Source of the DNA: Candidatus Methylacidiphilales bacterium
GTDB taxonomy: Bacteria > Verrucomicrobiota > Verrucomicrobiia > Methylacidiphilales > CAZTYG01
Assembly: GCA_033875315.1 (NCBI GenBank)
Contig: JANRJG010000003.1
Coordinates: 186,001-250,000, forward strand
Length of the DNA: 64,000 nt
Direction of reading: 5' to 3'
Numbering within the stretch: position 1 is the stretch's first letter; every line of letters begins with the position of its first letter. Position numbers and translations under genes: made by a program. A model generated the notes under the pieces. The model was not told the origin of the DNA and ran no database searches. It saw only the letters and a program-made list of their open reading frames with translations. Positions 1 through 64,000 of this stretch are shown here, in pieces.

Positions 1-1171
1 AAGCAACATAGCCTGCTCCACCCATCGCATCAAGAACGCAGCCGCAGACAATCGGGAAGACCATGCCTGAGATGGATCCGGCAAAGCCGCCCAGACCCAC
101 AACAGATCCAACTGCGCTCTTGGGGAAGACGTCGGAGACCGTCGTGTAAAGCGTCGCCGACCATGCTTGGTGGGCGCCCCCGGCAATCCCGATGAGAATC
201 ACTGCGGGCCAAAGGGACACCTGGGTGGCAAAAGCAACCGGCAATACGGCGAAGGAAAAGAGGAGCATGCTCATTCGCCGCGTTCGGGTGACGCTCCAAC
301 CGTGGCCGGCCATGGCCCTGGCTGCCCATCCGCCTGCTATGCTCAAGACCGTGACGATGGCATAGATCAGCACGAGGGGGAGACCCATGGTCTTGAGATC
401 CATCCCGCGGGTCTGCTTGAAATAATCCGGCAGCCAGATGAGAAAGAACCACCAGACCGGGGAGATGAGGATTTGGGCCCCGACATAAGCCCATGTCTGC
501 CGATAGCGGAGCAAACTGAGCCAAGGCAGGTGGAGGACTTGACCCGATTCGGACGCATCTGAAGAGCGTTCATCTGCATCCATTGGACCGCACGAACCGG
601 TCGGCTTGTAAAGCACCCACCAGAACACCACCCAGACCAATCCGGCAGCCCCAGCCAAGAGAAAGGGCGCGTGCCAACTGAAGGTGAGAGCTAGCGGAGG
701 AATGAGCGCCGGGACAAGAAGCGCGCCGATGTTGGCCCCCGAATTGAACAAGGTGGTGGCAAACGCGCGCTCTTTAACCGGAAACCACTGGGCCACGCTT
801 TTGATCGCTGCAGGAAAATTGCCCCCTTCCCCCAAGCCCAGTGCCACCCGGGCGATCCCGAAGCCGGAAATGGAGTTTACCAGTGCGTGGGCCGCAGCTG
901 CCAGGCTCCACGTAAGAATGGAAAGACTGTAGCCAATTTTGGTGCCATACTTGTCGATGAACCAACCAAACCCGAGATAGCTGATGGCATAAGCCCCTTG
1001 AAAGAGTGAATTCACCCAACCGAATTGCGTATTGGTCCATCCCAAATCCTGGTCGAGGATAGGCTTGATCAGCGACAGGATCTGGCGGTCTATGTAATTG
1101 ATCGTTGTGGCGAAAAAGAGCAGTGCACAAATGATCCATCGGTAATTCGAAGAAGTGGTGGGGCTAGACAT
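1..1171 (-). CDS. ExuT-like MFS transporter (partial, 3' end beyond window)
   Basis: This frame is open from an ATG at 1171 to the window edge (at least 390 residues), so the C-terminus is missing. Translating the minus strand gives the anion:cation symporter pattern of hexuronate transporters: a first helix with NYIDRQILSLIKP, then GGNFPAAIKSVAQWFP and a cytoplasmic loop between helices 6 and 7. The family imports hexuronates and other sugar acids by cation symport across the inner membrane. The gene is last in the visible part of the polysaccharide cluster, 108 bases after the GH2 gene, and it is the second member of this family in the cluster (see 18099-19475). Uronate as the substrate is inferred from the family and from the glucuronidase-like neighbour; other acidic or neutral sugars are possible. 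Confidence 0.88.
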   Translation of the reverse strand, partial: MSSPTTSSNYRWIICALLFFATTINYIDRQILSLIKPILDQDLGWTNTQFGWVNSLFQGAYAISYLGFGWFIDKYGTKIGYSLSILTWSLAAAAHALVNSISGFGIARVALGLGEGGNFPAAIKSVAQWFPVKERAFATTLFNSGANIGALLVPALIPPLALTFSWHAPFLLAGAAGLVWVVFWWVLYKPTGSCGPMDADERSSDASESGQVLHLPWLSLLRYRQTWAYVGAQILISPVWWFFLIWLPDYFKQTRGMDLKTMGLPLVLIYAIVTVLSIAGGWAARAMAGHGWSVTRTRRMSMLLFSFAVLPVAFATQVSLWPAVILIGIAGGAHQAWSATLYTTVSDVFPKSAVGSVVGLGGFAGSISGMVFPIVCGCVLDAMGGAGYVA

Positions 1172-1279
1172 GAGATTTGAACCGATGGATGGAATGCTCT
1201 TGGTGTTTAACTTGATTGTGGAACATCCGTCATACAATACGCCGTATGCTGATGATGGTCTGCGGTTTGAATCACCGAC

Positions 1280-3046
1280 CTATTTTGCGTCATAATACTC
1301 CTTCATCACTTGCCAAGCCATCTTGCGCTGGCCTTTGTCTCCCAAGAGACCTTTTCGGTTCCATCCGTTTTGATAGGTCTGTTGGCATCGGTAGGGCGAG
1401 CGGAAGTCGAAAAGCAACCACGGCACCACGCCCTGCAAGTTCGGAATATTGCGGAACATGATTAAATTCTGGCGATAGACCTCGGCTTGATAATCTTCGC
1501 TCCACTCATGAGCGACATCAACCGGTCCGCGTTTCCCATGCAGTGCCTCGGCTCCAAACTCGGAAAAGATCAGAGGTTTTCCCGTTGCCACCTCCCACTT
1601 GATTTGCTCCGGTTTCAGCGGAAAGGGATCATACCAGCCCATGTATTTGTTCACGCCGACCACATCGACCGCGTTGGCAAGCTTGTCCTCAAGGCGGAAC
1701 GTCGAGGTCGCCTTGTCATACCGGGGATTGTTGAAAGCGGCACCAACCAGGCGGGTTCCGTCTAGTTCGTGGCAGAGAGAGACCAATCCGGTCAGCACTT
1801 GGTCACGGTAATCCGAGGGCTTGGTTTCGTTGGCGATGCTCCAGATGATCACCGCGGCGCGGTTCTTGTCGCGGTAGATCATATCGCGCAGCATTTTTTC
1901 CGCCTTCTTGAAAATTTCCGGATTGGCGAAGTCGATTCCCTGCCAAATGGGGATCTCTTCCCAGATCACCAAACCCATCCGCTCGGCAGCACGCACGATG
2001 TGTTCATTCTGCGGGTAGTGGGAAGTTCGGATGAAGTTGCAGCCAAGCGCTTTCACTTCGTGGAGAATCATGTTGGCATCTGCCGCTGAGTAGGCCCGGC
2101 CGAGGCGCTGGGGGATTTCCTCATGGAAATTGACGCCCTTGAGAAAGACAGGTTTGCCGTTGAGCAGGATCTTAGTGCCATTGGTCGTGATGGTCCGAAA
2201 GCCGATCTCGTCATTGATGCGGTCTTGGCCGGTTGAAATCGTCACCGGGTAGAGCTTCGGCTTGCCGGGTGACCAGAGTTCCGGCGTTGCTTTGATTTCG
2301 AAAGGTGCATAACCCTTGGCATCCGTGGTCAAAATTTGCCGCACGCCCAGTTCCTCGATCTTGAGCGTGACTTTCTGAGGCGAAGTTGCCCCATCAAGTT
2401 GAACGTATCCGGCAATTCCGGCGCCCGTCTTGAGCTGTACTTTGTAATCGCGGATGTGGACGGCAGGCCGATTGACAAAAAAGACATCGCGCAAGATGCC
2501 GCCATAGTTCCACCAGTCGAAGCTCATTGCCGGAATGCCATCCGGACGGCGGTCGTTGTTCACCAAGACGACCAAGTCGTTCACCCCATCTTTCAGAGGT
2601 CCGGTGATGTCGAACTCGAAGGGCGTGAATCCTCCCTCGTGCCGTCCGATTTCAGTGCCGTTAAGCCACACCTTTGTCTCGTAGCTGACGCCTGCAAAAT
2701 AGAGGAATTGCTTGTGGCCTTCCTTCTTCTGCGCCTTGAAAGTGCGCTGATACCAAACGTTGCCCTCGTAGTATGTCAACTCGTCCAACTGGGAGTTAAA
2801 GTCTCCGGGAACATTGAGCCGCAAACCACCCTCAAAGCTGTATTCCAGAAACTCGGTTTTCTTCTGCGGCTTCCGGTTCTGGTAGAACTTCATCTGCTCA
2901 CCGCGGCTGTAGGGGTCGACAATCGCATTCCACTTGCCGTTCAGCGAAACCGCATCCGGACAGCCGTAGGGATTCATCATGAAGGATTGGCCCATTCCGT
3001 TGGATTTCAGGCAGAACAGGAGGATGGCGAGGACAACGATTTTCAT
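1280..3046 (-). CDS. GH2 glycosidase, beta-glucuronidase-like
   Basis: The 588-residue protein starts at the ATG at 3046, which opens a clear Sec signal peptide (MKIVVLAILLFCLKSNGMGQ). A longer frame back to 3175 would run over the end of the upstream gene and adds no recognisable sequence. The GH2 sugar-binding domain, Ig-like domain and TIM barrel follow in order. The acid/base is in IANETKP and the nucleophile in FSEFGAEALHG. Near the C-terminus NGWNRKGLL carries an Asn-x-Lys pair (about residues 563-565), the motif that recognises the glucuronate carboxylate in beta-glucuronidases. The likely activity is removal of terminal beta-glucuronic acid (possibly galacturonic acid) in the periplasm. 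The gene lies 28 bases after the GH50-like gene and before an ExuT-like transporter, which fits release and uptake of uronate. Confidence 0.87.
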   Translation of the reverse strand: MKIVVLAILLFCLKSNGMGQSFMMNPYGCPDAVSLNGKWNAIVDPYSRGEQMKFYQNRKPQKKTEFLEYSFEGGLRLNVPGDFNSQLDELTYYEGNVWYQRTFKAQKKEGHKQFLYFAGVSYETKVWLNGTEIGRHEGGFTPFEFDITGPLKDGVNDLVVLVNNDRRPDGIPAMSFDWWNYGGILRDVFFVNRPAVHIRDYKVQLKTGAGIAGYVQLDGATSPQKVTLKIEELGVRQILTTDAKGYAPFEIKATPELWSPGKPKLYPVTISTGQDRINDEIGFRTITTNGTKILLNGKPVFLKGVNFHEEIPQRLGRAYSAADANMILHEVKALGCNFIRTSHYPQNEHIVRAAERMGLVIWEEIPIWQGIDFANPEIFKKAEKMLRDMIYRDKNRAAVIIWSIANETKPSDYRDQVLTGLVSLCHELDGTRLVGAAFNNPRYDKATSTFRLEDKLANAVDVVGVNKYMGWYDPFPLKPEQIKWEVATGKPLIFSEFGAEALHGKRGPVDVAHEWSEDYQAEVYRQNLIMFRNIPNLQGVVPWLLFDFRSPYRCQQTYQNGWNRKGLLGDKGQRKMAWQVMKEYYDAK

Positions 3047-3074
3047 ATTTTTTATAAAGAGAGTCTGACCGTTC

Positions 3075-5189
3075 TTATCGAGCAACCTGAGGGGGTTGAG
3101 TGCGGGAACTCCAGGTGTCCTGCAAAAGTGACATGAGGTCCACCGACTCACGATCGGCCAGGGAATACATGACATCAGCCAGCCCGCGACTCGCTGCGGT
3201 GATTTCGGGATAAGGGGTGTCCGTCACATCGACAAAGCCTATCTGGTAGTTTTCGCCGGGTTTTCCCACCGTGGGTCGTGCCGCAGCGGACTGGTCGGCG
3301 TAGGCAAACCAATGGGTGCCAACAATGTTGGGTTGGAGCACGGCATCCAAAACATAAGCGGCGTAAGCGCGGCTTCGCTGGAGTTGGTCGCCGACAAACG
3401 TGAGTCCCACACCAGGCACACCGCGATCCGGCGCACCGAAGTGAAACTCCGCGATGAGGGCGGGCTTGTCAAATCCTTTGGGTACTCCTGCGGCGGCCAG
3501 TGACATGTAACGGTTCACGCTGAGCACGTCGGCAAAACGTGTGGCTTCCTCATAAACTTCGGGGCCCGCCTTGTGGATGCGTGAGCTGAGGTAGAGGTGG
3601 TTCGGAAAGATCTTGCGCATCATGTCGTGGCAGACTTTGTAGTAACGGTGGCCGATGAGCCTTTCAATCGACTTGCGGTCTTCCGCGGTGCCTTCCAATT
3701 CTTTGGGAGCGGCATTCACGGCCTCCCAAGATTTGAACTGGGTGGACCAGGCTGTATTGAGTGCCTGGATCGTGGTGTATTTATCCTTCAATAAGGCGAC
3801 CACCGCCAGGCGGGCGGGCATATCCGCTTTGCCGGCGAGAGCATTGCTGACAAAATCCTGATACCAACCCAACTCATTATCGATGAAGACACCGAGGCAC
3901 CACGGGTCTGAAGCCGAATGCACGGCCAATTGCTTGAGTCCATCCTCCACGCGTCTTTCAAATTCGACGGAGAAGGGATCCGGCACTTTATCACCAAGCC
4001 TGTTTTTACCAGGCCAGACATGGAGGATGAGCGTGTAGGGCGTCCTGGGCTTCTGATACAATTCCGGGTCCGACCAGGCTCCCACGGTGTTCATGCCCCA
4101 TGCACGCATGCGGCGATGGACGCGGTCGTAGGCTTTGGACTTCCAGTCCGGTCCGAAAGTCCGGTGCAGGTTGGCAATGGTGAAGTGAAGATTGCCCTTG
4201 TTGGAGAGGGCTTCACCGATGTCAGTCTGTGAAGGAATCCAAGCAAAGAGGGTGCTGCGGTCTTTGAGGACGGTTGATTGGTCAAAACCTATGGAGTTGG
4301 CCCCGTGGGAGAAGAACAGACGTCCCTCGGGATCCACGAACCACCAGCGCCCCTTGTATTTCTCCACGCGGAAAAATCCGGTGGCCTTCAACTGCGGCCC
4401 GTCCTTCCAACCTCCGTAGCGATTGAAGCTTTTCGGACCGGTTTGTCCTGCTGATTCACGGTCTTCCTTGAGCGCTCGCGCGAGCAATTCCTCCTGCGAG
4501 TGAAGTTTGTTCGGCCAGTCCAGTTGGCGCACCTGGCCAAACTTATCCAGATAGGGAAGTTCGAGCAGACGCGCATTGGCCTTCGCACCAAAGGGCTGGG
4601 CGAGACTGATCTCCATGTCCTTGAGGTTGAGCTGGGCAGAGGTCGAACGAATGACCAACCGACACTCCCGCACATCTTCCGGTTTGAACGGCAGCCAATG
4701 GCCCCGGAAGCCGTTGGGCCGGGCACCCTGGAGGTGAAAAATCTCCGGGGAATCGTCGGCACTGGCGACTCTTTGGAAAGGAAACCCCACGGTTGCCCGC
4801 TCCCCTGGGAGGATATAGGCCATGGTGCTGGAGCTGTCCTTCCAATCCAGTGCACCTTCATTATCCAACCGGCCCCGTATCCAAACCAATCCATTCCCCT
4901 TGTTGGTGATATCCACACGAAAGTAGGAGTATGCAGAGATGTCCCAACGGCCCCCGGTCGGTCGGAGGACGATGGTGCAGGACTTGTCCTTAAGCTCGCC
5001 GGAAAGTTCCAGCTTACCTTCACCTGAGATGGTGTGCTTGATGGACGGCGGGGCGGTGACAGCGAAGTCCTTGAGGACGACATGAGGTTTGAGCAAATCC
5101 TCGATCTTAGTCACCGGCGCTTCCGCTTGAAGGAAGGCCGGGAGAAAAGCAGCAATCAGAAAAAAGTACAGGTTAGTTTTTATAGACAT
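3075..5189 (-). CDS. Agarase-like glycosidase (GH50/GH42-like, clan GH-A)
   Basis: The 704-residue protein has a signal peptide (MSIKTNLYFFLIAAFLPAFLQA) and a beta-rich N-terminal domain of about 200 residues. A barrel opens with GRWWFVDPEGRLFFSHGANS, which is typical of beta-agarase and related GH50 proteins. Candidate catalytic glutamates are in FIDNELGWY (acid/base) and LIAEFHFGAPDRG (nucleophile). GH50 enzymes cleave beta-1,4-galactosidic bonds in agar-type galactans, but similar Verrucomicrobial proteins are often uncharacterised, so substrate is uncertain. The start overlaps the end of the upstream GH29 gene by 17 bases, which suggests translational coupling. It may belong to an unassigned clan GH-A family. 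Confidence 0.78.
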   Translation of the reverse strand: MSIKTNLYFFLIAAFLPAFLQAEAPVTKIEDLLKPHVVLKDFAVTAPPSIKHTISGEGKLELSGELKDKSCTIVLRPTGGRWDISAYSYFRVDITNKGNGLVWIRGRLDNEGALDWKDSSSTMAYILPGERATVGFPFQRVASADDSPEIFHLQGARPNGFRGHWLPFKPEDVRECRLVIRSTSAQLNLKDMEISLAQPFGAKANARLLELPYLDKFGQVRQLDWPNKLHSQEELLARALKEDRESAGQTGPKSFNRYGGWKDGPQLKATGFFRVEKYKGRWWFVDPEGRLFFSHGANSIGFDQSTVLKDRSTLFAWIPSQTDIGEALSNKGNLHFTIANLHRTFGPDWKSKAYDRVHRRMRAWGMNTVGAWSDPELYQKPRTPYTLILHVWPGKNRLGDKVPDPFSVEFERRVEDGLKQLAVHSASDPWCLGVFIDNELGWYQDFVSNALAGKADMPARLAVVALLKDKYTTIQALNTAWSTQFKSWEAVNAAPKELEGTAEDRKSIERLIGHRYYKVCHDMMRKIFPNHLYLSSRIHKAGPEVYEEATRFADVLSVNRYMSLAAAGVPKGFDKPALIAEFHFGAPDRGVPGVGLTFVGDQLQRSRAYAAYVLDAVLQPNIVGTHWFAYADQSAAARPTVGKPGENYQIGFVDVTDTPYPEITAASRGLADVMYSLADRESVDLMSLLQDTWSSRTQPPQVAR

Positions 5190-7200
5190 CTTCGTTGAGG
5201 GTGATCTGAAGGATGGTCACATACGGAGTTTGGTTATAATTCACTTTCTCGATGGTGATTGTGTGGTCGTTATTTTCCGTCCAGGGCAGTGCTTGGCCGG
5301 AATAGAGGTCGATGACGTTGCCGACCTTCCTGGAACCGATGGATTGGGTGGTGAAGGTTCCCTGGTCTTTGTGGCGGTAACCGGCGTAGATGTGGCAGTA
5401 GATGTTCTTGCCCGAGTAAGTGAATCCATACTCGCCGTGCAGCGGTTGCCATGGCCCACCGCGGGTGTTGTAAATGGCCGAGCCGACTTTCTGCAGCCAA
5501 TCTCCGGTCTGGAGAAGGACTTCCTGCTGGTTCATCGGGATGACCCCCTCTCGGTCCGGGGCGACGTTGAGCAGAAGATTCATGTTCCGAACCACGCAAT
5601 CGGAAAGGAAAACAGCCACCTCTTCGAAGCTCACAACAGGCGCATGAGGCACATATCCCCAGCCTCCCCTCTGCACCGACATGCACTTTTCCATATAGCG
5701 CTTGGTCCGGATGTCGCCGGAGGTGGCCGCCCCGCCTTCCTCACCATGCACATCACCCACCCAGCCAAAGCGCTCGTTGACGATCATCCTAGGCTGGTGT
5801 TTGCGAACCATTCCCATGACTCCGAGTGCTTTGCCAAAAAAAAGACCCTCTTTTTCCTGAAAGGCTTTGCCCACCAGCCAGTCTCCTTTGGGGTCCTGAT
5901 ATTTCCCTGCGTCCCAGAATCGGGCTTCCAATTCGTTGTCCACGCTTTGACCGAGCCAGCCACCATCCCAGAACATGTATTCGATCGGCCCGTAATGGGC
6001 CAGCAACTGGCCGAGCTGTTCATAGACTTCTTCTTTCATCAAACGGGCGTTTTCCTTGTGCCACGGCTCCGCGGTGTACCCCCACACGTTGGGCTTCATG
6101 TTGTCACCGGTCACATTGTAGTAACCTGGATAACGCCAGCTCATCGGCGAATAGTAGAGACCCACATGTAAGCCTGATTTTCTGACCGCATCGGTGTATT
6201 CCTTGACCAAGTCCCGGCCCAGGTGTTTGACGCTGGTCCAGCTGTTGGGATGCTTGCTTTCAAACAAAGCATAGCCGTCATGGTGCCGGGTGGTGAGCAC
6301 CGAATATTTCATGCCCGACTTCTTGGCCAGTTCCGCCCATGCCACCGGATCGAACTTGGCGGCGGTGAAGCCGGTCTCCGGATTTTCGCCGCGAGCTCGG
6401 TAATCTTCAGGGGAGTAGCGCTTGCTATGCATGACCCACTCCGAACCTTTGTCCACCGATGAATAGATTCCCCAATGGATGAACATTCCGAACTTGGCGT
6501 CGAGAAACCACTCCATCGCACTGTGGGGAAGTGTCTCCACCCCGCCCTCTGATACTTGGGGTGGGATCTCGCACTTCACAAATTCTTGGATGACCGGTTC
6601 TGGGGCTTCGCCCAAATACTCCAGAGCAAGGTCATCGACATATCCTGCCCCGGCCCCCGCCGGATTGCACAGGGTGACCGAAAGCGTGTCGATGATGCGC
6701 GCGGATGTAAATTCGAGCGACAGCTGGTTGTATTCCGTAAGGGCACTCGCCACGGAAATCTTGGGACCACCAAAATCGCTGGCGATGAGTTCGATCGTGT
6801 CGGCACCCAATTCGGTTTTGACCCACGCTGACAAGCGGTAACGGCTATTGGGACGAATCTTGATTTCCTGGACACAGAAGGCCCGCCCCGGGCCTAATGC
6901 CATCGAATGCTTGCCCGATCGAGCATGGGCAGAAATCTGGGAAGCCCGGGTTCTCCAGTGTTTCCAACCCGTCATGTTCCCCGTTTCAAAATCTGCGTTG
7001 ATCATCGTGCCGAGAACCGATGACTCGGTCTGTGCAGGCGAACGACCGGCGGCAGCCCGGGCAGCCTTGCTATCGGTCGGTGCAGCTTGGCAAGCAGGAA
7101 CCGCTGCGATCATCGAAATAATAACTAGGCGTAATGGATAGGTCAGGTTCCTGCCGACATGTTTGTTTTGCACGTATTGGTTGATATTCATTTTAAGCAT
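5173..7200 (-). CDS. Alpha-L-fucosidase (GH29) with N-terminal carbohydrate-binding-like domain
   Basis: The protein has 675 residues. The N-terminus has a hydrophobic export segment ending near VPACQA, possibly a lipobox-like Cys. A CBM4/9-type beta-sandwich of about 150 residues (NADFETGNMTGW to YVDDLALEY) follows. The GH29 barrel then starts at AKFGMFIHWGIYS, with TTRHHDGYALF and the probable nucleophile Asp in YMFWDGGWLG. Retaining GH29 enzymes remove terminal alpha-L-fucose. It lies 4 bases after the GH43 gene. A second start at 7191 (MNINQ) is possible. This is one of two GH29 genes in the cluster, and the pair differ in their accessory domain (N-terminal here, C-terminal in 9368-10906), suggesting different fucose linkages. 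Confidence 0.92.
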   Translation of the reverse strand: MLKMNINQYVQNKHVGRNLTYPLRLVIISMIAAVPACQAAPTDSKAARAAAGRSPAQTESSVLGTMINADFETGNMTGWKHWRTRASQISAHARSGKHSMALGPGRAFCVQEIKIRPNSRYRLSAWVKTELGADTIELIASDFGGPKISVASALTEYNQLSLEFTSARIIDTLSVTLCNPAGAGAGYVDDLALEYLGEAPEPVIQEFVKCEIPPQVSEGGVETLPHSAMEWFLDAKFGMFIHWGIYSSVDKGSEWVMHSKRYSPEDYRARGENPETGFTAAKFDPVAWAELAKKSGMKYSVLTTRHHDGYALFESKHPNSWTSVKHLGRDLVKEYTDAVRKSGLHVGLYYSPMSWRYPGYYNVTGDNMKPNVWGYTAEPWHKENARLMKEEVYEQLGQLLAHYGPIEYMFWDGGWLGQSVDNELEARFWDAGKYQDPKGDWLVGKAFQEKEGLFFGKALGVMGMVRKHQPRMIVNERFGWVGDVHGEEGGAATSGDIRTKRYMEKCMSVQRGGWGYVPHAPVVSFEEVAVFLSDCVVRNMNLLLNVAPDREGVIPMNQQEVLLQTGDWLQKVGSAIYNTRGGPWQPLHGEYGFTYSGKNIYCHIYAGYRHKDQGTFTTQSIGSRKVGNVIDLYSGQALPWTENNDHTITIEKVNYNQTPYVTILQITLNEDVYKN

Positions 7201-7204
7201 GGTC

Positions 7205-8320
7205 TTAGAACCTCGAGTTGAGGTTTACTTTTTTTGAAAACACCGAGAGATCCCACTTGTCCCGCCAACGGATGACAGGCTGGTCCGCTTCGAATTCGAC
7301 GGGCAGCCAAATATAGCCGGCGTTGATGGGGTCTTCCGGCTTATTGATGTCGAACATCGCGATCCAAGCATCCTTCCGACCCAATACGGGGTAAACAAAA
7401 GTGCTTTGCCCGCCGAAGGTTTTATCAGGCCCGAGATGGTTCATCGGATTCACGCCGCGGCAGGGATTGGGCAGTTCCCTATACGGACCGGTGAATTGAT
7501 CTGCCACAAAAAGACGGGCGGGATTGGGCTTCCAACCGGTCGATGCCGAGCCGAGGAGGTAGATTTTATTGCCACGACGGAAAAAAGCCGGGGCCTCCGT
7601 TGCCTGTGTCACGCCCTCCAGCACATGGTATTCACCGGCCGGTTTCAGCCCATCTTCGGACAAGCGGCCATAGATTAGGGCCTTATCCGGCTTGCGAACG
7701 GCGATGTGGTAAACCGCACCGTCGGTATCGGCGAAAATGGCGAAATCTCCGGTGCCGAATTCGCTGTGGTTGCCCAAAAAGTATCCCTTGTAGGCAAAGG
7801 GGCCGGTGGGTGTGGCGGAGGTGGCGACGCCGACCCATGCGTAGTCTTTGCCGCTCTTCCCGCCTTTCGACTTGGGGGGGTAGAGTTTGAAGTAAAGGAA
7901 GAAGGTCTTGGCCGCTTCCTTGTAAATCAACTTGGGGCGATCGAGGATGAAGGCCTCCGCCAGCTCGGGATGGGCATCGGGAGCAAAAACTGAGAGCACG
8001 AGTCCTTGATCCTCCCAGTTCATCAAGTCGTCACTCACGTAGCAGCGGACGCCGGCCTCGTTCTTTTCGTCCTCGGTTTTGCCCTCGATCTTATGCGAGC
8101 CGTACCAGTAAAAACGACCCGCGACATCCAGGACACAAAACCCGTGCGCGTTGATGGGGACGCCCCTTGTATCCAGCCAGGGTTGTCCGGGTCGAAATGC
8201 CCTGTGAGTCTGATGGACAGTTTTGGATTGCTCGGCGGGGGCTGACAGCGTGGATGCGGTCAACACGATGAGAAGAGACGGAATCTGGAGGTGGATCGAA
8301 AGCATGGAAGGAGCTTTCAT
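7205..8320 (-). CDS. GH43-like exported glycosidase (galactanase-type subgroup)
   Basis: The protein has 371 residues with a signal peptide ending near STLSAPA. The five-bladed propeller signature is recognisable: WLDTRGVPINAHG at the start with a candidate base Asp, FYWYGSHK, RCYVSDDLMNWEDQG, and FILDRPKLIY as the second acidic position. The pattern resembles GH43 subfamilies that include exo-beta-1,3-galactanases, although the subfamily cannot be fixed by eye. It lies between GH16 and GH29 genes with gaps of 24 and 4 bases and is probably on the same mRNA. A role in trimming a galactan backbone or side chain fits the neighbours. Arabinofuranosidase or xylosidase activity is the main alternative. 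Confidence 0.8.
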   Translation of the reverse strand: MKAPSMLSIHLQIPSLLIVLTASTLSAPAEQSKTVHQTHRAFRPGQPWLDTRGVPINAHGFCVLDVAGRFYWYGSHKIEGKTEDEKNEAGVRCYVSDDLMNWEDQGLVLSVFAPDAHPELAEAFILDRPKLIYKEAAKTFFLYFKLYPPKSKGGKSGKDYAWVGVATSATPTGPFAYKGYFLGNHSEFGTGDFAIFADTDGAVYHIAVRKPDKALIYGRLSEDGLKPAGEYHVLEGVTQATEAPAFFRRGNKIYLLGSASTGWKPNPARLFVADQFTGPYRELPNPCRGVNPMNHLGPDKTFGGQSTFVYPVLGRKDAWIAMFDINKPEDPINAGYIWLPVEFEADQPVIRWRDKWDLSVFSKKVNLNSRF

Positions 8321-8344
8321 TGGGTGTGTGAAGGGGCGGACATT

Positions 8345-9343
8345 TCAGTTCAAGTCCTCGAGCTTCGGCTTGAGTGGATCGGTGTCTTTCGTTGTCTGAT
8401 TCTTGAGCAGGGGCAGTGGCCGAAGGATCTCAGCGCGCACGGCGTCTTCTGCTTCGCGATGTTTGGGGTGTTGGTAGACACGGATGTAGTCGCATAGCAC
8501 TTCGTTTGGCAACTTGGATTCGTCCACCCACCGGTCTCCCTTTAACGTACTGGCGATTGCACTGAACCAAACACTCATCGCATCGTGCGGAAATCCCGCG
8601 GAACTCAATTCTTTGCTGAGTTTGCCGTCAAAATAAAACCGGGTGGTTTGGGGAGTGAACTCACAGGCCCATACATGAAAACCCGCCGAGGTATCAGGTG
8701 CATCTTCGATGACCCAGCGCCCCGCATTCCAGGATTGGCGATTTTTCTTCTGGTGGTAGCGCGACTGGTTGATGATACCAAAACTGAAGAAATGGGGGTC
8801 ACCGCCATCCTGTTCGCAGAAGTCCAATTCCAGTAACGCCGGCGGCCCGGCCGGTTGGTCAGGAAAGGATTTCTTCATGGCCCAAAAAGCCGTGTGCCAG
8901 CCCTCGGCGGGTGGTGTTTTGAAGCGGGCCTCGTAGAAGCCGTAAACAAAGGTCTGTCGGCTGATGACGCCGCCGGCGGTGAAGTCCTTGCCGTTCACGG
9001 ACTCTTTGCGCAGGGCGATGACCAAGTTGCCGTCCTTGACCGAGACATTTTCCCGCTGCTGGGTGCTGAGAAGCTTACTTTCGAGTCGGAAACCCCACTT
9101 TTTGGTGTCGATATCGTTCCCGTTGAACTCGTCTGTGAAAACCAGTTCGTAGCCTGCCGGAGGCAGGGGTGTCACCTCGGTGGCGAGTCGCACCGGGATA
9201 TGGATTTTGCTGGTGAACTTCGGTCGCTTCCCTCCTGGCGCCGGGGAAGCGGGGGTTGATTCAGCCGAGGCGAATCCAGTCATCCACATCCACAGGCAGA
9301 GCCCCAGTGCGACCCCAAGTTGAGTAGCGGAACGGATTTTCAT
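8345..9343 (-). CDS. GH16 endo-glycanase (agarase/carrageenase/laminarinase type)
   Basis: The 332-residue protein has a signal peptide ending near GFASA. The GH16 jelly roll opens with YELVFTDEFNGNDIDTKKW. The active-site strand is LLELDFCEQDGG, with the bulge-type E-x-D-x-x-E arrangement in which the first Glu is the nucleophile and the last the acid/base. FVYGFYEARFKTP is also characteristic. GH16 enzymes make internal cuts in beta-1,3 or beta-1,4 galactans and beta-1,3 glucans. The presence of GH50-like and GH43-like neighbours favours a galactan, and GH128-like genes upstream favour a beta-1,3 glucan, so specificity is open. A polar, Lys/Asp-rich tail of about 35 residues follows the domain. 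Confidence 0.9.
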   Translation of the reverse strand: MKIRSATQLGVALGLCLWMWMTGFASAESTPASPAPGGKRPKFTSKIHIPVRLATEVTPLPPAGYELVFTDEFNGNDIDTKKWGFRLESKLLSTQQRENVSVKDGNLVIALRKESVNGKDFTAGGVISRQTFVYGFYEARFKTPPAEGWHTAFWAMKKSFPDQPAGPPALLELDFCEQDGGDPHFFSFGIINQSRYHQKKNRQSWNAGRWVIEDAPDTSAGFHVWACEFTPQTTRFYFDGKLSKELSSAGFPHDAMSVWFSAIASTLKGDRWVDESKLPNEVLCDYIRVYQHPKHREAEDAVRAEILRPLPLLKNQTTKDTDPLKPKLEDLN

Positions 9344-9367
9344 ACAGGCACAAATGGGTACGTATTC

Positions 9368-10906
9368 CTAGCGTTTTTGCCCGATGACGCCGCGCACGCC
9401 TCGCGTATTCGAGTCTGCTACGGTAAAAAGATAGATGCTGGCGGGCGCACTGGCTTGTGTGATGCGCAGGCGGAGTTTTTCCGCCGTGATCTTTCGGTCG
9501 AAGTGCAGGATTTTAGCGGCCCCAATTTCTTGCCCGGTGTGGATGGAATTCCAGACGCCGTTTCGCAGCGCTTCAAGGGTGAAGGCCTGCACGCGGAAGG
9601 TCCTCTGCTGGGAGAAATTGTCACCGAGATCTTTCATGTCCGCGTATTCGTGGATTGAGATGCGGTCGAAAACGAACGGCTTGGCGGGTGTGAGAGTGAG
9701 CGAAGCGGGTGTTGCTTGGGCGGCCCAGCGGGTTCCTTCGAGCCTTCCATCCACCGCTTTGGAAGCATCATGGACGTCCGAATAAATGCTGTCGGCTTCC
9801 GCAGAGACCCCGGCGGCTTGGTTGAGGGGAGCCGATGGCAGTGGTTTTTGGCCGCCACGAATCCCGAGTTGATCGGCGACTTTGAAGATGGCCTGGCGCT
9901 CGTTTTCGCGAATGCGCCCGGTCTGGTCCGGCGGCAGGTTGACCAGTAGCACATTGTCGTTGGCGGTGCACCAATAGAAGAGTTCCTCGAGCTCGTCCGG
10001 AGTGCGCGCAGGAATGATCTCTTTTTTCTGAAACCAGTTCCAGCGGTCGGAGATGCAAATGGTATGCTCGAAGGGCAGATAGTGAAGCCGCCCATCGGGA
10101 CTGGTGAATTCTTTGGGGTCATCCGCCCGCACCAGATTGGGATCCTTGGTGCGAAAATCCACTGGCCAGTAGCGGATTGGGTCGCCTTTGACAAAATCCT
10201 CGGGCTGACGAAACTTTCGTGGCTGACCCGGGATATGAATGGTGTGGTTCACCGTGACCTGACAGTCGGGTTGGAGTTTTTTGATATGGGCATAGACATC
10301 GGGAATGTTCCAGTCCGCGTCAGGTTTGGCCCAGCCGCCATCAAACCACAGCTCACAAACATCGCCATAGTTGGTCAGGAGCTCGGTGAGCTGGCTTTTC
10401 ATGAAAGCCACATACTTCGTCGGGTCCTTGTCGTTGTGCGAAGGTTCCCTGCGGTCCCAAAGCGAATAGTAGAGCCCCAGCTTGACTCCGTATTTACGAC
10501 AAGCCTTGGCCACCTCGGCCACGACGTCGGTTTTGACGGGGGAGGACGCCACGTCGTAGTCGGTGTATTTCGAGTCCCAAAGGCAGAAGCCATCGTGGTG
10601 TTTGGTGATTAGAATGACGTGGCGGAATCCAGCTTCCTTGGCGGTTTGGATCCACTGGTCGCAATCAAGTGCCGTCGGGTTGAAGCTGGATGCGGGCAGC
10701 TTGCCGTCAGACCACTCGACCTGATTGAAGGTATTCACGCCGAAGTGAATGAACATGCCGTAACCGCGTTCGATCAACTGGCGTTGGCCGTCGTTGGGCT
10801 TCAGGGAATCCGCGGCGCCAGAGGCAGTCACGATCAGGGACAGCAGAAGCAACACGCAGAAGCAGTTGGTCATCAGGGATGCGAAAGTTCTGGATGGATA
10901 GATCAT
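9368..10906 (-). CDS. Alpha-L-fucosidase (GH29) with C-terminal discoidin-like domain
   Basis: The protein has 512 residues and a signal peptide ending near VTASGA. The barrel shows ERGYGMFIHFGVNTF, LITKHHDGFCLWDS and the probable nucleophile Asp in CELWFDGGWAKPD. The last 140 residues (from AASKAVDGRLEGTRWAAQ onwards in pattern) resemble an F5/8 type C carbohydrate-binding domain. It removes alpha-linked fucose, probably in the periplasm or outside the cell. Its start lies 3 bases after the stop of an exported mutarotase-like gene (10910-11452). That spacing implies co-translation and suggests the mutarotase acts on the sugar this enzyme releases. Confidence 0.92.
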   Translation of the reverse strand: MIYPSRTFASLMTNCFCVLLLLSLIVTASGAADSLKPNDGQRQLIERGYGMFIHFGVNTFNQVEWSDGKLPASSFNPTALDCDQWIQTAKEAGFRHVILITKHHDGFCLWDSKYTDYDVASSPVKTDVVAEVAKACRKYGVKLGLYYSLWDRREPSHNDKDPTKYVAFMKSQLTELLTNYGDVCELWFDGGWAKPDADWNIPDVYAHIKKLQPDCQVTVNHTIHIPGQPRKFRQPEDFVKGDPIRYWPVDFRTKDPNLVRADDPKEFTSPDGRLHYLPFEHTICISDRWNWFQKKEIIPARTPDELEELFYWCTANDNVLLVNLPPDQTGRIRENERQAIFKVADQLGIRGGQKPLPSAPLNQAAGVSAEADSIYSDVHDASKAVDGRLEGTRWAAQATPASLTLTPAKPFVFDRISIHEYADMKDLGDNFSQQRTFRVQAFTLEALRNGVWNSIHTGQEIGAAKILHFDRKITAEKLRLRITQASAPASIYLFTVADSNTRGVRGVIGQKR

Positions 10907-10909
10907 GGT

Positions 10910-11452
10910 TTATTTCTTGTTATTTTTGGGCAAAGTATCGCGCAGCCGTTTCTCAGAGTCCTTATTCCAATAACCGCACTCGAGTTTGAGGAAGACGGAG
11001 GTATAGGGGATGGTCATGTTCGTTTTCAGTAGGAGGACGTGGAAGGTTTTCCCGGCCTCGTCGAGCTTGGTGATGATTTCCTCGTGGGGGAGCTTGGTCA
11101 TGGCCAATCCGGCAAGGATTTTGGCGAGCTGATTGCGGTAGGCCGTGACACCCGGGGCGTCTTTTTCGGACACAAACTCCAGCTCGCGATCAATGTAGAT
11201 TGTCGGTTTGACATGCTGGGTTCCAGCCAGAGCTTGCAACACGGCGCGGGTCACTTCTTCCTGGGTGGCGCCGGTGTTGATCGTCTTCACGCCCGGACTC
11301 ACTTGCCAGGGGTAGGCGGAATCGGCAATGACGATCCAGTTGCGGTGGCCGAGCAGAGGCAGGGACTCTTTGAGTGTATCCTTCCATTCTGCCGCCTGAA
11401 GCTGAAGCGAGGGGTGGAGGATGAAGGCAAGAATGAGGAGGAGGTGTTTCAT
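10910..11452 (-). CDS. Exported RbsD/FucU-like sugar mutarotase
   Basis: The 180-residue protein begins with a Sec signal peptide (MKHLLLILAFILHPSLQLQA). The mature part matches the RbsD/FucU pattern: a short helix, then LLGHRNWIVIADSAYP (compare the family's LGHGDEIVIADAnFP), then the conserved HVLLLKT-MTIPYTSVFLK strand and Tyr-rich end. Known RbsD and FucU proteins are cytosolic and interconvert anomers of ribose or fucose before kinase or isomerase steps, so a signal peptide is unusual. The ATG overlaps the stop of the GH116 gene (ATGA) and the stop is 3 bases before a GH29 fucosidase start. A role in converting released beta-/alpha-L-fucose or another hexose for uptake is inferred. Assignment rests on motif likeness. 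Confidence 0.72.
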   Translation of the reverse strand: MKHLLLILAFILHPSLQLQAAEWKDTLKESLPLLGHRNWIVIADSAYPWQVSPGVKTINTGATQEEVTRAVLQALAGTQHVKPTIYIDRELEFVSEKDAPGVTAYRNQLAKILAGLAMTKLPHEEIITKLDEAGKTFHVLLLKTNMTIPYTSVFLKLECGYWNKDSEKRLRDTLPKNNKK

Positions 11453-14400
11453 AGTGTGAGATGGACTTGGATGTTTCGATCGGCGGTTATTTTGACGTCT
11501 CGTGACAAAGTGATCGTGGTGCTGCCATCGTTGAAGGTGAGCTTTGCATCAAGGGGCTTCCCGTTCGCTTCAACGGTCGCAGAGGCTGGTTTTGCCTCGG
11601 TGGCGAGACGGATCGAGCGCAGCCGGAGAGTCCCCCATTTCAGGGCGATTTCCGCCAACATCTTTCCGTTTTCCATTTTTTGACTGAAGCTGCCCCAACC
11701 CTCGGCGGAGGTGAAGGCGGCCTTGAAGTTTTCCGGCGTAAGCTTGGGAGCGAAGCCGAGGTGACCCTTGGGCCCATGGCATTCAAAACCGCAGGCGGTG
11801 ATGAATGTGCCGTAGCTCGCCATCGCGCGGGAATAGTGATCGCTGCACTCGATTTCGTTCCAAGGATTACGTCGCGCTGCGTGATACCGGTCGTGAATGG
11901 CGCGCGTGACGGCCAGGCCTTCCAGCACCATGCCCTCGGCGATCATGTGGGAAGCGACCTGATGCTCGAAGCCGCTCATGCACTCGTTGAAGTAACCGAT
12001 CTGCCAGCTCGAAAGACCATAGACATCCTTGATGAGTTTCGGGTTCGTGGTCATGACTAATCCCGCATCGCCGGCTAATGCGTAGGGACGACCCGCGGTG
12101 AATTTTTTCCGGAATGGCCCCACATCAGGTGCAAAGTTGTATTTCCACAATGCCTTCAACGCACTCAAGGTCTTCTCGCGATCCAGAACGCGTCCGAGAT
12201 TCACCTGCCAGGCCCAGCTCTGGCCGTGGACCTGGTCAATGTGACAGGCCTCATATGTGCCGAGGCTTTTGGCCCGCTTGGGGTCGGCGATTTGATAAAA
12301 ATATTCGCCGTTGAACAATTTGGTTTCCACAGACTTTCGCGCTTTTTGGTAATGGGCGCGGCAACGCCCGGCAAAATCAGTATCGCCCTGTTCCATCGCC
12401 ATCACTTCGCCGGCCCGCAACGCGGCAATGGCCAGCGAAGTGATCCACGCGATCTGTCCAAACCAAGCGGCGTCGAGCGTGTTTTCCTGGGGGCCGTCGA
12501 GAATGCCATCGCCATCCTTGTCATGCTCGATGACGTGTTCCAGAGCCCTTTTTACCTTGGGCCAGAGCCGCTTGAGAAACGCGTCATCGGCGCTCATCTG
12601 ATGTTCGCGCCAGACGCCGAGGATGCGCCCGCAGTGGCCATCAATCGCCGGGGTAGAGCCTTCCGCTCGATGGCGCACGATACCCGAATCTGGGATGAAA
12701 CCTACGCCGAAGTCCACGCGCTCGCGCAAGTCGCGCTCGATGTCCGGAAAGAGGCGCCCCACCGCCTGTGCGTAATGCCAGACGTGCGTACAAGTCCCCG
12801 CGCAACAGCCGATACCTTCCCAGCCCCAGAAACGACCGCTGGCAAAACGGTGTGAGGTCGTCGTCGCGAGAATGGAGGTGTTCAAGAAGGTGCGATCTAA
12901 AAACCAGTGTGGCAGCGTGGAATCTACCCACGTATCGCGCCACAACCGCGTCTGTGATTCCAGTCGGGGCCACTCGTTGGCGATGTAATCCGTCACCGCA
13001 GTCGCGTCACGGAAGCGTTTGGAAAAATAGTTCCCCTTCCCTGCATCCGGGCAGGGAATCTTGGAATTTGGGAAATGCCATGCGAGCACAAAACGAAATT
13101 CCGCCGATTGTCCCGCCGCGATGACTTGCTCCTGAGCAACGGCTCCAACGGGCATGGATCCTTGGGCCGTCAGGTTGTTGGATTTCACGAAAGCAGCCAC
13201 GGGAAGTTCCGCCGCATTCACCTCTGGATTCGCCGTGCCTTTGCCGATGACCGCGAGCGCCATCGTGCCGAAGTCGCCCTGCCTCTCTAAAACGGATTCG
13301 GTATCGGGCATGTCGGTCTGGACGATGTGATCTACGCCGATGTTGGCCCATCCGCCTTTTCCGGCCTCGTCGAAAATTTCAATGACCGCAAGTTGGGACT
13401 CATACTCCGCCACCTCCAGCGCCTCGCGGTGCATGGCATTTTTGTCTTTGCCGCTGAAGGTGCGGACGACTTTTCCGTCGACCCACAAACGCAGGCCGAC
13501 GTCATTGCGGCTGCCGCCGCCGATGTAAAAGGAAAGAAACCTGCGTTCAATCTTGAACTGCGCACTGGTGAGCTTGCCAGTGCGTGCATCTTTTTCCGCC
13601 GTGGAATCCCCCGGCGCGCTGCCGTGTGAATTGACCACGCTGCCGCCTTCGCCCCCTAGGGCGCCCTGATAGGGTGGAATGACCGCACGATTGAGCGGTT
13701 GTTTGCCGAACGCCTCGCCCTCGATCTTCCATGCGCCATAGCCCTTCTCAAAATCGTCGACGATAATGTCCGGGCGGACTTTAGACTTTAGGGTCGCGTT
13801 GGGCTCAAACCGCATCGCCACGAGCGTCGCCTTCTTTCCCAGCGTCACGGAGTTCACCCGTTGACCGCTGCCCGACTTGGCGGAGTAAAAGCTGGCCGCA
13901 TTTTGCAACCAGCCGGCGAGATTCACCGTGGCCGTATCCGCGCTGCGATTTGTCACCGTGATATGAAACACCGTGGCGGGCAGGCTGGAGTCATCGGTGT
14001 TGAGAGGGATGAAGGGCGAATATGCCTCCAGTTTCACTTGCACCTGCGCGGTGGCATCGCTGTATTCCACGGTTCCGATGGGATATTGTCCGGTGAAATT
14101 CACTTCGGCCCAGCCGGTGCTGTCGAGCGGGCGCACTTCGGTTTTTCCCTTCTGGGAAATTTTCAGGGCGAAGCCTTGGTCAATCTTCTGCGAATCCGAT
14201 TGCTTCGCAGGCCGGACGTAGCGCATGCCGTTGCGACTGCTGACATCACCTTTCTTGTCACGATACGGTTCTCCTGCTTCCGACCAAGGAACGGAGACGG
14301 GCAGGACGCCTTCAAGGTTTTGGTTGAAGATGTCCCAGTTCCAAAGTTGTCCATCGCCGCTTAGATAGATTGTGCCGCAGCAGATGCCGCCCACGGGCAT

Positions 14401-14688
14401 GCCGATGAAACGCAGCTCTTGATTCGCCTTGGAATACATCTGTGGCGTGCCGCGCGCGTAAAGGGATTTCACCCAGTTGGGCCGCAGTTTTTTGTCGGCA
14501 GGAATGATCTGATCCCAATCCAGATCATCAAAGGGACCGGCCATCACCATTCGGGGCAATAAAAGGGAACCCGCTGTCGCCAGGGTCGCCGCTTCGACAA
14601 AACGACGTCGGCTCATGTCACCGCCTGAACAGCACCCGGGCGTGTCGCAGCAGGAGTCGTTCTCGGCGGGTGGCTTGGAATCGCGCAT
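11449..14688 (-). CDS. GH116-family beta-glycosidase with an inserted binding domain, Tat-exported
   Basis: The protein has 1079 residues. A twin-arginine signal (SRRRFVEAATLATAG, about residues 26-40) follows a Cys-rich start. The N-terminal GH116 domain begins at ELRFIGMPVGGICCGTIYL. The C-terminal (alpha/alpha)6 domain carries the candidate nucleophile Glu in RFWGWEGIGCC and acid/base Asp in QENTLDAAWFGQ. GH116 includes glucosylceramidase and beta-glucosidase, beta-xylosidase and other activities. Between the halves, IIVDDFEKGYGAWKIEGEAF to GWANIGVDHIV (about residues 310-455) matches the beta-sandwich found in bacterial levanase-like exported proteins, an unusual insertion. It overlaps the mutarotase gene by 4 bases and follows the FAD oxidoreductase gene by 87. 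Confidence 0.86.
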   Translation of the reverse strand: MRDSKPPAENDSCCDTPGCCSGGDMSRRRFVEAATLATAGSLLLPRMVMAGPFDDLDWDQIIPADKKLRPNWVKSLYARGTPQMYSKANQELRFIGMPVGGICCGTIYLSGDGQLWNWDIFNQNLEGVLPVSVPWSEAGEPYRDKKGDVSSRNGMRYVRPAKQSDSQKIDQGFALKISQKGKTEVRPLDSTGWAEVNFTGQYPIGTVEYSDATAQVQVKLEAYSPFIPLNTDDSSLPATVFHITVTNRSADTATVNLAGWLQNAASFYSAKSGSGQRVNSVTLGKKATLVAMRFEPNATLKSKVRPDIIVDDFEKGYGAWKIEGEAFGKQPLNRAVIPPYQGALGGEGGSVVNSHGSAPGDSTAEKDARTGKLTSAQFKIERRFLSFYIGGGSRNDVGLRLWVDGKVVRTFSGKDKNAMHREALEVAEYESQLAVIEIFDEAGKGGWANIGVDHIVQTDMPDTESVLERQGDFGTMALAVIGKGTANPEVNAAELPVAAFVKSNNLTAQGSMPVGAVAQEQVIAAGQSAEFRFVLAWHFPNSKIPCPDAGKGNYFSKRFRDATAVTDYIANEWPRLESQTRLWRDTWVDSTLPHWFLDRTFLNTSILATTTSHRFASGRFWGWEGIGCCAGTCTHVWHYAQAVGRLFPDIERDLRERVDFGVGFIPDSGIVRHRAEGSTPAIDGHCGRILGVWREHQMSADDAFLKRLWPKVKRALEHVIEHDKDGDGILDGPQENTLDAAWFGQIAWITSLAIAALRAGEVMAMEQGDTDFAGRCRAHYQKARKSVETKLFNGEYFYQIADPKRAKSLGTYEACHIDQVHGQSWAWQVNLGRVLDREKTLSALKALWKYNFAPDVGPFRKKFTAGRPYALAGDAGLVMTTNPKLIKDVYGLSSWQIGYFNECMSGFEHQVASHMIAEGMVLEGLAVTRAIHDRYHAARRNPWNEIECSDHYSRAMASYGTFITACGFECHGPKGHLGFAPKLTPENFKAAFTSAEGWGSFSQKMENGKMLAEIALKWGTLRLRSIRLATEAKPASATVEANGKPLDAKLTFNDGSTTITLSRDVKITADRNIQVHLTL

Positions 14689-14775
14689 GATTTTAGGAGA
14701 TGATGGGAAGGCTGAAGACAGCGGTGCGGGCGTTAGGTTTTATGGAGTGACGAGCTTTGAGCGGGTGGGTGTATT

Positions 14776-16557
14776 TCAATTGGCGTAGCTGCGCACCTCA
14801 AAGATGCGTGCGACCGGAGCTCCGTGAGTGGCGAGGCACTCGACTTCGACGGTCTGCCCGCTGACCGCGGCGGGCAGGCGATGGACGCGTTTGCGGAGGA
14901 TGTTGTGGGTTTCCTCGTGCACGACCACGCCGTCAATCTTCAGGCGGTAGTGTCGAACGAGCTTGGTCTGGGGGCCGCGCGGGGCGCTGATCTTTTGGTG
15001 GTGGTGACTGGGGGTGAGAAGGAGTTCCTTCTCGAAGCCGCTGTCAAACGTCACGTGGATCTCGCGGATGGGGGCGGGTTTTGCCAGTTCGAGGGCCAGG
15101 GAGGCGGGTAGTTCCGCAGAAGTCCAAGCGTGGACACTGTCCGAAGACCAGGAGCCGAACGCAGCGCGCAGGTCCCGGGTTACGCCGTCGAGCGCAAGGG
15201 CGGCGGTGTTGCTGCCGCTGCTCGCGCGCGCCGAGGCGGTACGGGCGAGGTCGGCGGGGTCTTCGTTGCGGAGATCGAGGAGGAACGCGTCGTCGCGCAG
15301 AAGCCTTTGCTGGAGGGCACGGATGTTTTCCGGGGTGGAGAGGGAGCGGATGTCGTTGGTCTTTTCGTGAAGCCAGAGAGCAGCGGCGGTGCCGACAGCC
15401 TGGCCGCCAACGGCACAGGTGGCCATCACGCGGGTGCTGGCGAAGGCGATGTGGGTGGCGCTGATATTTCTGCCGGCGAAGAAGAGGTTGGCGATGTTGC
15501 GCGAGTGGTAGCAGCGCAGCGGCAATGGGAACAGGTGGTCGAAGTGGTGTTGGATGCACGGCGGTTCCTCCGGCGCGTCCACGCCCATGGGTGGATGCGT
15601 GTCCACAAACCATCCCCCGTAGGCCACCGTGTCGTCGAAGTGGCCGGGCTTGAGCACGTCCATTTCAGTCAGGCGATAGGTGCCGTAGAAGCGGCGGGAT
15701 TCGCGCTTGCCGGGGATGGATCCGACCCATTCGAGACCCCAGTTCGCAGCCTCGGGGAACTCACCGGAGTTTTTGATGTAGTCCCATACGCCGAGGGTGA
15801 TGCGCATAAGCTCGTGGCGGATTTCGGCATTGTCCTTGAGGGTATCGAGCTGGCCGCCCCACTCAAACCACCAGTAGCCGTATTCGAAGCTCTTGATTGG
15901 ACGGAGTTTGAAATCCTCCTTTTTGAAAGTGCGCACCCATGAGGGGCGAACAAATGGTTGGGGGGTATCGTGCTTGCGTCCGGTCAGGAGAATGGAGCTC
16001 CCAAGAGTCTGTCGGTCGGCTTTTTCCTGGGCCAGGGACTCGCCGTAATCGGCCTTGCCTTCACGGCCGACATGGTAGTCGGCACCGGCCTCGGCACCGA
16101 GGCGACCGTCACCGGTACAATCGGCGAAGAAGCGGGCGCGGATGATGAACTCGTCCTCGGTGGACAGTCGCACGGCGCGGGCGGATTGGATCACCTGGTC
16201 CGCGACCTCGACGCCTATGACATCGGTGTCGAGCAACAAGCGGATGTTGGGTTCCAGAATGACTTTTTCGTAAAGCAACAAATCCCATTGCGAGTAAACG
16301 CCGGCGGGGTTACGGGCGGCGTCTTCGAGACGGAGTTCCTCCATGAGGCCGGACTCGCGGCAGCCGGGTTTGGCGCCATGGCAGTCGGCACCCACGACGT
16401 GCATCTTGATTTCGCTGGAAGCATTGCCGCCGAGGACGGAGCGGTCCTGGACGAGGACGACGCGGGCGCCATTGCGTGCGGCGCTTAGGGCGGCGCAGAC
16501 GCCGGCGAGACCGCCTCCGGCAACGAGAAGATCGCAATCAATTGAGTGGGAGATCAT
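14776..16557 (-). CDS. FAD-dependent oxidoreductase with C-terminal discoidin-like region
   Basis: The protein has 593 residues. The start has a dinucleotide-binding fold (VAGGGLAGVCAALSAARNGA) with the acidic ribose-binding position replaced by VLVQDRS, followed by LGGNASSEIKMHVVGAD. LFFAGRNISATHIAFASTRV near residue 400 is the second FAD motif of this family (FAD_oxidored). The last 140 residues resemble an F5/8 type C module. There is no signal peptide, so a cytosolic place is likely unless another export route is used. Proteins of this type are frequent in Verrucomicrobial and Planctomycete carbohydrate clusters, but the substrate is generally unknown. Oxidation of a sugar or glycoside intermediate is an inference from context. 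Confidence 0.85.
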   Translation of the reverse strand: MISHSIDCDLLVAGGGLAGVCAALSAARNGARVVLVQDRSVLGGNASSEIKMHVVGADCHGAKPGCRESGLMEELRLEDAARNPAGVYSQWDLLLYEKVILEPNIRLLLDTDVIGVEVADQVIQSARAVRLSTEDEFIIRARFFADCTGDGRLGAEAGADYHVGREGKADYGESLAQEKADRQTLGSSILLTGRKHDTPQPFVRPSWVRTFKKEDFKLRPIKSFEYGYWWFEWGGQLDTLKDNAEIRHELMRITLGVWDYIKNSGEFPEAANWGLEWVGSIPGKRESRRFYGTYRLTEMDVLKPGHFDDTVAYGGWFVDTHPPMGVDAPEEPPCIQHHFDHLFPLPLRCYHSRNIANLFFAGRNISATHIAFASTRVMATCAVGGQAVGTAAALWLHEKTNDIRSLSTPENIRALQQRLLRDDAFLLDLRNEDPADLARTASARASSGSNTAALALDGVTRDLRAAFGSWSSDSVHAWTSAELPASLALELAKPAPIREIHVTFDSGFEKELLLTPSHHHQKISAPRGPQTKLVRHYRLKIDGVVVHEETHNILRKRVHRLPAAVSGQTVEVECLATHGAPVARIFEVRSYAN

Positions 16558-16639
16558 GGGTTAGTTTTCTGATGTTGGGTTGGGATCGTTATGGTTTCGG
16601 AGACAGTGAATAGGGGTGGATCAGCAGGTAGAATGAAGA

Positions 16640-18046
16640 TTAGGGTTTGGCGCGGTTTTCAGCCCGCTGCCACTCGCGCATGTCGAGGCCGGGAAAGGCG
16701 GGCTCGATGAGCTTTGCGTTCCAGGCATCGTAGCTGGCCTGCATGTGGTTGAGACGTTCGCTCTCCTGAGCCGCGAGGTCGGTGCGCTCAGAAGGATCGT
16801 TGGTCAGATGGTAGAGGGCAGGTGTGGCATCTTTCTTGGATTTCACGATTTTGTAGTCGCCTTCGCGCATTGCGTAGGTTCCGGAATCAAATTGGCGGAT
16901 ATAAATGCGCTCATGGGGCGCGCCGGTTTTATCGCCGCGCAGGTAGGGAACGAGATCAACACCGTCGAGCGGGCGCTCCGCGTTGACGGGGATTTTGTTG
17001 GCGGCAGCGATGGTGGCGAAGATGTCGAGCGAGGAAACGGGCTGGTCGTATCGCAGGCCGGCGGGGATCTTCCCCGGCCACCTGATTGCGAAAGGCACAC
17101 GGAAGCCTCCTTCGAAGGTTTGACCTTTGTTGCCGCGCAGCACACCGTTGTTGGAACCGTTGGAGTGGAGGGGGCCGCCGTTGTCAGCGAGGAATACGAT
17201 GAGCGTATCTTCAGCGACTTTCAACTCGTCGAGCAGATCGAGTATTTGGCCGACGCCGCGGTCAACCGCCGTGAGCATGGCGGCGTAGGTGCGGCGTTTT
17301 TCATTTGTGAGGTGCTTGAATTTTGCGAGATCTTCGTCGGTGGCTTGCAAGGGGGCGTGGGGTGCGTTGTAGGCGAGGAAGAGGAAGAAGGGTTTGTCCT
17401 TGTGACGCCGCACAAACTCCAGGGCCTCGCGTGTTAACTCCTCCGTAAGGTAACGCTCGGTGCGCACCGGCTCGAACCCGCGCAACAACCAGGTGAGGTA
17501 GCTTTCGGGTTCGTTGCGGGCCTCGGAGGTTTTCTGGATGGTCAACTCCCCGGGCATGTTGCGATGGCCGCCACCGAGGTGGCCGTAAAACTCGTCAAAA
17601 CCGCGGTTGAGGGGGTGGAAGTTGTCATGCGAACCGAGGTGCCACTTGCCGACTAGGCCGGATTTGTAGCCGTAGGGTCGCAGGGCCGCCGCGATGGTCG
17701 TCTCCTCGATGGCGATGCCGGTGGCAGGGTTGCCGGGTTGCCAGGCCACGTTGCGCTCGAAGCCGAAGCGTTGCGGGTAGCGTCCTGTGATAAAGCCGGC
17801 CCGGCTTGGGGCGCAGACCGTGCCGGTGACGTAGGCGCTGGTGCAGACCGCGCCCCCGGCGGCGAGGCGATCCATGTGAGGCGTGGGAATGTCCTTGCAG
17901 CCGTTGAAGCCGGCATCGGCATAACCCTGGTCGTCTGTCATGATGACGATGAGGTTCGGGGCCCTGCCTTCGGCGGCGGAGAGCGATCCCACCATCATCA
18001 GGGTGAGGGCGGCGATAGGTAGGGACAGTTTGGAAAAAGGGATCAT
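16640..18046 (-). CDS. Type I sulfatase
   Basis: The ATG at 18046 gives a 468-residue protein with a signal peptide (MIPFSKLSLPIAALTLMMVG, cut near LSAAEG). A start 11 codons earlier would add a polar tail without function. The N-terminal metal site is IVIMTDDQGYADAG. The maturation motif VCAPSRAGFITGR has Cys78 as the residue converted to formylglycine. GKWHLGSHDNFHP and FLADNGGPLHSNG are further S1 metal and substrate-site motifs. It removes sulfate esters from a glycan, acting in the periplasm or outside. No formylglycine-generating enzyme gene is in this window. It is followed by the FAD oxidoreductase and preceded by the MFS transporter. Confidence 0.93.
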   Translation of the reverse strand: MIPFSKLSLPIAALTLMMVGSLSAAEGRAPNLIVIMTDDQGYADAGFNGCKDIPTPHMDRLAAGGAVCTSAYVTGTVCAPSRAGFITGRYPQRFGFERNVAWQPGNPATGIAIEETTIAAALRPYGYKSGLVGKWHLGSHDNFHPLNRGFDEFYGHLGGGHRNMPGELTIQKTSEARNEPESYLTWLLRGFEPVRTERYLTEELTREALEFVRRHKDKPFFLFLAYNAPHAPLQATDEDLAKFKHLTNEKRRTYAAMLTAVDRGVGQILDLLDELKVAEDTLIVFLADNGGPLHSNGSNNGVLRGNKGQTFEGGFRVPFAIRWPGKIPAGLRYDQPVSSLDIFATIAAANKIPVNAERPLDGVDLVPYLRGDKTGAPHERIYIRQFDSGTYAMREGDYKIVKSKKDATPALYHLTNDPSERTDLAAQESERLNHMQASYDAWNAKLIEPAFPGLDMREWQRAENRAKP

Positions 18047-18098
18047 CCGGGACGAGCAGGTTGGGTAGTCGGATTTCAATCGTGTTAGGTTGAAGGGG

Positions 18099-19475
18099 TC
18101 AAACCGGTTTGGAAGGACGCGCGATTCCTCCGAGCCAGAGGAGGATCAAGGCGAGGGGATGGAGGAAGGCCATGGCCCAGAACCAGGGGGCATAGCCCTG
18201 TCCGGATATCGTTTCCAGCACGGGACCCAGCACTTGTTTGAAAGCCGTATCGAGGAAGCCAGCCGCTTTGTTGGAGGGGCCGGAGACCATGGCGGCCACG
18301 ATCATGTTCATGATGATGCCGCCCAGCGTGCTTCCCGCCGCCACCACACTGAAGATGGTCCCGAGCGAATGTTTGGGCGAAACGTCGACAATCAAGGCGC
18401 TGATGTTGATGAGCCAGGAGAGGGAGGCGAAGACAGCGACAGCTGTCAGCGCCATGGTCATCGGCAGTCCGCTGACCATGGCGACAAGCGGCGAAACCGG
18501 CATCAGACAGGCGCAACCCAGCATGACCCAGAGACGGGCTTTGACCGGGGCAACGCCCCGCTTGATGAGGACACCGGAGAACCACCCACCCGCCAGCGAT
18601 CCCACACCGGCCGCGGCGTAAACAATCCACGTGATGGTCAGGTCTTCCTGGGCCACGGCGAGGTCTGTGCTGAGAAACTTGGCGAACCAGAATTGATAGA
18701 AATACCAGACCGGGTCCGTGAGCAGCCTGCCGATCAGTAAGAGCCAGAGCGGTTTGAACATCAGCACTTTCCCCCATGACCAGGCCTTTTCGTCCGTCGC
18801 CGGGTTTTCCACCACTCCCTCTTCGATGAGTTCCAGCTCTGTTTCGGACACGAAGCGGCTTTCGCGTGGTTTCCGGTAAAGCAAAAGCCAGGGAATGACC
18901 CAGAGAAGGCCTGCGATGCCGGTGATGAGAAAGGCCATGCGCCACCCCGTTCCGTGGCCGAAAAGCGAGTTCACCCATGGCATGCCTCCCGCATAGTCAT
19001 ACATGGCGATGGGGATGACCACGTAGGGCGCCAAGGTGGCCCCGACGGTCGCTCCCATGGTGTAAAAGCCGATGGCCAGCGCCCGCTCCCGCGAGGGAAA
19101 CCACTCGGAGACGATCTTGGAAGCCGCCGGCCAGATTCCCGCCTCGCCCAGTCCGAGGGAGAAACGGGCCATGCTCATCGAGCGCATGCCCTGGACCCAG
19201 GCGGTGACGATGTTGGACATCGACCACCAAACGACAAAGAGAAGGGTGCTGTTGCGCGCGCCCATGCGGTCGACCAACTTACCGGAAACGAGGTAGGCCA
19301 GGGTGTAGGCGACCAGGAAGATATTGAGAATATTGGCGTAGTCGCGGTCGTCGATCCCGAGATCCGCCTGGATGGTTGGAGCGAGGACCGAAAGCACCTG
19401 ACGGTCGACGTAGTTGAGGACGGCGGCCAGAAAAACCAGCACGACAATCCACCAGCGCATACCTTTGATTTTCAT
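18099..19475 (-). CDS. ExuT-like MFS transporter (ACS family)
   Basis: The 458-residue protein has twelve hydrophobic segments. The first helix ends NYVDRQVLSVLAPTIQADLG, and GLGEAGIWPAASKIVSEWFP is the motif after helix 4, both typical of hexuronate/glucarate/sialate symporters. The cytosolic loop (RKPRESRFVSETELELIEEG) is standard length. It imports organic sugar acids or related monosaccharides across the inner membrane. The start follows the GH9-like stop by 3 bases. It is close in type to the protein at 1-1171 but clearly different in sequence, so the two may handle different monomers. Fucose-type transporters belong to a different MFS group, so this gene alone does not establish how fucose is taken up. 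Confidence 0.9.
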   Translation of the reverse strand: MKIKGMRWWIVVLVFLAAVLNYVDRQVLSVLAPTIQADLGIDDRDYANILNIFLVAYTLAYLVSGKLVDRMGARNSTLLFVVWWSMSNIVTAWVQGMRSMSMARFSLGLGEAGIWPAASKIVSEWFPSRERALAIGFYTMGATVGATLAPYVVIPIAMYDYAGGMPWVNSLFGHGTGWRMAFLITGIAGLLWVIPWLLLYRKPRESRFVSETELELIEEGVVENPATDEKAWSWGKVLMFKPLWLLLIGRLLTDPVWYFYQFWFAKFLSTDLAVAQEDLTITWIVYAAAGVGSLAGGWFSGVLIKRGVAPVKARLWVMLGCACLMPVSPLVAMVSGLPMTMALTAVAVFASLSWLINISALIVDVSPKHSLGTIFSVVAAGSTLGGIIMNMIVAAMVSGPSNKAAGFLDTAFKQVLGPVLETISGQGYAPWFWAMAFLHPLALILLWLGGIARPSKPV

Positions 19476-19478
19476 GAC

Positions 19479-21227
19479 TTAGGGGCTTGGGGTGGTTTTT
19501 GTTTGTTGATCGAAGCGCAGGTAGGCCAGGCTGATGCACCAGCTTGCGCCGTAGTTGACCCAGCCCTCGGGATGGCGGTAGGCACCTTCGGGATTGAAGG
19601 GAAACATCTCTGTGCCGGGGGCAGAAGAGATGGACCCGCGGCAGAGTTCCAGCCGGGCGCATACATCTTCCTTGTAGTGTTTCGGCCAACCACGTTCCAC
19701 CTCGGGGAAGCCCATGGCGGGCTTGGCGGGCGCTGCGGCCAGACGCGGATTACGACCGAAGACGTGATCGATGGCCGCAGTGGAAATCTGCTCCAGGCGG
19801 GCCTTCTTCTTCGGGTCGTCCACCACCCAGCTTGCCGCTGTGGCAATGGCAGGAAACGATACGAGATTGCCCACATCATTGATTTTGGGAATCGACCAAT
19901 GGTCTTTTAAATCGAACCTCCGGTAGTCCCAGAGATTTTCGGAGCGGCTGAGGGCGACATCCACCCAGGCGTTGATTTTTTCCTTCAGTCCCGCAGGGGC
20001 GCTTTCCGGGTATTTTTGGAGGAGCCAGACCAGGTTGGGGATCGTGCGGTGCTCGCTCATCCGGTGGCCTTTGGTGGTGCGGGGATCGTTCCAGTCAAGG
20101 TTCTTGACGCACCATTCCGCCTGTTGCGTGGCAGCCCAGAGGTAAAGCCCGGCATCGTCCCGGCCTTCACGCTTGGCCACTTCATGCATGAGGAGATTGG
20201 GGACAATGGAGTGACCGGGAGCGTGCCGTCCCTTGTAGGGATGGAGTAATCCGCCCATGGGGTTGCCTTCGGTGAGGTCTTCGGGCGTGAGGTAGGTTTT
20301 CGGGTCCCACCAGGAACTGATGGCGAGCGAGGGCTTCCAATTGCCGAAACAAAAGTCGCGGCAGCGTTGATAGAAAGATTCCGGCAGCCACTTCTTGAGG
20401 ACCGGCCAGGCCCAGAGAACGTAGGCGACCTGTTCCACGGTCTGGGGGTGGACTTTCCATTTGTCCGGATCTTTTGAAGGATCATGGGTGAGGGGATTGA
20501 CGAGATAGAAACCCGCGCCCCAATGGATCAGCTTCACCACATCCGGAGCATTGACTGCGGGAGGTTCGAGGTCGTAGTAGGCCCGCACCGAATTCATGAA
20601 GCCCTTGCCGCCGGGATCCTTGTCGTTGAAGGCAAAATCAGAAGCCGTCACCCGCTTCTTGTCCGCACGCCAATCGATTTGTCTGGGCATGGCCTCCACC
20701 CCTTTGGGGTCGGCCAGATAAAACATCACCAAAGCGGGAAGAATGGCGTCATAGTAAGTGCCGTCGCGCCAGGGACAGCCGCCGAAGGCGCTGGGGTGCG
20801 TGCCGACCGCCGAACGGGCATCGATCAAGAAATCTACCGCCGGTTGCCAGAATTGCTCCCGGTAAAGATGGGGGCGAACGAGAAAGGGATCACTGACGGT
20901 TTTCGCGGCATCCTCGATCTCGATCACCCAACGCGCGCGAGAATCCTTGGGCTGGAAGGTGGAAAAATCGCCGATACCCGCACGGATGACCCCACGTGCG
21001 AGGGCATCACCGCCTTCTGCCGGGCGCACCTGAAAAGCTGTTCCCTCGGTGGCCCTGGGAGCGGTGAAGCGTTTGGCGCGGGCGTTTTCGTAGCCGACCT
21101 GATTGACGGCCACCGGTTGCGGACCCAAGGCAGGATCCTGTGCCACCACCAAGGGAGTCATTCCCCCGGAGAGCAAGATCGTCAGTAGGAATCGATGACG
21201 GGCTAATGCCGGGAGATTCATCACCAT
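19479..21227 (-). CDS. GH9-like glycosidase with N-terminal CelD-type Ig domain
   Basis: The protein has 582 residues and a signal peptide ending near PLVVAQ. Residues 35-110 form the CelD_N domain (PVAVNQVGYENARAKRFTAP). The remainder is an (alpha/alpha)6-type barrel with GGCPWRDGTYYDAILPALVM in place of the usual DAGD base motif, and a C-terminal part (WVNYGASWCISLAYLRF) that only loosely follows the GH9 end. The catalytic residues of cellulase-type GH9 are therefore not clearly kept. It could be a divergent GH9 exo-enzyme or another hydrolase with the same architecture. It is the first gene after the AraC regulator and has its own candidate promoter. Confidence 0.75.
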   Translation of the reverse strand: MVMNLPALARHRFLLTILLSGGMTPLVVAQDPALGPQPVAVNQVGYENARAKRFTAPRATEGTAFQVRPAEGGDALARGVIRAGIGDFSTFQPKDSRARWVIEIEDAAKTVSDPFLVRPHLYREQFWQPAVDFLIDARSAVGTHPSAFGGCPWRDGTYYDAILPALVMFYLADPKGVEAMPRQIDWRADKKRVTASDFAFNDKDPGGKGFMNSVRAYYDLEPPAVNAPDVVKLIHWGAGFYLVNPLTHDPSKDPDKWKVHPQTVEQVAYVLWAWPVLKKWLPESFYQRCRDFCFGNWKPSLAISSWWDPKTYLTPEDLTEGNPMGGLLHPYKGRHAPGHSIVPNLLMHEVAKREGRDDAGLYLWAATQQAEWCVKNLDWNDPRTTKGHRMSEHRTIPNLVWLLQKYPESAPAGLKEKINAWVDVALSRSENLWDYRRFDLKDHWSIPKINDVGNLVSFPAIATAASWVVDDPKKKARLEQISTAAIDHVFGRNPRLAAAPAKPAMGFPEVERGWPKHYKEDVCARLELCRGSISSAPGTEMFPFNPEGAYRHPEGWVNYGASWCISLAYLRFDQQTKTTPSP

Positions 21228-21269
21228 TGAATCAAACGCATTTCAGACAATCTGTCCAGTCGTGCTGCG

Positions 21270-21297
21270 TATATAATTTATAGATTCGCTTATACAA
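21270..21297 (-). promoter_or_regulatory. Candidate sigma70 promoter between regulator and GH9-like gene
   Basis: On the minus strand TTGTAT and TATATA are separated by 16 bases, in a locally AT-rich 62-base gap. The -35 overlaps the stop codon of the AraC gene, and the -10 lies 42 bases before the GH9-like ATG. It would let the genes from 21227 down to 1 be driven apart from the upstream cassette. Confidence 0.45.
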
Positions 21298-22147
21298 TTC
21301 GGTCATTTTGCATGTTGCGAGGCGGTTTGCCGGTTTGGCTTTTGAACCACTTGGAAAAGTGGGACAAGTAGGTGAAACCGAGCTCGATGGAAACCTCCTT
21401 TACCCGGGCACCGGGTTGGAGCAGGCGGTGCCGTGCGTGTTCGAGTCGCAGCCGGTTCCAGTATTGAGCGGGTGTGCTGCGTAGTTCGCGGCGGAATAGA
21501 CGAACGAGGTGATTCGGGCTCAGTTTGACTCTGGCAGCGAGTTGTTCCCATTCGAGGGGTTCGGCCAGATCGCCTGTCTGCATGAGATCGAGCACCTTGC
21601 GAACACGTGCGTCGATGCCGGTATGGCCGGATGGGGAAACACCCCGTTCGGCGAGAACTTTGGACAAGGTCACCAGCCAGCGGAACAAGAGTCGTTCGAT
21701 TTGAAAGTACTGGGCCAGATCCACCTCGTGGTCTCGTACATCCCAGGTGTCGGGGTTGATGCGATTCATTGTTTGCAGGATGGGGCGCACCCCTTTTTCC
21801 AACTCGGGGGCATCTTTTCCCTCCACAACCAGGCTCAGCCCCTTGTCGAACAGATGGGAGCCATCCGGCCAGCGCGCTTCGAAGGCGATGGAAATCAGCC
21901 GGGCATCCGGGGAGAAGCTCTGTGCCCGCTTGCCGGGTTTGACGATGAGCCACTGGCCCGGCTTGGCGAGATGGCATTGGTTCCCGTGTTCCACCTGGGC
22001 CCAGCCCTCGCGCACCAACCAGGCTCCGCTATTCGTGTATTCCGTGGAGTGCAGCACTCCGTCCGCATCTTCCTTCCCGCGTGCCACGGGCAGGTTGTAG
22101 CACCACAGCAAGTGGATGTTCAGATTGAGCCAGTCGCGGTAACGCAT
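21290..22147 (-). CDS. AraC-family transcriptional regulator
   Basis: The chosen ATG at 22147 (MRYRDWLNLNIHLLW) gives 285 residues. A start at 22222 would overlap the end of the esterase gene. The N-terminal half looks like a cupin-type sensing domain (WLVREGWAQVEHGNQCHLAKPGQWLIVKPG). The C-terminal two helix-turn-helix units are clear: LEWEQLAARVKLSPNHLVRLFRRE and VKEVSIELGFTYLSHFSKWFK. It likely senses a mono- or oligosaccharide and activates this cluster. It sits inside the run of catabolic genes, right before a candidate promoter at 21270-21297. This arrangement fits local autoregulation. Confidence 0.93.
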   Translation of the reverse strand: MRYRDWLNLNIHLLWCYNLPVARGKEDADGVLHSTEYTNSGAWLVREGWAQVEHGNQCHLAKPGQWLIVKPGKRAQSFSPDARLISIAFEARWPDGSHLFDKGLSLVVEGKDAPELEKGVRPILQTMNRINPDTWDVRDHEVDLAQYFQIERLLFRWLVTLSKVLAERGVSPSGHTGIDARVRKVLDLMQTGDLAEPLEWEQLAARVKLSPNHLVRLFRRELRSTPAQYWNRLRLEHARHRLLQPGARVKEVSIELGFTYLSHFSKWFKSQTGKPPRNMQNDRIV

Positions 22148-22199
22148 GAGTTGGGGTCTCGCTCCTGTCGTTTGGAACGGCTTGTCCGGCGGGGAGCAT

Positions 22200-23525
22200 T
22201 CAATGAACGAGTGAGCCAGCAAGAAGAATGGCGGCGAGTTGCAGCACAGGTTTTGGTGCTAGGTCAGGTTGTTTGTAATTCTTCCCCTCCTTTTTGAGGA
22301 TGGCCGCGTGGTCGGGAAGTTCGGAGAGAAATTCGATCTTCACACGATGTGGGCCGCGGGAAAGCGACTCCGGGTAAAACCACGCCTTGTGGCTGACCCG
22401 GCCTGCATAGGAATAAGAATCGAAAAAGGTCGCGTTGAGCGGCGGACGATCATCCACCGTGACACGGAACAGGCCGGCGGCCATGCCGCGAAATCCGGAC
22501 AAGCCGAAGCCCGTGCCTTCAAAGCTGAACTCTATGGTATCTCCCGCCTGGGAGGTTTCCCACACGCCGGGGAAATACTCGCTGATACGCTGTCGTTGTT
22601 CGGTGCCATCGGGCGGCTCGATTTTTTGCCAACCGGCGCTGCGCTGCACGCCCGACGCGTCAATAGCGACCATGCTGCCGTTTTCCCAATTGTCCTTCTC
22701 CAACGGTTCGGGCAGTGGATGGGGCCCGGGAAGACCAGCCGCTCGGATGGCGGGCATGGAGCGCACGATCGCTTCGAGGTAGAGTTTGTGGCCGGTTTCG
22801 AAAAGCGGATGGGTGCCGTCCGTGCTGAAGACCATCGGGCCGCCGACAGGGGCATCTTTGGCCGGGGCGGGGCCGGAGAAGATGAGCTTCCCCTCGTCGA
22901 CAAGGCTGACGATCCCGGGGCCAAAATCAATCGTCGGAACGCCGTAGTGGTCGGCAACTTTTTTCATATTCTCGACCACCTGCGGGGAGCGGCCTTCTTT
23001 CAGTATTTTTAACATCCCACTTGATACGGTGAACACCAGACAGACCTCCGCTTTCGGGTCGTGACGGCGGATCTGCCGTACTATTCCTTCGACGGACTCA
23101 ACGGCACGCTGGTCGGTCGCCCCCGCACCGTTGACCGCGAACTCGACAAAGACAAGATCGGGCCCATGGTGCAGCACATGCTCTTTCAATCGGCAGGCGC
23201 CAAACTCCGCGCCGGTTCCGGAGATGGTTGCGCGGATTTGACTGACTTTGGCCTGCGGGTATTGCTGGGCGACCCAATCGCGGGAGAGATCGCGCCATCC
23301 CCAAGCTTCGGTGATGCTGCCACCCAGGTAGGCGATCCGCACGGGACCACCTGCTTCGAGTTTGGCGAAAAAGTTGGGCAAGCCCGACCGTGGTTGACAC
23401 TCCGGGATGGGGGATCCTGCGGCGACAGGTGCCGCAGGAAGGTTTGTGGCCGCCAGGTTCAAAGACACACAAAGGATCACAATCGAGAATGGTGAGGTCT
23501 TGGCCAATGGCTTCTTGATATTCAT
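22200..23525 (-). CDS. SGNH/GDSL-type esterase with C-terminal beta domain
   Basis: The 441-residue protein has a signal peptide ending near NLPAAPVAA. SGNH blocks are visible: block I RIAYLGGSITEAWGW with the Ser, a Gly-containing block (SGTGAEFGACR), an Asn-containing block (VEFAVNGAG) and the Asp-x-x-His block STDGTHPL. The remaining residues form a beta-rich domain of about 130 residues (WENGSMVAID to RVKIEFLSE). Enzymes of this class remove acetyl or other acyl groups from polysaccharides; the exact ester is not known. It lies between the GH128 pair and the regulator, so deacetylation before backbone cleavage is a reasonable role. A rhamnogalacturonan-type or sialate-type acetylesterase are alternatives. 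Confidence 0.85.
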   Translation of the reverse strand: MNIKKPLAKTSPFSIVILCVSLNLAATNLPAAPVAAGSPIPECQPRSGLPNFFAKLEAGGPVRIAYLGGSITEAWGWRDLSRDWVAQQYPQAKVSQIRATISGTGAEFGACRLKEHVLHHGPDLVFVEFAVNGAGATDQRAVESVEGIVRQIRRHDPKAEVCLVFTVSSGMLKILKEGRSPQVVENMKKVADHYGVPTIDFGPGIVSLVDEGKLIFSGPAPAKDAPVGGPMVFSTDGTHPLFETGHKLYLEAIVRSMPAIRAAGLPGPHPLPEPLEKDNWENGSMVAIDASGVQRSAGWQKIEPPDGTEQRQRISEYFPGVWETSQAGDTIEFSFEGTGFGLSGFRGMAAGLFRVTVDDRPPLNATFFDSYSYAGRVSHKAWFYPESLSRGPHRVKIEFLSELPDHAAILKKEGKNYKQPDLAPKPVLQLAAILLAGSLVH

Positions 23526-23605
23526 CTGGGCAGGATTTCTAAGGACAGCGATTCGATTGATTTTTCGTCTTTAAAACTTACTGCAAACTAACAATCTTGT
23601 ATGCA

Positions 23606-24460
23606 TTATGCGTCTCGGTAACATTGGCCGAGGGGAGTGAGGTTGCCATCGGCATCAAAGAGGGCGCTGCTGTAAAGCGGGATGCTCGTGGTTTTGGCGG
23701 GAAACCAGGCGTAACGTTCGACGAAGTCGAGCTTGTCCAGCATGGGCAGGACCTGCTCCATGAAACGCAGCACGGTCTCGGGCTTGTGCTTGTTCTCCTC
23801 GACGCTTTTGGCGTTCCAATCCCCGACCGCGAATTCGGTGATCCAGAGCGGAAGCCCGAACATTTGATATACCTTTTCCAGCCGTTTGACGAAGGCCTCC
23901 GGATTCGGGCCGCCGTAGGAATGCACACAGACAAAATCCACCCGCAGACTGCGTTGCTTCGCGGCAGCCATGAACTGGACCATCCACTCGGTATCCGGGT
24001 GTGTGCAGCCAGGACTGCCAAGGCGCAGGCCGGTCTCCATCAGCAACGGCCAGGCCGCGAGGGTCTGCTCAAGCGTCATGTTGCCCTGCTTCTCTTTGTC
24101 GGGCTCGTTGAATCCAAGTAGCTCCTTGATGCCCGCCGTTTTGGCCGCGACAGCCGTTTCGGAAATCACGCCGGGATCGCCGCCGTAACGATAAATCATG
24201 GGGATGAATTCGGTGCCGTCCGGCTTGGTTTCCGGAATCCGGTGATTCCAGGAATAGAACCATTTGCAACGGAGGTCGGTCAGTTTTTTCTCCCAGCCGG
24301 GAAACTTCACCGTCTGGCCAAGCCCTTTCTTCTTTGCCCCCTGGGGCAGGATGGCTTCTGGAGTGACCAACTGGCGCTGACAGGCAGCAAACGAAATGGC
24401 GGCGGCAGAGGCGGTGGATAGGCTGATGAATTTTCGACGGCTGATCATAAGTTTCCGCAT
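23606..24460 (-). CDS. GH128-like (Glyco_hydro_cc) exported hydrolase, copy 1
   Basis: The 284-residue protein has a twin-arginine signal (SRRKFISLSTASAAA), with MISRRKF at 24448 an equally good start. The barrel is short and shows LLGFNEPDKEKQG with the candidate acid/base Glu, VHSYGGPNPEAF and LWITEFAVGDWNA with the candidate nucleophile Glu, followed by VERYAWFPA. This set of motifs marks the Asl1-like/GH128 family of beta-1,3-glucanases. It is a paralogue of the next gene upstream (24515-25354); both share the GFNEPD, HSYGGPNPEAF and WITEFAVGDWNAK blocks. Activity on laminarin-like beta-1,3 glucan is predicted from family membership only. Confidence 0.85.
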   Translation of the reverse strand: MRKLMISRRKFISLSTASAAAISFAACQRQLVTPEAILPQGAKKKGLGQTVKFPGWEKKLTDLRCKWFYSWNHRIPETKPDGTEFIPMIYRYGGDPGVISETAVAAKTAGIKELLGFNEPDKEKQGNMTLEQTLAAWPLLMETGLRLGSPGCTHPDTEWMVQFMAAAKQRSLRVDFVCVHSYGGPNPEAFVKRLEKVYQMFGLPLWITEFAVGDWNAKSVEENKHKPETVLRFMEQVLPMLDKLDFVERYAWFPAKTTSIPLYSSALFDADGNLTPLGQCYRDA

Positions 24461-24514
24461 TTGTTAGACTAGTGCATTAATTTGGGATGAAAATAGAATG
24501 GAAGAGTCAGGACT

Positions 24515-25354
24515 TCAGGCGTCGCGGTAACATTGGCCCAGTTCTGTCAGCTTTCCCTCCAGGTCGAAAAGCGCGCTGGTGCCGACTGGAGGACTGTCCG
24601 CACTGGCGGAAAACCATGAGTAACGTTCGAGGAAGTCCAAGCGATCCAGTTTGGGCAGGACTTTGTCCATGAAACGCAGCACCGTCTTGGGGTCGTGTTT
24701 GTTCTCCTCGACGGTCTTGGCGTTCCAGTCACCCACGGCAAACTCGGTGATCCAGAGCGGGCGGTTGAACATCTCGTGGACTTTCTCCAGCCGGTTGAGG
24801 AAGGCCTCTGGATTAGGACCACCATACGAATGGATGCAGACAAAGTCCACCCGGAGTTTCCGTTCCTCCACCCCGGCCATGAAATCGATCATCCATTGCT
24901 TGTCCGGGTGAACGCAGGCGGGACTGCCGATGCGCAATCCGGTTTCCATGTACATCGGCCAGAGGTCGAGGGCCTGTTCCACGGTGAGACCATCTTGGTG
25001 TTTGGTGTCGGGCTCGTTGAATCCGAGCACTTCTTTGATGTCGTGCCCGGCAAAACTTTCCCTGATTTTGGCCACCATTTCTGGTTTCGAGTGCCGACTG
25101 CGGATCATGGGCACGAAGGCCATGCCCTTGGGGGCGTCGTCAGGGACAAACCCGGCCCAAGTGTAGAACCATTTGGCATGAAGGCTGGTGAGTTTCTCGG
25201 CCCAACCGGGACTGTCGCCCGCCGTGGTGCAGAAGCCTTTTTTCTTCGAGCCCGACTGGAGATAAACCGGGACGGTCTCTTGGGAAAATCCGGTGGTGGT
25301 CGTCAGCGCTGCGGCGGCGGTCGAGAGACCGATGAATGTGCGGCGCGTGATCAT
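24515..25354 (-). CDS. GH128-like (Glyco_hydro_cc) exported hydrolase, copy 2
   Basis: This 279-residue paralogue of the gene at 23606-24460 starts with a twin-arginine signal (TRRTFIGLSTAAAAL, cut near TGFSQ). GFNEPDTKHQDG and ITEFAVGDWNAKTVEENKHD hold the two candidate catalytic glutamates. The copies are 54 bases apart and share signal type, length, and core motifs, which points to a tandem duplication followed by divergence of the first half. It follows the sulfatase gene by 18 bases. The shared Tat route implies folding before export. Confidence 0.85.
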   Translation of the reverse strand: MITRRTFIGLSTAAAALTTTTGFSQETVPVYLQSGSKKKGFCTTAGDSPGWAEKLTSLHAKWFYTWAGFVPDDAPKGMAFVPMIRSRHSKPEMVAKIRESFAGHDIKEVLGFNEPDTKHQDGLTVEQALDLWPMYMETGLRIGSPACVHPDKQWMIDFMAGVEERKLRVDFVCIHSYGGPNPEAFLNRLEKVHEMFNRPLWITEFAVGDWNAKTVEENKHDPKTVLRFMDKVLPKLDRLDFLERYSWFSASADSPPVGTSALFDLEGKLTELGQCYRDA

Positions 25355-25372
25355 GATGGTTTTCTTTGCGCC

Positions 25373-26872
25373 TTAGGGGCTGGGGGGCCCGATTTTTCCC
25401 GTTTCTTTTTTCGGCTTCATCGGGGCCATGCGGTTCATTTCACGACGCCACTCCAGCATACGGTTCCAATCGTCCGCACTCGCGGTCTTTGGATCGAAGG
25501 TGCTGGAGTCGACGGTGACATAGAGCCTGCGGTAGGCCTCTTCATTGAAATTTGGATTGGGCGTATTGATCTGCACCTTGTTTACCGCGCGCCACTCCGC
25601 CAGTGAAGTTTTGAGTGCTGCCACCCGGGCGGGTTCCCGGGCCGCGAGATCCTGTTTTTGTCCGACATCGGACGACAGGTCGTAGAGTTCCGTTTTTTCT
25701 TCGTCGTAGTATTCAACCAGCAGCCATCGGCCATCGCGCACGACTCCGCTTGGGCGCCCCCCCTGGTTGGTGTAATGGGGAAAATGCCAGAAGAGCTTTC
25801 GCTGTGGAAACGCTCCCCCGGTGAGTCCTTGGGCAAAGCTGCTGCCATCCAGACCGGGGGGCTGGAGGGCACCGGCCAATTCCAGCAAAGTGGGAATCCA
25901 GTCCACATTGTTGACCGGGGCATCGACCACCTGTCCCGGGGGCACATGCCCCGGCCAACGCACGATCAAGGGAATCCGCTGCCCCCCCTCGTATGTATGA
26001 CCTTTGCCGGCCCGAAAGGGGGTGTTGTGGGTCACGCGGGTGTGGCCGCCTTCGGGCACGTGGAGGCCTCCGTTATCGGAAGTGAAGACCACGATGGTGT
26101 TCTCCGCCAATCCCAGTTCTTCCAGACGCTTGAGCAAGATCCCCACCGTGTCATCCAAGGTCTCGATCAGTGCCGCATAGACCGGCTCGAAGGCCTGCGC
26201 ATTTTTTTCCACCAGTTCCTGCTTGGCGGTATAGGAAATGTGAGGGGTGTAGTGGCTCAGATACGCCACGAAGGGACGATTCTTGTTCGACTCGATGAAC
26301 TTGATCGTTTCTCGGGTCAGTTCGTATTCCGCCTTGCCCCCCTCAATCTTGGAAGGGGTGGTATTTTTCCCATCGCCGGGGTGGTAAACAAAATCGAAAC
26401 CATGTTCGGCGGGCCCTGGATTATCGCCGACATGCCACTTTCCGATCAGACCGGTGGTGTAGCCATTGGCCTGGAAGTAGCGCGGGAGCATCTTCACCGA
26501 GAGCGGCACGTTCAACATGATCTCCGGTTGGAGGACCCGCTGGGAAATCGCATCCGGGCGGCCGGGGAGATAAGTGGTCATGTGCAGCCGGGCCGGATTG
26601 AGACCGGTGAGCAGCCCGGCGCGCGAGGGCGAACAGATGGCCTGGGAGGCATAGGCGGATGTGAAGCGCATACCCTCTGCGGCCAAACGGTCCAGATGAG
26701 GCGTATGGTGCTCGGCTCGTCCGTAGCAATGCAGATCATGGATGCCCAGATCGTCACAAAGAATGAAAACGATGTTCGGCCGGGGCTTGGGAGGGTGATC
26801 TTTTTGGGGGATGACCCACACCAATAGGGTGATCATCCCCAGCATACATGGGATGGTGAGGGATTTTTTCAT
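25373..26872 (-). CDS. Type I sulfatase
   Basis: The 499-residue protein has an N-terminal hydrophobic export segment (MKKSLTIPCMLGMITLLVWV), possibly retained as an anchor. NIVFILCDDLGIHDLHCYG holds the metal aspartates, and AICSPSRAGLLTG the maturation motif with Cys80 as the formylglycine site. GKWHVGDNPGP, FTSDNGGLHVPEGG and AGKGHTYEGGQRIP are further family motifs. It hydrolyses sulfate esters, probably on the polysaccharide targeted by the neighbouring glycosidases. The ATG lies just 3 bases after the stop of the pseudopilin-cassette protein A gene. The two sulfatases of this cluster are not close paralogues, which suggests different ester positions. Confidence 0.93.
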   Translation of the reverse strand: MKKSLTIPCMLGMITLLVWVIPQKDHPPKPRPNIVFILCDDLGIHDLHCYGRAEHHTPHLDRLAAEGMRFTSAYASQAICSPSRAGLLTGLNPARLHMTTYLPGRPDAISQRVLQPEIMLNVPLSVKMLPRYFQANGYTTGLIGKWHVGDNPGPAEHGFDFVYHPGDGKNTTPSKIEGGKAEYELTRETIKFIESNKNRPFVAYLSHYTPHISYTAKQELVEKNAQAFEPVYAALIETLDDTVGILLKRLEELGLAENTIVVFTSDNGGLHVPEGGHTRVTHNTPFRAGKGHTYEGGQRIPLIVRWPGHVPPGQVVDAPVNNVDWIPTLLELAGALQPPGLDGSSFAQGLTGGAFPQRKLFWHFPHYTNQGGRPSGVVRDGRWLLVEYYDEEKTELYDLSSDVGQKQDLAAREPARVAALKTSLAEWRAVNKVQINTPNPNFNEEAYRRLYVTVDSSTFDPKTASADDWNRMLEWRREMNRMAPMKPKKETGKIGPPSP

Positions 26873-26875
26873 GGC

Positions 26876-29800
26876 TCAAGGGGCAAATTGGCGACTATTG
26901 ACCGTTCGCCACTTGTAGGAGGGGCCGAGGTCGGTGGTGCTGGTGGGCCAAGTGGTGGCAAAATCGGGAATGGTGGTGTCGTTCGGGTTGATGTAGCGCT
27001 CGATGAGCGTGGAGCCGCGGTATTCGCCAGTGACTTTGTCACGGGTTTCATCCCAGACGTTGGCCGTGGTGGCAATTGATTTTTTCAGCGTTTGCGCCCT
27101 GACATGGACGGTGAAGGTGTTGGACTTGGTGGTCATGCGGCCGAGGAGGTTGGCGTAAACCCGCTCGCGTACGTTGTCGCCGGTGAGGCGGTTGGTATTC
27201 CAATAGTTGGAAGCCCAGGAATCATAGGTGGTCTGGAATCCGCCAGAACCCGGGATGGCCGAGACCGATTCCCCCTGCGGGACCATATGGATTTCGCAGA
27301 TTTGAGAGGGGGAGCGGAAGACATCATTGCGGGCGAATTTGTCCTCGAATTGCAGGAGGGTGTTGGGGATGTTCAGGGGCAAGCGGGTGTTGGTGTTTTG
27401 CGTGGGGCCCGCCTTGTAAGTCAGACTGAGGGTGGTTGGGATGACGGAGAGTCGTTCGCTGCGCAGGGCGGCCACCATCGCAGTGGAGCGTTGGATCATG
27501 GAGCGGAAGGGCATGATTTCGTAGTTCATGTTGATCTTGCCGGCGGTGGAAAAGGGTTCGCTGATGGCATAAGGTTCCGCCACCGGCATCCAGAAGAGGT
27601 CAAGGAGGAGGTGATCGCGCGGGGTGCTGGTCCAGCCGAAGTGCCCGGACTGGGGTCGGAAAAGCAGGGTGCGATAGGGGTTACCCTGCAGGAGGCCCGT
27701 GGGAAGGGAGCCGAACATGGCGGCCGAGGGGATCTGGCGGTTGGCCGAGAAAAAGGCTGCGGCCAGATCAATGGTCGAGCTGGATACGTCTGAGAAGTAG
27801 GCATCCTTGTCCGTCCCGCTGGTGTTTCCCAAGTTGCCCTCATCCGCCTTATTGATGTAGGGACCGTCGGGAGCGCGACCCACACCGCTGTCCCAGTCGC
27901 CCTCGGCGGCACGATTATTGTAGATCGTCACATCGGGTGAATCCAGGTTGTGATCCACTCCGGTGGCCAGACGGTCCGGGGCAAAGGCGGTGCCGTTGCG
28001 CAAGGTGACCCCGCCGGCAAAGAGGGATTTGGAAGCCTCGACAAAACTGTGGGCCATGGCGCTCGTCGAGTCATAAGCGGGGTGTTTTTGGAAATTCACG
28101 CCGCCGGGTCGAAGGAGCAGGCGGAAGTCGGAATGCGCGGGAACCATCGATCGGACGACGTCACCTTGGCTGGTGGCCCCGGTGGTGCCATCGATGACGG
28201 CGAGGAAGGGGGCGGCCGGTCCGAGGGCCGTCCAACTGCTGCCCGGATCGCACTGGGCCTGGGTGCCGTCCTGTCGGTTGGGGCGACCGGCGGGACTGCT
28301 CGTTCCTTTCCATCCGCTCCGCTGGAAGGTCCACCAAGTCTCTGCGGTGCCCGTTGGATAGTTTCCAGCAACCGCACCGGCCAGAGTTGGAACCGGCAGG
28401 GTGGCGGCGGGGAAAGTCACTGTCTGTGTTTGCACGGGAACGGCCCCGGAAAAACCGGAAAGGAAGCCGGAGTAAAGCTCTACCGTGAGCGAACCGCCAT
28501 CGAAGGTCATGGTGCCCGTCGAGGAGTTGACGGTGATGGGAACACTCAGGAAGGGATAGCGCAAATAAGGATCATCCGTGGGGACCGGGGAGGTATCGGC
28601 GGCGTACGGTCCCCGGGCGGGGAATATGGCCCGGGCCAGAGCCGAACGCACGGAGAGCACCCCTCCCCAGGGCTTGCCCCCCCAAAGGTTGCCGCCAACG
28701 TAATAATCCCACCAGTCGAAGTCATCCGAGGGAAAATTGAGTGGTGTGCCGTTGACACTGAAACCGCTCACGTTGAGCAGCCGGACCGTGAAGGCCTGCC
28801 GGTAACGGGGGAATCCCTGTCCGGGGACGAATGCTTCATAGAGGAGCCGGGCTTCGACCCGCGTCTGGTTGGCGGTCAGGGCCGTGCCAGCCAGTGATTT
28901 GTTCAACGTGGCGTTGTTGCTGGTGGCATTGGTGGAGCTGGCGGTAGCGATGAACTGGATGCCGATTTCGGAAAGAAGCGGGAAGCGACCAAACCCCTGG
29001 GTGTTGCCGATGCGAATGGGGCTGACTTGGCCCAGCCCCGCCTGGGTTCTGGTGGCCCTTGCGGCCATGACTCCCCGGGTTGAAAATCGTTTGGCGGCGT
29101 CTGTCTGGAAGTTGTCGTCGGTGTTGGTCGTGCGGATGTAATCGAAAATCTCGGTCAAAATCTGGTCCCGTTCCGATGCGGCGCCGGATACCGGGTATTT
29201 GGCCAGAAAAGAACCGCCACCGAATCCCGGGATGTTGCGGTTGGTGAGGTTTTGCAGGTAGGTGTAAAGTTCCTGGTTTCGGGCGATTCCGGTGTAATCC
29301 GCCGTGGCGCTCTGGGGGTCGCTTCGCTGGAAGGAATACAGTTGCCCGTTGATGGTGGAACAGAAGGCCATGAGGTTGTCCACCGGGGTGCGGTTCGCAG
29401 GAAGGGTGTCAAGCGGCCAGACGGCGATGCGAGGAGTGTTGAAGAGGGTGGTTTCGGGGGCACGGGAATTCGCGGTGAGGAAGAAACGGCGCGTTTCGAT
29501 GTCGGCGCGGCTGATATTGACGTCGGTGGGTTGACTGCTGCGGTTGGCGGCAAAGATCAATTCGTCCACCGAGCTGTAGAGACGGTCCTCATCCGGATTC
29601 AATTCACCGCTGGCGAGGGTGGACGAAGTGGGAACCGTTCCCGCCTTCGATCCACCGCCGACGATTCGGGGGGTGATTTGATAGATCGCCTCGCGCTCGG
29701 GCTCGGTCAGGTCCGGTGTGGATGTGCTGTTGGTGGCAAAAAAGACAGGAGCCAAGGAGGTCATCGCGGGATGGCCGGGATAGCGCTGGAACTCGTTTTT

Positions 29801-30574
29801 GACCGGTTGGTTGTTGGCCAGTGCCCGGTCCTGGGTCGTGTCGGCACGGGGGGTGTCCCAATAGGTGCCTTCGCTGGAGGTGTTGATGTTGACCTTGGTC
29901 GATTCGTCATCGGTCCAGAAAGCCACGCGCCCGACGATGGGGTTGGTGGCGCTGGCGCCCACGACAGTGGCAGTGGAGCCATTTCCCGCGGCTGTCGGGG
30001 CCACCAACTGGCCGTTTTGCAAAATGTAGAGCCAGCGCACGGGCATCTGGCCAGCCACCGAGGTCGCTCCTGCAGGGGGATCGAGGGTGAAGCCTTGCAC
30101 ACTGTTCTCGGCCATGGGGTCGAGAATCGGGTAGTTGGTCGTCGTGCCCACCACGACGGGTGCGTTGAGGTCGGTCCATGAAGCCGCGTCGGTGGCCCAT
30201 GAGGCCGGAGGGATGTCGGCGTCGATGCTGTTGGTGAAGGCGGCGGCAGTCGTGATGAGTTCCGAGGAGGAGTAGAGCTTGTAGGCTTTGACGAGATTGC
30301 CCGAGTTGTCAAAGGTGCGAATCATGCCGGGCTGTGAGGTCCAAGCGACCTGGGTCCCCTGGGTGGCGGCATCGCGGATGCTGGCCTGAACCAACTGCAC
30401 CGCAGTATCGGCGAATTGACGGGTGGAGGCGGAAGCGGCAAAGCTGGCGGAGGAGGATCGCTCGACCGTCATCCGGCTGAGAAAGGTCACGATCAAGGCA
30501 AAGAGGATGGTCAGCAGGCCGAGGACAATGACCAGGGCCGCGCCGGAACGTGAGTATCGTGCGACAGGTTTCAT
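26876..30574 (-). CDS. Verru_Chthon cassette protein A-like large pseudopilin-associated protein
   Basis: The 1232-residue protein begins with a single membrane segment (GAALVIVLGLLTILFALIV) and a pilin-like continuation (FLSRMTVERSSSASFAA). The rest is a long Ser/Thr/Asn-rich region with motifs such as RVAFWTDDESTKVNINTSSE and NMNYEIMPFRSMIQRSTAM. Size, start and position match the large member of the four-gene Verru_Chthon cassette, a set defined by comparative genomics with no known biochemical role. By analogy with type II secretion it could be the minor-pseudopilin (GspK-like) member, which also has the DDES-type motif and pilin start. It overlaps protein D by 4 bases and is 3 bases from a sulfatase gene. 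Confidence 0.85.
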   Translation of the reverse strand: MKPVARYSRSGAALVIVLGLLTILFALIVTFLSRMTVERSSSASFAASASTRQFADTAVQLVQASIRDAATQGTQVAWTSQPGMIRTFDNSGNLVKAYKLYSSSELITTAAAFTNSIDADIPPASWATDAASWTDLNAPVVVGTTTNYPILDPMAENSVQGFTLDPPAGATSVAGQMPVRWLYILQNGQLVAPTAAGNGSTATVVGASATNPIVGRVAFWTDDESTKVNINTSSEGTYWDTPRADTTQDRALANNQPVKNEFQRYPGHPAMTSLAPVFFATNSTSTPDLTEPEREAIYQITPRIVGGGSKAGTVPTSSTLASGELNPDEDRLYSSVDELIFAANRSSQPTDVNISRADIETRRFFLTANSRAPETTLFNTPRIAVWPLDTLPANRTPVDNLMAFCSTINGQLYSFQRSDPQSATADYTGIARNQELYTYLQNLTNRNIPGFGGGSFLAKYPVSGAASERDQILTEIFDYIRTTNTDDNFQTDAAKRFSTRGVMAARATRTQAGLGQVSPIRIGNTQGFGRFPLLSEIGIQFIATASSTNATSNNATLNKSLAGTALTANQTRVEARLLYEAFVPGQGFPRYRQAFTVRLLNVSGFSVNGTPLNFPSDDFDWWDYYVGGNLWGGKPWGGVLSVRSALARAIFPARGPYAADTSPVPTDDPYLRYPFLSVPITVNSSTGTMTFDGGSLTVELYSGFLSGFSGAVPVQTQTVTFPAATLPVPTLAGAVAGNYPTGTAETWWTFQRSGWKGTSSPAGRPNRQDGTQAQCDPGSSWTALGPAAPFLAVIDGTTGATSQGDVVRSMVPAHSDFRLLLRPGGVNFQKHPAYDSTSAMAHSFVEASKSLFAGGVTLRNGTAFAPDRLATGVDHNLDSPDVTIYNNRAAEGDWDSGVGRAPDGPYINKADEGNLGNTSGTDKDAYFSDVSSSTIDLAAAFFSANRQIPSAAMFGSLPTGLLQGNPYRTLLFRPQSGHFGWTSTPRDHLLLDLFWMPVAEPYAISEPFSTAGKINMNYEIMPFRSMIQRSTAMVAALRSERLSVIPTTLSLTYKAGPTQNTNTRLPLNIPNTLLQFEDKFARNDVFRSPSQICEIHMVPQGESVSAIPGSGGFQTTYDSWASNYWNTNRLTGDNVRERVYANLLGRMTTKSNTFTVHVRAQTLKKSIATTANVWDETRDKVTGEYRGSTLIERYINPNDTTIPDFATTWPTSTTDLGPSYKWRTVNSRQFAP

Positions 30575-31155
30575 GGCCGGAAGAGCGTCACGCGCCCGGT
30601 GACCGGGTTGAGTCGGACGGTAAAATAATTGACCGGAGGAATGGCGGTATCGGTGGTGGCGTGCACGGTGACGAAGTTATTGTTCGAGGTGATGCTGGGA
30701 TCGGGCTGTCCGCCGGCTCGGATACGCAAGACGGAGTAGGAGCAGTTGCCCAGGGCACCGAAGGTGGCCGTGGCATTACCCGGATAGGCCGCCAAGAGGG
30801 GGGAGAGACTGGTGTTGGAGGAGATGACCGTCCCTTTGGGAAGGATCACGACTTTGCCCAGAGGACTCATGGTGCCGCGATCATCGGCGATCCAATTTTG
30901 CAATGCCCGGAATGAAGGCGGTGTTCCGGTCTGGATGATCCGCACCTCAACGCTCCGGTTTTTGACGGAGGCTTCCTGGCGCGCCGTGACAAAGGCGTCA
31001 CTGAGCATCTGCCCCCCACTGGTGATCCCGAGGCCGCGCTGGATGCTGCTCACGGCGGGAACGGAGAGTGGGACGATGATGGCGATGATGGCCAGCACGA
31101 CGAGTAATTCGATCAGGGAGAAGGCGGCTGCACGAGCCTGAGGGTTCGGTTTCAT
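30571..31155 (-). CDS. Verru_Chthon cassette protein D-like pseudopilin
   Basis: The 194-residue protein has a prepilin N-terminus (ARAAAFSLIELLVVLAIIA) with the conserved Glu at mature position 5, then RGLGITSGGQMLSDAF and ARQEASVKNRSVEVRI, which are characteristic of the D member. It would be cut by a prepilin peptidase and build into a pseudopilus fibre in the inner membrane. No peptidase or ATPase gene is in this window. ATGA overlaps on both sides (with C and A) show tight translational coupling. Confidence 0.85.
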   Translation of the reverse strand: MKPNPQARAAAFSLIELLVVLAIIAIIVPLSVPAVSSIQRGLGITSGGQMLSDAFVTARQEASVKNRSVEVRIIQTGTPPSFRALQNWIADDRGTMSPLGKVVILPKGTVISSNTSLSPLLAAYPGNATATFGALGNCSYSVLRIRAGGQPDPSITSNNNFVTVHATTDTAIPPVNYFTVRLNPVTGRVTLFRP

Positions 31156-32141
31156 TCCATTTTGGATTCCCGAATGGGAACCGTCATATTGAAGGTCCGG
31201 AATTTGATATTATTGGCGGATAGGCTACTCTCCAAGGTGGTCAGGTCGGCAGCGTATTTCGCCGGGTCGAGAAAAAGGTTCGTGAGGGTATTGGAGATTT
31301 CTCCCGGCGGGGTGGCGTTCAGACACAAGCGGGCGGCAGAAGTTTCATCCAGGGCCACGATGGTCAACTGCACCGTGGGCGGGAGTTGATTGGCGGTTTG
31401 GGGCTGCGGGTTCGAGCTGACGTTGAGTCGCGAGTCGTAAGCGTAATTGGTCGTCAGAGCGAGTCCCGCAGGGTCGTCCTCGGGCGAACGGCGGGGCCAA
31501 ACAATGAGACAGATGACGTTCTCGGCAATGGGAGCGGCGGTGTCGGCCACATCCTGTATCCAGGTGTCGCCGGTGGCATGGTCATAGACCTTGAGTTCTT
31601 CGGAGGGTTGGACGGCCTGCATGAGGAAGTAGCGGTAAACCGGCGTTTGTGCAGGAAACGGGGGGGGCAGGGTTTCCCGGGCCCGGTATTCGACATAGTA
31701 GCCTATGGCATTGAGCAGTGTTTCCAGACCACCGTAGTTGGTGAGATCGTGCGTCACACCCGAAGGAGCCTGGAAAAACAAGACATGGCCGCTGTTCACA
31801 GTGCCGGGAAAAGGGGCAACGCCTGCCTGGCCAACAAGAAAGTGCAATTCGGATTTGCGCAAATAGCGGGTGGGAGAGGGCAGTTGGTCGTAGTCCCAGT
31901 AGGCGTTCAGGGTAGCCTGGCTGACATTTCGGACCATGAGGTCGAAGGCGGCCCGGGCCCCTTGAAAGGCGGATACTTTTTCAGAGGCCCATCGGGTGAC
32001 CTTGCTGGTTTGGGATATCACCCCCAAGAGCATGGTCAAGAGTAGGACCAGCACCGTCACCGCCACCATCATTTCCACGAGCGTGAAGGCGGAGGCCTCG
32101 GAACGGCACTGGCCGATTCTGCGTTTTACTGCGTTCTGCAC
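31152..32141 (-). CDS. Verru_Chthon cassette protein C-like pseudopilin
   Basis: The 329-residue protein has a prepilin-type start (ASAFTLVEMMVAVTVLVLLL), with Ala instead of Gly before the Phe, as in several cassette proteins. The C-terminal region is long for a pseudopilin and contains NVICLIVWPRRSPEDDP and QLTIVALDETSAARL. This shape resembles GspJ-like minor pseudopilins. It lies 11 bases after B and overlaps D by 4. Function is inferred from the cassette as a whole. Confidence 0.85.
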   Translation of the reverse strand: MQNAVKRRIGQCRSEASAFTLVEMMVAVTVLVLLLTMLLGVISQTSKVTRWASEKVSAFQGARAAFDLMVRNVSQATLNAYWDYDQLPSPTRYLRKSELHFLVGQAGVAPFPGTVNSGHVLFFQAPSGVTHDLTNYGGLETLLNAIGYYVEYRARETLPPPFPAQTPVYRYFLMQAVQPSEELKVYDHATGDTWIQDVADTAAPIAENVICLIVWPRRSPEDDPAGLALTTNYAYDSRLNVSSNPQPQTANQLPPTVQLTIVALDETSAARLCLNATPPGEISNTLTNLFLDPAKYAADLTTLESSLSANNIKFRTFNMTVPIRESKME

Positions 32142-32152
32142 GTTTGGATAAG

Positions 32153-32644
32153 CTACTTGCCCGAGTTGGCGACTTGCAGGCTGTAAATTTTTGTTTTGGC
32201 AGTAGAGCTGGGAGCGGATGGACTCTTGCGCGATTGAATGGTGATTTTCAGATTTACCAGTGATTGCGCAAGATCGACGGCATTTGCGCTCCCGGGGAAC
32301 GTGGCCTGATCTGTCGTCATGTTCACGGTGAAAAAGGCCCCGCTGGCACTGGTCACCGGCAGACCTTCGTCGTCGAAGTACAGGTTATTCGCGGCGAGCT
32401 GGTCGAATTTAGAGATCACCGCCTGGCTGGCGATGGACTGTAGAATCTGCGCTTCGACCGTTTGATTCATCGAGTCCCGCAAGGTGGTCAATCCCGTCGG
32501 CAGGAGGCCAAGCGCCACCACCCCGGCAAAGCTGACCAGGGCCAGGGCCATCGTGACTTCGACGAGTGAAAAACCCCGAGAATTTCGCTGGAACCCTAAA
32601 AATAGGAGCACTCTCTCACTGCTTTTCTTTTGGGATTTGGCCAT
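32153..32644 (-). CDS. Verru_Chthon cassette protein B-like pseudopilin
   Basis: The 163-residue protein is the first gene of the run. A basic leader (MAKSQKKSSERV) precedes RGFSLVEVTMALALVSFAG, the usual Gly-Phe cut site with Glu at position 5. The C-terminal half is beta-rich (LVNLKITIQSRKS). This resembles GspI-type minor pseudopilins in size. A candidate promoter lies immediately upstream (32651-32679). Starting an operon that continues into glycosidase genes is the notable point. Confidence 0.85.
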   Translation of the reverse strand: MAKSQKKSSERVLLFLGFQRNSRGFSLVEVTMALALVSFAGVVALGLLPTGLTTLRDSMNQTVEAQILQSIASQAVISKFDQLAANNLYFDDEGLPVTSASGAFFTVNMTTDQATFPGSANAVDLAQSLVNLKITIQSRKSPSAPSSTAKTKIYSLQVANSGK

Positions 32645-32650
32645 ACGAAG

Positions 32651-32679
32651 AAACTACATAGTAAATATTGCAAACGCAA
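32651..32679 (-). promoter_or_regulatory. Candidate promoter upstream of pseudopilin cassette
   Basis: On the minus strand TTGCGT and TAGTTT are 17 bases apart, and the -10 ends 6 bases before the ATG. If used, transcription would begin at or next to the start codon, giving an almost leaderless message. Only the pattern supports it. Confidence 0.35.
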
Positions 32680-33019
32680 GTTATATTGTTTGTTATTTGT
32701 CTGCCTATGCGGTCAGTTTTCATATAGGAGCTTTGAATTTGTTGTGGACGGTGCCGGCTCACGAGGAGAAGCGTGATATGGGGCAAAAGCGCTCGGCTTG
32801 TCCCGCGAAAAGGCCGGGCATCGGCGGAAGATTGTGTCCACCTTTGATGCCTTTGGTGGAGCGGGCCGCGTCAGGTGCGTTTCGCATCCAACGCGGTCAC
32901 GCGAACCTCCGCTTGAGCGGTGCGTTGCCGCAATGCGGCTCACAGTGCCGGGCACGCCGGGTTCCCGCCCATTCAGTCAGCTGATCAGACAGAAAACGCG
33001 CTCATGGGGCGATCTGGAG
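32680..33019. other. Intergenic stretch without a recognisable gene
   Basis: Short ORFs on either strand here (the longest about 80 codons) have no recognisable motif. The segment between about 32745 and 32995 is GC-rich with frequent short inverted repeats and looks like decayed or repetitive non-coding sequence. It leads into a palindromic element at 33020. Confidence 0.5.
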
Positions 33020-33173
33020 TAATACCAAATAAAAATGACTGAGCGACAGAATATGCGGGAGGGCGAGGCTCCTGCCGAGCCGGTTTGATGTCTCTATTCC
33101 TAGGGCGGCTCAGCAGGAGCTTCGCTCTCCCATAAGGCACTTTTACGCCTACTCCATTCAATTTGGCATAATA
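33020..33173 (-). repeat. Palindromic MITE-like element, copy A
   Basis: A large palindromic core (left arm 33057-33083, right arm 33105-33131) carries the GGGAGGGCGAGGCTCC / GGAGCTTCGCTCTCCC pair. The flanks end in TAATACCAAAT and ATTTGGCATAATA. It matches copies at 42502, 42754 and 60481, but in reverse orientation. Confidence 0.8.
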
Positions 33174-33290
33174 CCCAATCATGTTGAATGAGCCTGTTCC
33201 AATCGGAGGACCGCAGGCCCTGCGATCAAGCCGCACAGCGTGCGGCCCTCCGGAGCGCTTTTGCGCCTAACCAATCGGATTTGGTATAAA
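33171..33290. repeat. Related palindromic element with a different core (copy E)
   Basis: The core pairs GGAGGACCGCAGGCCCTGCG with a GCACAGCGTGCGGCCCTCC-type arm. The right flank (GCCTAACCAATCGGATTTGG then TATAA) is closely like the flank of copy A, while the hairpin is unrelated. It abuts copy A. Confidence 0.6.
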
Positions 33291-33326
33291 AGAGGCGGCA
33301 ACTCTTTGGTTGATCGATGGCGCAAA

Positions 33327-33355
33327 CAAAAAACGAGGGATCTTTCGATCCCCCG
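33327..33355 (-). terminator. Intrinsic terminator of the PEP-CTERM gene
   Basis: A near-perfect 10-base-pair hairpin (ACGGGGGATC ... GATCCCTCGT, loop GAAA) followed by a run of six T on the minus strand. It lies 34 bases after the stop codon at 33389. Confidence 0.85.
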
Positions 33356-33388
33356 TCTTGAGAAGAAACCACTTTTCGCAATCTGTGA

Positions 33389-35686
33389 TCAGGATTTGTT
33401 TTTTCCAGAGCGCGCGCGACTGCGAAGGAAGGCGAGCATACCCAGACCCCCGGCCAATAGGGCATAGGTGGAAGGCTCGGGAACCACGACCAGGTCGAGA
33501 CTTCCATTTTTGAAATAGGCGGTGTTGCCTCCGCCTCCCGGCAGGGTAACCGCATTAGCCAGGCCGAAGTTCGTGATGTTGCTGAAATCACTCGTGGTCG
33601 TTCCAAGCAGGGTGTAGGTGCCGGGTGTGACGAGCGACCAATCGATCGCACTCCCGTCGGCATTCACCAAGCTGGAGATGCTGAAGTCGTTCGCCAAGTT
33701 CACCACACCATTCACATCAAAGACCGAGCCGGGCGTGAAGATCAGGTTGGCCCCCGAGGCCAGGGTCAAATTTCCGGTGAAGGAACCGTCGCCGCCGATA
33801 CGGCTGCCAGAGGCGAGGGTCAATCCACCCGATAAAGCGGAGGCATCAAAGGTCGCTCCGGTGGCAATCGTCACGTTCGTGCTGCTGAAGGTGGCCGTGG
33901 AGGCGATGAGGAGCGTGCCTGCGCTGACCGTGGTGGTGCCGGTGTATGTGTTGTTGCCAGCCAGGGTGAAGGTGCCATTGCCGAGCTTGGTCAGGCCGCC
34001 CGTGCCGCTGATGGAACCGCCATAGCTCGTGGACTGGTTATTTCCACCGGTGGTGAGGGTTCTGCTACCCAGATTAACAGCTCCATCCGTGCCAGAAGAT
34101 GCGAGCGAACCAATGGTTTCGTTTGCACTGTTGAATTGAAGGAGTGAATTAGCACCGGTAAAGCTGACCGCGGAACTGTCTCCGATGGCTTGTCCTGTGG
34201 CACTGTTGATGTTGAGAGTGGCATTGGTGCCAATGGTGGTGGCCCCCGAGTAGGTGTTGTTGGTCCCTGAGAAACGAACGAAGCCTGGATTTCCCGACTC
34301 GGTGATGTTGACTCCGCCAACGCCCGTGATGTTTCCACTGAATATCATATTCTTGTCCGTAAAGAAAAGTCCGTTGTGGATATTCAAATCCCCTTCAAGC
34401 GAAACATTGCCCGTGAAGGTGTAGGTGTGATCGCTACCTCCCCGGATCGTGCGGAAGCCACCTGCACGCACAATGATGTCGTTGACGAATTGCTTGTTCC
34501 CTGACCCTGCGGCAGGCGAGAGCAGGAGCGCGGCACCTGCTGAATTTCCGGTTTCCCCAAAAACAATTTTACCGGTTCCAAGGTTGACCTGCCCCAGGGT
34601 AGAGTTGCCATAGACACTGAGTGACCCTTGACGAATGATCGCGTCCCCAGACCACAAGGTGTTGTTGCCGCCGATCTCAAGTCGTCCCAACGAAAAATCG
34701 GTCGAGTTGCTGGTGATATAATTGTAGCCATTCACAACCAAGTTCCCCGTGCCTGTGATATTACGAGATATGTCGAAGCGATTCGTCAGTGATTGGTTGC
34801 TGGATATGTTTTGGACCGTCAGATTTCCATTCAAGTTCAGGGTGCCATTCCCGGCGAGCGCGCCAGCGGCATTGCTTGTGGTTGAATTGTTGTTGTAAGC
34901 CAGTGTACTGTTTCCGGTAACCGTCCAGTTCGCGCTTCCCGTCGTCGAGTTGCCGTAGACTTTATTAGTTCCGGTTGTGGCGAACTGAAGCGTGCCTCCG
35001 TTCAAGTTCACAGCAGAGTAATTGACAATTTCATTGGCGCTTCCACTGAAACCCGCAATGAATGTTCCCTGGTTGACATTGAGGGAGCCCGTGATGCCGC
35101 TGTTGTTGAAAATCTGAAACGTGCCGGTGCCATTCTTGGTGAAGCTAAAACTACTTGTCGTCGATATCGGGCGGTTAAATGTCAAAACCCCCGATCCATT
35201 GTGGTTTATGATCAAATTACTGCCGAGTTGGAATGAATTAGCCGGACTCCCCGAAAAACCCAGGCTCAACGGGTTACCAATAGTGATGTTCGCAGTCGAT
35301 CCAGCCAAGACGTCAATGAACGCTTGGTTGGTCGCATTGCCAAAAGTCAGACGGGCGTCCGCAGTGGACGTTGCGTTCGCGGAGAGGCTCAAGGCGAATG
35401 TGCCGTCCACATCAGCCCCAAAGGTGATAGAACGAATCGTACGACCCACACCAAGCCAAGTGGTGTTGCCACTAAGACCTGCATTGGTGCTGAAGGTGAC
35501 ATCAGTTGCCGCGTTGAACGTCGGAAGGGTATCGCCAGTCCAGTTGGTGGCATTACCCCATGAGGCATCAGTCAAGCCGCCACCATCCCAAGTTTGGGCT
35601 TGGAGGGTGGATGAAAACGCGAAAACTGCCGAAACGATGACTGCAGCGTTAACCTGACGCATCAGGGCGTTGGATGAGTTTTTCAT
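33389..35686 (-). CDS. PEP-CTERM autotransporter-strand repeat surface protein
   Basis: The 765-residue protein has a signal peptide ending near SSTLQAQ, then many Asn/Gly/Thr-rich passenger-strand repeats. Examples are GTGNLVVNGYN, GNGTFTLAGNNTYTG and SYGGSISGTGGLTKLG. The C-terminus is a complete sorting tag: VVPEPSTYALLAGG, a hydrophobic segment and the basic end RSRARSGKNKS. Such proteins are cut and handled by an exosortase at the inner membrane and end up on the surface or in extracellular polymer. The probable partner exosortase is at 40200-41078. It is transcribed alone and ends at a strong terminator. Confidence 0.93.
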   Translation of the reverse strand: MKNSSNALMRQVNAAVIVSAVFAFSSTLQAQTWDGGGLTDASWGNATNWTGDTLPTFNAATDVTFSTNAGLSGNTTWLGVGRTIRSITFGADVDGTFALSLSANATSTADARLTFGNATNQAFIDVLAGSTANITIGNPLSLGFSGSPANSFQLGSNLIINHNGSGVLTFNRPISTTSSFSFTKNGTGTFQIFNNSGITGSLNVNQGTFIAGFSGSANEIVNYSAVNLNGGTLQFATTGTNKVYGNSTTGSANWTVTGNSTLAYNNNSTTSNAAGALAGNGTLNLNGNLTVQNISSNQSLTNRFDISRNITGTGNLVVNGYNYITSNSTDFSLGRLEIGGNNTLWSGDAIIRQGSLSVYGNSTLGQVNLGTGKIVFGETGNSAGAALLLSPAAGSGNKQFVNDIIVRAGGFRTIRGGSDHTYTFTGNVSLEGDLNIHNGLFFTDKNMIFSGNITGVGGVNITESGNPGFVRFSGTNNTYSGATTIGTNATLNINSATGQAIGDSSAVSFTGANSLLQFNSANETIGSLASSGTDGAVNLGSRTLTTGGNNQSTSYGGSISGTGGLTKLGNGTFTLAGNNTYTGTTTVSAGTLLIASTATFSSTNVTIATGATFDASALSGGLTLASGSRIGGDGSFTGNLTLASGANLIFTPGSVFDVNGVVNLANDFSISSLVNADGSAIDWSLVTPGTYTLLGTTTSDFSNITNFGLANAVTLPGGGGNTAYFKNGSLDLVVVPEPSTYALLAGGLGMLAFLRSRARSGKNKS

Positions 35687-35880
35687 ACGATTGCCTTTTC
35701 TTTATCTACTTTTTGTCAGTTTTTTATTTGGCGCTACCGACGACCGATTCAGCTTTTGGGGGAGCAAAGACAAAAGCGGCCTTGATAGAAAGTTCCCATA
35801 AGTAGCATCGGCTGTCAAGATATTCGTTTGATCTTTGTCTGGCAATATCGTCGTCTGCGTTGAATAGTAGGGTTATTCGC

Positions 35881-38238
35881 ATGATCCGCCCCCCCTCCTT
35901 CTGCGTTCCCGTGCTGCTGATCGCAATCCTCATCGCCCTGGGCCCCACTCCCAGTCTGGCCGCGCCAGGCCTCTTCGCCATTGGGGATGAGGCTTTTATG
36001 CTTAAGGGCCAGCCCTATGTGATACGCTGCGGCGAGATCCATGCCGCCCGGGTTCCCCGCGAATACTGGAGTCACCGCCTCAAAATGGCCAAGGCCATGG
36101 GTCTGAATACTGTCTGCGCCTACCTCTTCTGGAATCAACACGAGCCCCGGGAGGGCCAATTCCGTTGGACCGGCATGGCCGACATCGCCGAGTTCTGCCG
36201 ACTGGCCCAAGCCGAGGGCCTCTGGATCATCCTGCGTCCGGGACCCTACGCCTGCGCCGAATGGGAAATGGGCGGTCTGCCCTGGTGGTTGCTCAAACAC
36301 GAAGACATCCAATTGCGCTCCCGCGACGCGCGATTCATGGGCGCTGCCCGCCGCTATTTGCTGGAGGTGGGACGCCAACTCGCCCCTCTCCAAGTGACCC
36401 ACGGCGGTCCCATCCTGATGGTCCAAGCGGAGAACGAATACGGCTTTTTCGGGAAGGACGCCCAGTATATGGGTGAAATCCGCCAAGCCCTGCTCGATGC
36501 CGGCTTTGAGGTGCCCCTCTTTGCCTGCAATCCAGTATGGCAGCTCCGCAACGGGCACCGCTCCGACCTCTTTCCCGTGGTCAACTTCGGCACCGACCCC
36601 GAGGGTGCCTTCAAGAAGCTGCGCGAGATCCTGCCCAAGGGACCATTGATGTGCGGCGAATTCTACCCCGGCTGGTTCGACACCTGGGGCCAGCCCCACC
36701 ACCGGGGAAAAACGGCGCGCTATCTTGGCGACCTTGAAACCATGCTGAAGATGAAAGCCTCCTTCAGCATCTAAATGGCCCATGGTGGCACCTCCTTCGG
36801 CTTCGGCCCGGGTGCGGACCGCCCGTTCAAGCCCGATACCTCCTCCTACGATTACGACGCCCCCATCAGTGAGGCCGGTTGGACCACGAAGAAGTTCTTC
36901 CAAACCCGCGACCTCTTCGCCCGTTACCTCCAGCCGGGCGAGACCCTCCCCCAGCCGCCCCCTGCCCCTCCGCTGATCAGCTTCCCCGCTGTCCCGTCCA
37001 CCGGCTTCGCCCCTTTGCTGGCCGATTTGCCCAGCCCGGTCCGGGCCCAACGCCCGCTCAACCTGGAAAAGCTCGACCAGGCCCACGGCGCCGTGCTCTA
37101 CCGCACCACTGTGCCCGCCGGACCAGAGGCCGTCTTCCGGGCCGACGCCGTGAACGACATCGGGCAGCTTTATCTGGACGGGGTGCGGCTGGCCAACTTC
37201 GACCGCCGCAACCGTGTCTTCCTGGCCAAGCTGCCCGCCCGCAAAAAAACCGCCGTGCTCGAATTGCTCGTCGAAGCCATGGGCCGGGTGAACTTCGGCC
37301 TGGAGGTCCACGACCGCAAGGGCCTGCGCGGTCCCGTGCGTTTGGGCGATACCGAACTCCTCAATTGGGAAATGTTCTCCCTCCCGCTCGACGCCACCCA
37401 TCTCGGTCGCCTTGCCTACCAACTCGCTACACAAACTCCCGCCAGCCAAGCCCCCTTCACCCGCCTGCGTCCGGGTTTCCACCGTTTCGAGGTCGACTTG
37501 AAAAAGGCCGGCGACACATTCCTCGACATGCGGCCCTGGGGCAAAGGCATGATCTGGGTCAATGGCCACCACCTGGGCCATTACTGGAACATCGGCCCGC
37601 AGCAGACAATGTTCGTCCCCGGCCCTTGGCTCAAGGCCGGGCGCAACACATTCATCGTGCTCGACTATTTGGGTGATACCGATGCCGGGCTGGCCGGGCT
37701 CGACAAACCGATCCTCGATCAGCTCCGTCCCGAGCTTGACTTCTTTGGCCGCAAACCAGAACTCAAGCGCCTCCGCGTTCAAGGTGCGTCCGGTCTCCGC
37801 GGGGTCTTCGCCCCCGGGGCCGAGTCCCAAAGGATCACGTTCTCCCAACCGCAGCGCGGACGCTTCTTTGCCCTGGAAGCCCTCGACGCACACGACGGGG
37901 GCACGTCCGCCGCCATCGCCGACCTCTCACTCTTCGGGCCCGACGGCAACGCCCTCAACTCACAGCTCTGGACCATCACCAGCGTCAGCAGCGAGGAAAC
38001 GGTGGGCGAAGCCGCCGGCGCGGGTAATGCCATCGACGGGCAGATCTCGAACTACTGGCACAGCGCATGGAAGTCCGCCCAGCCCAAGCACCCCCATTGG
38101 ATCGTCATCGATCTGGGACGCGAGGAGGAACTCGGCGGCTTCGTTTACGTGCCCCGCCAGGGAATCACCGCCGAAGCTACCGGACGCATCAAAAGCTATC
38201 AGGCCTATGCCGGTTCCTCGCTCGTCCCCGCCCCCTAG
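35881..38238 (+). pseudogene. GH35 beta-galactosidase interrupted by an in-frame TAA
   Basis: One reading frame of 785 codons encodes a GH35-type enzyme, but codon 298 (36772-36774) is TAA. Before it lie a signal peptide (cut near SLAAPG), GEIHAARVPREYW, GPYACAEWEMGGLPWWLL, the acid/base motif MVQAENEYGFFG and the nucleophile motif MCGEFYPGWFDTWG. After it the same frame continues with MAHGGTSFGFGPG, a GH35 hallmark normally preceded by Tyr, so TAC or TAT to TAA is the simplest change. Later parts have beta-sandwich domains and an F5/8-type end (WIVIDLGREEELGGFVYVPR). A truncated protein would lack part of the barrel. Selenocysteine-like recoding is unlikely; readthrough or sequencing error are possible. 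Confidence 0.88.
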
Positions 38239-39446
38239 TGTCTCATTGAGTGGACAACGCTGTAAAACGGCTGTACATCTTCGATGCATTCTGTACCCAT
38301 AGGAGATGCGCCCAAAACTCTATCCCATCGCCTTAAATTCTTCCGAGCGTCAGTGGCTTGAGCAGGTGGTGCGCAGCAACGCGGCTCCCAGCAAACGTGA
38401 ACGGGCCCGTATCATGCTTAAAGCCGACGAGAACCGTGGAGCTGGAGGTTTGAACGACCGGCAAATTGCCGAAGCATTGGAGGTTTCCTTGAGCAGCGTG
38501 CAGCGCATGCGCGCGCGTGTCGCGGCCAAGGGACTGCGGCCCACCATTGAGGGGGACTACCACCAGCGGCCCCATGTGCGCAAAATCGACGGCACGGTCG
38601 AGGCCCGTTTGATTGCTCTTTGCTGCGGCCCGGCTCCCGAGGGCCGCAGCCGCTGGACCCTGAAGCTTTTGGCCAACAAACTGGTCGAACTCGAGCTGGT
38701 CGATTCGATTGATCCATCGGCCTTGCACCACTGTCTAAAAAAAATGAACTTCAGCCTTGGCGCAAAAAACAGTGGTGCATCGCCCCGGGGCAGGACGCGG
38801 CCTTCGTCTGTGCCATGGAAGAAGTCCTCGAAGTCTACCAGCGCCCGCAGGACCCGCAGCGGCCCCTGATCTGTTTGGATGAAACCACCAAGCAGCTCGT
38901 CTGCGATAGCCGTGCGCCTTGGCCGCCAGTTCCCGGCCACCCTGAAAAGTTCGACTTCGAATACCAAAGCCATGGGGTGGGAACCCTCTTCATGCTCAGC
39001 GCTCCTCTGGAGGGATGGCATCAAGTCGTCGTCACCGAACGCAAAACCCGCATCGATTATGCCCATGTGCTCAAGGCCTTGAGTGATGATTACTTCCCCC
39101 GTGCTGCCTGCCTCGTCCTGGTTCAGGACAATCTCAACACCCATTCGTTCTCTTCGCTTTATGAAGCCTTCCTACCCGTGGAGGCCCGGCGCATCCGGGA
39201 ACGTTTTGAGATCCACTACATCCCAAGCATGGCAGTTGGCTCAACATGGCGGAGATTGAACTCCATGTGCTCGCCACGCAGTGCTTGAATCGGCGCATCG
39301 CCGACATGTCCGAATTATCTCAACAAACCAAAGCCTGGGTCCAACAGCCCAAGATCGCATCCAATGTCATTTGCTACCGCCGATGCCCGGATCAATTCAA
39401 TAAAACTATATCCATCGATTACGGCGTTGTCCATTCAATTTGACAC
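38238..39446 (+). mobile_element. IS630-family insertion sequence
   Basis: The 1209-base element has imperfect terminal inverted repeats of about 30 bases: the left end reads GTGTCTCATTGAGTGGACA and the right end, read inward, GTGTCAAATTGAATGGACA. It is flanked by TA on both sides (38236-38237 and 39447-39448), as expected for the TA-targeting IS630/Tc1-mariner group. It carries one transposase gene in the plus direction (38306-39443). Confidence 0.9.
38306..39443 (+). pseudogene. IS630-family transposase, frame-split
   Basis: Three frames cover one protein. The first (38306 on) is a helix-turn-helix region (LNDRQIAEALEVSLSSVQRM). At 38737-38744 there is a run of eight A that reads CTA AAA AAA ATG; a -1 slip there continues smoothly as NELQPWRKKQW in the next frame. 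That frame holds two catalytic aspartates (LICLDETTKQL and LVQDNLNTH). Around 39222-39225 one base is missing, and the third catalytic acid (NMAEIELHV) lies in the last frame. The first switch looks like programmed frameshifting, which some IS630 members use. The second has no slippery site, so the copy is probably inactive. Confidence 0.85.
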
Positions 39447-39460
39447 TAGCCTTTACGTTG

Positions 39461-39483
39461 TAGACGGGGATTCCCATCCCCGT
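39461..39483 (+). repeat. Short palindrome TAGACGGGGATTCC type, copy 1
   Basis: An interrupted palindrome reading TAGACGGGGATTCC then CATCCCCGT. Near-identical sequences are at 41586-41608 and, inverted, 43751-43773. Confidence 0.75.
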
Positions 39484-39550
39484 TCGCAGTGACGGGAGAC
39501 GGACACGCACCGCATTGCCTCGGAGGGTGGGGTGCGGTAGCCTGTCCTTC

Positions 39551-40210
39551 ATGCGCCGGGGCTTCACGCTGGTCGAATTGCTTGCCGTCGTCGTCGTCGT
39601 GGCGGTTCTGGCGTCCTTCGCCATCCCCGCTGTCTCGAAGGTCCTGACCCGTGGTCGCCAGGCCGCCTCGCTCTCCAACATCCGACAGCTCGGGATGTCG
39701 TTGCTTTCCTACGCCGCCGACAACCAATACAAACTCCCGCCCCGCACCAACGGCACCGATCCCGTCACCGGTGCCGCCGTGGACAAATGGCCCAAGGCCC
39801 TGTACACCTACATGCCCGATGTCCGGGCCTTCATCGACCCCTCCGACCCCCTCCCGGCCAACCGCGACCCGGCGGTCTTCTTCACCAACCGGCGCAACAA
39901 CAGCAGCTACGTCTACAACGGTTTCAACGACCTCGGCGCCTACACCGACCCTTCCTACCAGGTCCATACCGTCAACCTGACTTCGCCCTCCACCCTCATC
40001 CTCCTGGGGAAAAAGCGGCACATCCGCGGCGACTTCTACATGGATGTCGACGAGGGGGCCCAAGGCAACCAGATCGAGGTCCTGGACTGGGACACCTACG
40101 GCAAAACCCTGCACTACTTCTTTGCCGACGGAAGCGCCCGCTGGCTGACCCAGGCCGAGTACGACGCGACCCTATGGTTGGTGGACAAGACCTACACCCT
40201 CAAGAAGTGA
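39551..40210 (+). CDS. Lone type II/IV pseudopilin-like protein
   Basis: The ATG at 39551 opens MRRGFTLVELLAVVVVVAVL, a canonical prepilin leader with Gly-Phe cut site and Glu at position 5; a start at 39515 would add 12 unsupported residues. The 219-residue product then shows RGRQAASLSNIRQLGMSLLSYAADNQ, common in Verrucomicrobial and Planctomycete pseudopilins of the DUF1559-like kind. LHYFFADGSARWLT is near the end. It is not next to other pseudopilin genes. Its stop overlaps the convergent exosortase gene by 11 bases. A role in a surface fibre or secretion complex is assumed. Confidence 0.88.
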   Translation: MRRGFTLVELLAVVVVVAVLASFAIPAVSKVLTRGRQAASLSNIRQLGMSLLSYAADNQYKLPPRTNGTDPVTGAAVDKWPKALYTYMPDVRAFIDPSDPLPANRDPAVFFTNRRNNSSYVYNGFNDLGAYTDPSYQVHTVNLTSPSTLILLGKKRHIRGDFYMDVDEGAQGNQIEVLDWDTYGKTLHYFFADGSARWLTQAEYDATLWLVDKTYTLKK

Positions 40211-41078
40211 TGCTGCCTGCCCGTGCCGCGGCAACATCACGGTCGCCATCGACCCAGCAGACCACCCCCCAAACCGAGGCCAGGCCGGCCCAGAAAAAGA
40301 CGTTGCCCACGATCTCGTGCAGCACCGGGTAATGCCCCGGGAAGTGCGGGGCCAGCAGGCAGATGGTGATGATCCGCAGGACATTGAAAAGAACCGCCAG
40401 GAAAACCGACATGATCACACACAAGACTTTGTCGAACACCGCCACCCTCCGGTAGATGACCAGGAGCAGGGCCAGGAGCAGCGAGGCCCCGATGAGGCCG
40501 AATCCGTTGCATTCCGGGGCCACCTCGAAGGCCTGGGGTCCGACCGTCAGCACCAGCCGGGCTTCGTCACCGCGGTCAAGATACAACCGGGCGGCAAAGC
40601 CCAGCTTCTCCAACACCCATTGGGAATACCGGCCGGCCACCGCGCGCAGCGGCCAATCGGCGTATTGCACCAGGGCAGCCAACACCCCGTAGGCTCCCGC
40701 CGCCCCGGCCAGGGAAAACACCGCCCGTTGGGCCCGCGGGCCGAAAAAGAACAGCCCCCAGGCCGCCCCGGCCAGGACATAACTGGCGACAAACAACCAA
40801 TAAAGGCGCGTCCCCGTGGCCGCTCCCAGGAGGACGAAGGACCCCATCAACAGGGTGGTCGAAAGGGGGCTGAAGGCACCGTGGTAGGAAAGCCGGTTGC
40901 GCCGCTCGGTCAGCAAAAACACCACGGCCAGCCCCAAGATGAGCAGGGCATGGTTCAGTTGCCCGTGATGGTGGGTCTGGCGGGCCAGCCAATAGGTCAA
41001 CGGGCCGAACAATAGAACGGTCAGGAGGAAAAGCGCCACCGTCAGGGCGCGGTCCAAAATGACCGGGGACCATCTCAC
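40200..41078 (-). CDS. Exosortase
   Basis: The 292-residue integral membrane protein has about eight hydrophobic segments. Three residues in the right order form the exosortase triad: Cys190 in VAPECNGFGLIG, Arg235 in LFNVLRIITIC, and His254 in VLHEIVGNVFF. Exosortases recognise PEP-CTERM tags, cut and probably transfer the protein to an extracellular partner. The only PEP-CTERM protein seen in the window is at 33389-35686, about 4.5 kb away. The start is 13 bases after the stop of the small membrane protein gene, so the two form an operon. The subtype cannot be fixed by eye. Confidence 0.9.
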   Translation of the reverse strand: MRWSPVILDRALTVALFLLTVLLFGPLTYWLARQTHHHGQLNHALLILGLAVVFLLTERRNRLSYHGAFSPLSTTLLMGSFVLLGAATGTRLYWLFVASYVLAGAAWGLFFFGPRAQRAVFSLAGAAGAYGVLAALVQYADWPLRAVAGRYSQWVLEKLGFAARLYLDRGDEARLVLTVGPQAFEVAPECNGFGLIGASLLLALLLVIYRRVAVFDKVLCVIMSVFLAVLFNVLRIITICLLAPHFPGHYPVLHEIVGNVFFWAGLASVWGVVCWVDGDRDVAAARAGSITS

Positions 41079-41091
41079 CAGGAACTACCCT

Positions 41092-41496
41092 TCAACCCTG
41101 CGACGCTTGGCCCGCCTGTGCGGCCTGGCGCGCCCGGCGGACATCGATGAAGGACTTGACGCACAACGCGGTGAAAACGCCACAAAGCAGCGCCATCGAA
41201 CCCGTCGAGGCCAGCGCCGCCGGACTCGGCTCGCCACCGTTCAGCTGTTTGATCAATGACGGAACAAACCGTCCGGCCGAAGCCAGGAATCCCAGCACAC
41301 CGAACACCGCCGCCACATGCATGGCGTGTTTGAGCAGGGCTTCTTTGCGGGCGATGATACCGCAGACCAGAATGATCATCCCGAAGACACAGGGGATGAG
41401 GGCGGTTTTGTGGGTGGCACCGGTGGCAAAAAACGAAACCGTTCCAGCCAGATCGAGGAGGATGCCGAAAACAATGGCAATGAGGGGCATGTTCAT
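41092..41496 (-). CDS. Small integral membrane protein of unknown function
   Basis: The ATG at 41496 gives 134 residues; a TTG start three codons earlier is possible. Four membrane segments are visible, with ATGATHKTALIPCVFGMIIL between the first two, a motif found in uncharacterised proteins of Planctomycetes and Verrucomicrobia. The end is short, Ala/Gln-rich and cytosolic. It is followed 13 bases later by the exosortase gene. No function can be assigned. Confidence 0.75.
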   Translation of the reverse strand: MNMPLIAIVFGILLDLAGTVSFFATGATHKTALIPCVFGMIILVCGIIARKEALLKHAMHVAAVFGVLGFLASAGRFVPSLIKQLNGGEPSPAALASTGSMALLCGVFTALCVKSFIDVRRARQAAQAGQASQG

Positions 41497-41585
41497 GGGA
41501 GCCAAAATAGCCTGCCCATCTCCCTCCGCAAGGACGGTTTGATAAGGCGGGGCATCACGGCTCGGACTCTGTATTCTTCTATTTC

Positions 41586-41608
41586 TAGACGGGCATTCCC
41601 ATCCCCGT
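41586..41608 (+). repeat. Short palindrome TAGACGGGGATTCC type, copy 2
   Basis: One mismatch from the copy at 39461-39483 (GGGC for GGGG in the first arm). It lies in the gap between divergently transcribed genes. Confidence 0.7.
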
Positions 41609-41700
41609 GGACGGCGGCGTGGTTTATCCCTTTCCCTTGGGGTGAACCCATCTTTTTCCCTTCGCGTTTCCGGCGTTCTTCACGGTAAATTGCCCTCCCC

Positions 41701-42120
41701 ATGCTATCCCAGTCCACCTCCTTCACTGTCGCCACCCGGGGCAAAGGCACGACCGAGATCACCGATCGGGTGGCCGCCTGCGTGACTGCCTCCCGTGTTC
41801 GTGTCGGCACGGCCACGGTTTTCGTGGCCCACACCAGTGCCAGTCTGGTCATCTTTGAAAATGCAGACCCGACCGCCCGCCAAGATCTGCACCGTTTTTT
41901 TGAAGACCTTGTGCCGGAAGACCACCCCGGTTATGTCCATACCCTAGAAGGCCCAGACGACATGACCAGCCACCTGCGCATGGCCCTGACCCGGACCTCC
42001 GAGGTCGTCCCCATCGCCGAAGGACGCCTCTGCCTCGGCACTTGGCAGGGGATTTACCTCTTCGAACACCGTCGCGCACCCCACACCCGCACTGTCTGGG
42101 TGAATGTGATGGGGGGATGA
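41701..42120 (+). CDS. yjbQ: YjbQ family protein (UPF0047)
   Basis: The 139-residue protein matches the family end to end: FVAHTSASLVIFENADP, HTLEGPDDMTSHLRM, RLCLGTWQGIYLFEHR and a final APHTRTVWV. The His/Asp/Glu cluster forms a metal or phosphate site. Members have been linked with weak thiamine-phosphate synthase activity, but the physiological role is unclear. The ATG has no Shine-Dalgarno and follows a C-rich stretch and a CTTCGCG-type leader (41661-41690). It is transcribed divergently from the exosortase operon. Confidence 0.93.
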   Translation: MLSQSTSFTVATRGKGTTEITDRVAACVTASRVRVGTATVFVAHTSASLVIFENADPTARQDLHRFFEDLVPEDHPGYVHTLEGPDDMTSHLRMALTRTSEVVPIAEGRLCLGTWQGIYLFEHRRAPHTRTVWVNVMGG

Positions 42121-42199
42121 GTGAGGTGATCTGCTGTCGGCCGTCGGCTATCAGCTATCAGTCCTCAGCCAGAGGAAACAGTAATAAGAAACTCAAAAC

Positions 42200-42424
42200 A
42201 TGCCTTTAACCCCCGAAGCGTTGGCCGATTGGGAGAAGCTGCGCACTTGGCGCATGCCTTTCGGAAAATTCAGCGGGCGCCCGCTTTACGAAATCCCGGC
42301 GGAGTATCTCTGTTGGTTCGAGCAGAAGGGCTGGCCCGAGGGCGAATTGGGGAAGTTGCTGCGCATCGTCCTTGAAGCCAAACGCGAGGGCGCCGATCAC
42401 GCCTTCGACGTGTTCCGGAGATGA
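42200..42424 (+). CDS. DUF3820-family small protein
   Basis: The 74-residue protein is a good full-length match to this short family: RMPFGKFSGRPLYEIPAEYL, CWFEQKGWPEGELGKLL. Members have been called putative quorum-sensing-regulated virulence factors by annotation transfer, but no activity is known. It stands alone between yjbQ and a repeat region. The 79-base gap before it has short CTATCAG-type direct repeats. Confidence 0.88.
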   Translation: MPLTPEALADWEKLRTWRMPFGKFSGRPLYEIPAEYLCWFEQKGWPEGELGKLLRIVLEAKREGADHAFDVFRR

Positions 42425-42501
42425 GGCATTTTACATAATCCAATATCCCCCGCTTTCTTCATGCCGGGCATCCGCCTTCGCTTGCAAAGGCCGGGTAGCA
42501 C

Positions 42502-42672
42502 TACCATACCCGATTGAATAGGCGATCGAGCGCCTTACGGGAGGGCGAAGCTCCTGGCTCCCCCGCAAGCTTTCGGGGCTGAGCCGCGTCTGGCATGATG
42601 ACCCGAACCCGGCTCGGCGGGAGCCTCGCCCTCCCGATAGACCCGTCACCCGGTCAATGTGAATTGGTGTTA
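42502..42672 (+). repeat. Palindromic MITE-like element, copy B
   Basis: Core arms GGGAGGGCGAAGCTCC and GGAGCCTCGCCCTCCC, with an extra small hairpin (CCCCGCAAGCTTTCGGGG) inside. The left flank has GATTGAATAGGCGATCGAG and the right flank ends GAATTGGTGTTA. It matches copy C at about 250 bases distance. Confidence 0.8.
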
Positions 42673-42753
42673 GAGATTTGTTGTTTATCAAAGACTCAGT
42701 TCTACACCTACCGGGCATCCGCCTTCGCTTGCTAGGGCTGCGCAGCTGCACAA

Positions 42754-42897
42754 TACCCCATTGAATAGGCGATCGAGCGCCTTACGGGAGGGCGAAGCTC
42801 CTGCTGAGCCGCGTCCGGCATGATGACACGATCACGGCTCGGCGGGAACCTCGCCCTCCCGATATACCCGTCACCCGGTCAATGTGAATTGGTGTTA
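42754..42897 (+). repeat. Palindromic MITE-like element, copy C
   Basis: Same flanks and core as copy B, without the inner hairpin. Sequence after both copies (TTAGAGATTTGTT then TATCAAAGACTCAG) is also duplicated, and in copy C it is the real end of xth. The two form a tandem duplication of roughly 240 bases. Confidence 0.8.
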
Positions 42898-42912
42898 GAG
42901 ATTTGTTATTTA

Positions 42913-43671
42913 TCAAAGACTCAGTTCTATGCCTACCGGGCAGTGATCGGAGCCGGTGACTTCCGGCATGATCCACGCCCTCTTTAGGGCCGGTCTGAGT
43001 TTCGGCGAAAGCAAAAAGTAATCGATCCTCCAACCGACGTTCCGCGCCCGGGCCCCGGCGCGGAAGCTCCACCAACTGTAATGCCCCGGCCCCTTCTCAA
43101 ATTCGCGGAAGGTGTCGATCCACCCGGCATCCAGGTATCGCTGGAAGCTTTTCCGCTCTTCCGGGGTGAAGCCGGGGCTCTGGACATTCTCCTTTGGACG
43201 GGCGATGTCGATTTCCTGGTGGGCCACGTTCAGGTCCCCGCACACCACCACCGGCTTGTTTTTCTCCAGCTTTTGGATGTGCCTCAAAAAGGCCACATCC
43301 CACCCGTTGACTCGGTAGTCGAGCCGTCGCAGGCCGTCCTGGGAATTCGGGGTGTAGACGTTGACCAGGATGAAGTCGTTGAACTCGGCATTGATGATGC
43401 GGCCCTCTTGGTCGTGCTCGGGGATGCCCATGCCAAGCGTGACGGACCGGGGGGCGAAGCGGCTGAAAACCGCCGTGCCGGAATAACCTTTCTTCACCGC
43501 ACTGTTCCAATGCGCGTGGTCATGGTCGGGCAGGGCCAGGTCCACTTGGTGGGCCTCCGCCTTGGTTTCCTGGAGCCCCAGGATATCGGGGCGGGCCTTG
43601 GCCACGAAGTCCAGAAATCCCTTCCCGAGCGTGGCCCGGATGCCATTGACGTTCCAAGAAAGTAGAATCAT
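42913..43671 (-). CDS. xth: Exodeoxyribonuclease III / AP endonuclease
   Basis: The 252-residue protein is complete. It shows ILLSWNVNGIRA, the Glu of LGLQETKAE, the FILVNVYTPNSQDG strand, CGDLNVAHQEIDIA and the final GSDHCPVGIEL, so the Asn, Glu, Asp and His active-site residues are all present. It cleaves DNA at abasic sites and trims 3' ends in base excision repair. The stop codon lies right at the edge of palindromic copy C, and a partial copy of the last codons lies about 220 bases further down. A CTTCGCG-type leader (43682-43712) precedes the start. Confidence 0.95.
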   Translation of the reverse strand: MILLSWNVNGIRATLGKGFLDFVAKARPDILGLQETKAEAHQVDLALPDHDHAHWNSAVKKGYSGTAVFSRFAPRSVTLGMGIPEHDQEGRIINAEFNDFILVNVYTPNSQDGLRRLDYRVNGWDVAFLRHIQKLEKNKPVVVCGDLNVAHQEIDIARPKENVQSPGFTPEERKSFQRYLDAGWIDTFREFEKGPGHYSWWSFRAGARARNVGWRIDYFLLSPKLRPALKRAWIMPEVTGSDHCPVGIELSL

Positions 43672-43750
43672 GGCGGCAAATCTACCGCGAAGGGCACAAA
43701 CAACGCGAAGGGAAAAGTTGTTTGGGAATCAACGACACCCTCTGCCGGCC

Positions 43751-43773
43751 ACGGGGATCGGAATCCCCGTCTA
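43751..43773 (-). repeat. Short palindrome TAGACGGGGATTCC type, copy 3
   Basis: Inverted copy reading TAGACGGGGATTCC on the minus strand, then GATCCCCGT. It lies between xth and the TPR gene. Confidence 0.75.
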
Positions 43774-43872
43774 CAGAAAAGGATCCCCCTTTCCTCATTG
43801 CCCACCACACCTCAGCGCGAGTTCCACTGCAGGGTTCCAGCTTGGAACCTGTCCGGATAGGCTCTTATCCCA

Positions 43873-46800
43873 TCAACTGAGATTGCGCGCCTTGTCCGAC
43901 CAAGGGCTGGTCGGATAATCCCGCTGGAGCAGGTCGACCAGTTTCTTGGCCGCGTCTTCCGCGGCTTTCTTCCGCGCGGGATCGGTTTCGCTCTTGGCCT
44001 GCTTGAATTTGGCGCCAGCAGCTATGTAAAGGGCCTCGGGCACCATCTGGGGCAGCGAGGCACGGTAGAAGAGGTCGATCTTGACCGCGTTGTTGTGGGC
44101 CAGTTCGTAGATGTTCAGGTCCGGCTTGCCCGCGGCCTGCTTGGTCTCGCTGGTCTTGATCCCCTTGTCCCCCATCTCGACAAGAGAACGGGCGAGGGCG
44201 AGCATGCACTTGGCCTTGGTCTCGTTGCTGCTGCGGGCGCTGCCCTGGACTTCGCGCAACACTTTGAACCCTTCATCATACTTGCCTTCGGCCAAAAGGG
44301 CGGTGGCCCGACCGAAGTCGGCATCAAAGATTTTATCCGACCATGGGAATTTCTCCTTGAGAGTGGCAAAGGACGATTGGGCTTTGGTCAGGTCGCCCTT
44401 GCCCTGGGCGGCGGCGCCGATGCCATAGGTGGCGGCAGCCTGGGCGCGGGGCTCGGGGAAGTTGTCGGCCAGGCGTCCATAAACCTCCAGCGCCTTGTCC
44501 CATTTCTTGTTTTCCAGGAGGATGGAACCGTAGCGGTCGTAGTCCGCCCAGGCCATGCGCTTGGGGTCGGTGATCTTGCCGAACGCTTCGTCGTAGAAAA
44601 CCAGGGCCTGTTCGGGCTGCCCGCCCTGGAACATCAGGCTGGCGCGTCCGATCAACACCTGGACCTGGGCCACCTCGTCGGACAGGCTGCCGGCCAGTTT
44701 GCTCAAATAAGTGGCCGCCTCATTCAGGGTCATGGTTCCCGATTTGATCTCCAACAACAGGACGTCAACCAGACGCTGGAGCGCGTTCGTGATGGTCTTG
44801 GACTGTGGAAACTCGGATACCGCCTTTTCCAACGACGACTGGGACGAAGTCATCAACTCTTTCCACTGGGCCTTCTTGGCCTCATCCAGTTTGTCAAATG
44901 GTCCCAGCGCAATCGCGTCCTTGCGCTGGAGGTCGGCCCCCCGAACCAGACCGAAGGCGGCGTATTCGGCCATCTTCTGGCCGTTCGGCGTCGCCAGGAC
45001 TTCGGGCGGGAGTTTTTTGTAAAAGTCGTAGACGGCCTGGAAGGCCTTGGCGGCCTCGTCTTTTTTCTTGGCTTTTTCATCCAGGTATTTTGCGCGCTCG
45101 AAGAGGGTGACGATGGCCTGGGTGGACTGCGGGTAGGCGGCAATGAGCGCATCCTGGGCCTTGATCATTTCCTCGATGCGGCCCTGCTGCAGGTGGATGT
45201 TCCATATTTTGTCGAGGGCCCCGATGGCGAAGTTGGAATCCTTGTATTTGTCCGCCACCGACTGGAAGCGCTGGATGGCTTCGTCGGGCTTTTTGGCCTT
45301 GTCGAGGGAAACAGCGGAAAAATAACTCGCTTCCATGACCCGGGGTGAATTGGCGAACTTGGTTGCGAAGTCGGCGAATGCCTTGGCCGCCTCTTCAAAT
45401 CGTCCCGCCTGCGAAAGCATGCTGGCAACCTGATAGGAAGCCTCCTCCTGGATGGCCGGGGTTTTGGAGGCAGCGGCCAGTTCCTGCATGGCTTTGATGG
45501 CCGGCTCGACCTGTTTCATTTGCAGGAGGGCCAGGGCGCGCAGACGTTGGGCGTCCTCGACCGCCTCCGGCGGAACCTTGAGCTTGCCGGCGGCGGCGTC
45601 GCGGATGAAGTCGTCAAAGGTCTTGAGGGCTTCATCCGCCTTGCCCAGAGCGAGGTAACACTGGGCCTTGAGCTTGGGGATCTGTCCGGAAACGCGGCTG
45701 GCGGGGAAGTTCTTCAGGCTTTCATCAAAGGCCTTGATGGCATCGTCGTACTTGGCCTGCTGCATGAGGGCGTTGCCGATGAGGAACCGCACATTTTCTG
45801 CCAGAGGATCGTTGGGATATTTGGACCGGAATTCGGCAAAGTTTTTTTCCGCCTGGTCGGGCAGTCCCTGCATGGCGAAGGAAATGACCTTCTGGATGGA
45901 CAGTTGCTTCTTTTGTTCATCGTTGCCGAACTGTCCGGCAAAGCGGTAGACGATGCGGGCCTCGTCGTAACGTTGGAGCTGGAGGAGGCAGTCGCCGATG
46001 CGGGAAAGGCCGTCCACCGCGGTGTCGGGGGCGGATTCAACACTGGTCAGCTTCTGTTGTTCCCGGGAGAGGGCCTGCTGGGCGGCACGCACCCGGTCGC
46101 GGTTCCCCCCGGCATCGGTCACCGCCTTGCGGGCCTCGTCGACCCGTTTCTGCTGGGAGGCGGCGATCTCGTCCTTGCTGCGAAGCGAACGATAGGCCTC
46201 GATGGCGGCTTCCATGGCCTCGCGGTAGGCGGCGGCGTCCCCGCGCACGGTCTGTGCCTGGGCGAATTCCAGACTGGCGAGCTGGAAGGCGGCCTGGTTG
46301 GCCATGACGAGGTTGGGGCTTTTGGCCAGACGGGCGTAGGTTTCCTTGGCCCGGGTGATGACGGCCTCCGCTTCTTCTTTTTTGAAATCGTCGAGCAGCT
46401 TCTGCGCACTCTGGGTGAGGACGTAGCCGGTGAGGAAGTCGATGTCATCACCCATGCCCGCGCTCTCCGGTTTGTTGCGCAGGGTTTCGAGGTCGGCGAG
46501 GGCGGCGTCCAGTTTGTTGAGGAAGATGTTGGCGGTGGCCTTGGCGGTGGCGACGTCGATGAAAAGTTCGTGGTTGGGAAACGAGGTGGTGAATTCGGTG
46601 AAAGATTTCAGGCCCTCGGCCCATTCCTTGGCCGCACCGACCTTGTCCTTGGCCTCATCGGCCTTGGATCCCTTGCCCATGTGGGAACGTCCAATGTAAT
46701 AGACCGCGTAAGGGGAGAGGTTCTTCTTGGCCTCGGCATCCTTGGAGGTGAGCACTTGGCCGAGGGCGGCGATGGCCTTGTCATACTGGCCGAGGAAATA

Positions 46801-47139
46801 GTTGGCGGCGCCGAGGTGGAACTTGATCGTGGCATCAAATTCCTCGGGCAGGTCCTTCGGGTTGGCGAAGGTGGCGGCACAACCGGCATAATCCCCGACA
46901 GAATATTGTGAAACCCCGAGCAGGAAGCGGACTTTCGGGGCTTCGATGTCGGTGGAGAACTTCTGCATGAAGTCCTGGGCGGCGGCAACCGCCTCTTTGT
47001 AATTGCCGGCTTCAAAGGCCTTGGAGGCTTTTTCCCGGAGCTCGATCGCGGTCTGGGCGGAAAGTGGGACCGAAAGGAAAGGGAGTGTGCAAACAAGAAA
47101 GATGCGAAGAACCCGTATGAGCATGGAAGATTTTGTCAT
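43873..47139 (-). CDS. Large exported TPR protein
   Basis: The ATG at 47139 (MTKSSMLIRVLRIFLVCTLP) gives a 1088-residue protein with a signal peptide ending near PLSAQ. Almost all the rest is tetratricopeptide-like helices: AFEAGNYKEAVAAAQDFMQK, LGQYDKAIAALGQVL, QAKYDDAIKAFDESLKNFP, KPDEAIQRFQSVADKYKDS and many more. YbgF/BamD-type outer-membrane-associated TPR repeats are the nearest general pattern. It may be a periplasmic scaffold or part of a surface complex. It starts 25 bases after the stop of the dehydrogenase gene, so the two are probably co-transcribed. Confidence 0.88.
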   Translation of the reverse strand: MTKSSMLIRVLRIFLVCTLPFLSVPLSAQTAIELREKASKAFEAGNYKEAVAAAQDFMQKFSTDIEAPKVRFLLGVSQYSVGDYAGCAATFANPKDLPEEFDATIKFHLGAANYFLGQYDKAIAALGQVLTSKDAEAKKNLSPYAVYYIGRSHMGKGSKADEAKDKVGAAKEWAEGLKSFTEFTTSFPNHELFIDVATAKATANIFLNKLDAALADLETLRNKPESAGMGDDIDFLTGYVLTQSAQKLLDDFKKEEAEAVITRAKETYARLAKSPNLVMANQAAFQLASLEFAQAQTVRGDAAAYREAMEAAIEAYRSLRSKDEIAASQQKRVDEARKAVTDAGGNRDRVRAAQQALSREQQKLTSVESAPDTAVDGLSRIGDCLLQLQRYDEARIVYRFAGQFGNDEQKKQLSIQKVISFAMQGLPDQAEKNFAEFRSKYPNDPLAENVRFLIGNALMQQAKYDDAIKAFDESLKNFPASRVSGQIPKLKAQCYLALGKADEALKTFDDFIRDAAAGKLKVPPEAVEDAQRLRALALLQMKQVEPAIKAMQELAAASKTPAIQEEASYQVASMLSQAGRFEEAAKAFADFATKFANSPRVMEASYFSAVSLDKAKKPDEAIQRFQSVADKYKDSNFAIGALDKIWNIHLQQGRIEEMIKAQDALIAAYPQSTQAIVTLFERAKYLDEKAKKKDEAAKAFQAVYDFYKKLPPEVLATPNGQKMAEYAAFGLVRGADLQRKDAIALGPFDKLDEAKKAQWKELMTSSQSSLEKAVSEFPQSKTITNALQRLVDVLLLEIKSGTMTLNEAATYLSKLAGSLSDEVAQVQVLIGRASLMFQGGQPEQALVFYDEAFGKITDPKRMAWADYDRYGSILLENKKWDKALEVYGRLADNFPEPRAQAAATYGIGAAAQGKGDLTKAQSSFATLKEKFPWSDKIFDADFGRATALLAEGKYDEGFKVLREVQGSARSSNETKAKCMLALARSLVEMGDKGIKTSETKQAAGKPDLNIYELAHNNAVKIDLFYRASLPQMVPEALYIAAGAKFKQAKSETDPARKKAAEDAAKKLVDLLQRDYPTSPWSDKARNLS

Positions 47140-47164
47140 GATTTCGGATGACCTTAAATGAAAA

Positions 47165-48028
47165 TTATGGGCCTTGTTCTCTTTTTTTCCCACCGACCGC
47201 CTCCGCCTCCAACAAGCGGATGAGTGCGGAAAAATCGTCCTCGCCCCAACCGGCGTCAAGCCCCTGCCGGTAAATCCCGGCCAGGGTGCTGGTCAAAGGA
47301 AACTCGGACGGCGACCCGGTTTCCAAGGCCAGCCGCAAGTCCTTGGCCATGTGTTTGACGGAAAACTGGGGATCGTAATCGCGGCGGATGAGCTTGTCTT
47401 TTTTCAGATCGCTCAGACCCGATCGGGCGATGTTGCATTCCAGGACATCGAAGAAACACGCATCGCTGATGCCCGAACGTCTGGCCAGGCTCAGGCCTTC
47501 CGCCAGGGCCTGGGAAATGGAGGCGATCTGGAGGTTCATGGCCAGCTTGAGCGCGGAGGCTTGGGCGACCGTTCCAATATCCACTATTTTCCGCGACAAT
47601 CCATGAAGCACACGCGCTGCCTGATCCTTGGCCTCCTTCGCTCCTCCGAGGTAAAAGACATTCTGACGGGCCTCGGCGGCGGGCTTGCTGCCGGTGAACG
47701 GGGCCTCGGCATAGGCGGCCCCCCGTTGGAGGCAGAACGCCTCGAATGTTCCGGCGGCGGATGGGGAAATGGTACTGGATTGAATGACCAAGAGTCCGGG
47801 CCCTATGCGATCCCCCGCCAGTGTCAGGACAGATTCGACGGCCGCCGGGTCCGCCACGACCAAATGGAGCACATCCGCCCCGGCCAGGGCATGGCCGAGG
47901 TCGGGATTGAAACCGGGTGCTTCGGGACGGGGGGAACGGTTCCAGACGGCAACCTCGAATGCATCCGCGCGATAGTGCCTGACCCATTCCCGGCCGATGA
48001 GGCCATAACCCGCAAGGCAAACTTTCAC
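47165..48028 (-). CDS. NAD(P)-dependent beta-hydroxyacid dehydrogenase family protein
   Basis: The 287-residue protein has the Rossmann start KVCLAGYGLIGREWVRHY (Gly-x-Gly-x-x-Gly), the substrate motif VIQSSTISPSAAGTF, the GSKPAAEARQNV loop and the C-terminal Lys (ALKLAMNLQIASISQALAEG), as in the 3-hydroxyisobutyrate/tartronate-semialdehyde reductase and succinic semialdehyde reductase group. It catalyses a reversible oxidation of a small hydroxy acid. The exact substrate is unknown. It lies upstream of the TPR gene and divergent from infC. Confidence 0.9.
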   Translation of the reverse strand: MKVCLAGYGLIGREWVRHYRADAFEVAVWNRSPRPEAPGFNPDLGHALAGADVLHLVVADPAAVESVLTLAGDRIGPGLLVIQSSTISPSAAGTFEAFCLQRGAAYAEAPFTGSKPAAEARQNVFYLGGAKEAKDQAARVLHGLSRKIVDIGTVAQASALKLAMNLQIASISQALAEGLSLARRSGISDACFFDVLECNIARSGLSDLKKDKLIRRDYDPQFSVKHMAKDLRLALETGSPSEFPLTSTLAGIYRQGLDAGWGEDDFSALIRLLEAEAVGGKKREQGP

Positions 48029-48091
48029 TCAATCCGGTATAACCGTGGACCGTTCACTTGCAACCGGGAATATGGCCGCCCGCTTTTGCAC

Positions 48092-48120
48092 TTGCCTCGG
48101 AGGTGGGTCTTTCCTAGTTT
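48092..48120 (+). promoter_or_regulatory. Candidate promoter of the infC operon
   Basis: TTGCCT and TAGTTT are 17 bases apart, about 200 bases before the infC start. The -10 is the same hexamer as that proposed for the pseudopilin cassette. The 200-base leader that follows holds a CCGGAC / GTCCGG hairpin (about 48177-48204). Such a leader would give room for regulation by L20 or IF-3. Confidence 0.4.
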
Positions 48121-48323
48121 GCGGCCATGTTTCTTTGTTTGGGCATCAGCGCGGCCACCGCAGTGACCGCATTTTCCGGACTATGACCCCCATTGTCGGT
48201 CCGGCTCCCATGCCCTGCGTTGGAAGGCTCCATCCCCGGCTGAACCCCGCCTTTGCCCGCGCCTGATTTTCCATCCCTTTTTCCACAACTGAACCATCGA
48301 CAGAAGCCAACAAGGAGCCCGTC

Positions 48324-48965
48324 ATTCACACCCCCCAGCAACGCGTCAACCAACGCATCCGCGCCCGCGAAGTCCTGACCATCGGCCCGGAGGGCCAGCC
48401 CTTGGGCGTCCTCCCCCTGCCCGAAGCCCTCAACCAAGCCCGCCTGGCCGGCCTGGATTTGGTCGAGGTCGCCCCCAACGCCCGCCCACCCGTCTGCAAG
48501 ATCCTCGACTACGGAAAATTCCGCTACGAGATGGCCAAACGCGACCGCGAGGCCAAGAAGCACAACCTTTCGGCCCGGGTCAAGGAACTGAAGTTCCACC
48601 TCAATACCGACACCCACGATTACATGGTCAAGATGCGCCATGCCGAGGACTTCATGATCAAGGGCATGAAGGTCAAGCTCATGCTCGTCCTCCGCGGACG
48701 CGAAATGATCCGCAAGGACGACGCCCGCACCATGGCGCACAAAATCATCGCCGATCTCAACCACGTCGCCTCGGCCGACAGCGAACCGAAATTGGTTGGC
48801 AGAAACATCAATTTGATGTTAACTCCCCTCCCCGAAAAAAAGCGGGTCCGGAAATACACGGTCGAAAACGAAGTCTACGACGACGTTCCCGAGGGTCCGG
48901 AGGATGCGGAAGACGATGGTGATTCCGAATCCACCGAAAGCAACGCCAAGAGCACCAGCACTTAG
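48324..48965 (+). CDS. infC: Translation initiation factor IF-3, AUU start
   Basis: The start is taken at ATT 48324-48326, not at the first ATG/GTG/TTG. From there the protein begins QQRVNQRIRAREVLTIGPEG, the normal IF-3 N-terminus, and AAGGAG lies 6 bases before. A TTG at 48402 would delete this part. The 213-residue product has both IF-3 domains (GLDLVEVAPNARPPVCKILD, VKELKFHLNTDTHDYMVKM), and an extra acidic/Ser-rich tail of about 30 residues (VPEGPEDAEDDGDSESTES). IF-3 proofreads start codons and represses its own AUU start in known bacteria. It heads the infC-rpmI-rplT-pheS run. Confidence 0.95.
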   Translation: MHTPQQRVNQRIRAREVLTIGPEGQPLGVLPLPEALNQARLAGLDLVEVAPNARPPVCKILDYGKFRYEMAKRDREAKKHNLSARVKELKFHLNTDTHDYMVKMRHAEDFMIKGMKVKLMLVLRGREMIRKDDARTMAHKIIADLNHVASADSEPKLVGRNINLMLTPLPEKKRVRKYTVENEVYDDVPEGPEDAEDDGDSESTESNAKSTST

Positions 48966-49020
48966 CGCGACGCACCCAAGAACCCAACACACCAGCAATC
49001 GCAAAGAGAAAGAGAAAAGT

Positions 49021-49230
49021 ATGGCCAAAGGAGTATCCCGTTCGAAGACGCGCAAAGCCGTCGCCAAGCGGTTCAAAATTTCCGCCGGGGGCAAGGTGAA
49101 AACCTCCCGCGCCGGACGCCGCCACCTCGCGGGCAGCAAGAATCGCAAGCGCAAGCGCCGACTCGCCTCCCCCAAAACCCTCACCGACAGCGATCTGGGC
49201 AAAATCAAAGAGAACTTGCTCTTCGGCTGA
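49021..49230 (+). CDS. rpmI: 50S ribosomal protein L35
   Basis: The 69-residue protein begins MAKGVSRSKTRKAVAKRFK and is very basic throughout, with GRRHLAGSKNRKRKRRL. It is a full-length L35 of the large subunit. The start at 49021 follows a purine-rich stretch (AAGAGAAAGAGAAAAG); longer frames upstream reach into infC and can be dismissed. It lies 55 bases after infC and 38 before rplT, the usual order. Confidence 0.97.
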   Translation: MAKGVSRSKTRKAVAKRFKISAGGKVKTSRAGRRHLAGSKNRKRKRRLASPKTLTDSDLGKIKENLLFG

Positions 49231-49268
49231 TACCCTCTACGCTCTCCCGCTCAACTTAAGGAAACACC

Positions 49269-49616
49269 ATGCCCAGAGCCACCAATGCCCCCGCCTCCCG
49301 TGAACGCCGCAAACGGGTGGTCACCAGCGCCGCCGGTTACCGCGGCCGCCGCAGCAAACTCTTCCGTTACGCCAAGGACGCGACCTACAAGGCCAAGTAC
49401 TGGTCTTACCGCGACCGCAAGACCCGCAAGCGCAACGTCCGTTCCCTTTGGACGGTCCGTATCAGTGCCGCCGTCAAGGCCTTCGACCTGAACTACAGCA
49501 AGTTCATCGCGGCCCTGAAGAAGGCCAAAATCGAAATCGACCGCAAAGTCCTGGCCGATCTGGCCGTTTCCGAACCGGCCGTCTTCGAACAGGTCGTCAA
49601 AGCGGCCCGCGGCTGA
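49269..49616 (+). CDS. rplT: 50S ribosomal protein L20
   Basis: The 115-residue protein is full length, with the long basic N-terminal extension ([19 protein letters not shown]), [15 protein letters not shown] and SRFI-equivalent region [20 protein letters not shown]. It is a primary 23S rRNA-binding assembly protein, and in other bacteria it represses this operon. An AAGGA lies 6-7 bases before the ATG, one of the few clear Shine-Dalgarno sites in the window. A hairpin with T tract follows at 49651-49684. Confidence 0.97.
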
Positions 49617-49650
49617 GGAACCTCTTCCGCTTACGCCTCCTTCAGGCTCA

Positions 49651-49684
49651 CGCCGCTGCCCGGACCCCCGGTCGGCGGCGTTTT
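49651..49684 (+). terminator. Hairpin with T run between rplT and pheS
   Basis: CGCCGC and GCGGCG arms with an inner CCGG pair, then TTTTG. It may be a weak terminator or attenuator limiting read-through into pheS. Confidence 0.5.
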
Positions 49685-49707
49685 GCTTCCCCCAAACCCC
49701 ACCGCCC

Positions 49708-50724
49708 ATGATCGCCGATCTGCAATCACTGCAAGCCGAGGCCCTCGCCGCACTCGAACAGGTCGCGAACCCCGCGGCCTTGGAGGAATGGCGCATCACC
49801 TACCTCAGCCGACAGGGCCGTCTTCCCGCCTTGTTGGAAAAGATGAAGGACCTGCCCAAGGAACAACGACCCGAAGCCGGCAAGGCGGCCAATCTGGCCA
49901 AAACCGCCATCCAATCCGCCTTCGACGCCAAAAAAGATTCCTTCACCCTCTCGGATTCGGGCATGCCCGACGATCCCACCCTGCCCGGCCGTCCCTTTCC
50001 CACCGGCGCGCGCCACCCGGTCTCACGCCTTGTCGACCGGAGCATCGACATCTTCCGCCGCATGGGCTTCGCCCTCGCCACCGGTCCTGAGATCGACACT
50101 GAGTTCCACAACTTCGACGCCCTCAACACCCCCGCCGACCACCCGGCCCGCAACGAACAGGACACTTTCTACCTCGATTTGCCCCCCGCTGGAAACCTCG
50201 GACGGCGACTGCTCCGATCCCACACCTCCACCGTGCAGATCCGCACCATGCAGAAGGAGAAACCCCCGATCAAAATCATCGCCCCCGGCCGTTGCTTCCG
50301 CCGCGACGAGGTCGATGCCACCCACGGCATGTTCTTCACCCAACTCGAAGCCCTGGTCGTCGACGAAGGCATCACCCTCGCCCACCTCAAGGGGACCATG
50401 GAATGTTTCTTCCGCGAACTCTTCGGCCCGGAGACCCGCATCCGTTTCCGTCCCCACTTCTTCCCCTTCACCGAACCGAGCTTCGAGGTGGACATGTCTG
50501 TGCCCGGACTGCGCATCAAGGGCAAGGAATGGATCGAAATCGGCGGTTGCGGGATGGTCGACCCGGCGGTCTTTGCCGCGGTGGGCATCGATGCCACCCG
50601 CTACACTGGTTTCGCCTTCGGCATGGGACTGGAACGGATGGTCATGATGATCCACGGCATTCCCGATCTGCGTCTCCTTTACGAAAACGATGTCCGGTTC
50701 CTCGAACAGTTCCGCACCGCGTAA
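49708..50724 (+). CDS. pheS: Phenylalanyl-tRNA synthetase alpha subunit
   Basis: The 338-residue protein has the N-terminal coiled-coil (LQSLQAEALAALEQVAN) and the class II catalytic core: motif 1 region (HPVSRLVDRSIDIFRRMGF), motif 2 (PGRCFRRDEVDATHGMFF) and motif 3 (GFAFGMGLERMVMMIHGI). It charges tRNA-Phe with phenylalanine as an alpha2beta2 enzyme. The beta subunit gene pheT usually comes right after it, but here tRNA-Tyr and repeats follow, so pheT must be elsewhere. It is downstream of rplT, with a 91-base gap. Confidence 0.97.
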   Translation: MIADLQSLQAEALAALEQVANPAALEEWRITYLSRQGRLPALLEKMKDLPKEQRPEAGKAANLAKTAIQSAFDAKKDSFTLSDSGMPDDPTLPGRPFPTGARHPVSRLVDRSIDIFRRMGFALATGPEIDTEFHNFDALNTPADHPARNEQDTFYLDLPPAGNLGRRLLRSHTSTVQIRTMQKEKPPIKIIAPGRCFRRDEVDATHGMFFTQLEALVVDEGITLAHLKGTMECFFRELFGPETRIRFRPHFFPFTEPSFEVDMSVPGLRIKGKEWIEIGGCGMVDPAVFAAVGIDATRYTGFAFGMGLERMVMMIHGIPDLRLLYENDVRFLEQFRTA

Positions 50725-50782
50725 ATACTTGCGCTGTGGAGTTGACGGGGGGAGGCGGGGTTTTTAGTATTTCCAGCTCTTC

Positions 50783-50864
50783 GGGCGGATTCCGGAGTGG
50801 CCAAACGGGGCAGACTGTAAATCTGCTGGCTTTGCCTTCGATGGTTCGAATCCATCTCCGCCCA
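50783..50864 (+). tRNA. tRNA-Tyr (anticodon GUA)
   Basis: An 82-base class II tRNA. The acceptor GGGCGGA pairs with TCCGCCC, the anticodon stem-loop is CAGACTGTAAATCTG, a variable arm (CTGGCTTTGCCTTC region) is present, and the T arm is GATGGTTCGAATCCATC. The discriminator is A and CCA is not encoded. The 3' end is duplicated downstream at 51029-51060. Confidence 0.95.
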
Positions 50865-50881
50865 TTCCTTCGCGAAGCGAA
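50850..50881 (+). repeat. Direct repeat unit 1, 3' end of tRNA-Tyr
   Basis: 32 bases starting ATCCATCTCCGCCCATTCC and ending GAAGCGAA. They cover the last 15 bases of the tRNA and 17 bases beyond. An identical unit lies 179 bases downstream. Confidence 0.85.
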
Positions 50882-51260
50882 GCGTCTCCCCTAGATTCGA
50901 ACGGCTTGTCCCGCCGTAGTTTTATACGAAGGGGGAAGTTCGCCTGCCATTCACGCAGTGATCGTCAAGCGAAGCGGCCCAAGCCGCAGGCCATCCCGCA
51001 GAGGGTTTCACGTCCTCGTGAATGCATCATCCATCTCCGCCCATTCCTTCGCGAAGCGAAATGTCATGGTGCATGGCACCTCCCCCAAGCCCCCCGTCTT
51101 CTCCATGCCTGGACTCCGCAGCACGGCCTCTTCATTTTGGGCGTGTTTTTGCCCGGGGCACGTTGTAATGGTCCACTCCGCCCATTTTTTCCCTAAGATT
51201 TCCATCTCCCGCGACGTCTGATCATTTGGTAACACCCATACCCCCCAATCCCCATCGCCC
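50882..51260. other. Gene-free gap after tRNA-Tyr
   Basis: No credible gene. It holds the second tRNA-end repeat, a third partial echo (CTCCGCCCAT, 51178-51187) and several short inverted repeats rich in CGAAGCG. The pattern suggests remnants of past insertion at the tRNA end. Confidence 0.5.
51029..51060 (+). repeat. Direct repeat unit 2, copy of tRNA-Tyr 3' end
   Basis: Exact 32-base copy of 50850-50881. The spacing and overlap with a tRNA 3' end are as for attachment sites left by integrases. Confidence 0.85.
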
Positions 51261-52934
51261 ATGAAAACCCACCCCGCTCCCATCCTCCTGGCCTTGCTCT
51301 CCTCCGTCATTGGAGTCACAGCCGCCGAAGTCAAAACCGACCACCGCATCAGCGAGGTCACCGTCTACCCCGACCGCGCCGTCGTCACCCGCCGCGCCTC
51401 CACCCCCCTCACTCCGGGCGAACACCAGATCGTCTTCGAAAACCTCCCCATCGGACTAGACGAGAACTCCGTTCGCGCCGGCGGTACCGGCAATGGATGG
51501 AAGATCCTCGGCGTCGAACTCAAGCGCGACTACCGCGAACCCTCCCAGTCCCCCGAAGTCCTCAAGCTCCGAGACCTCATCCAAACCACCGAGGAAAAGA
51601 AACAGGACCTTTCGGACGAACAAAACGACCTCAACCAGAAGCGAGAACTGCTCAACAAACTCAGCCGCGAGGCCAGTTCCGGCGCGGCCAAGGAAGGGGA
51701 CAAGCCAGTCATCAACGTGGCCGATATCCAGAAGCTGGTCGATTACTACGGCGGCGAACAGAACAAGATCTCCCTACGCCTCCGTGCGGTCGAGCGCACC
51801 CAGCGCAACCTCGACAAAGACTTGGAAAAATTCCGAGCCGACTTGGCCAAGCTGGAGAATCCCGGCAACCCCCAGAACCGCCGCGTGGCCGTCACCGTAC
51901 AGGCCGATACCGCCACCACGGCCGCGGTGGAGATATCCTACATGCTCGCCAACGCCGGCTGGACCCCGCAGTATGACGTCCACGCCCGGGGCGACTCCGA
52001 CAAGATCACCCTCACCTCCTACGGGATTGTCCGCCAGCGCACCGGCGAAAACTGGACTGACGCCCGCATCGTGCTCTCCACCGCCCGGCCCCAGCTCGGC
52101 ACCGCCCTGCCCGACCTGGATCCCTGGATCTTGCAAATACTCCAACCCATGCCAGCCGCCGCACCCATGGATTCTTACTCCTCCACCCGTGAACTGTCGG
52201 CCCGGAAACAGGTTCTGATGGGCCAGGTGGCCCAGGAGATGCGCTCCAATCGTGTAGACACCAAGGATGAAGAAGGGGCATCCGTTCAATTGATGGAATC
52301 CAACATCGAAACCCGGGGCTTCTCCGCCGTCTTCAAGGTCCCCGGCACCACCACCGTCCCCAGCGACGGTGAACCCCACCGCTGCACCATTTCCCGTCAG
52401 GAAATGTCAGCCGAACGCACCTACACCGCCACACCCAAACTCATGCCCGGTGCCTTCGTCAAAGCAAAGGTCAAGAACGCCAATCCCGCACCGCTCCTTC
52501 CCGGTGCCCTCAACGTCTTCATGGAAAATGATTTCATCGGCAGCTCCGCCCTCTCCCTCGTCGGTCCCGAAGGGGTCTTCGACCTCTTCCTCGGCAAGGA
52601 CGACGGCATCAAGGTCCAGCGCAAGGACAAGGTGCGCAAGGAAGAAACCACCGGACTGGTCAATAAATCCCGCCTGCTCAAAATCGGCTACACCATCGAG
52701 GTCGAGAACTTGAAAAAAACCGAAGAGACCCTCACGGTCAAGGACCAGATCCCCGTGGCCCAACAGGACCAGATCAAAGTCCGCCCCACCGCCCTCAATC
52801 CCAAGCCGGCCAAGGAAAACAAGGAAAACGGCGAAATCACCTGGGAACTCAAACTCAAAGCCAGGGAAAAGAAGGTCATCGAAGTGGAGTTCGAAGTCGA
52901 AGCCCCAATCGGCATGCCTGTCGGAGGAATATGA
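51261..52934 (+). CDS. MuiA-like exported protein (DUF4140/DUF4139)
   Basis: The 557-residue protein has a signal peptide ending near IGVTAAE. The N-terminal DUF4140 domain starts SEVTVYPDRAVVTRRA, a coiled-coil follows (QTTEEKKQDLSDEQNDLNQK), then the DUF4139 domain with ISYMLANAGWTPQYDVHAR, NWTDARIVLSTARP and a C-terminal KEKVIEVEFEVEAP-like end. Mucoidy-inhibitor A family proteins are widespread, but their biochemical action is unknown; a role in envelope polysaccharide is suggested by the name only. It ends 46 bases before tolQ and may be co-transcribed with it. Confidence 0.9.
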   Translation: MKTHPAPILLALLSSVIGVTAAEVKTDHRISEVTVYPDRAVVTRRASTPLTPGEHQIVFENLPIGLDENSVRAGGTGNGWKILGVELKRDYREPSQSPEVLKLRDLIQTTEEKKQDLSDEQNDLNQKRELLNKLSREASSGAAKEGDKPVINVADIQKLVDYYGGEQNKISLRLRAVERTQRNLDKDLEKFRADLAKLENPGNPQNRRVAVTVQADTATTAAVEISYMLANAGWTPQYDVHARGDSDKITLTSYGIVRQRTGENWTDARIVLSTARPQLGTALPDLDPWILQILQPMPAAAPMDSYSSTRELSARKQVLMGQVAQEMRSNRVDTKDEEGASVQLMESNIETRGFSAVFKVPGTTTVPSDGEPHRCTISRQEMSAERTYTATPKLMPGAFVKAKVKNANPAPLLPGALNVFMENDFIGSSALSLVGPEGVFDLFLGKDDGIKVQRKDKVRKEETTGLVNKSRLLKIGYTIEVENLKKTEETLTVKDQIPVAQQDQIKVRPTALNPKPAKENKENGEITWELKLKAREKKVIEVEFEVEAPIGMPVGGI

Positions 52935-52980
52935 GCCTTTCTCACTTTCCCGCGCTCAGGCCTGCGCTACACTCCTCTCC

Positions 52981-53721
52981 ATGATATCCCTGCCCCTCAC
53001 CCTGCCCATGGCAGCCGGCCTCGTCTACGCTTGGAACGCCAGCACCATCGAGGGCAAGGTCATCATCTTCCTCCTCGTCATCGGCTCGGCCTTCAGTTGG
53101 TCGGTCATGGCCACCAAGTTCGTCTTCGTCCGCCAGGCCCGCCGCGACAACCGCCTCTTCCTGCGCCGCTACCGCGATTCCCGCCACCCTTTGGAGCTTT
53201 TCGAAAAACAGGCCCCCTTCGGCGCCTCACCCCTCGCTGCCGTCTACCAGAATGGTTGCCGCGAACTCAGTTTCCACCTCCTCGGCTCCAGTGTCGTCGA
53301 TGAAACCTACTCCGCCCGCCTCATCGGCGCCCCCAAGATCGACGCCACCTCCATGACCTCCGTCCGCTCCGCCCTCGAGCGCGCCGTGGGCGAGGAATCC
53401 CTCAAGCTCGAATCCAACCTCATCCTCCTGGCCACCGCGGTCAGCGGCGCGCCCTTCCTCGGTCTCCTCGGCACGGTCTGGGGCGTCATGGACGCCTTCG
53501 GCGATGTCGCCCTCGCGGGCAAGGCCAACCTGGCCGCCCTCGCCCCCGGCGTTTCGGCCGCCCTCATCACCACCGTGGCCGGCCTCCTCGTCGCCATCCC
53601 GGCCATGTTCGGCTACAACTTCCTCATCACCACCCTCAAGGGCATGATGGTCGAAATGGAAAACTTCGCCGCCGAGTGCGCCTCTGATTTCGAACACAAG
53701 CATCTCTCCCGTCGTTCGTAA
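52981..53721 (+). CDS. tolQ: TolQ (MotA/TolQ/ExbB proton channel)
   Basis: The 246-residue protein has three membrane segments: one near the N-terminus (VIIFLLVIGSAFSWSVMAT), and the paired segments GLLGTVWGVMDAF and ALITTVAGLLVAIPAMF, which are typical of the TolQ/ExbB family. With TolR it uses the proton gradient to drive the Tol-Pal system, keeping the outer membrane attached during division. The following genes in order confirm TolQ over ExbB. The ATG is preceded by a C/T-rich stretch with no Shine-Dalgarno. Confidence 0.95.
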   Translation: MISLPLTLPMAAGLVYAWNASTIEGKVIIFLLVIGSAFSWSVMATKFVFVRQARRDNRLFLRRYRDSRHPLELFEKQAPFGASPLAAVYQNGCRELSFHLLGSSVVDETYSARLIGAPKIDATSMTSVRSALERAVGEESLKLESNLILLATAVSGAPFLGLLGTVWGVMDAFGDVALAGKANLAALAPGVSAALITTVAGLLVAIPAMFGYNFLITTLKGMMVEMENFAAECASDFEHKHLSRRS

Positions 53722-53749
53722 CCGCTGTCGTCCTTCTACCCGCAAGCTT

Positions 53750-54169
53750 ATGCGCCGCCCCTCCCAACGCCTGGATCGCGGAACGCTCACCGAGCTCAAC
53801 ATCACCCCCCTGCTCGACCTCTGCTTCGTCCTCCTGATCATCTTCATGATCACCGCTCCCACCCTCGAACAAAGCATCGACCTGTCCCTGCCCGACTCCA
53901 CCGAACAAAAGGCCCCCTCCAAGATCGAATCCGAGGCCGTCCTCCAGGTCGCCCTCCGCGCCGACGGCTCGATTTACATCGAACGCAACCGCGTAAGCCT
54001 GCGCGAACTCGAACAGGCGATGCGCGACCTGCTCCGCCGCAAACCGAACGCCGCCGTCTACCTGCGTGCCGATAAAAAGCTTGAATACCAAAAACTGGTC
54101 GATGTCCTGGACTTGATCAAAAAAACCGGGATCAAACTCGGCATCGCCACCACCCCGGAAAAACGCTGA
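53750..54169 (+). CDS. tolR: TolR (ExbD/TolR family)
   Basis: The 139-residue protein has one membrane segment with the essential Asp (ITPLLDLCFVLLIIFM), and a periplasmic domain ending KLVDVLDLIKKTGIKLGIAT. It is the TolQ partner in the proton-driven complex. It starts 28 bases after tolQ and stops 7 bases before the TolA-like gene. A cytosolic N-terminal region (RRPSQRLDRGTLTELN) is normal for the family. Confidence 0.95.
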   Translation: MRRPSQRLDRGTLTELNITPLLDLCFVLLIIFMITAPTLEQSIDLSLPDSTEQKAPSKIESEAVLQVALRADGSIYIERNRVSLRELEQAMRDLLRRKPNAAVYLRADKKLEYQKLVDVLDLIKKTGIKLGIATTPEKR

Positions 54170-54176
54170 CCCAGGG

Positions 54177-55166
54177 ATGCCCATGCCCCGCTCCGCGCCC
54201 ACTTTCTCCCCGATCAAAGACACCCCCCGCCATGCCGCGCCCGGCACCGGTGCGACGGAACATCACATCAAGCCCGCCACCTTTGCCTGGGTCGTCTTCT
54301 TCCACCTCCTCGCACTCGCGCTCCTCACTCTGCTCCCCCAGCTTCACGCCCCGGGAAAAAGCGACCCGTTTATCGAGATGGTCGCACTCGGGGAGCTGGA
54401 TCCCGGCGAGGGCAATTCGCTGGAACAGACATCTTCCGGCCAGGGTCCTATCTCTCCGCTCACGCCCAGCCATGCCCCGGCCCCCCTGCAACCACCCAAA
54501 CCACCCTCCCCTGCCGCAGCAATCACCCCGCCCACTCCGGCACCCGCACCGCCCATTCCTACCCCTCAACCGACATCCCAAGCCCAGCCGGTCACTCCCC
54601 CTAAAAACACGGTTCCACCTCCCTCTCCAACCCCCACCCCGACTCCCGCCAAGTCCAAACCAGCCCCCGTCCCGGTCAAAGTCAACCTCACCCCGGTGAA
54701 GCGCGGCGACGGAGCCACCGCGCCCAGTGGGGCGGGCACCTCCACGCCCCAGCACACCCAGCCCGGGGGCACCGGTTCCGGACAGGGCCTCTCCGCCTCC
54801 GAAATCAAGGCCCGCCTCGCCGGCAAAGTCGGCAATGCCGGCATCCCCGGCGGCACCGGCAGTGGACGACCGGGCGATCCCGACGGCGACCCCAACGCCG
54901 AACCCTACAAAGCCCTGATCAAAGTCGTCCTGACCAAGGCCTGGGAAAAACCCTCCATCCCGGAGGACCTCAAGGCCACCCTGCGCATCCGGGTCAAACC
55001 CGACGGCACGCTCGTTTTTGAAGGCCTGGAAAAATCCTCCGGCAACGCCGAGATGGACGCCTCCGTCATTGGCACCGTCCACCGCGTGGGCAAATTGCCC
55101 CAGGCCCTCCCCCCCGGGCTCGGCAACCCCGACCTCGTCGTCCCCGTCATCTTCGAGTTGAACTGA
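54177..55166 (+). CDS. tolA: TolA/TonB-like protein
   Basis: The 329-residue protein has one N-terminal membrane segment (FAWVVFFHLLALALLTLLP), a very Pro-rich linker of about 110 residues (PPTPAPAPPIPTPQPTS and similar) and a C-terminal TonB/TolA domain (KATLRIRVKPDGTLVFEGLE). The linker would span the periplasm to reach TolB and Pal. Position in the cluster decides TolA, although the linker is more like TonB than the helical TolA of E. coli. It lies 7 bases after tolR. Confidence 0.88.
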   Translation: MPMPRSAPTFSPIKDTPRHAAPGTGATEHHIKPATFAWVVFFHLLALALLTLLPQLHAPGKSDPFIEMVALGELDPGEGNSLEQTSSGQGPISPLTPSHAPAPLQPPKPPSPAAAITPPTPAPAPPIPTPQPTSQAQPVTPPKNTVPPPSPTPTPTPAKSKPAPVPVKVNLTPVKRGDGATAPSGAGTSTPQHTQPGGTGSGQGLSASEIKARLAGKVGNAGIPGGTGSGRPGDPDGDPNAEPYKALIKVVLTKAWEKPSIPEDLKATLRIRVKPDGTLVFEGLEKSSGNAEMDASVIGTVHRVGKLPQALPPGLGNPDLVVPVIFELN

Positions 55167-55243
55167 CCGTCCCTTCCCCGCTCCATTTTCCTGTGTACTT
55201 TCCGGCCCCTTGCGCTAGCTTGTTCAAAAGTCCCATCCACGCC

Positions 55244-56401
55244 ATGCCCCGCACCCTCCTATCCTGCCTACTCCTTCTCGGCCTTGGCCTCACTCACAGC
55301 TCCGCCCAAGAAGGCGCCATCGTCATCAACAAGGGCCGGGTCAACATCGCCCTCGGCGGATTCTCCGGCCCCAACGCCGACCAGGTCCGATCCATCCTGG
55401 CCAACGACCTCACCCTCTCCAGCGCCTTCGCCATCACCCCCGCCAGCGAGGCCGCCTTCACCGCCAGCGCCATCACTTCGGCCTCCGGGATCAGTGGCAC
55501 CGTCACAGGGGCCGACGGCCGCACCGCCCTCAGCGGGAACTACAACGGCGATGTCCGCGCCGCCACCCACGCCTTCGCCGATGCCATCGTGGAAAAACTC
55601 ACCACCCAGAAAGGCATCGCCTCCTCCAAGTTGGTCTTCATCTCCGCAGAATCAGGCCACAAAGAGGTTTACCTGATGGACATCGACGGTGCCAACGTCC
55701 GCCCCTTGACCAAAGACGCCAGCACCAGCATCGGGCCGAAACTCTCTCCCGACGGCAACCGCATCGCCTACACTTCGTACAAGGGCGGCTACCCCGATGT
55801 CTGGCTGATCGACCTCACCGCCAAGAAACGCTTCAACCTGACCAAGGATTTCCCCGGCACCAACCAGAGCCCCTCCTTCTCCCCCGACGGCAGCACCCTC
55901 GCCCTCATCCTGTCCAAAGACGGCAACACCGATCTATATACCATGCCGGCCGACGGCGGAACGGCCAACCGCCTGACCCGCACCCGCGGCACGGAGTCCA
56001 CCCCCACCTGGTCCCCCGATGGCTCCACCCTGGCCTTCATCTCCGACGACCGCGGCAGCCCGCAGGTTTACCTGATTCCTTCCGCCGGAGGCCAACTCCA
56101 GCGCATCAACACCTCCTCCACTTACACCACCGAAACCGATTGGTCCCCCGACGGCAAAAAACTCGCCTTCAGCGTGCGCGTCGCCGGAGGCAACCAGATC
56201 GCCATGACCGTCCTGCCCGGCGGCGAGCCCAAAGTCCTCACCACCTCCGGCAACAACGAATCCCCCTCCTGGACCCGCAATTCCCGCCACTTGGTCTACG
56301 CCCGGGCCGGGGCCCTCTATCTCCTTGACTCCATCACCCGCGAATCCGTACAACTGAAAAACGGGATCGGGAAAGCCTCCGAACCCAATTGCAGCCGCTG
56401 A
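55244..56401 (+). CDS. tolB: TolB
   Basis: The ATG at 55244 (MPRTLLSCLLLLGLGLTHS) opens a signal peptide cut near SSAQ; an upstream start at 55193 adds an unlikely extension. The 385-residue product has the TolB N-terminal domain (FSGPNADQVRSILANDLTLS) and a beta-propeller with SPDGNRIAYTS, SPDGSTLALILS, SPDGSTLAFISD and SPDGKKLAFSVR blades. It works in the periplasm with Pal and TolA. It is 5 bases before pal. Confidence 0.95.
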   Translation: MPRTLLSCLLLLGLGLTHSSAQEGAIVINKGRVNIALGGFSGPNADQVRSILANDLTLSSAFAITPASEAAFTASAITSASGISGTVTGADGRTALSGNYNGDVRAATHAFADAIVEKLTTQKGIASSKLVFISAESGHKEVYLMDIDGANVRPLTKDASTSIGPKLSPDGNRIAYTSYKGGYPDVWLIDLTAKKRFNLTKDFPGTNQSPSFSPDGSTLALILSKDGNTDLYTMPADGGTANRLTRTRGTESTPTWSPDGSTLAFISDDRGSPQVYLIPSAGGQLQRINTSSTYTTETDWSPDGKKLAFSVRVAGGNQIAMTVLPGGEPKVLTTSGNNESPSWTRNSRHLVYARAGALYLLDSITRESVQLKNGIGKASEPNCSR

Positions 56402-56406
56402 CCCCT

Positions 56407-56946
56407 ATGAAAACATCCACTCCCTTCATCCGCCTCTCCCACCTGCACCTGGCACTCCCCGCCCTGGCCGCGCTCCTCGTGTTTGCCGGTTGTGCCAAAT
56501 CGGTCAAAGGCACCGGCGGTGCCGGCGGCGGTATCGCCGGTGAGGACATTTACGACACTGGAGCCCTTCCCGGTCGCGGCGATTTCAATCCCGAGAACGC
56601 CGATTACTCCACCCTCGCCGCCTACACGGTCTACTTCGCCTTCGACAGCTACGCCATCGACGGCAGTGAGCGTCCCAAGTTGGAGAAAATCGCCAACTGG
56701 ATGAACGAGAACAGCAGCGCCCGCATCCTGGTGGCCGGGCACACCGATTCCCGCGGTACCATCCAGTACAACGTCGGCCTCGGCGAACGTCGTTCCCTGG
56801 CCATCCGCACCTACCTGATGGGACTGGGCGTCGATGGCAACCGCCTGCACACCATTTCCTACGGCGAGGAACGCCCCGCCCAGCAGGGCGAAAACGAGTC
56901 GGCCTACGCCGCCAACCGCCGTGCCGCCTGCGGCGTCCTGCGCTGA
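56407..56946 (+). CDS. pal: Pal peptidoglycan-associated lipoprotein
   Basis: The ATG at 56407 gives a 179-residue lipoprotein with signal and lipobox (LLVFAGC, acyl Cys before AKS). A Gly-rich linker follows, then the OmpA-type domain with VYFAFDSYAIDG and VAGHTDSRGTIQYNVGLGERR, the peptidoglycan-binding Asp and Arg positions. It anchors the outer membrane to peptidoglycan and closes the tol cluster. A strong terminator follows at 56963. Confidence 0.97.
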   Translation: MKTSTPFIRLSHLHLALPALAALLVFAGCAKSVKGTGGAGGGIAGEDIYDTGALPGRGDFNPENADYSTLAAYTVYFAFDSYAIDGSERPKLEKIANWMNENSSARILVAGHTDSRGTIQYNVGLGERRSLAIRTYLMGLGVDGNRLHTISYGEERPAQQGENESAYAANRRAACGVLR

Positions 56947-56962
56947 TACCAGCCCCCACCCA

Positions 56963-56993
56963 AAGCCGGAGCCCCAAGCTCCGGCTTTTTTTT
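56963..56993 (+). terminator. Intrinsic terminator of the tol-pal cluster
   Basis: A perfect stem AAGCCGGAGC / GCTCCGGCTT with loop CCCAA runs into eight or nine T. It lies 17 bases after the pal stop. Confidence 0.92.
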
Positions 56994-57014
56994 GCCCCAA
57001 TCCCCACAAAAAAT

Positions 57015-57045
57015 CTTCGCGCACTTCGCGTGCTTCGCGGTTAAT
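57015..57045 (+). repeat. CTTCGCG leader box before waaF
   Basis: Three CTTCGCG units close together (CTTCGCGCACTTCGCG, then CTTCGCGGTTAAT) end 11 bases before the ATG. Similar boxes precede yjbQ, xth and murJ. Confidence 0.6.
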
Positions 57046-57056
57046 CTCCCGCCTTC

Positions 57057-58048
57057 ATGAACCTGCTCCTGCGCAGCCCCAACTGGCTCGGCGATGCCGT
57101 CATCGGCCTCCCCGCCGTGCAGGCCCTCCAACACAAACTCCCCCCCGGGTCGCGCTTCAGCGTGCTCACCCCGGGCAAGTTGGCCGACTTCTGGAAGATC
57201 GTTCCCGGCATCGACCACGTCCTCACCGTCGACCCCAACCTCTGGATCACCGCCGATTCCCTCCGTCCCTTCCACTTCGATACCGCCCTCATCTTCCCCA
57301 ATTCCCTTCGCACCGCCGCCGAGCCCTGGCTGGCCCGCATCCCCCGCCGTATCGGCTTCAAGGGCCACCAACGCCGCTGGCTCCTCACCGACGTTGTTCC
57401 GAAATACAACCGCGCCCAAGGCCTGCGCCACCAAAGCCTCGACTACCTGGATCTGGTCTCAACGCTTCTCAAGGCCTCAAATCCAATCAGCAATCAGCAA
57501 TCAGCAATTTCACCCCCCTGTCCTCCGTAGCCTTGGCGAAGGAGGGTCTGTCCTCGGTTCCCTACCTCGCCCTCTGCCCGGGTGCCGAATACGGCCCCGC
57601 CAAACGCTGGCCCGCCAAACGTTTCGCCGAAGCCGCCAACCGCATCGCCGCAGAAAACAATCTTGAAGTCATCCTCCTCGGGGCCGAGATCGACCGCCCC
57701 ACCTGCCGGGAAGTCGCCCACCTCCTCACCGTTCCCCATCACAACCTGGCGGGCGAAACCTCGCTGCGTGAATTTCTGGGCTGGCTGGCCCATGCCAGCT
57801 GCGTCCTTTGCAACGACAGCGGGGCCATGCATGTGGCCGCGATGTTCGGCCGCCCCGGTGCCGCCATTTTCGGCTCCACCGAACCCCGATTGACCGGGCC
57901 CATCACCGACACCATCCAGGTCGTCCGCGAACATGTCCCCTGCTCCCCCTGCTTCCTGCGTGAATGCCCGATCGACTTCCGCTGCATGAACGCTGTTACC
58001 GTCGATCATCTCCTGCATACTCCATCCCTTAATCACTCAATCACCTAA
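57057..58048 (+). pseudogene. waaF: Heptosyltransferase (WaaF-like), frame-split at a 7-base tandem repeat
   Basis: The first part (57057-57530) has MNLLLRSPNWLGDAVIGLPA, the usual WaaF start. The second, in another frame, has LCPGAEYGPAKRWPAKRFAE and NDSGAMHVAAMFGRPGAAI, and ends at 58048. GT9 enzymes add L-glycero-D-manno-heptose to the LPS inner core. At 57485-57505 there are three copies of AATCAGC, then a CCTCCGTAGCC / GGCGAAGGAGG palindrome. With three copies the first frame ends at a TAG; with four copies both parts would be in one frame of about 332 codons without a stop. It is either a phase-variable gene seen in the off state or a disrupted one. Confidence 0.85.
57485..57505 (+). 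repeat. Heptanucleotide tandem repeat in waaF
   Basis: Three tandem AATCAGC units followed by a partial AAT. As 7 is not a multiple of 3, each gain or loss changes the frame; a gain of one restores it. Confidence 0.85.
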
Positions 58049-58055
58049 TCCCTCC

Positions 58056-58799
58056 ATGCAAATCTCCGCCTGCATCATCACCCTGAACGAAGAAGCCAAC
58101 CTCGCCCGTTGCCTCGACAGCCTCAAAGACATCGCTGATGAAATCATCATCGTGGACAGCGGCAGCACCGACCGCACCCCGTTCATCGCCACCGACCACA
58201 ACGCCCGCTTCATCCGCCATGAGTGGGAGGGCTACGTGGGGCAGAAGAACTTCGCCCTCTCCAAAGCCACCCATGAATGGGTCCTGAGCATCGACGCCGA
58301 CGAGGAACTTTCCCCGGGGCTGCGGGCGGAACTGATCAAGATCAAGCCCACGGTGGTTCCCTCTTCCATGGCCGGATTTTCCATGCCCCGGGTGGTCTTC
58401 TTTGAAAACACCTGGATCCGTTTCGGCGACTGGTATCCCGATGTGCTGGTCCGTCTCTTCCGCAAGGGGAGCGGGAAATTTGCAGGTGGAGCAGTGCATG
58501 AACGGTTGGAATTGAACGGCGAAATCCAACCCCTGGTCGGAGAACTCATCCATCATTCCTTCAAGGACGAGGCCGATTACCGCGGGCGGATGGAACACTA
58601 TTCCACCCTCTGGGCCCAAAGCGCCAAGGCGGAGGGCAAGAAAGCCGGACCCCTGACCCCGATCACCCACGCCCTCTGGCGTTTCCTCCGTTCCTATCTC
58701 CTCAAAGGCGGCATCAAGGGCGGTCTCCTCGGCCTCCGCCTGGCCCGCCTCCAGGCCGCCGAAGTTTTCATGAAATACCGCAAGCTCCAGAAAATCTGA
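58056..58799 (+). CDS. Family 2 glycosyltransferase, LPS-core type
   Basis: The 247-residue protein has SACIITLNEEANLARCL, the metal motif in SIDADEELS and, further on, IRFGDWYPDVLVRLFRKG and VHERLELNG, close to the WaaE/KdtX-like beta-glucosyltransferases that act on heptose in LPS core. The predicted reaction is addition of a sugar from a nucleotide donor on the cytosolic face. It starts 8 bases after the end of waaF, and the two are likely on one mRNA. A short C-terminal region (LRSYLLKGGIKGGLLGLRL) may touch the membrane. Confidence 0.92.
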   Translation: MQISACIITLNEEANLARCLDSLKDIADEIIIVDSGSTDRTPFIATDHNARFIRHEWEGYVGQKNFALSKATHEWVLSIDADEELSPGLRAELIKIKPTVVPSSMAGFSMPRVVFFENTWIRFGDWYPDVLVRLFRKGSGKFAGGAVHERLELNGEIQPLVGELIHHSFKDEADYRGRMEHYSTLWAQSAKAEGKKAGPLTPITHALWRFLRSYLLKGGIKGGLLGLRLARLQAAEVFMKYRKLQKI

Positions 58800-58882
58800 C
58801 GATCGCCTTGAGCATTGCTTCGCGCCCTCCGCGCCCTACTTGGGACGTTGCTTCGCTCGCGTCCTCGCGGTAAAAACTCCCC

Positions 58883-60457
58883 ATGTCCTCCACCGCCCGA
58901 CCGGCCTCCCGCATCATGCTTGCCGTGCTCGGCTCCCGTGTGCTCGGGTTGGTGCGCGAGGTCATCCTGAATTCGATCTTCGGCGCGGGAAAGGAACTGG
59001 ATGCCTTCCTGGCCGCCTTCCGCATCCCCAATCTCCTGCGCGACCTCTTTGCCGAAGGCGCGTTGTCCACCGCCTTCGTCACCACGTTCTCCAAAAAACT
59101 CGCCACCGAGGGTCAATTGGCCGCCTTCCGTCTGGCCAATCTGGTCAACACCCTGGCCATCGCCTTCATGGCAGGAATCGTCGTCCTCGGCATCCTCGGT
59201 TCGGAGGGGATTGTTTCCCTCATCGGTTGGGGACTGCACGACGATCCCTACAAATTCGGCCTGACGGTCGACCTCACCCGCATCCTTTTCCCCTTCATCT
59301 TCTTTGTCTCCCTGGCCGCGGTCTGGATGGGGTTGCTCAACAGCCTGGGCAGCTTCGGCTTGCCGGCCTCGGCTTCCACCGCCTTCAACCTCGTCTCCAT
59401 CCTTTGTGGCCTGGGTCTGGGCTGGTGGATCGACCCGCACTTCGGCCCGAAAGCGATCTATGGATTTGCCCTCGGAACGGTCCTGGGTGGAGTGGCGCAA
59501 TGGGTCATCCAAGTTCCCAAGGCCCGCAGCCTGGGCTACCACTTTCAGTGGACCTGGGACTGGCGCGACCCCGGCCTGCGCCAGGTGCTCACCCTCATGG
59601 CACCCGCCATCGTCGGAGGAGCGGCCGTCCAGGTGAACGTGCTCGTCAACACCTCGTTCGCCCTCCTTCTCCAGGACGGCTCGGTCACCTGGCTCAACAA
59701 CGCCTTCCGCCTGATGCAACTGCCCATCGGCCTCTTTGGCGTGGCCATCGCCACCGTGACCCTGCCCAGCGTCTCACGCTCGGCCGCCCTCGAAGACCTC
59801 TCGGCTTTCCGGACGAAACTATCAGAGGGACTGCGACTGGCTTCCTTCCTGACCCTGCCGGCCTCGGTCGGATTGATCCTGCTGGCGGTCCCGATCATCG
59901 GGTTGATTTACCAGCGGGGGGCGTTCACCGCCTCGGACACCCTGCAAACCGCCCTGGCCCTGCAGGCCTACGCCATCGGCCTGGCTCCGTATGCCGCGAT
60001 CAAGATCGTCAGCCCAGCCTTCTACGCCCTCGGCCTCCCCCGCGTGCCCCTGCGTGTGAGCTTGGTCGGCATCGTCCTCAATCTCATCCTCAATTCCCTC
60101 TTTGTCTTTGTCCTTCACTGGGGCGTGGCCGGACTGGCCCTCTCCACCGCCCTGGTGGCCCTGATCAACTTGGCCCAGTTGCTGGCCGCCATCGGCAAAC
60201 CCCTCGGCCCCTGGATCGACCGGTCCTTTCTCTTCGCTTTCGCCAAGATCACCGCCGCCACCCTGGTCATGTGCGGGGCCGTGGCCGGATCGGCCCATCT
60301 CCTTCACCCCTGGATGGACGGGGGTTGGTTCCTGCGACTCCTCACCACCGCCGCCCTGGTCGGTGTGGGTTGCACCGGCTACTTCCTCACCGCCTTCACG
60401 CTCGGGCTCCAGGAAACCGCCGTCATCGGGAAAATCGCCCGCCGGCTGAGGGGTTGA
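58883..60457 (+). CDS. murJ: MurJ lipid II flippase
   Basis: The 524-residue protein has about 14 membrane segments. The start (SRIMLAVLGSRVLGLVREVI) and IFGAGKELDAFLAAFRIPNLLRDLFAEGALS are strong MurJ signatures, as are PTVVxxG-type LPASVGLILLAVPIIGLIYQRGAF. It moves lipid II across the inner membrane for peptidoglycan growth. It follows the LPS genes with an 83-base gap that carries a CTTCGCG leader (58817-58875). No Shine-Dalgarno is seen. Confidence 0.95.
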   Translation: MSSTARPASRIMLAVLGSRVLGLVREVILNSIFGAGKELDAFLAAFRIPNLLRDLFAEGALSTAFVTTFSKKLATEGQLAAFRLANLVNTLAIAFMAGIVVLGILGSEGIVSLIGWGLHDDPYKFGLTVDLTRILFPFIFFVSLAAVWMGLLNSLGSFGLPASASTAFNLVSILCGLGLGWWIDPHFGPKAIYGFALGTVLGGVAQWVIQVPKARSLGYHFQWTWDWRDPGLRQVLTLMAPAIVGGAAVQVNVLVNTSFALLLQDGSVTWLNNAFRLMQLPIGLFGVAIATVTLPSVSRSAALEDLSAFRTKLSEGLRLASFLTLPASVGLILLAVPIIGLIYQRGAFTASDTLQTALALQAYAIGLAPYAAIKIVSPAFYALGLPRVPLRVSLVGIVLNLILNSLFVFVLHWGVAGLALSTALVALINLAQLLAAIGKPLGPWIDRSFLFAFAKITAATLVMCGAVAGSAHLLHPWMDGGWFLRLLTTAALVGVGCTGYFLTAFTLGLQETAVIGKIARRLRG

Positions 60458-60480
60458 TCCCGGCGTGGTTCCTCCTCTTC

Positions 60481-60638
60481 TACCGAATTCTTTTGAATCG
60501 GCGATAAAGTGCCTTACTGGAGGGCGAAGCTCCCGCTGAGCCGCCCTTGGAAGAATGACCACAATCCAGCTCGGCAGTCCGCCTCAGGCGGATCGCCCTC
60601 CCGCTGGTCCTTTCGTTCAGTCATGAGGATTGGTGTTA
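60481..60638 (+). repeat. Palindromic MITE-like element, copy D
   Basis: Left flank TTGAATCGGCGATAAAGTGCC, core arm GGAGGGCGAAGCTCCCGCTG, right arm with GATCGCCCTCCCGC and right end GGATTGGTGTTA. The right arm carries a small extra CCGCCTCAGGCGG palindrome. It lies between murJ and infA. Confidence 0.8.
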
Positions 60639-60764
60639 ATCCAATTCCCGACTCAATGCTTGGAGTGAACAGAATCAAAGCCAGAGGCAGAACACACGGT
60701 GCTGCGACCCCAAAATATCCATGGACGCCTTTGGATGCTTCGGCTAATTTCGGGATTCAAAATT

Positions 60765-61025
60765 ATGGCAGGCGAAGTCATCGAAGTGGAAGGAACGGTC
60801 CGTGCGGTCATGAAGGGCACCATGTTCAAAGTGGAGCTCGACAACAAGCACGAGGTCCTGGCCCATATTTCCGGGAAAATGCGCAAGCATTTCATCCGAC
60901 TCGGCGTGGGTGACCGCGTCAAGATGGACATGAGTCCCTACGACCTGACCAAGGCCCGCATCACCTTCCGGGTGCGCGAGCAGCTTCCCGACGGCTACGT
61001 CCCGCCCCCCTCCCGTCGGCGTTAG
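60765..61025 (+). CDS. infA: Translation initiation factor IF-1
   Basis: The ATG at 60765 gives 86 residues: [40 protein letters not shown] and [14 protein letters not shown], the full OB fold of IF-1. A longer frame from 60699 is an unsupported extension. The C-terminal tail ([13 protein letters not shown]) is 10-14 residues longer than usual. IF-1 binds the A site during initiation. It is transcribed alone, after a MITE-like repeat, not next to ribosomal protein genes. Confidence 0.95.
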
Positions 61026-61204
61026 AGCGGAAAAGACAGTTGCACCGCGGAGTGCGCGAAGTGAAAACACCAGGCGATAACAGTCTGGTAAAGCACCTCA
61101 AAGACATCGTCCTTGCGTTCAGCAAAATCGCATCCCTGGCTGATTCAAACCCTGAATAACTTCGCGCCCTTCGCGATCTTCGCGGTGAAAGTTATCGCAC
61201 CCGG
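61026..61204. other. Gap between infA and ychF with CTTCGCG boxes
   Basis: Two boxes in opposite orientation are seen: one at 61036-61062 (minus) and one at 61160-61190 (plus; CTTCGCGCCCTTCGCG, then CTTCGCGGTGAAA). No gene starts just after either one. Confidence 0.5.
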
Positions 61205-62329
61205 TCAGACGTTGAAGCGGAATTCCATCACGTCGCCATCTTTGACAGTGTATTCCTTGCCCTCGATGCGCAGCTTGCCGGCCTCACGGGCTTTGGCGTA
61301 GGAACCAAGCGAAGCCAGGTCGTCGTAGGCCACAGTCTCCGCGGCGATGAATCCGCGTTCGAAATCGGTGTGGATCACACCGGCCGCCGCCGGGGCCTTG
61401 TCGCCGACATGGATGGTCCAGGCCCGGGTTTCTTTCTCGCCGGTGGTGAAATAAGTCCTCAGTCCGAGCAGATGGTAAACGGAACGGATGAGCGCACCCA
61501 CGCCCGACTCGACCACCCCGAGATCATGCAGGTAGGCCGCGGCCTCTTCCGGGGTCAGGTCCATGAGTTCGGCCTCAATCTGCGCACTGATGATGACCGA
61601 CTCGGCCCCGAGGTGGTCCTTGCAATACTGCTCGACCGCCGCCACGCGTTTGCCGGTCTCGGTGTCGCGGCGCCCGGCGGTCACCTCCGGCAGGTCGCTT
61701 TCCTTGACATTGCAGGCGAACAATGTGGGCTTGGAGGTGAGGAGGTAGAAGTGCTTGGCCACCGCCCGCTCGTCTTCACTCAAATCACAGGTCAAGGCGG
61801 GCTTGCCTCTGTTGAGGTGCGGCTCGAGTTTTTCCAACACAGCGATTTCCGCCTTGGCCACCTTGTCACCGGAACGGGCATTCTTGGCCGTCTTGTCCTT
61901 GCGCTTCTGCACGGCATCCAGATCACAGAGCACGAGTTCGGTCAGGATGACTTCGATGTCACGCAGGGGATCGACGGTGCCGGAGACGTGGTGGATGTCG
62001 GCATCCTCGAAGCAGCGGACCACTTGGATGATGGCATCCACCTCGCGGATGTGGGCCAAAAATTTGTTGCCCAAGCCCTCGCCCTGGCTGGCTCCCTTGA
62101 CCAGGCCGGCGATGTCGACCATCTCGATGGCGGCGGGGATGAGTTTTTGCGAACCGGATATTTTTGAAAGGACGGCCAGGCGGGCATCGGGAACGGTGAC
62201 CACACCCACATTGGGCTCGATGGTGCAGAAGGGGTAGTTGGCCGCCTCGGCCTTGCGCGTCCGGGTGACCGCGTTGAAGAGGGTGCTTTTCCCGACGTTG
62301 GGAAGTCCGACAATGCCTGCGCGCAACAT
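61205..62329 (-). CDS. ychF: YchF/OLA1 GTPase-like ATPase
   Basis: The 374-residue protein has the P-loop GIVGLPNVGKSTLFNAVT, the switch II MVDIAGLVKGASQGEGLGNKF and, in the place of the GTPase NKxD, NVKESDL, which explains ATP preference in this family. A coiled-coil central part and the C-terminal TGS domain (GKLRIEGKEYTVKDGDVMEF) complete it. It binds ribosomes and is linked with translation and stress control. It is convergent with infA. Confidence 0.97.
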   Translation of the reverse strand: MLRAGIVGLPNVGKSTLFNAVTRTRKAEAANYPFCTIEPNVGVVTVPDARLAVLSKISGSQKLIPAAIEMVDIAGLVKGASQGEGLGNKFLAHIREVDAIIQVVRCFEDADIHHVSGTVDPLRDIEVILTELVLCDLDAVQKRKDKTAKNARSGDKVAKAEIAVLEKLEPHLNRGKPALTCDLSEDERAVAKHFYLLTSKPTLFACNVKESDLPEVTAGRRDTETGKRVAAVEQYCKDHLGAESVIISAQIEAELMDLTPEEAAAYLHDLGVVESGVGALIRSVYHLLGLRTYFTTGEKETRAWTIHVGDKAPAAAGVIHTDFERGFIAAETVAYDDLASLGSYAKAREAGKLRIEGKEYTVKDGDVMEFRFNV

Positions 62330-62448
62330 AAGGCGAAGGAGTTAAGCGGAAACCGGGCGGGGGCGAAACAAAAAAGGCAGGGCGGATGGAACAGAAGGAA
62401 ACAAAGATAAGAAAGCAAGGCAGAGATGGGTTACTGCCGGATGATGTA

Positions 62449-62516
62449 TAGCCACGAACATCAGTTCGTGTATTGCGGAAAGGGAAGGGACCAAAAGAAC
62501 GGATGTTCCTGGCTAC
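62449..62516. repeat. Inverted-repeat element with TAGCCA-GAACATC arms
   Basis: The left arm TAGCCACGAACATCAGTTC and the right arm GAACGGATGTTCCTGGCTA are near-complementary, separated by about 30 bases. It lies in the 268-base gap between ychF and amt. It may be a REP-type element. Confidence 0.6.
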
Positions 62517-62597
62517 AACACTTATGTCAGCACAGCCTCCGGCTTTCAGCCCCCACTTAAAACTTAATTCTTAAAACTTAAAACTCGCCCACCCCCA

Positions 62598-64000
62598 TCA
62601 CCCCCGTCCGGGGGGAGGCACGATGGCAGGGGCGGCCACCATGGTCCGTTGGACAGGCAATGAGGTCACCAGATCGGGCGGATAGGCCTCGGAGGACATT
62701 TCGCTCAGGTCCATACCTTCCACCTGCTGGATGTCGGTGGCGCGGTTGCCGAGGGTCTTCTCCAAAATCATGAAGGTGGTGTAGCCCATGATCCCGACCG
62801 CGACCACGCAGGTCACAGTGCCGATGACTTGGGCCACGAACTGGCCGCCATCGCCGTAGAAAAGTCCGGCCACGTTGCCGTCCACTCCGTTGAATCCGGC
62901 GCCGTATTTGCCGTTGGCAAAGAGACCTAGGGCCAGAACGCCCCAAGCCCCATTGAACCCGTGGACCGAGACCGCGCCCACCGGGTCGTCGATGCGCCAT
63001 TTTTCCTCAACGATGTAGGCGGCAAAGACCACCAAAACCCCGGCAACCAGTCCGATAAACACAGCGGCCCAGGAATCGACGAAGGCGCAGGGTGCGGTGA
63101 TGGCGACGAGGCCGGCCAACATCCCGTTGCACATGAAGCTGGGGTCGGGTTTGGAAAAACGGATCCAGGTGGTGATCATGCCGGTCAGAGCTCCGGCGGC
63201 CGAAGCCAGCATGGTGTTCACCGCGATGACCCCGATTTGAACATCCATCCCGGCGAGGGTGGAGCCGGCGTTGAAGCCGAACCAACCGAAGGCGAGGATG
63301 AACGTGCCGATCACACCCATGGGGATGTTGTGACCGGGGATAGGGTTGGCCGTGCCATCGGCGTTGTACTTCCCTACCCGCGGACCGAGGATATAGGCGC
63401 CGACCAGAGCCAGCGTGCCCCCGCACAGGTGGACCACCGACGAACCGGCAAAGTCGACATGGCCATGGCCCAAGCCGAAGTTCTTGCCCAAAGCTGCCAA
63501 CCACCCCCCACCCCAGACCCAACCGGCATAGAGCGGGTAGATAAGGGCGCCCACGACGAAGGCATAAACGACAAAGGGCATAAATTTCCACCGCTCAGCC
63601 ATCGCTCCGGTCGGAACCGTGGCCGTGGTGTCCATGAACACCATCTGGAAAAGAAAAAGGCTGAAGATTGCCCCGGAAAACATCTCGGGCGGGAGGCAAA
63701 ACCCGGATAGCCCGGCGATCTGGAAGGTTTTTCCGAACAGGTCGAAGGCCAAAGCTTTATTGAGATTCTGGGCAATGTCGGGACCGAGCGTCGCGACCGC
63801 TCCGGCGGAGGTTTCCGCTGCCGTGCCTCCCATTTGTATGGCAAATCCACACACCCAGTAACCCAGCATGGCCAGTCCGTAGACCATGAAATTCATCGAC
63901 ATGGTGTGGGCGGCATTTTTGGCCCGGGTGAAACCGGTTTCCACCGCGGCGAATCCCGCCTGCATGAACATGACCAAGAAGCCGCATAGGAGGGTCCACA
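62598..64000 (-). CDS. amt: Ammonium transporter (partial, 5' end beyond window)
   Basis: The frame is open to the right window edge, so the start is missing; at least 467 residues are present. The sequence shows VMFMQAGFAAVETGFTRAKN, FAGSSVVHLCGGTLALVGA, and the pore motif region MGVIGTFILAFGWFGFNAGS, all of the Amt/Rh family. The pore His pair can be placed in SSVVHLCGG and VSVHGFNGAWG. It moves ammonium across the inner membrane. After the last helix a tail of about 45 residues ends in APAIVPPPGRG. No glnK gene follows in the visible downstream gap. Confidence 0.95.
   Translation of the reverse strand, partial: WTLLCGFLVMFMQAGFAAVETGFTRAKNAAHTMSMNFMVYGLAMLGYWVCGFAIQMGGTAAETSAGAVATLGPDIAQNLNKALAFDLFGKTFQIAGLSGFCLPPEMFSGAIFSLFLFQMVFMDTTATVPTGAMAERWKFMPFVVYAFVVGALIYPLYAGWVWGGGWLAALGKNFGLGHGHVDFAGSSVVHLCGGTLALVGAYILGPRVGKYNADGTANPIPGHNIPMGVIGTFILAFGWFGFNAGSTLAGMDVQIGVIAVNTMLASAAGALTGMITTWIRFSKPDPSFMCNGMLAGLVAITAPCAFVDSWAAVFIGLVAGVLVVFAAYIVEEKWRIDDPVGAVSVHGFNGAWGVLALGLFANGKYGAGFNGVDGNVAGLFYGDGGQFVAQVIGTVTCVVAVGIMGYTTFMILEKTLGNRATDIQQVEGMDLSEMSSEAYPPDLVTSLPVQRTMVAAPAIVPPPGRG

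Follow-up and report, generated by a model that had tools for sequence, protein, structure and literature searches.

A heptanucleotide array at the frame break of an interrupted waaF gene, and the recurrence of such arrays in Verrucomicrobiota

Introduction

In S. aureus, a low-copy 'ttta' repeat inside icaC gives reversible switching that takes place at low frequency (PMC4117637). The heptanucleotides of H. influenzae hmw1A and hmw2A are of a different kind, lying approximately 100 bp upstream, in the promoters, in 13-38 copies (PMC2651432). Heptamers are over-represented in bacterial genomes, where they are mainly intergenic, and around four units is typical in Xanthomonas (PMC4692102, PMC4679880); the dispersed heptanucleotides described include GGGAATC in Xanthomonas, GGGGA(C/T)T in Nostoc (PMC4692102) and TAACTGA in Beggiatoaceae (PMC4679880). 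No earlier report of heptamer arrays in Verrucomicrobiota was found in the literature searched, which left out most subscription papers.

Here we analyse a stretch of 64,000 nucleotides (the window) from a Candidatus Methylacidiphilales genome, in which a waaF gene is broken at a heptanucleotide array. The locus resembles icaC, likewise a surface-polysaccharide gene whose coding region contains a low-copy repeat in which a change of one unit shifts the frame (PMC4117637). However, the unit is of 4 nt in icaC and 7 in waaF, reversibility has been measured for icaC whereas waaF is known from its sequence, and no genome-wide class of arrays has been described for icaC. The SSR contingency loci of H. 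influenzae likewise target LPS genes and include heptanucleotides as candidate phase-variation repeats (PMC2651432), but the hmw repeats are promoter-borne and of many copies, in contrast to the 3.57 copies within the coding region of the window waaF. The Verrucomicrobiota arrays share a strict period of 7 and a genome-wide scatter with those of Xanthomonas, Nostoc and Beggiatoaceae, and their copy number is that of Xanthomonas; the repeats of these three groups, however, lie almost entirely between genes and have a single main unit in each genome, whereas in Verrucomicrobiota there are many units, often in protein-coding loops.

Results and Discussion

The interrupted waaF gene

The features of the waaF region, in window coordinates, are as follows:
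56425-56946, + strand: Pal-like lipoprotein gene, upstream of waaF, at the end of a tolQ-tolB-pal cluster
57057-57530, + strand: WaaF N-terminal half, an ORF of 157 codons from ATG 57057 to TAG 57528-57530; TIGR02195 positions 2-122 of 339 (E 1e-15), 1psw residues 1-121
57484-57508, + strand: perfect period-7 array CAATCAG x3.57, 25 nt, at the frame break, with AATCAGC x3 inside it; no shuffle yields one
57513-57518, + strand: run of six C (C6), lying 5 nt 3' of the array, where a 1-nt indel could have arisen instead
57522-57545, + strand: imperfect palindrome CCTCCGTAGCCTTGGCGAAGGAGG, the other repeat-like insert of the linker
57533-58048, + strand: WaaF C-terminal half, in another frame; TIGR02195 positions 169-332 of 339 (141.5 bits), 1psw residues 178-306
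58056-58799, + strand: GT2-family glycosyltransferase gene, directly downstream of waaF; PF00535, E 2e-23

The LPS heptosyltransferase II profile TIGR02195 (339 positions, cut-off 134.6 bits) is matched here not over its full length in a single frame but by two halves in two frames, the second of which exceeds the cut-off on its own and runs in a frame that the ORF analysis found open across the junction to its end at 58048. Judged by its sequence, this is an interrupted WaaF gene, given the two frames and the score of the C half. The E. coli WaaF structure 1psw aligns to the halves over both GT-B domains, differing in being a single intact chain free of repeats, and the limits of the profile and structure matches place the break in the interdomain linker. 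Between the same alignment ends, this linker measures 92 nt in the window as opposed to 60-69 nt in relatives of the order, whose waaF genes are in a single frame and mostly of 324-350 aa. The window linker, longer by 23-32 nt, contains both the array and CCTCCGTAGCCTTGGCGAAGGAGG; this palindrome recurs once elsewhere in the genome, differing at one position of the 22-nt search pattern. Apart from the frame break there is no further stop, and both halves are conserved as in the relatives; the decayed downstream sequence that a preliminary description of this locus had named as evidence against its proposal is not seen, the C half being undecayed.

That description placed three AATCAGC copies at the frame break, and they are found at 57485-57505 within the longer perfect stretch. 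As 15 Markov shuffles of the window that kept its dinucleotide frequencies (approximately 960 kb) yielded no perfect array of period 5-12, the array is not due to chance, and its tandem pair, AATCAGCAATCAGC, occurs nowhere else in the 3.15-Mb genome. From start to stop the gene measures 992 nt, that is 2 mod 3. One further heptamer gives 999 nt and a WaaF of 332 aa with no stop, so the statement that one extra copy would join the halves into a protein of normal length was accurate; an array of a single copy also closes the frame, at 325 aa, as does any +1 change at the junction. With the C6 run so close by, frame arithmetic alone thus does not single out the heptamer. The locus nevertheless has two features of an SSR contingency locus: a unit of 7, no multiple of 3, within the reading frame, and a gene otherwise intact that a single unit would toggle (992+7=999, both halves matching TIGR02195).

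A second broken gene in the same genome

The source genome comprises 3.15 Mb in 42 contigs, and its neighbours place it within Verrucomicrobiota. In a census of perfect arrays of at least 24 nt, made with a codon-usage scan over 850 kb of it, ten period-7 arrays and one period-8 array were found; the heptamer arrays hold strictly to their period and occupy many sites, which is the pattern of dispersed heptanucleotide arrays. Only two of the ten lie inside genes, waaF and an allophanate hydrolase gene, and both are frame breaks, while the remaining eight have no clear coding frame on both sides and those inspected closely are intergenic.

The allophanate hydrolase gene, present as a single copy, is cut by a perfect AAATCAG x3.57 array (L259:686-710; contig C26:100686-100710), with TIGR02713 positions 3-288 ending at 100690 and positions 289-562 starting at 100705 in a different frame. 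Since these profile positions are consecutive, the extra sequence is of approximately 14 nt, i.e., two units. More AATCAG-like heptamers precede the gene, and others are found within its C part, where they are in frame. The two broken genes agree in array length (25 nt) and in the sense of the shift, and no homopolymer of at least 5 is present at the allophanate hydrolase junction. A second break at an array of identical length without such a homopolymer links the break to the array and not to chance or the C6 run, and we regard it as the best evidence that the arrays mark the cause; a C6 indel as sole cause is weakened accordingly. A frame-transition scan, which was crude and not exhaustive, gave 46 candidates without a nearby ATG/GTG, most of which look like gene ends or antisense frames, and the only breaks verified by profile among them were those of waaF and the allophanate hydrolase.

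It could be argued that the breaks are errors of assembly or consensus, a unit having been dropped by the assembler or one C from the C6 run. The arrays in both broken genes are exactly 25 nt, the source is apparently a draft genome and the C6 run adjoins the waaF array, all of which fit such an artefact. However, arrays of 33 and 37 nt were assembled elsewhere in this genome, which weakens the case for a systematic collapse of arrays; the allophanate hydrolase break is free of homopolymers of 5 or more, and no other broken gene was verified by profile in the scan (not exhaustive). We hold an artefact to be improbable.

A biological alternative is irreversible loss, in which a generic process of heptamer formation or insertion in the phylum has recently inactivated both genes and no switching takes place. 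The dispersal of arrays over all kinds of genes and spacers and the two unrelated functions affected speak for it, as does the insert of approximately 14 nt relative to the allophanate hydrolase family profile, which is as expected if one copy had become three. However, both genes are without other lesions, their halves are well conserved and the LPS core genes are otherwise present, and we consider permanent loss unlikely.

To the reading that we favour we would give roughly even chances: a copy-number frameshift at a dispersed heptamer array that leaves the consensus waaF off, probably with a low rate of reversal as in icaC, and that would constitute a low-copy contingency locus. The breaks in waaF and the allophanate hydrolase gene would then be real changes in copy number, three units standing where one or four keep the frame, and slippage would be their cause. 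With waaF off in the sequenced consensus, the LPS core would be heptose-truncated, and slipped-strand mispairing could restore the gene by adding or removing units, because everything else in it is intact. The rate would probably be low, as there are only 3-4 units; a fast switch is not expected with numbers so far below the 13-38 copies of hmw. Behaviour of the icaC type is the best single reading of the locus, and it is possible, though unproven, that waaF is a true on/off switch and that the phase variation is adaptive.

The LPS gene set

Another waaF elsewhere in the genome, for which a search had been proposed, is not present: there are six GT9 matches and the broken gene alone is the waaF orthologue. 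The best of the others is WaaC-like (TIGR02193, 146 bits, below the cut-off of 185). WaaA was found, together with an RfaE domain II-like protein of 162 bits (below the cut-off of 181.5), and from the presence of these three proteins it is likely that the organism makes an LPS with Kdo, and probably with heptose.

Heptamer arrays in waaF of other Verrucomicrobiota

Among 80 waaF loci of public genomes (710 kb), 10 of the 11 perfect period-7 arrays lie inside waaF, in units that include AAAATTC, GAATCCG, CAGAATC, CAGAAGC, GCCCAAC, TCTCAAC and ACGCTCA. The best-sampled family shows the same preference, with arrays in 19 of 47 waaF genes (47 genomes) and 24 arrays in 59 kb of waaF as opposed to one in the 588 kb that flank it. 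A binomial test of this enrichment gives p = 3e-24, which overstates the strength of the evidence, as the alignment indicates that loops and arrays are partly inherited and thus not all independent events. In all 47 members examined waaF is in frame. Dispersed AATCNGC repeats, frequently in runs of four units, occur in 31 of 49 genomes from this family.

Arrays occupy three sites in waaF of this family, one close to the start codon, one in a loop that precedes the final N-domain helix and one in a C-domain loop. In the window, in L045 and L091 and, in degenerate form, in L049, the array is at yet another site, the true interdomain linker. In the N-domain loop the length is constant across species while the heptamer unit differs (alignment). 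An AlphaFold model of one array-bearing WaaF of the family (mean pLDDT 87) predicts the N-domain-loop array to be disordered (residues 142-153 below 50), and in the same model the C-domain array covers a helix end, a loop and a strand. The arrays appear to belong to a dispersed heptanucleotide class typical of Verrucomicrobiota, for which the loops of waaF may be a preferred host.

In these loops one unit has been replaced by another, with no change in period or loop length. On a bolder reading, an active heptamer system found throughout the phylum rewrites protein loops with its non-triplet period, and waaF, as its commonest host, must pass through off states again and again; the outcome would be an LPS on/off switch that is conserved among free-living bacteria although its repeat sequences keep changing. 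We see this as a rather doubtful extension.

Other repeat-like peptides occur in frame in WaaF loops (L155-L172, L194), namely VAADVSRRVTSNGRVLTNA and DAGVSPAS...GETPAP, which we take to resemble intergenic repeats inserted in genes. In L045, L049, L091 and many members of the class, waaF lies within an open frame of approximately 640-720 aa, the N-terminal extension of which resembles an acyltransferase-type gene, either fused or overlapping.

Arrays outside waaF

Random regions, waaF loci included, contained 15 period-7 arrays in 399 kb of one genome (G090) and 8 in 118 kb of another (G060), nearly all of them within long ORFs (L200-L219, L230-L239). The genes that carry them in frame encode ThiD, an aminotransferase, leucyl-tRNA synthetase, ProA, HypF, FolC, Mfd and an rRNA-modifying enzyme, and the idea that heptamer arrays are specific to waaF was rejected on these grounds. 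Although waaF is enriched, arrays are also found in LeuRS, ProA, FolC, Mfd and ThiD of relatives, so tolerant loops receive heptamer arrays, and perhaps short repeats of other kinds, through a general process.

This bears on the proposal that the window array turns the LPS core on and off. It is supported by the arithmetic of the frame, the absence of another waaF, the undecayed downstream half, the recurrence of heptamers in waaF of other lineages and the second gene broken alike. The part that is not supported is that the array exists in order to switch LPS: the copies are few, housekeeping genes of related genomes carry similar arrays in frame, the other broken gene has a metabolic function and no waaF of the best-sampled family is out of frame. 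A general array-placing process weakens this claim, and in-frame arrays in presumably essential genes of relatives indicate that arrays can arise without a role in switching.

The more unusual result than switching is that non-triplet arrays are kept in frame in housekeeping genes as well as in waaF loops. Period-7 arrays recur within the reading frame of a core LPS gene across an environmental phylum and within housekeeping enzymes. If reads carry mixed copy numbers, LPS switching becomes testable in uncultured bacteria, with phage resistance as the obvious benefit; if they do not, the questions become how non-triplet arrays enter essential genes yet stay in frame, and why the unit is always seven.

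Split waaF genes in relatives

One relative has a comparable split: in L118:4361-5426 (genome G071, apparently the same as G204) waaF appears to be divided in two, a spacer that contains CTACAGC-like heptamers lying at the interdomain linker, and the C half has its own ATG. Another species of the same genus, G234, has a short C-half frame of 187 aa (C164:14633-15079). Among the approximately 155 matches listed, the window aside, the other short waaF frames reflect a contig edge and an N gap: L023 (G042), apparently the former, and L028, an N-filled scaffold gap, were both rejected as splits. As nearly all of the matches listed are unsplit, splits of waaF are rare, and in the one genus apparently stable.

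Such persistence raises the question of gene fission, in which the former linker would now serve as a spacer and a GT-B enzyme would be assembled from separately made N and C chains. A glycosyltransferase of two chains is known in Alg13/Alg14, the L118 and G234 genes suggest that splits can persist, and a TTG (57533) lies 3 nt past the TAG in the window. However, this TTG is the only candidate restart for the C half and neither a good start nor a Shine-Dalgarno sequence is visible for it in the window, and the allophanate hydrolase, an unrelated enzyme, is cut in the middle of a domain; fission of the window gene is accordingly very improbable.

Other repeats in the window

Three further kinds of short repeat were observed in the window. 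An imperfect heptamer array, ACTTAAA x4.4, at 62555-62585 lies immediately upstream (reverse strand) of the YchF gene region. At 58019-58057 an imperfect 16-nt tandem repeat, ACTCCATCACCTAATC, runs from the extreme end of waaF into the start of the next gene. Finally, the spacers at 57015-57039 and 61160-61184 contain two similar 9-nt tandem repeats (CTTCGCGCA and CTTCGCGAC, respectively), which probably represent a dispersed intergenic element.
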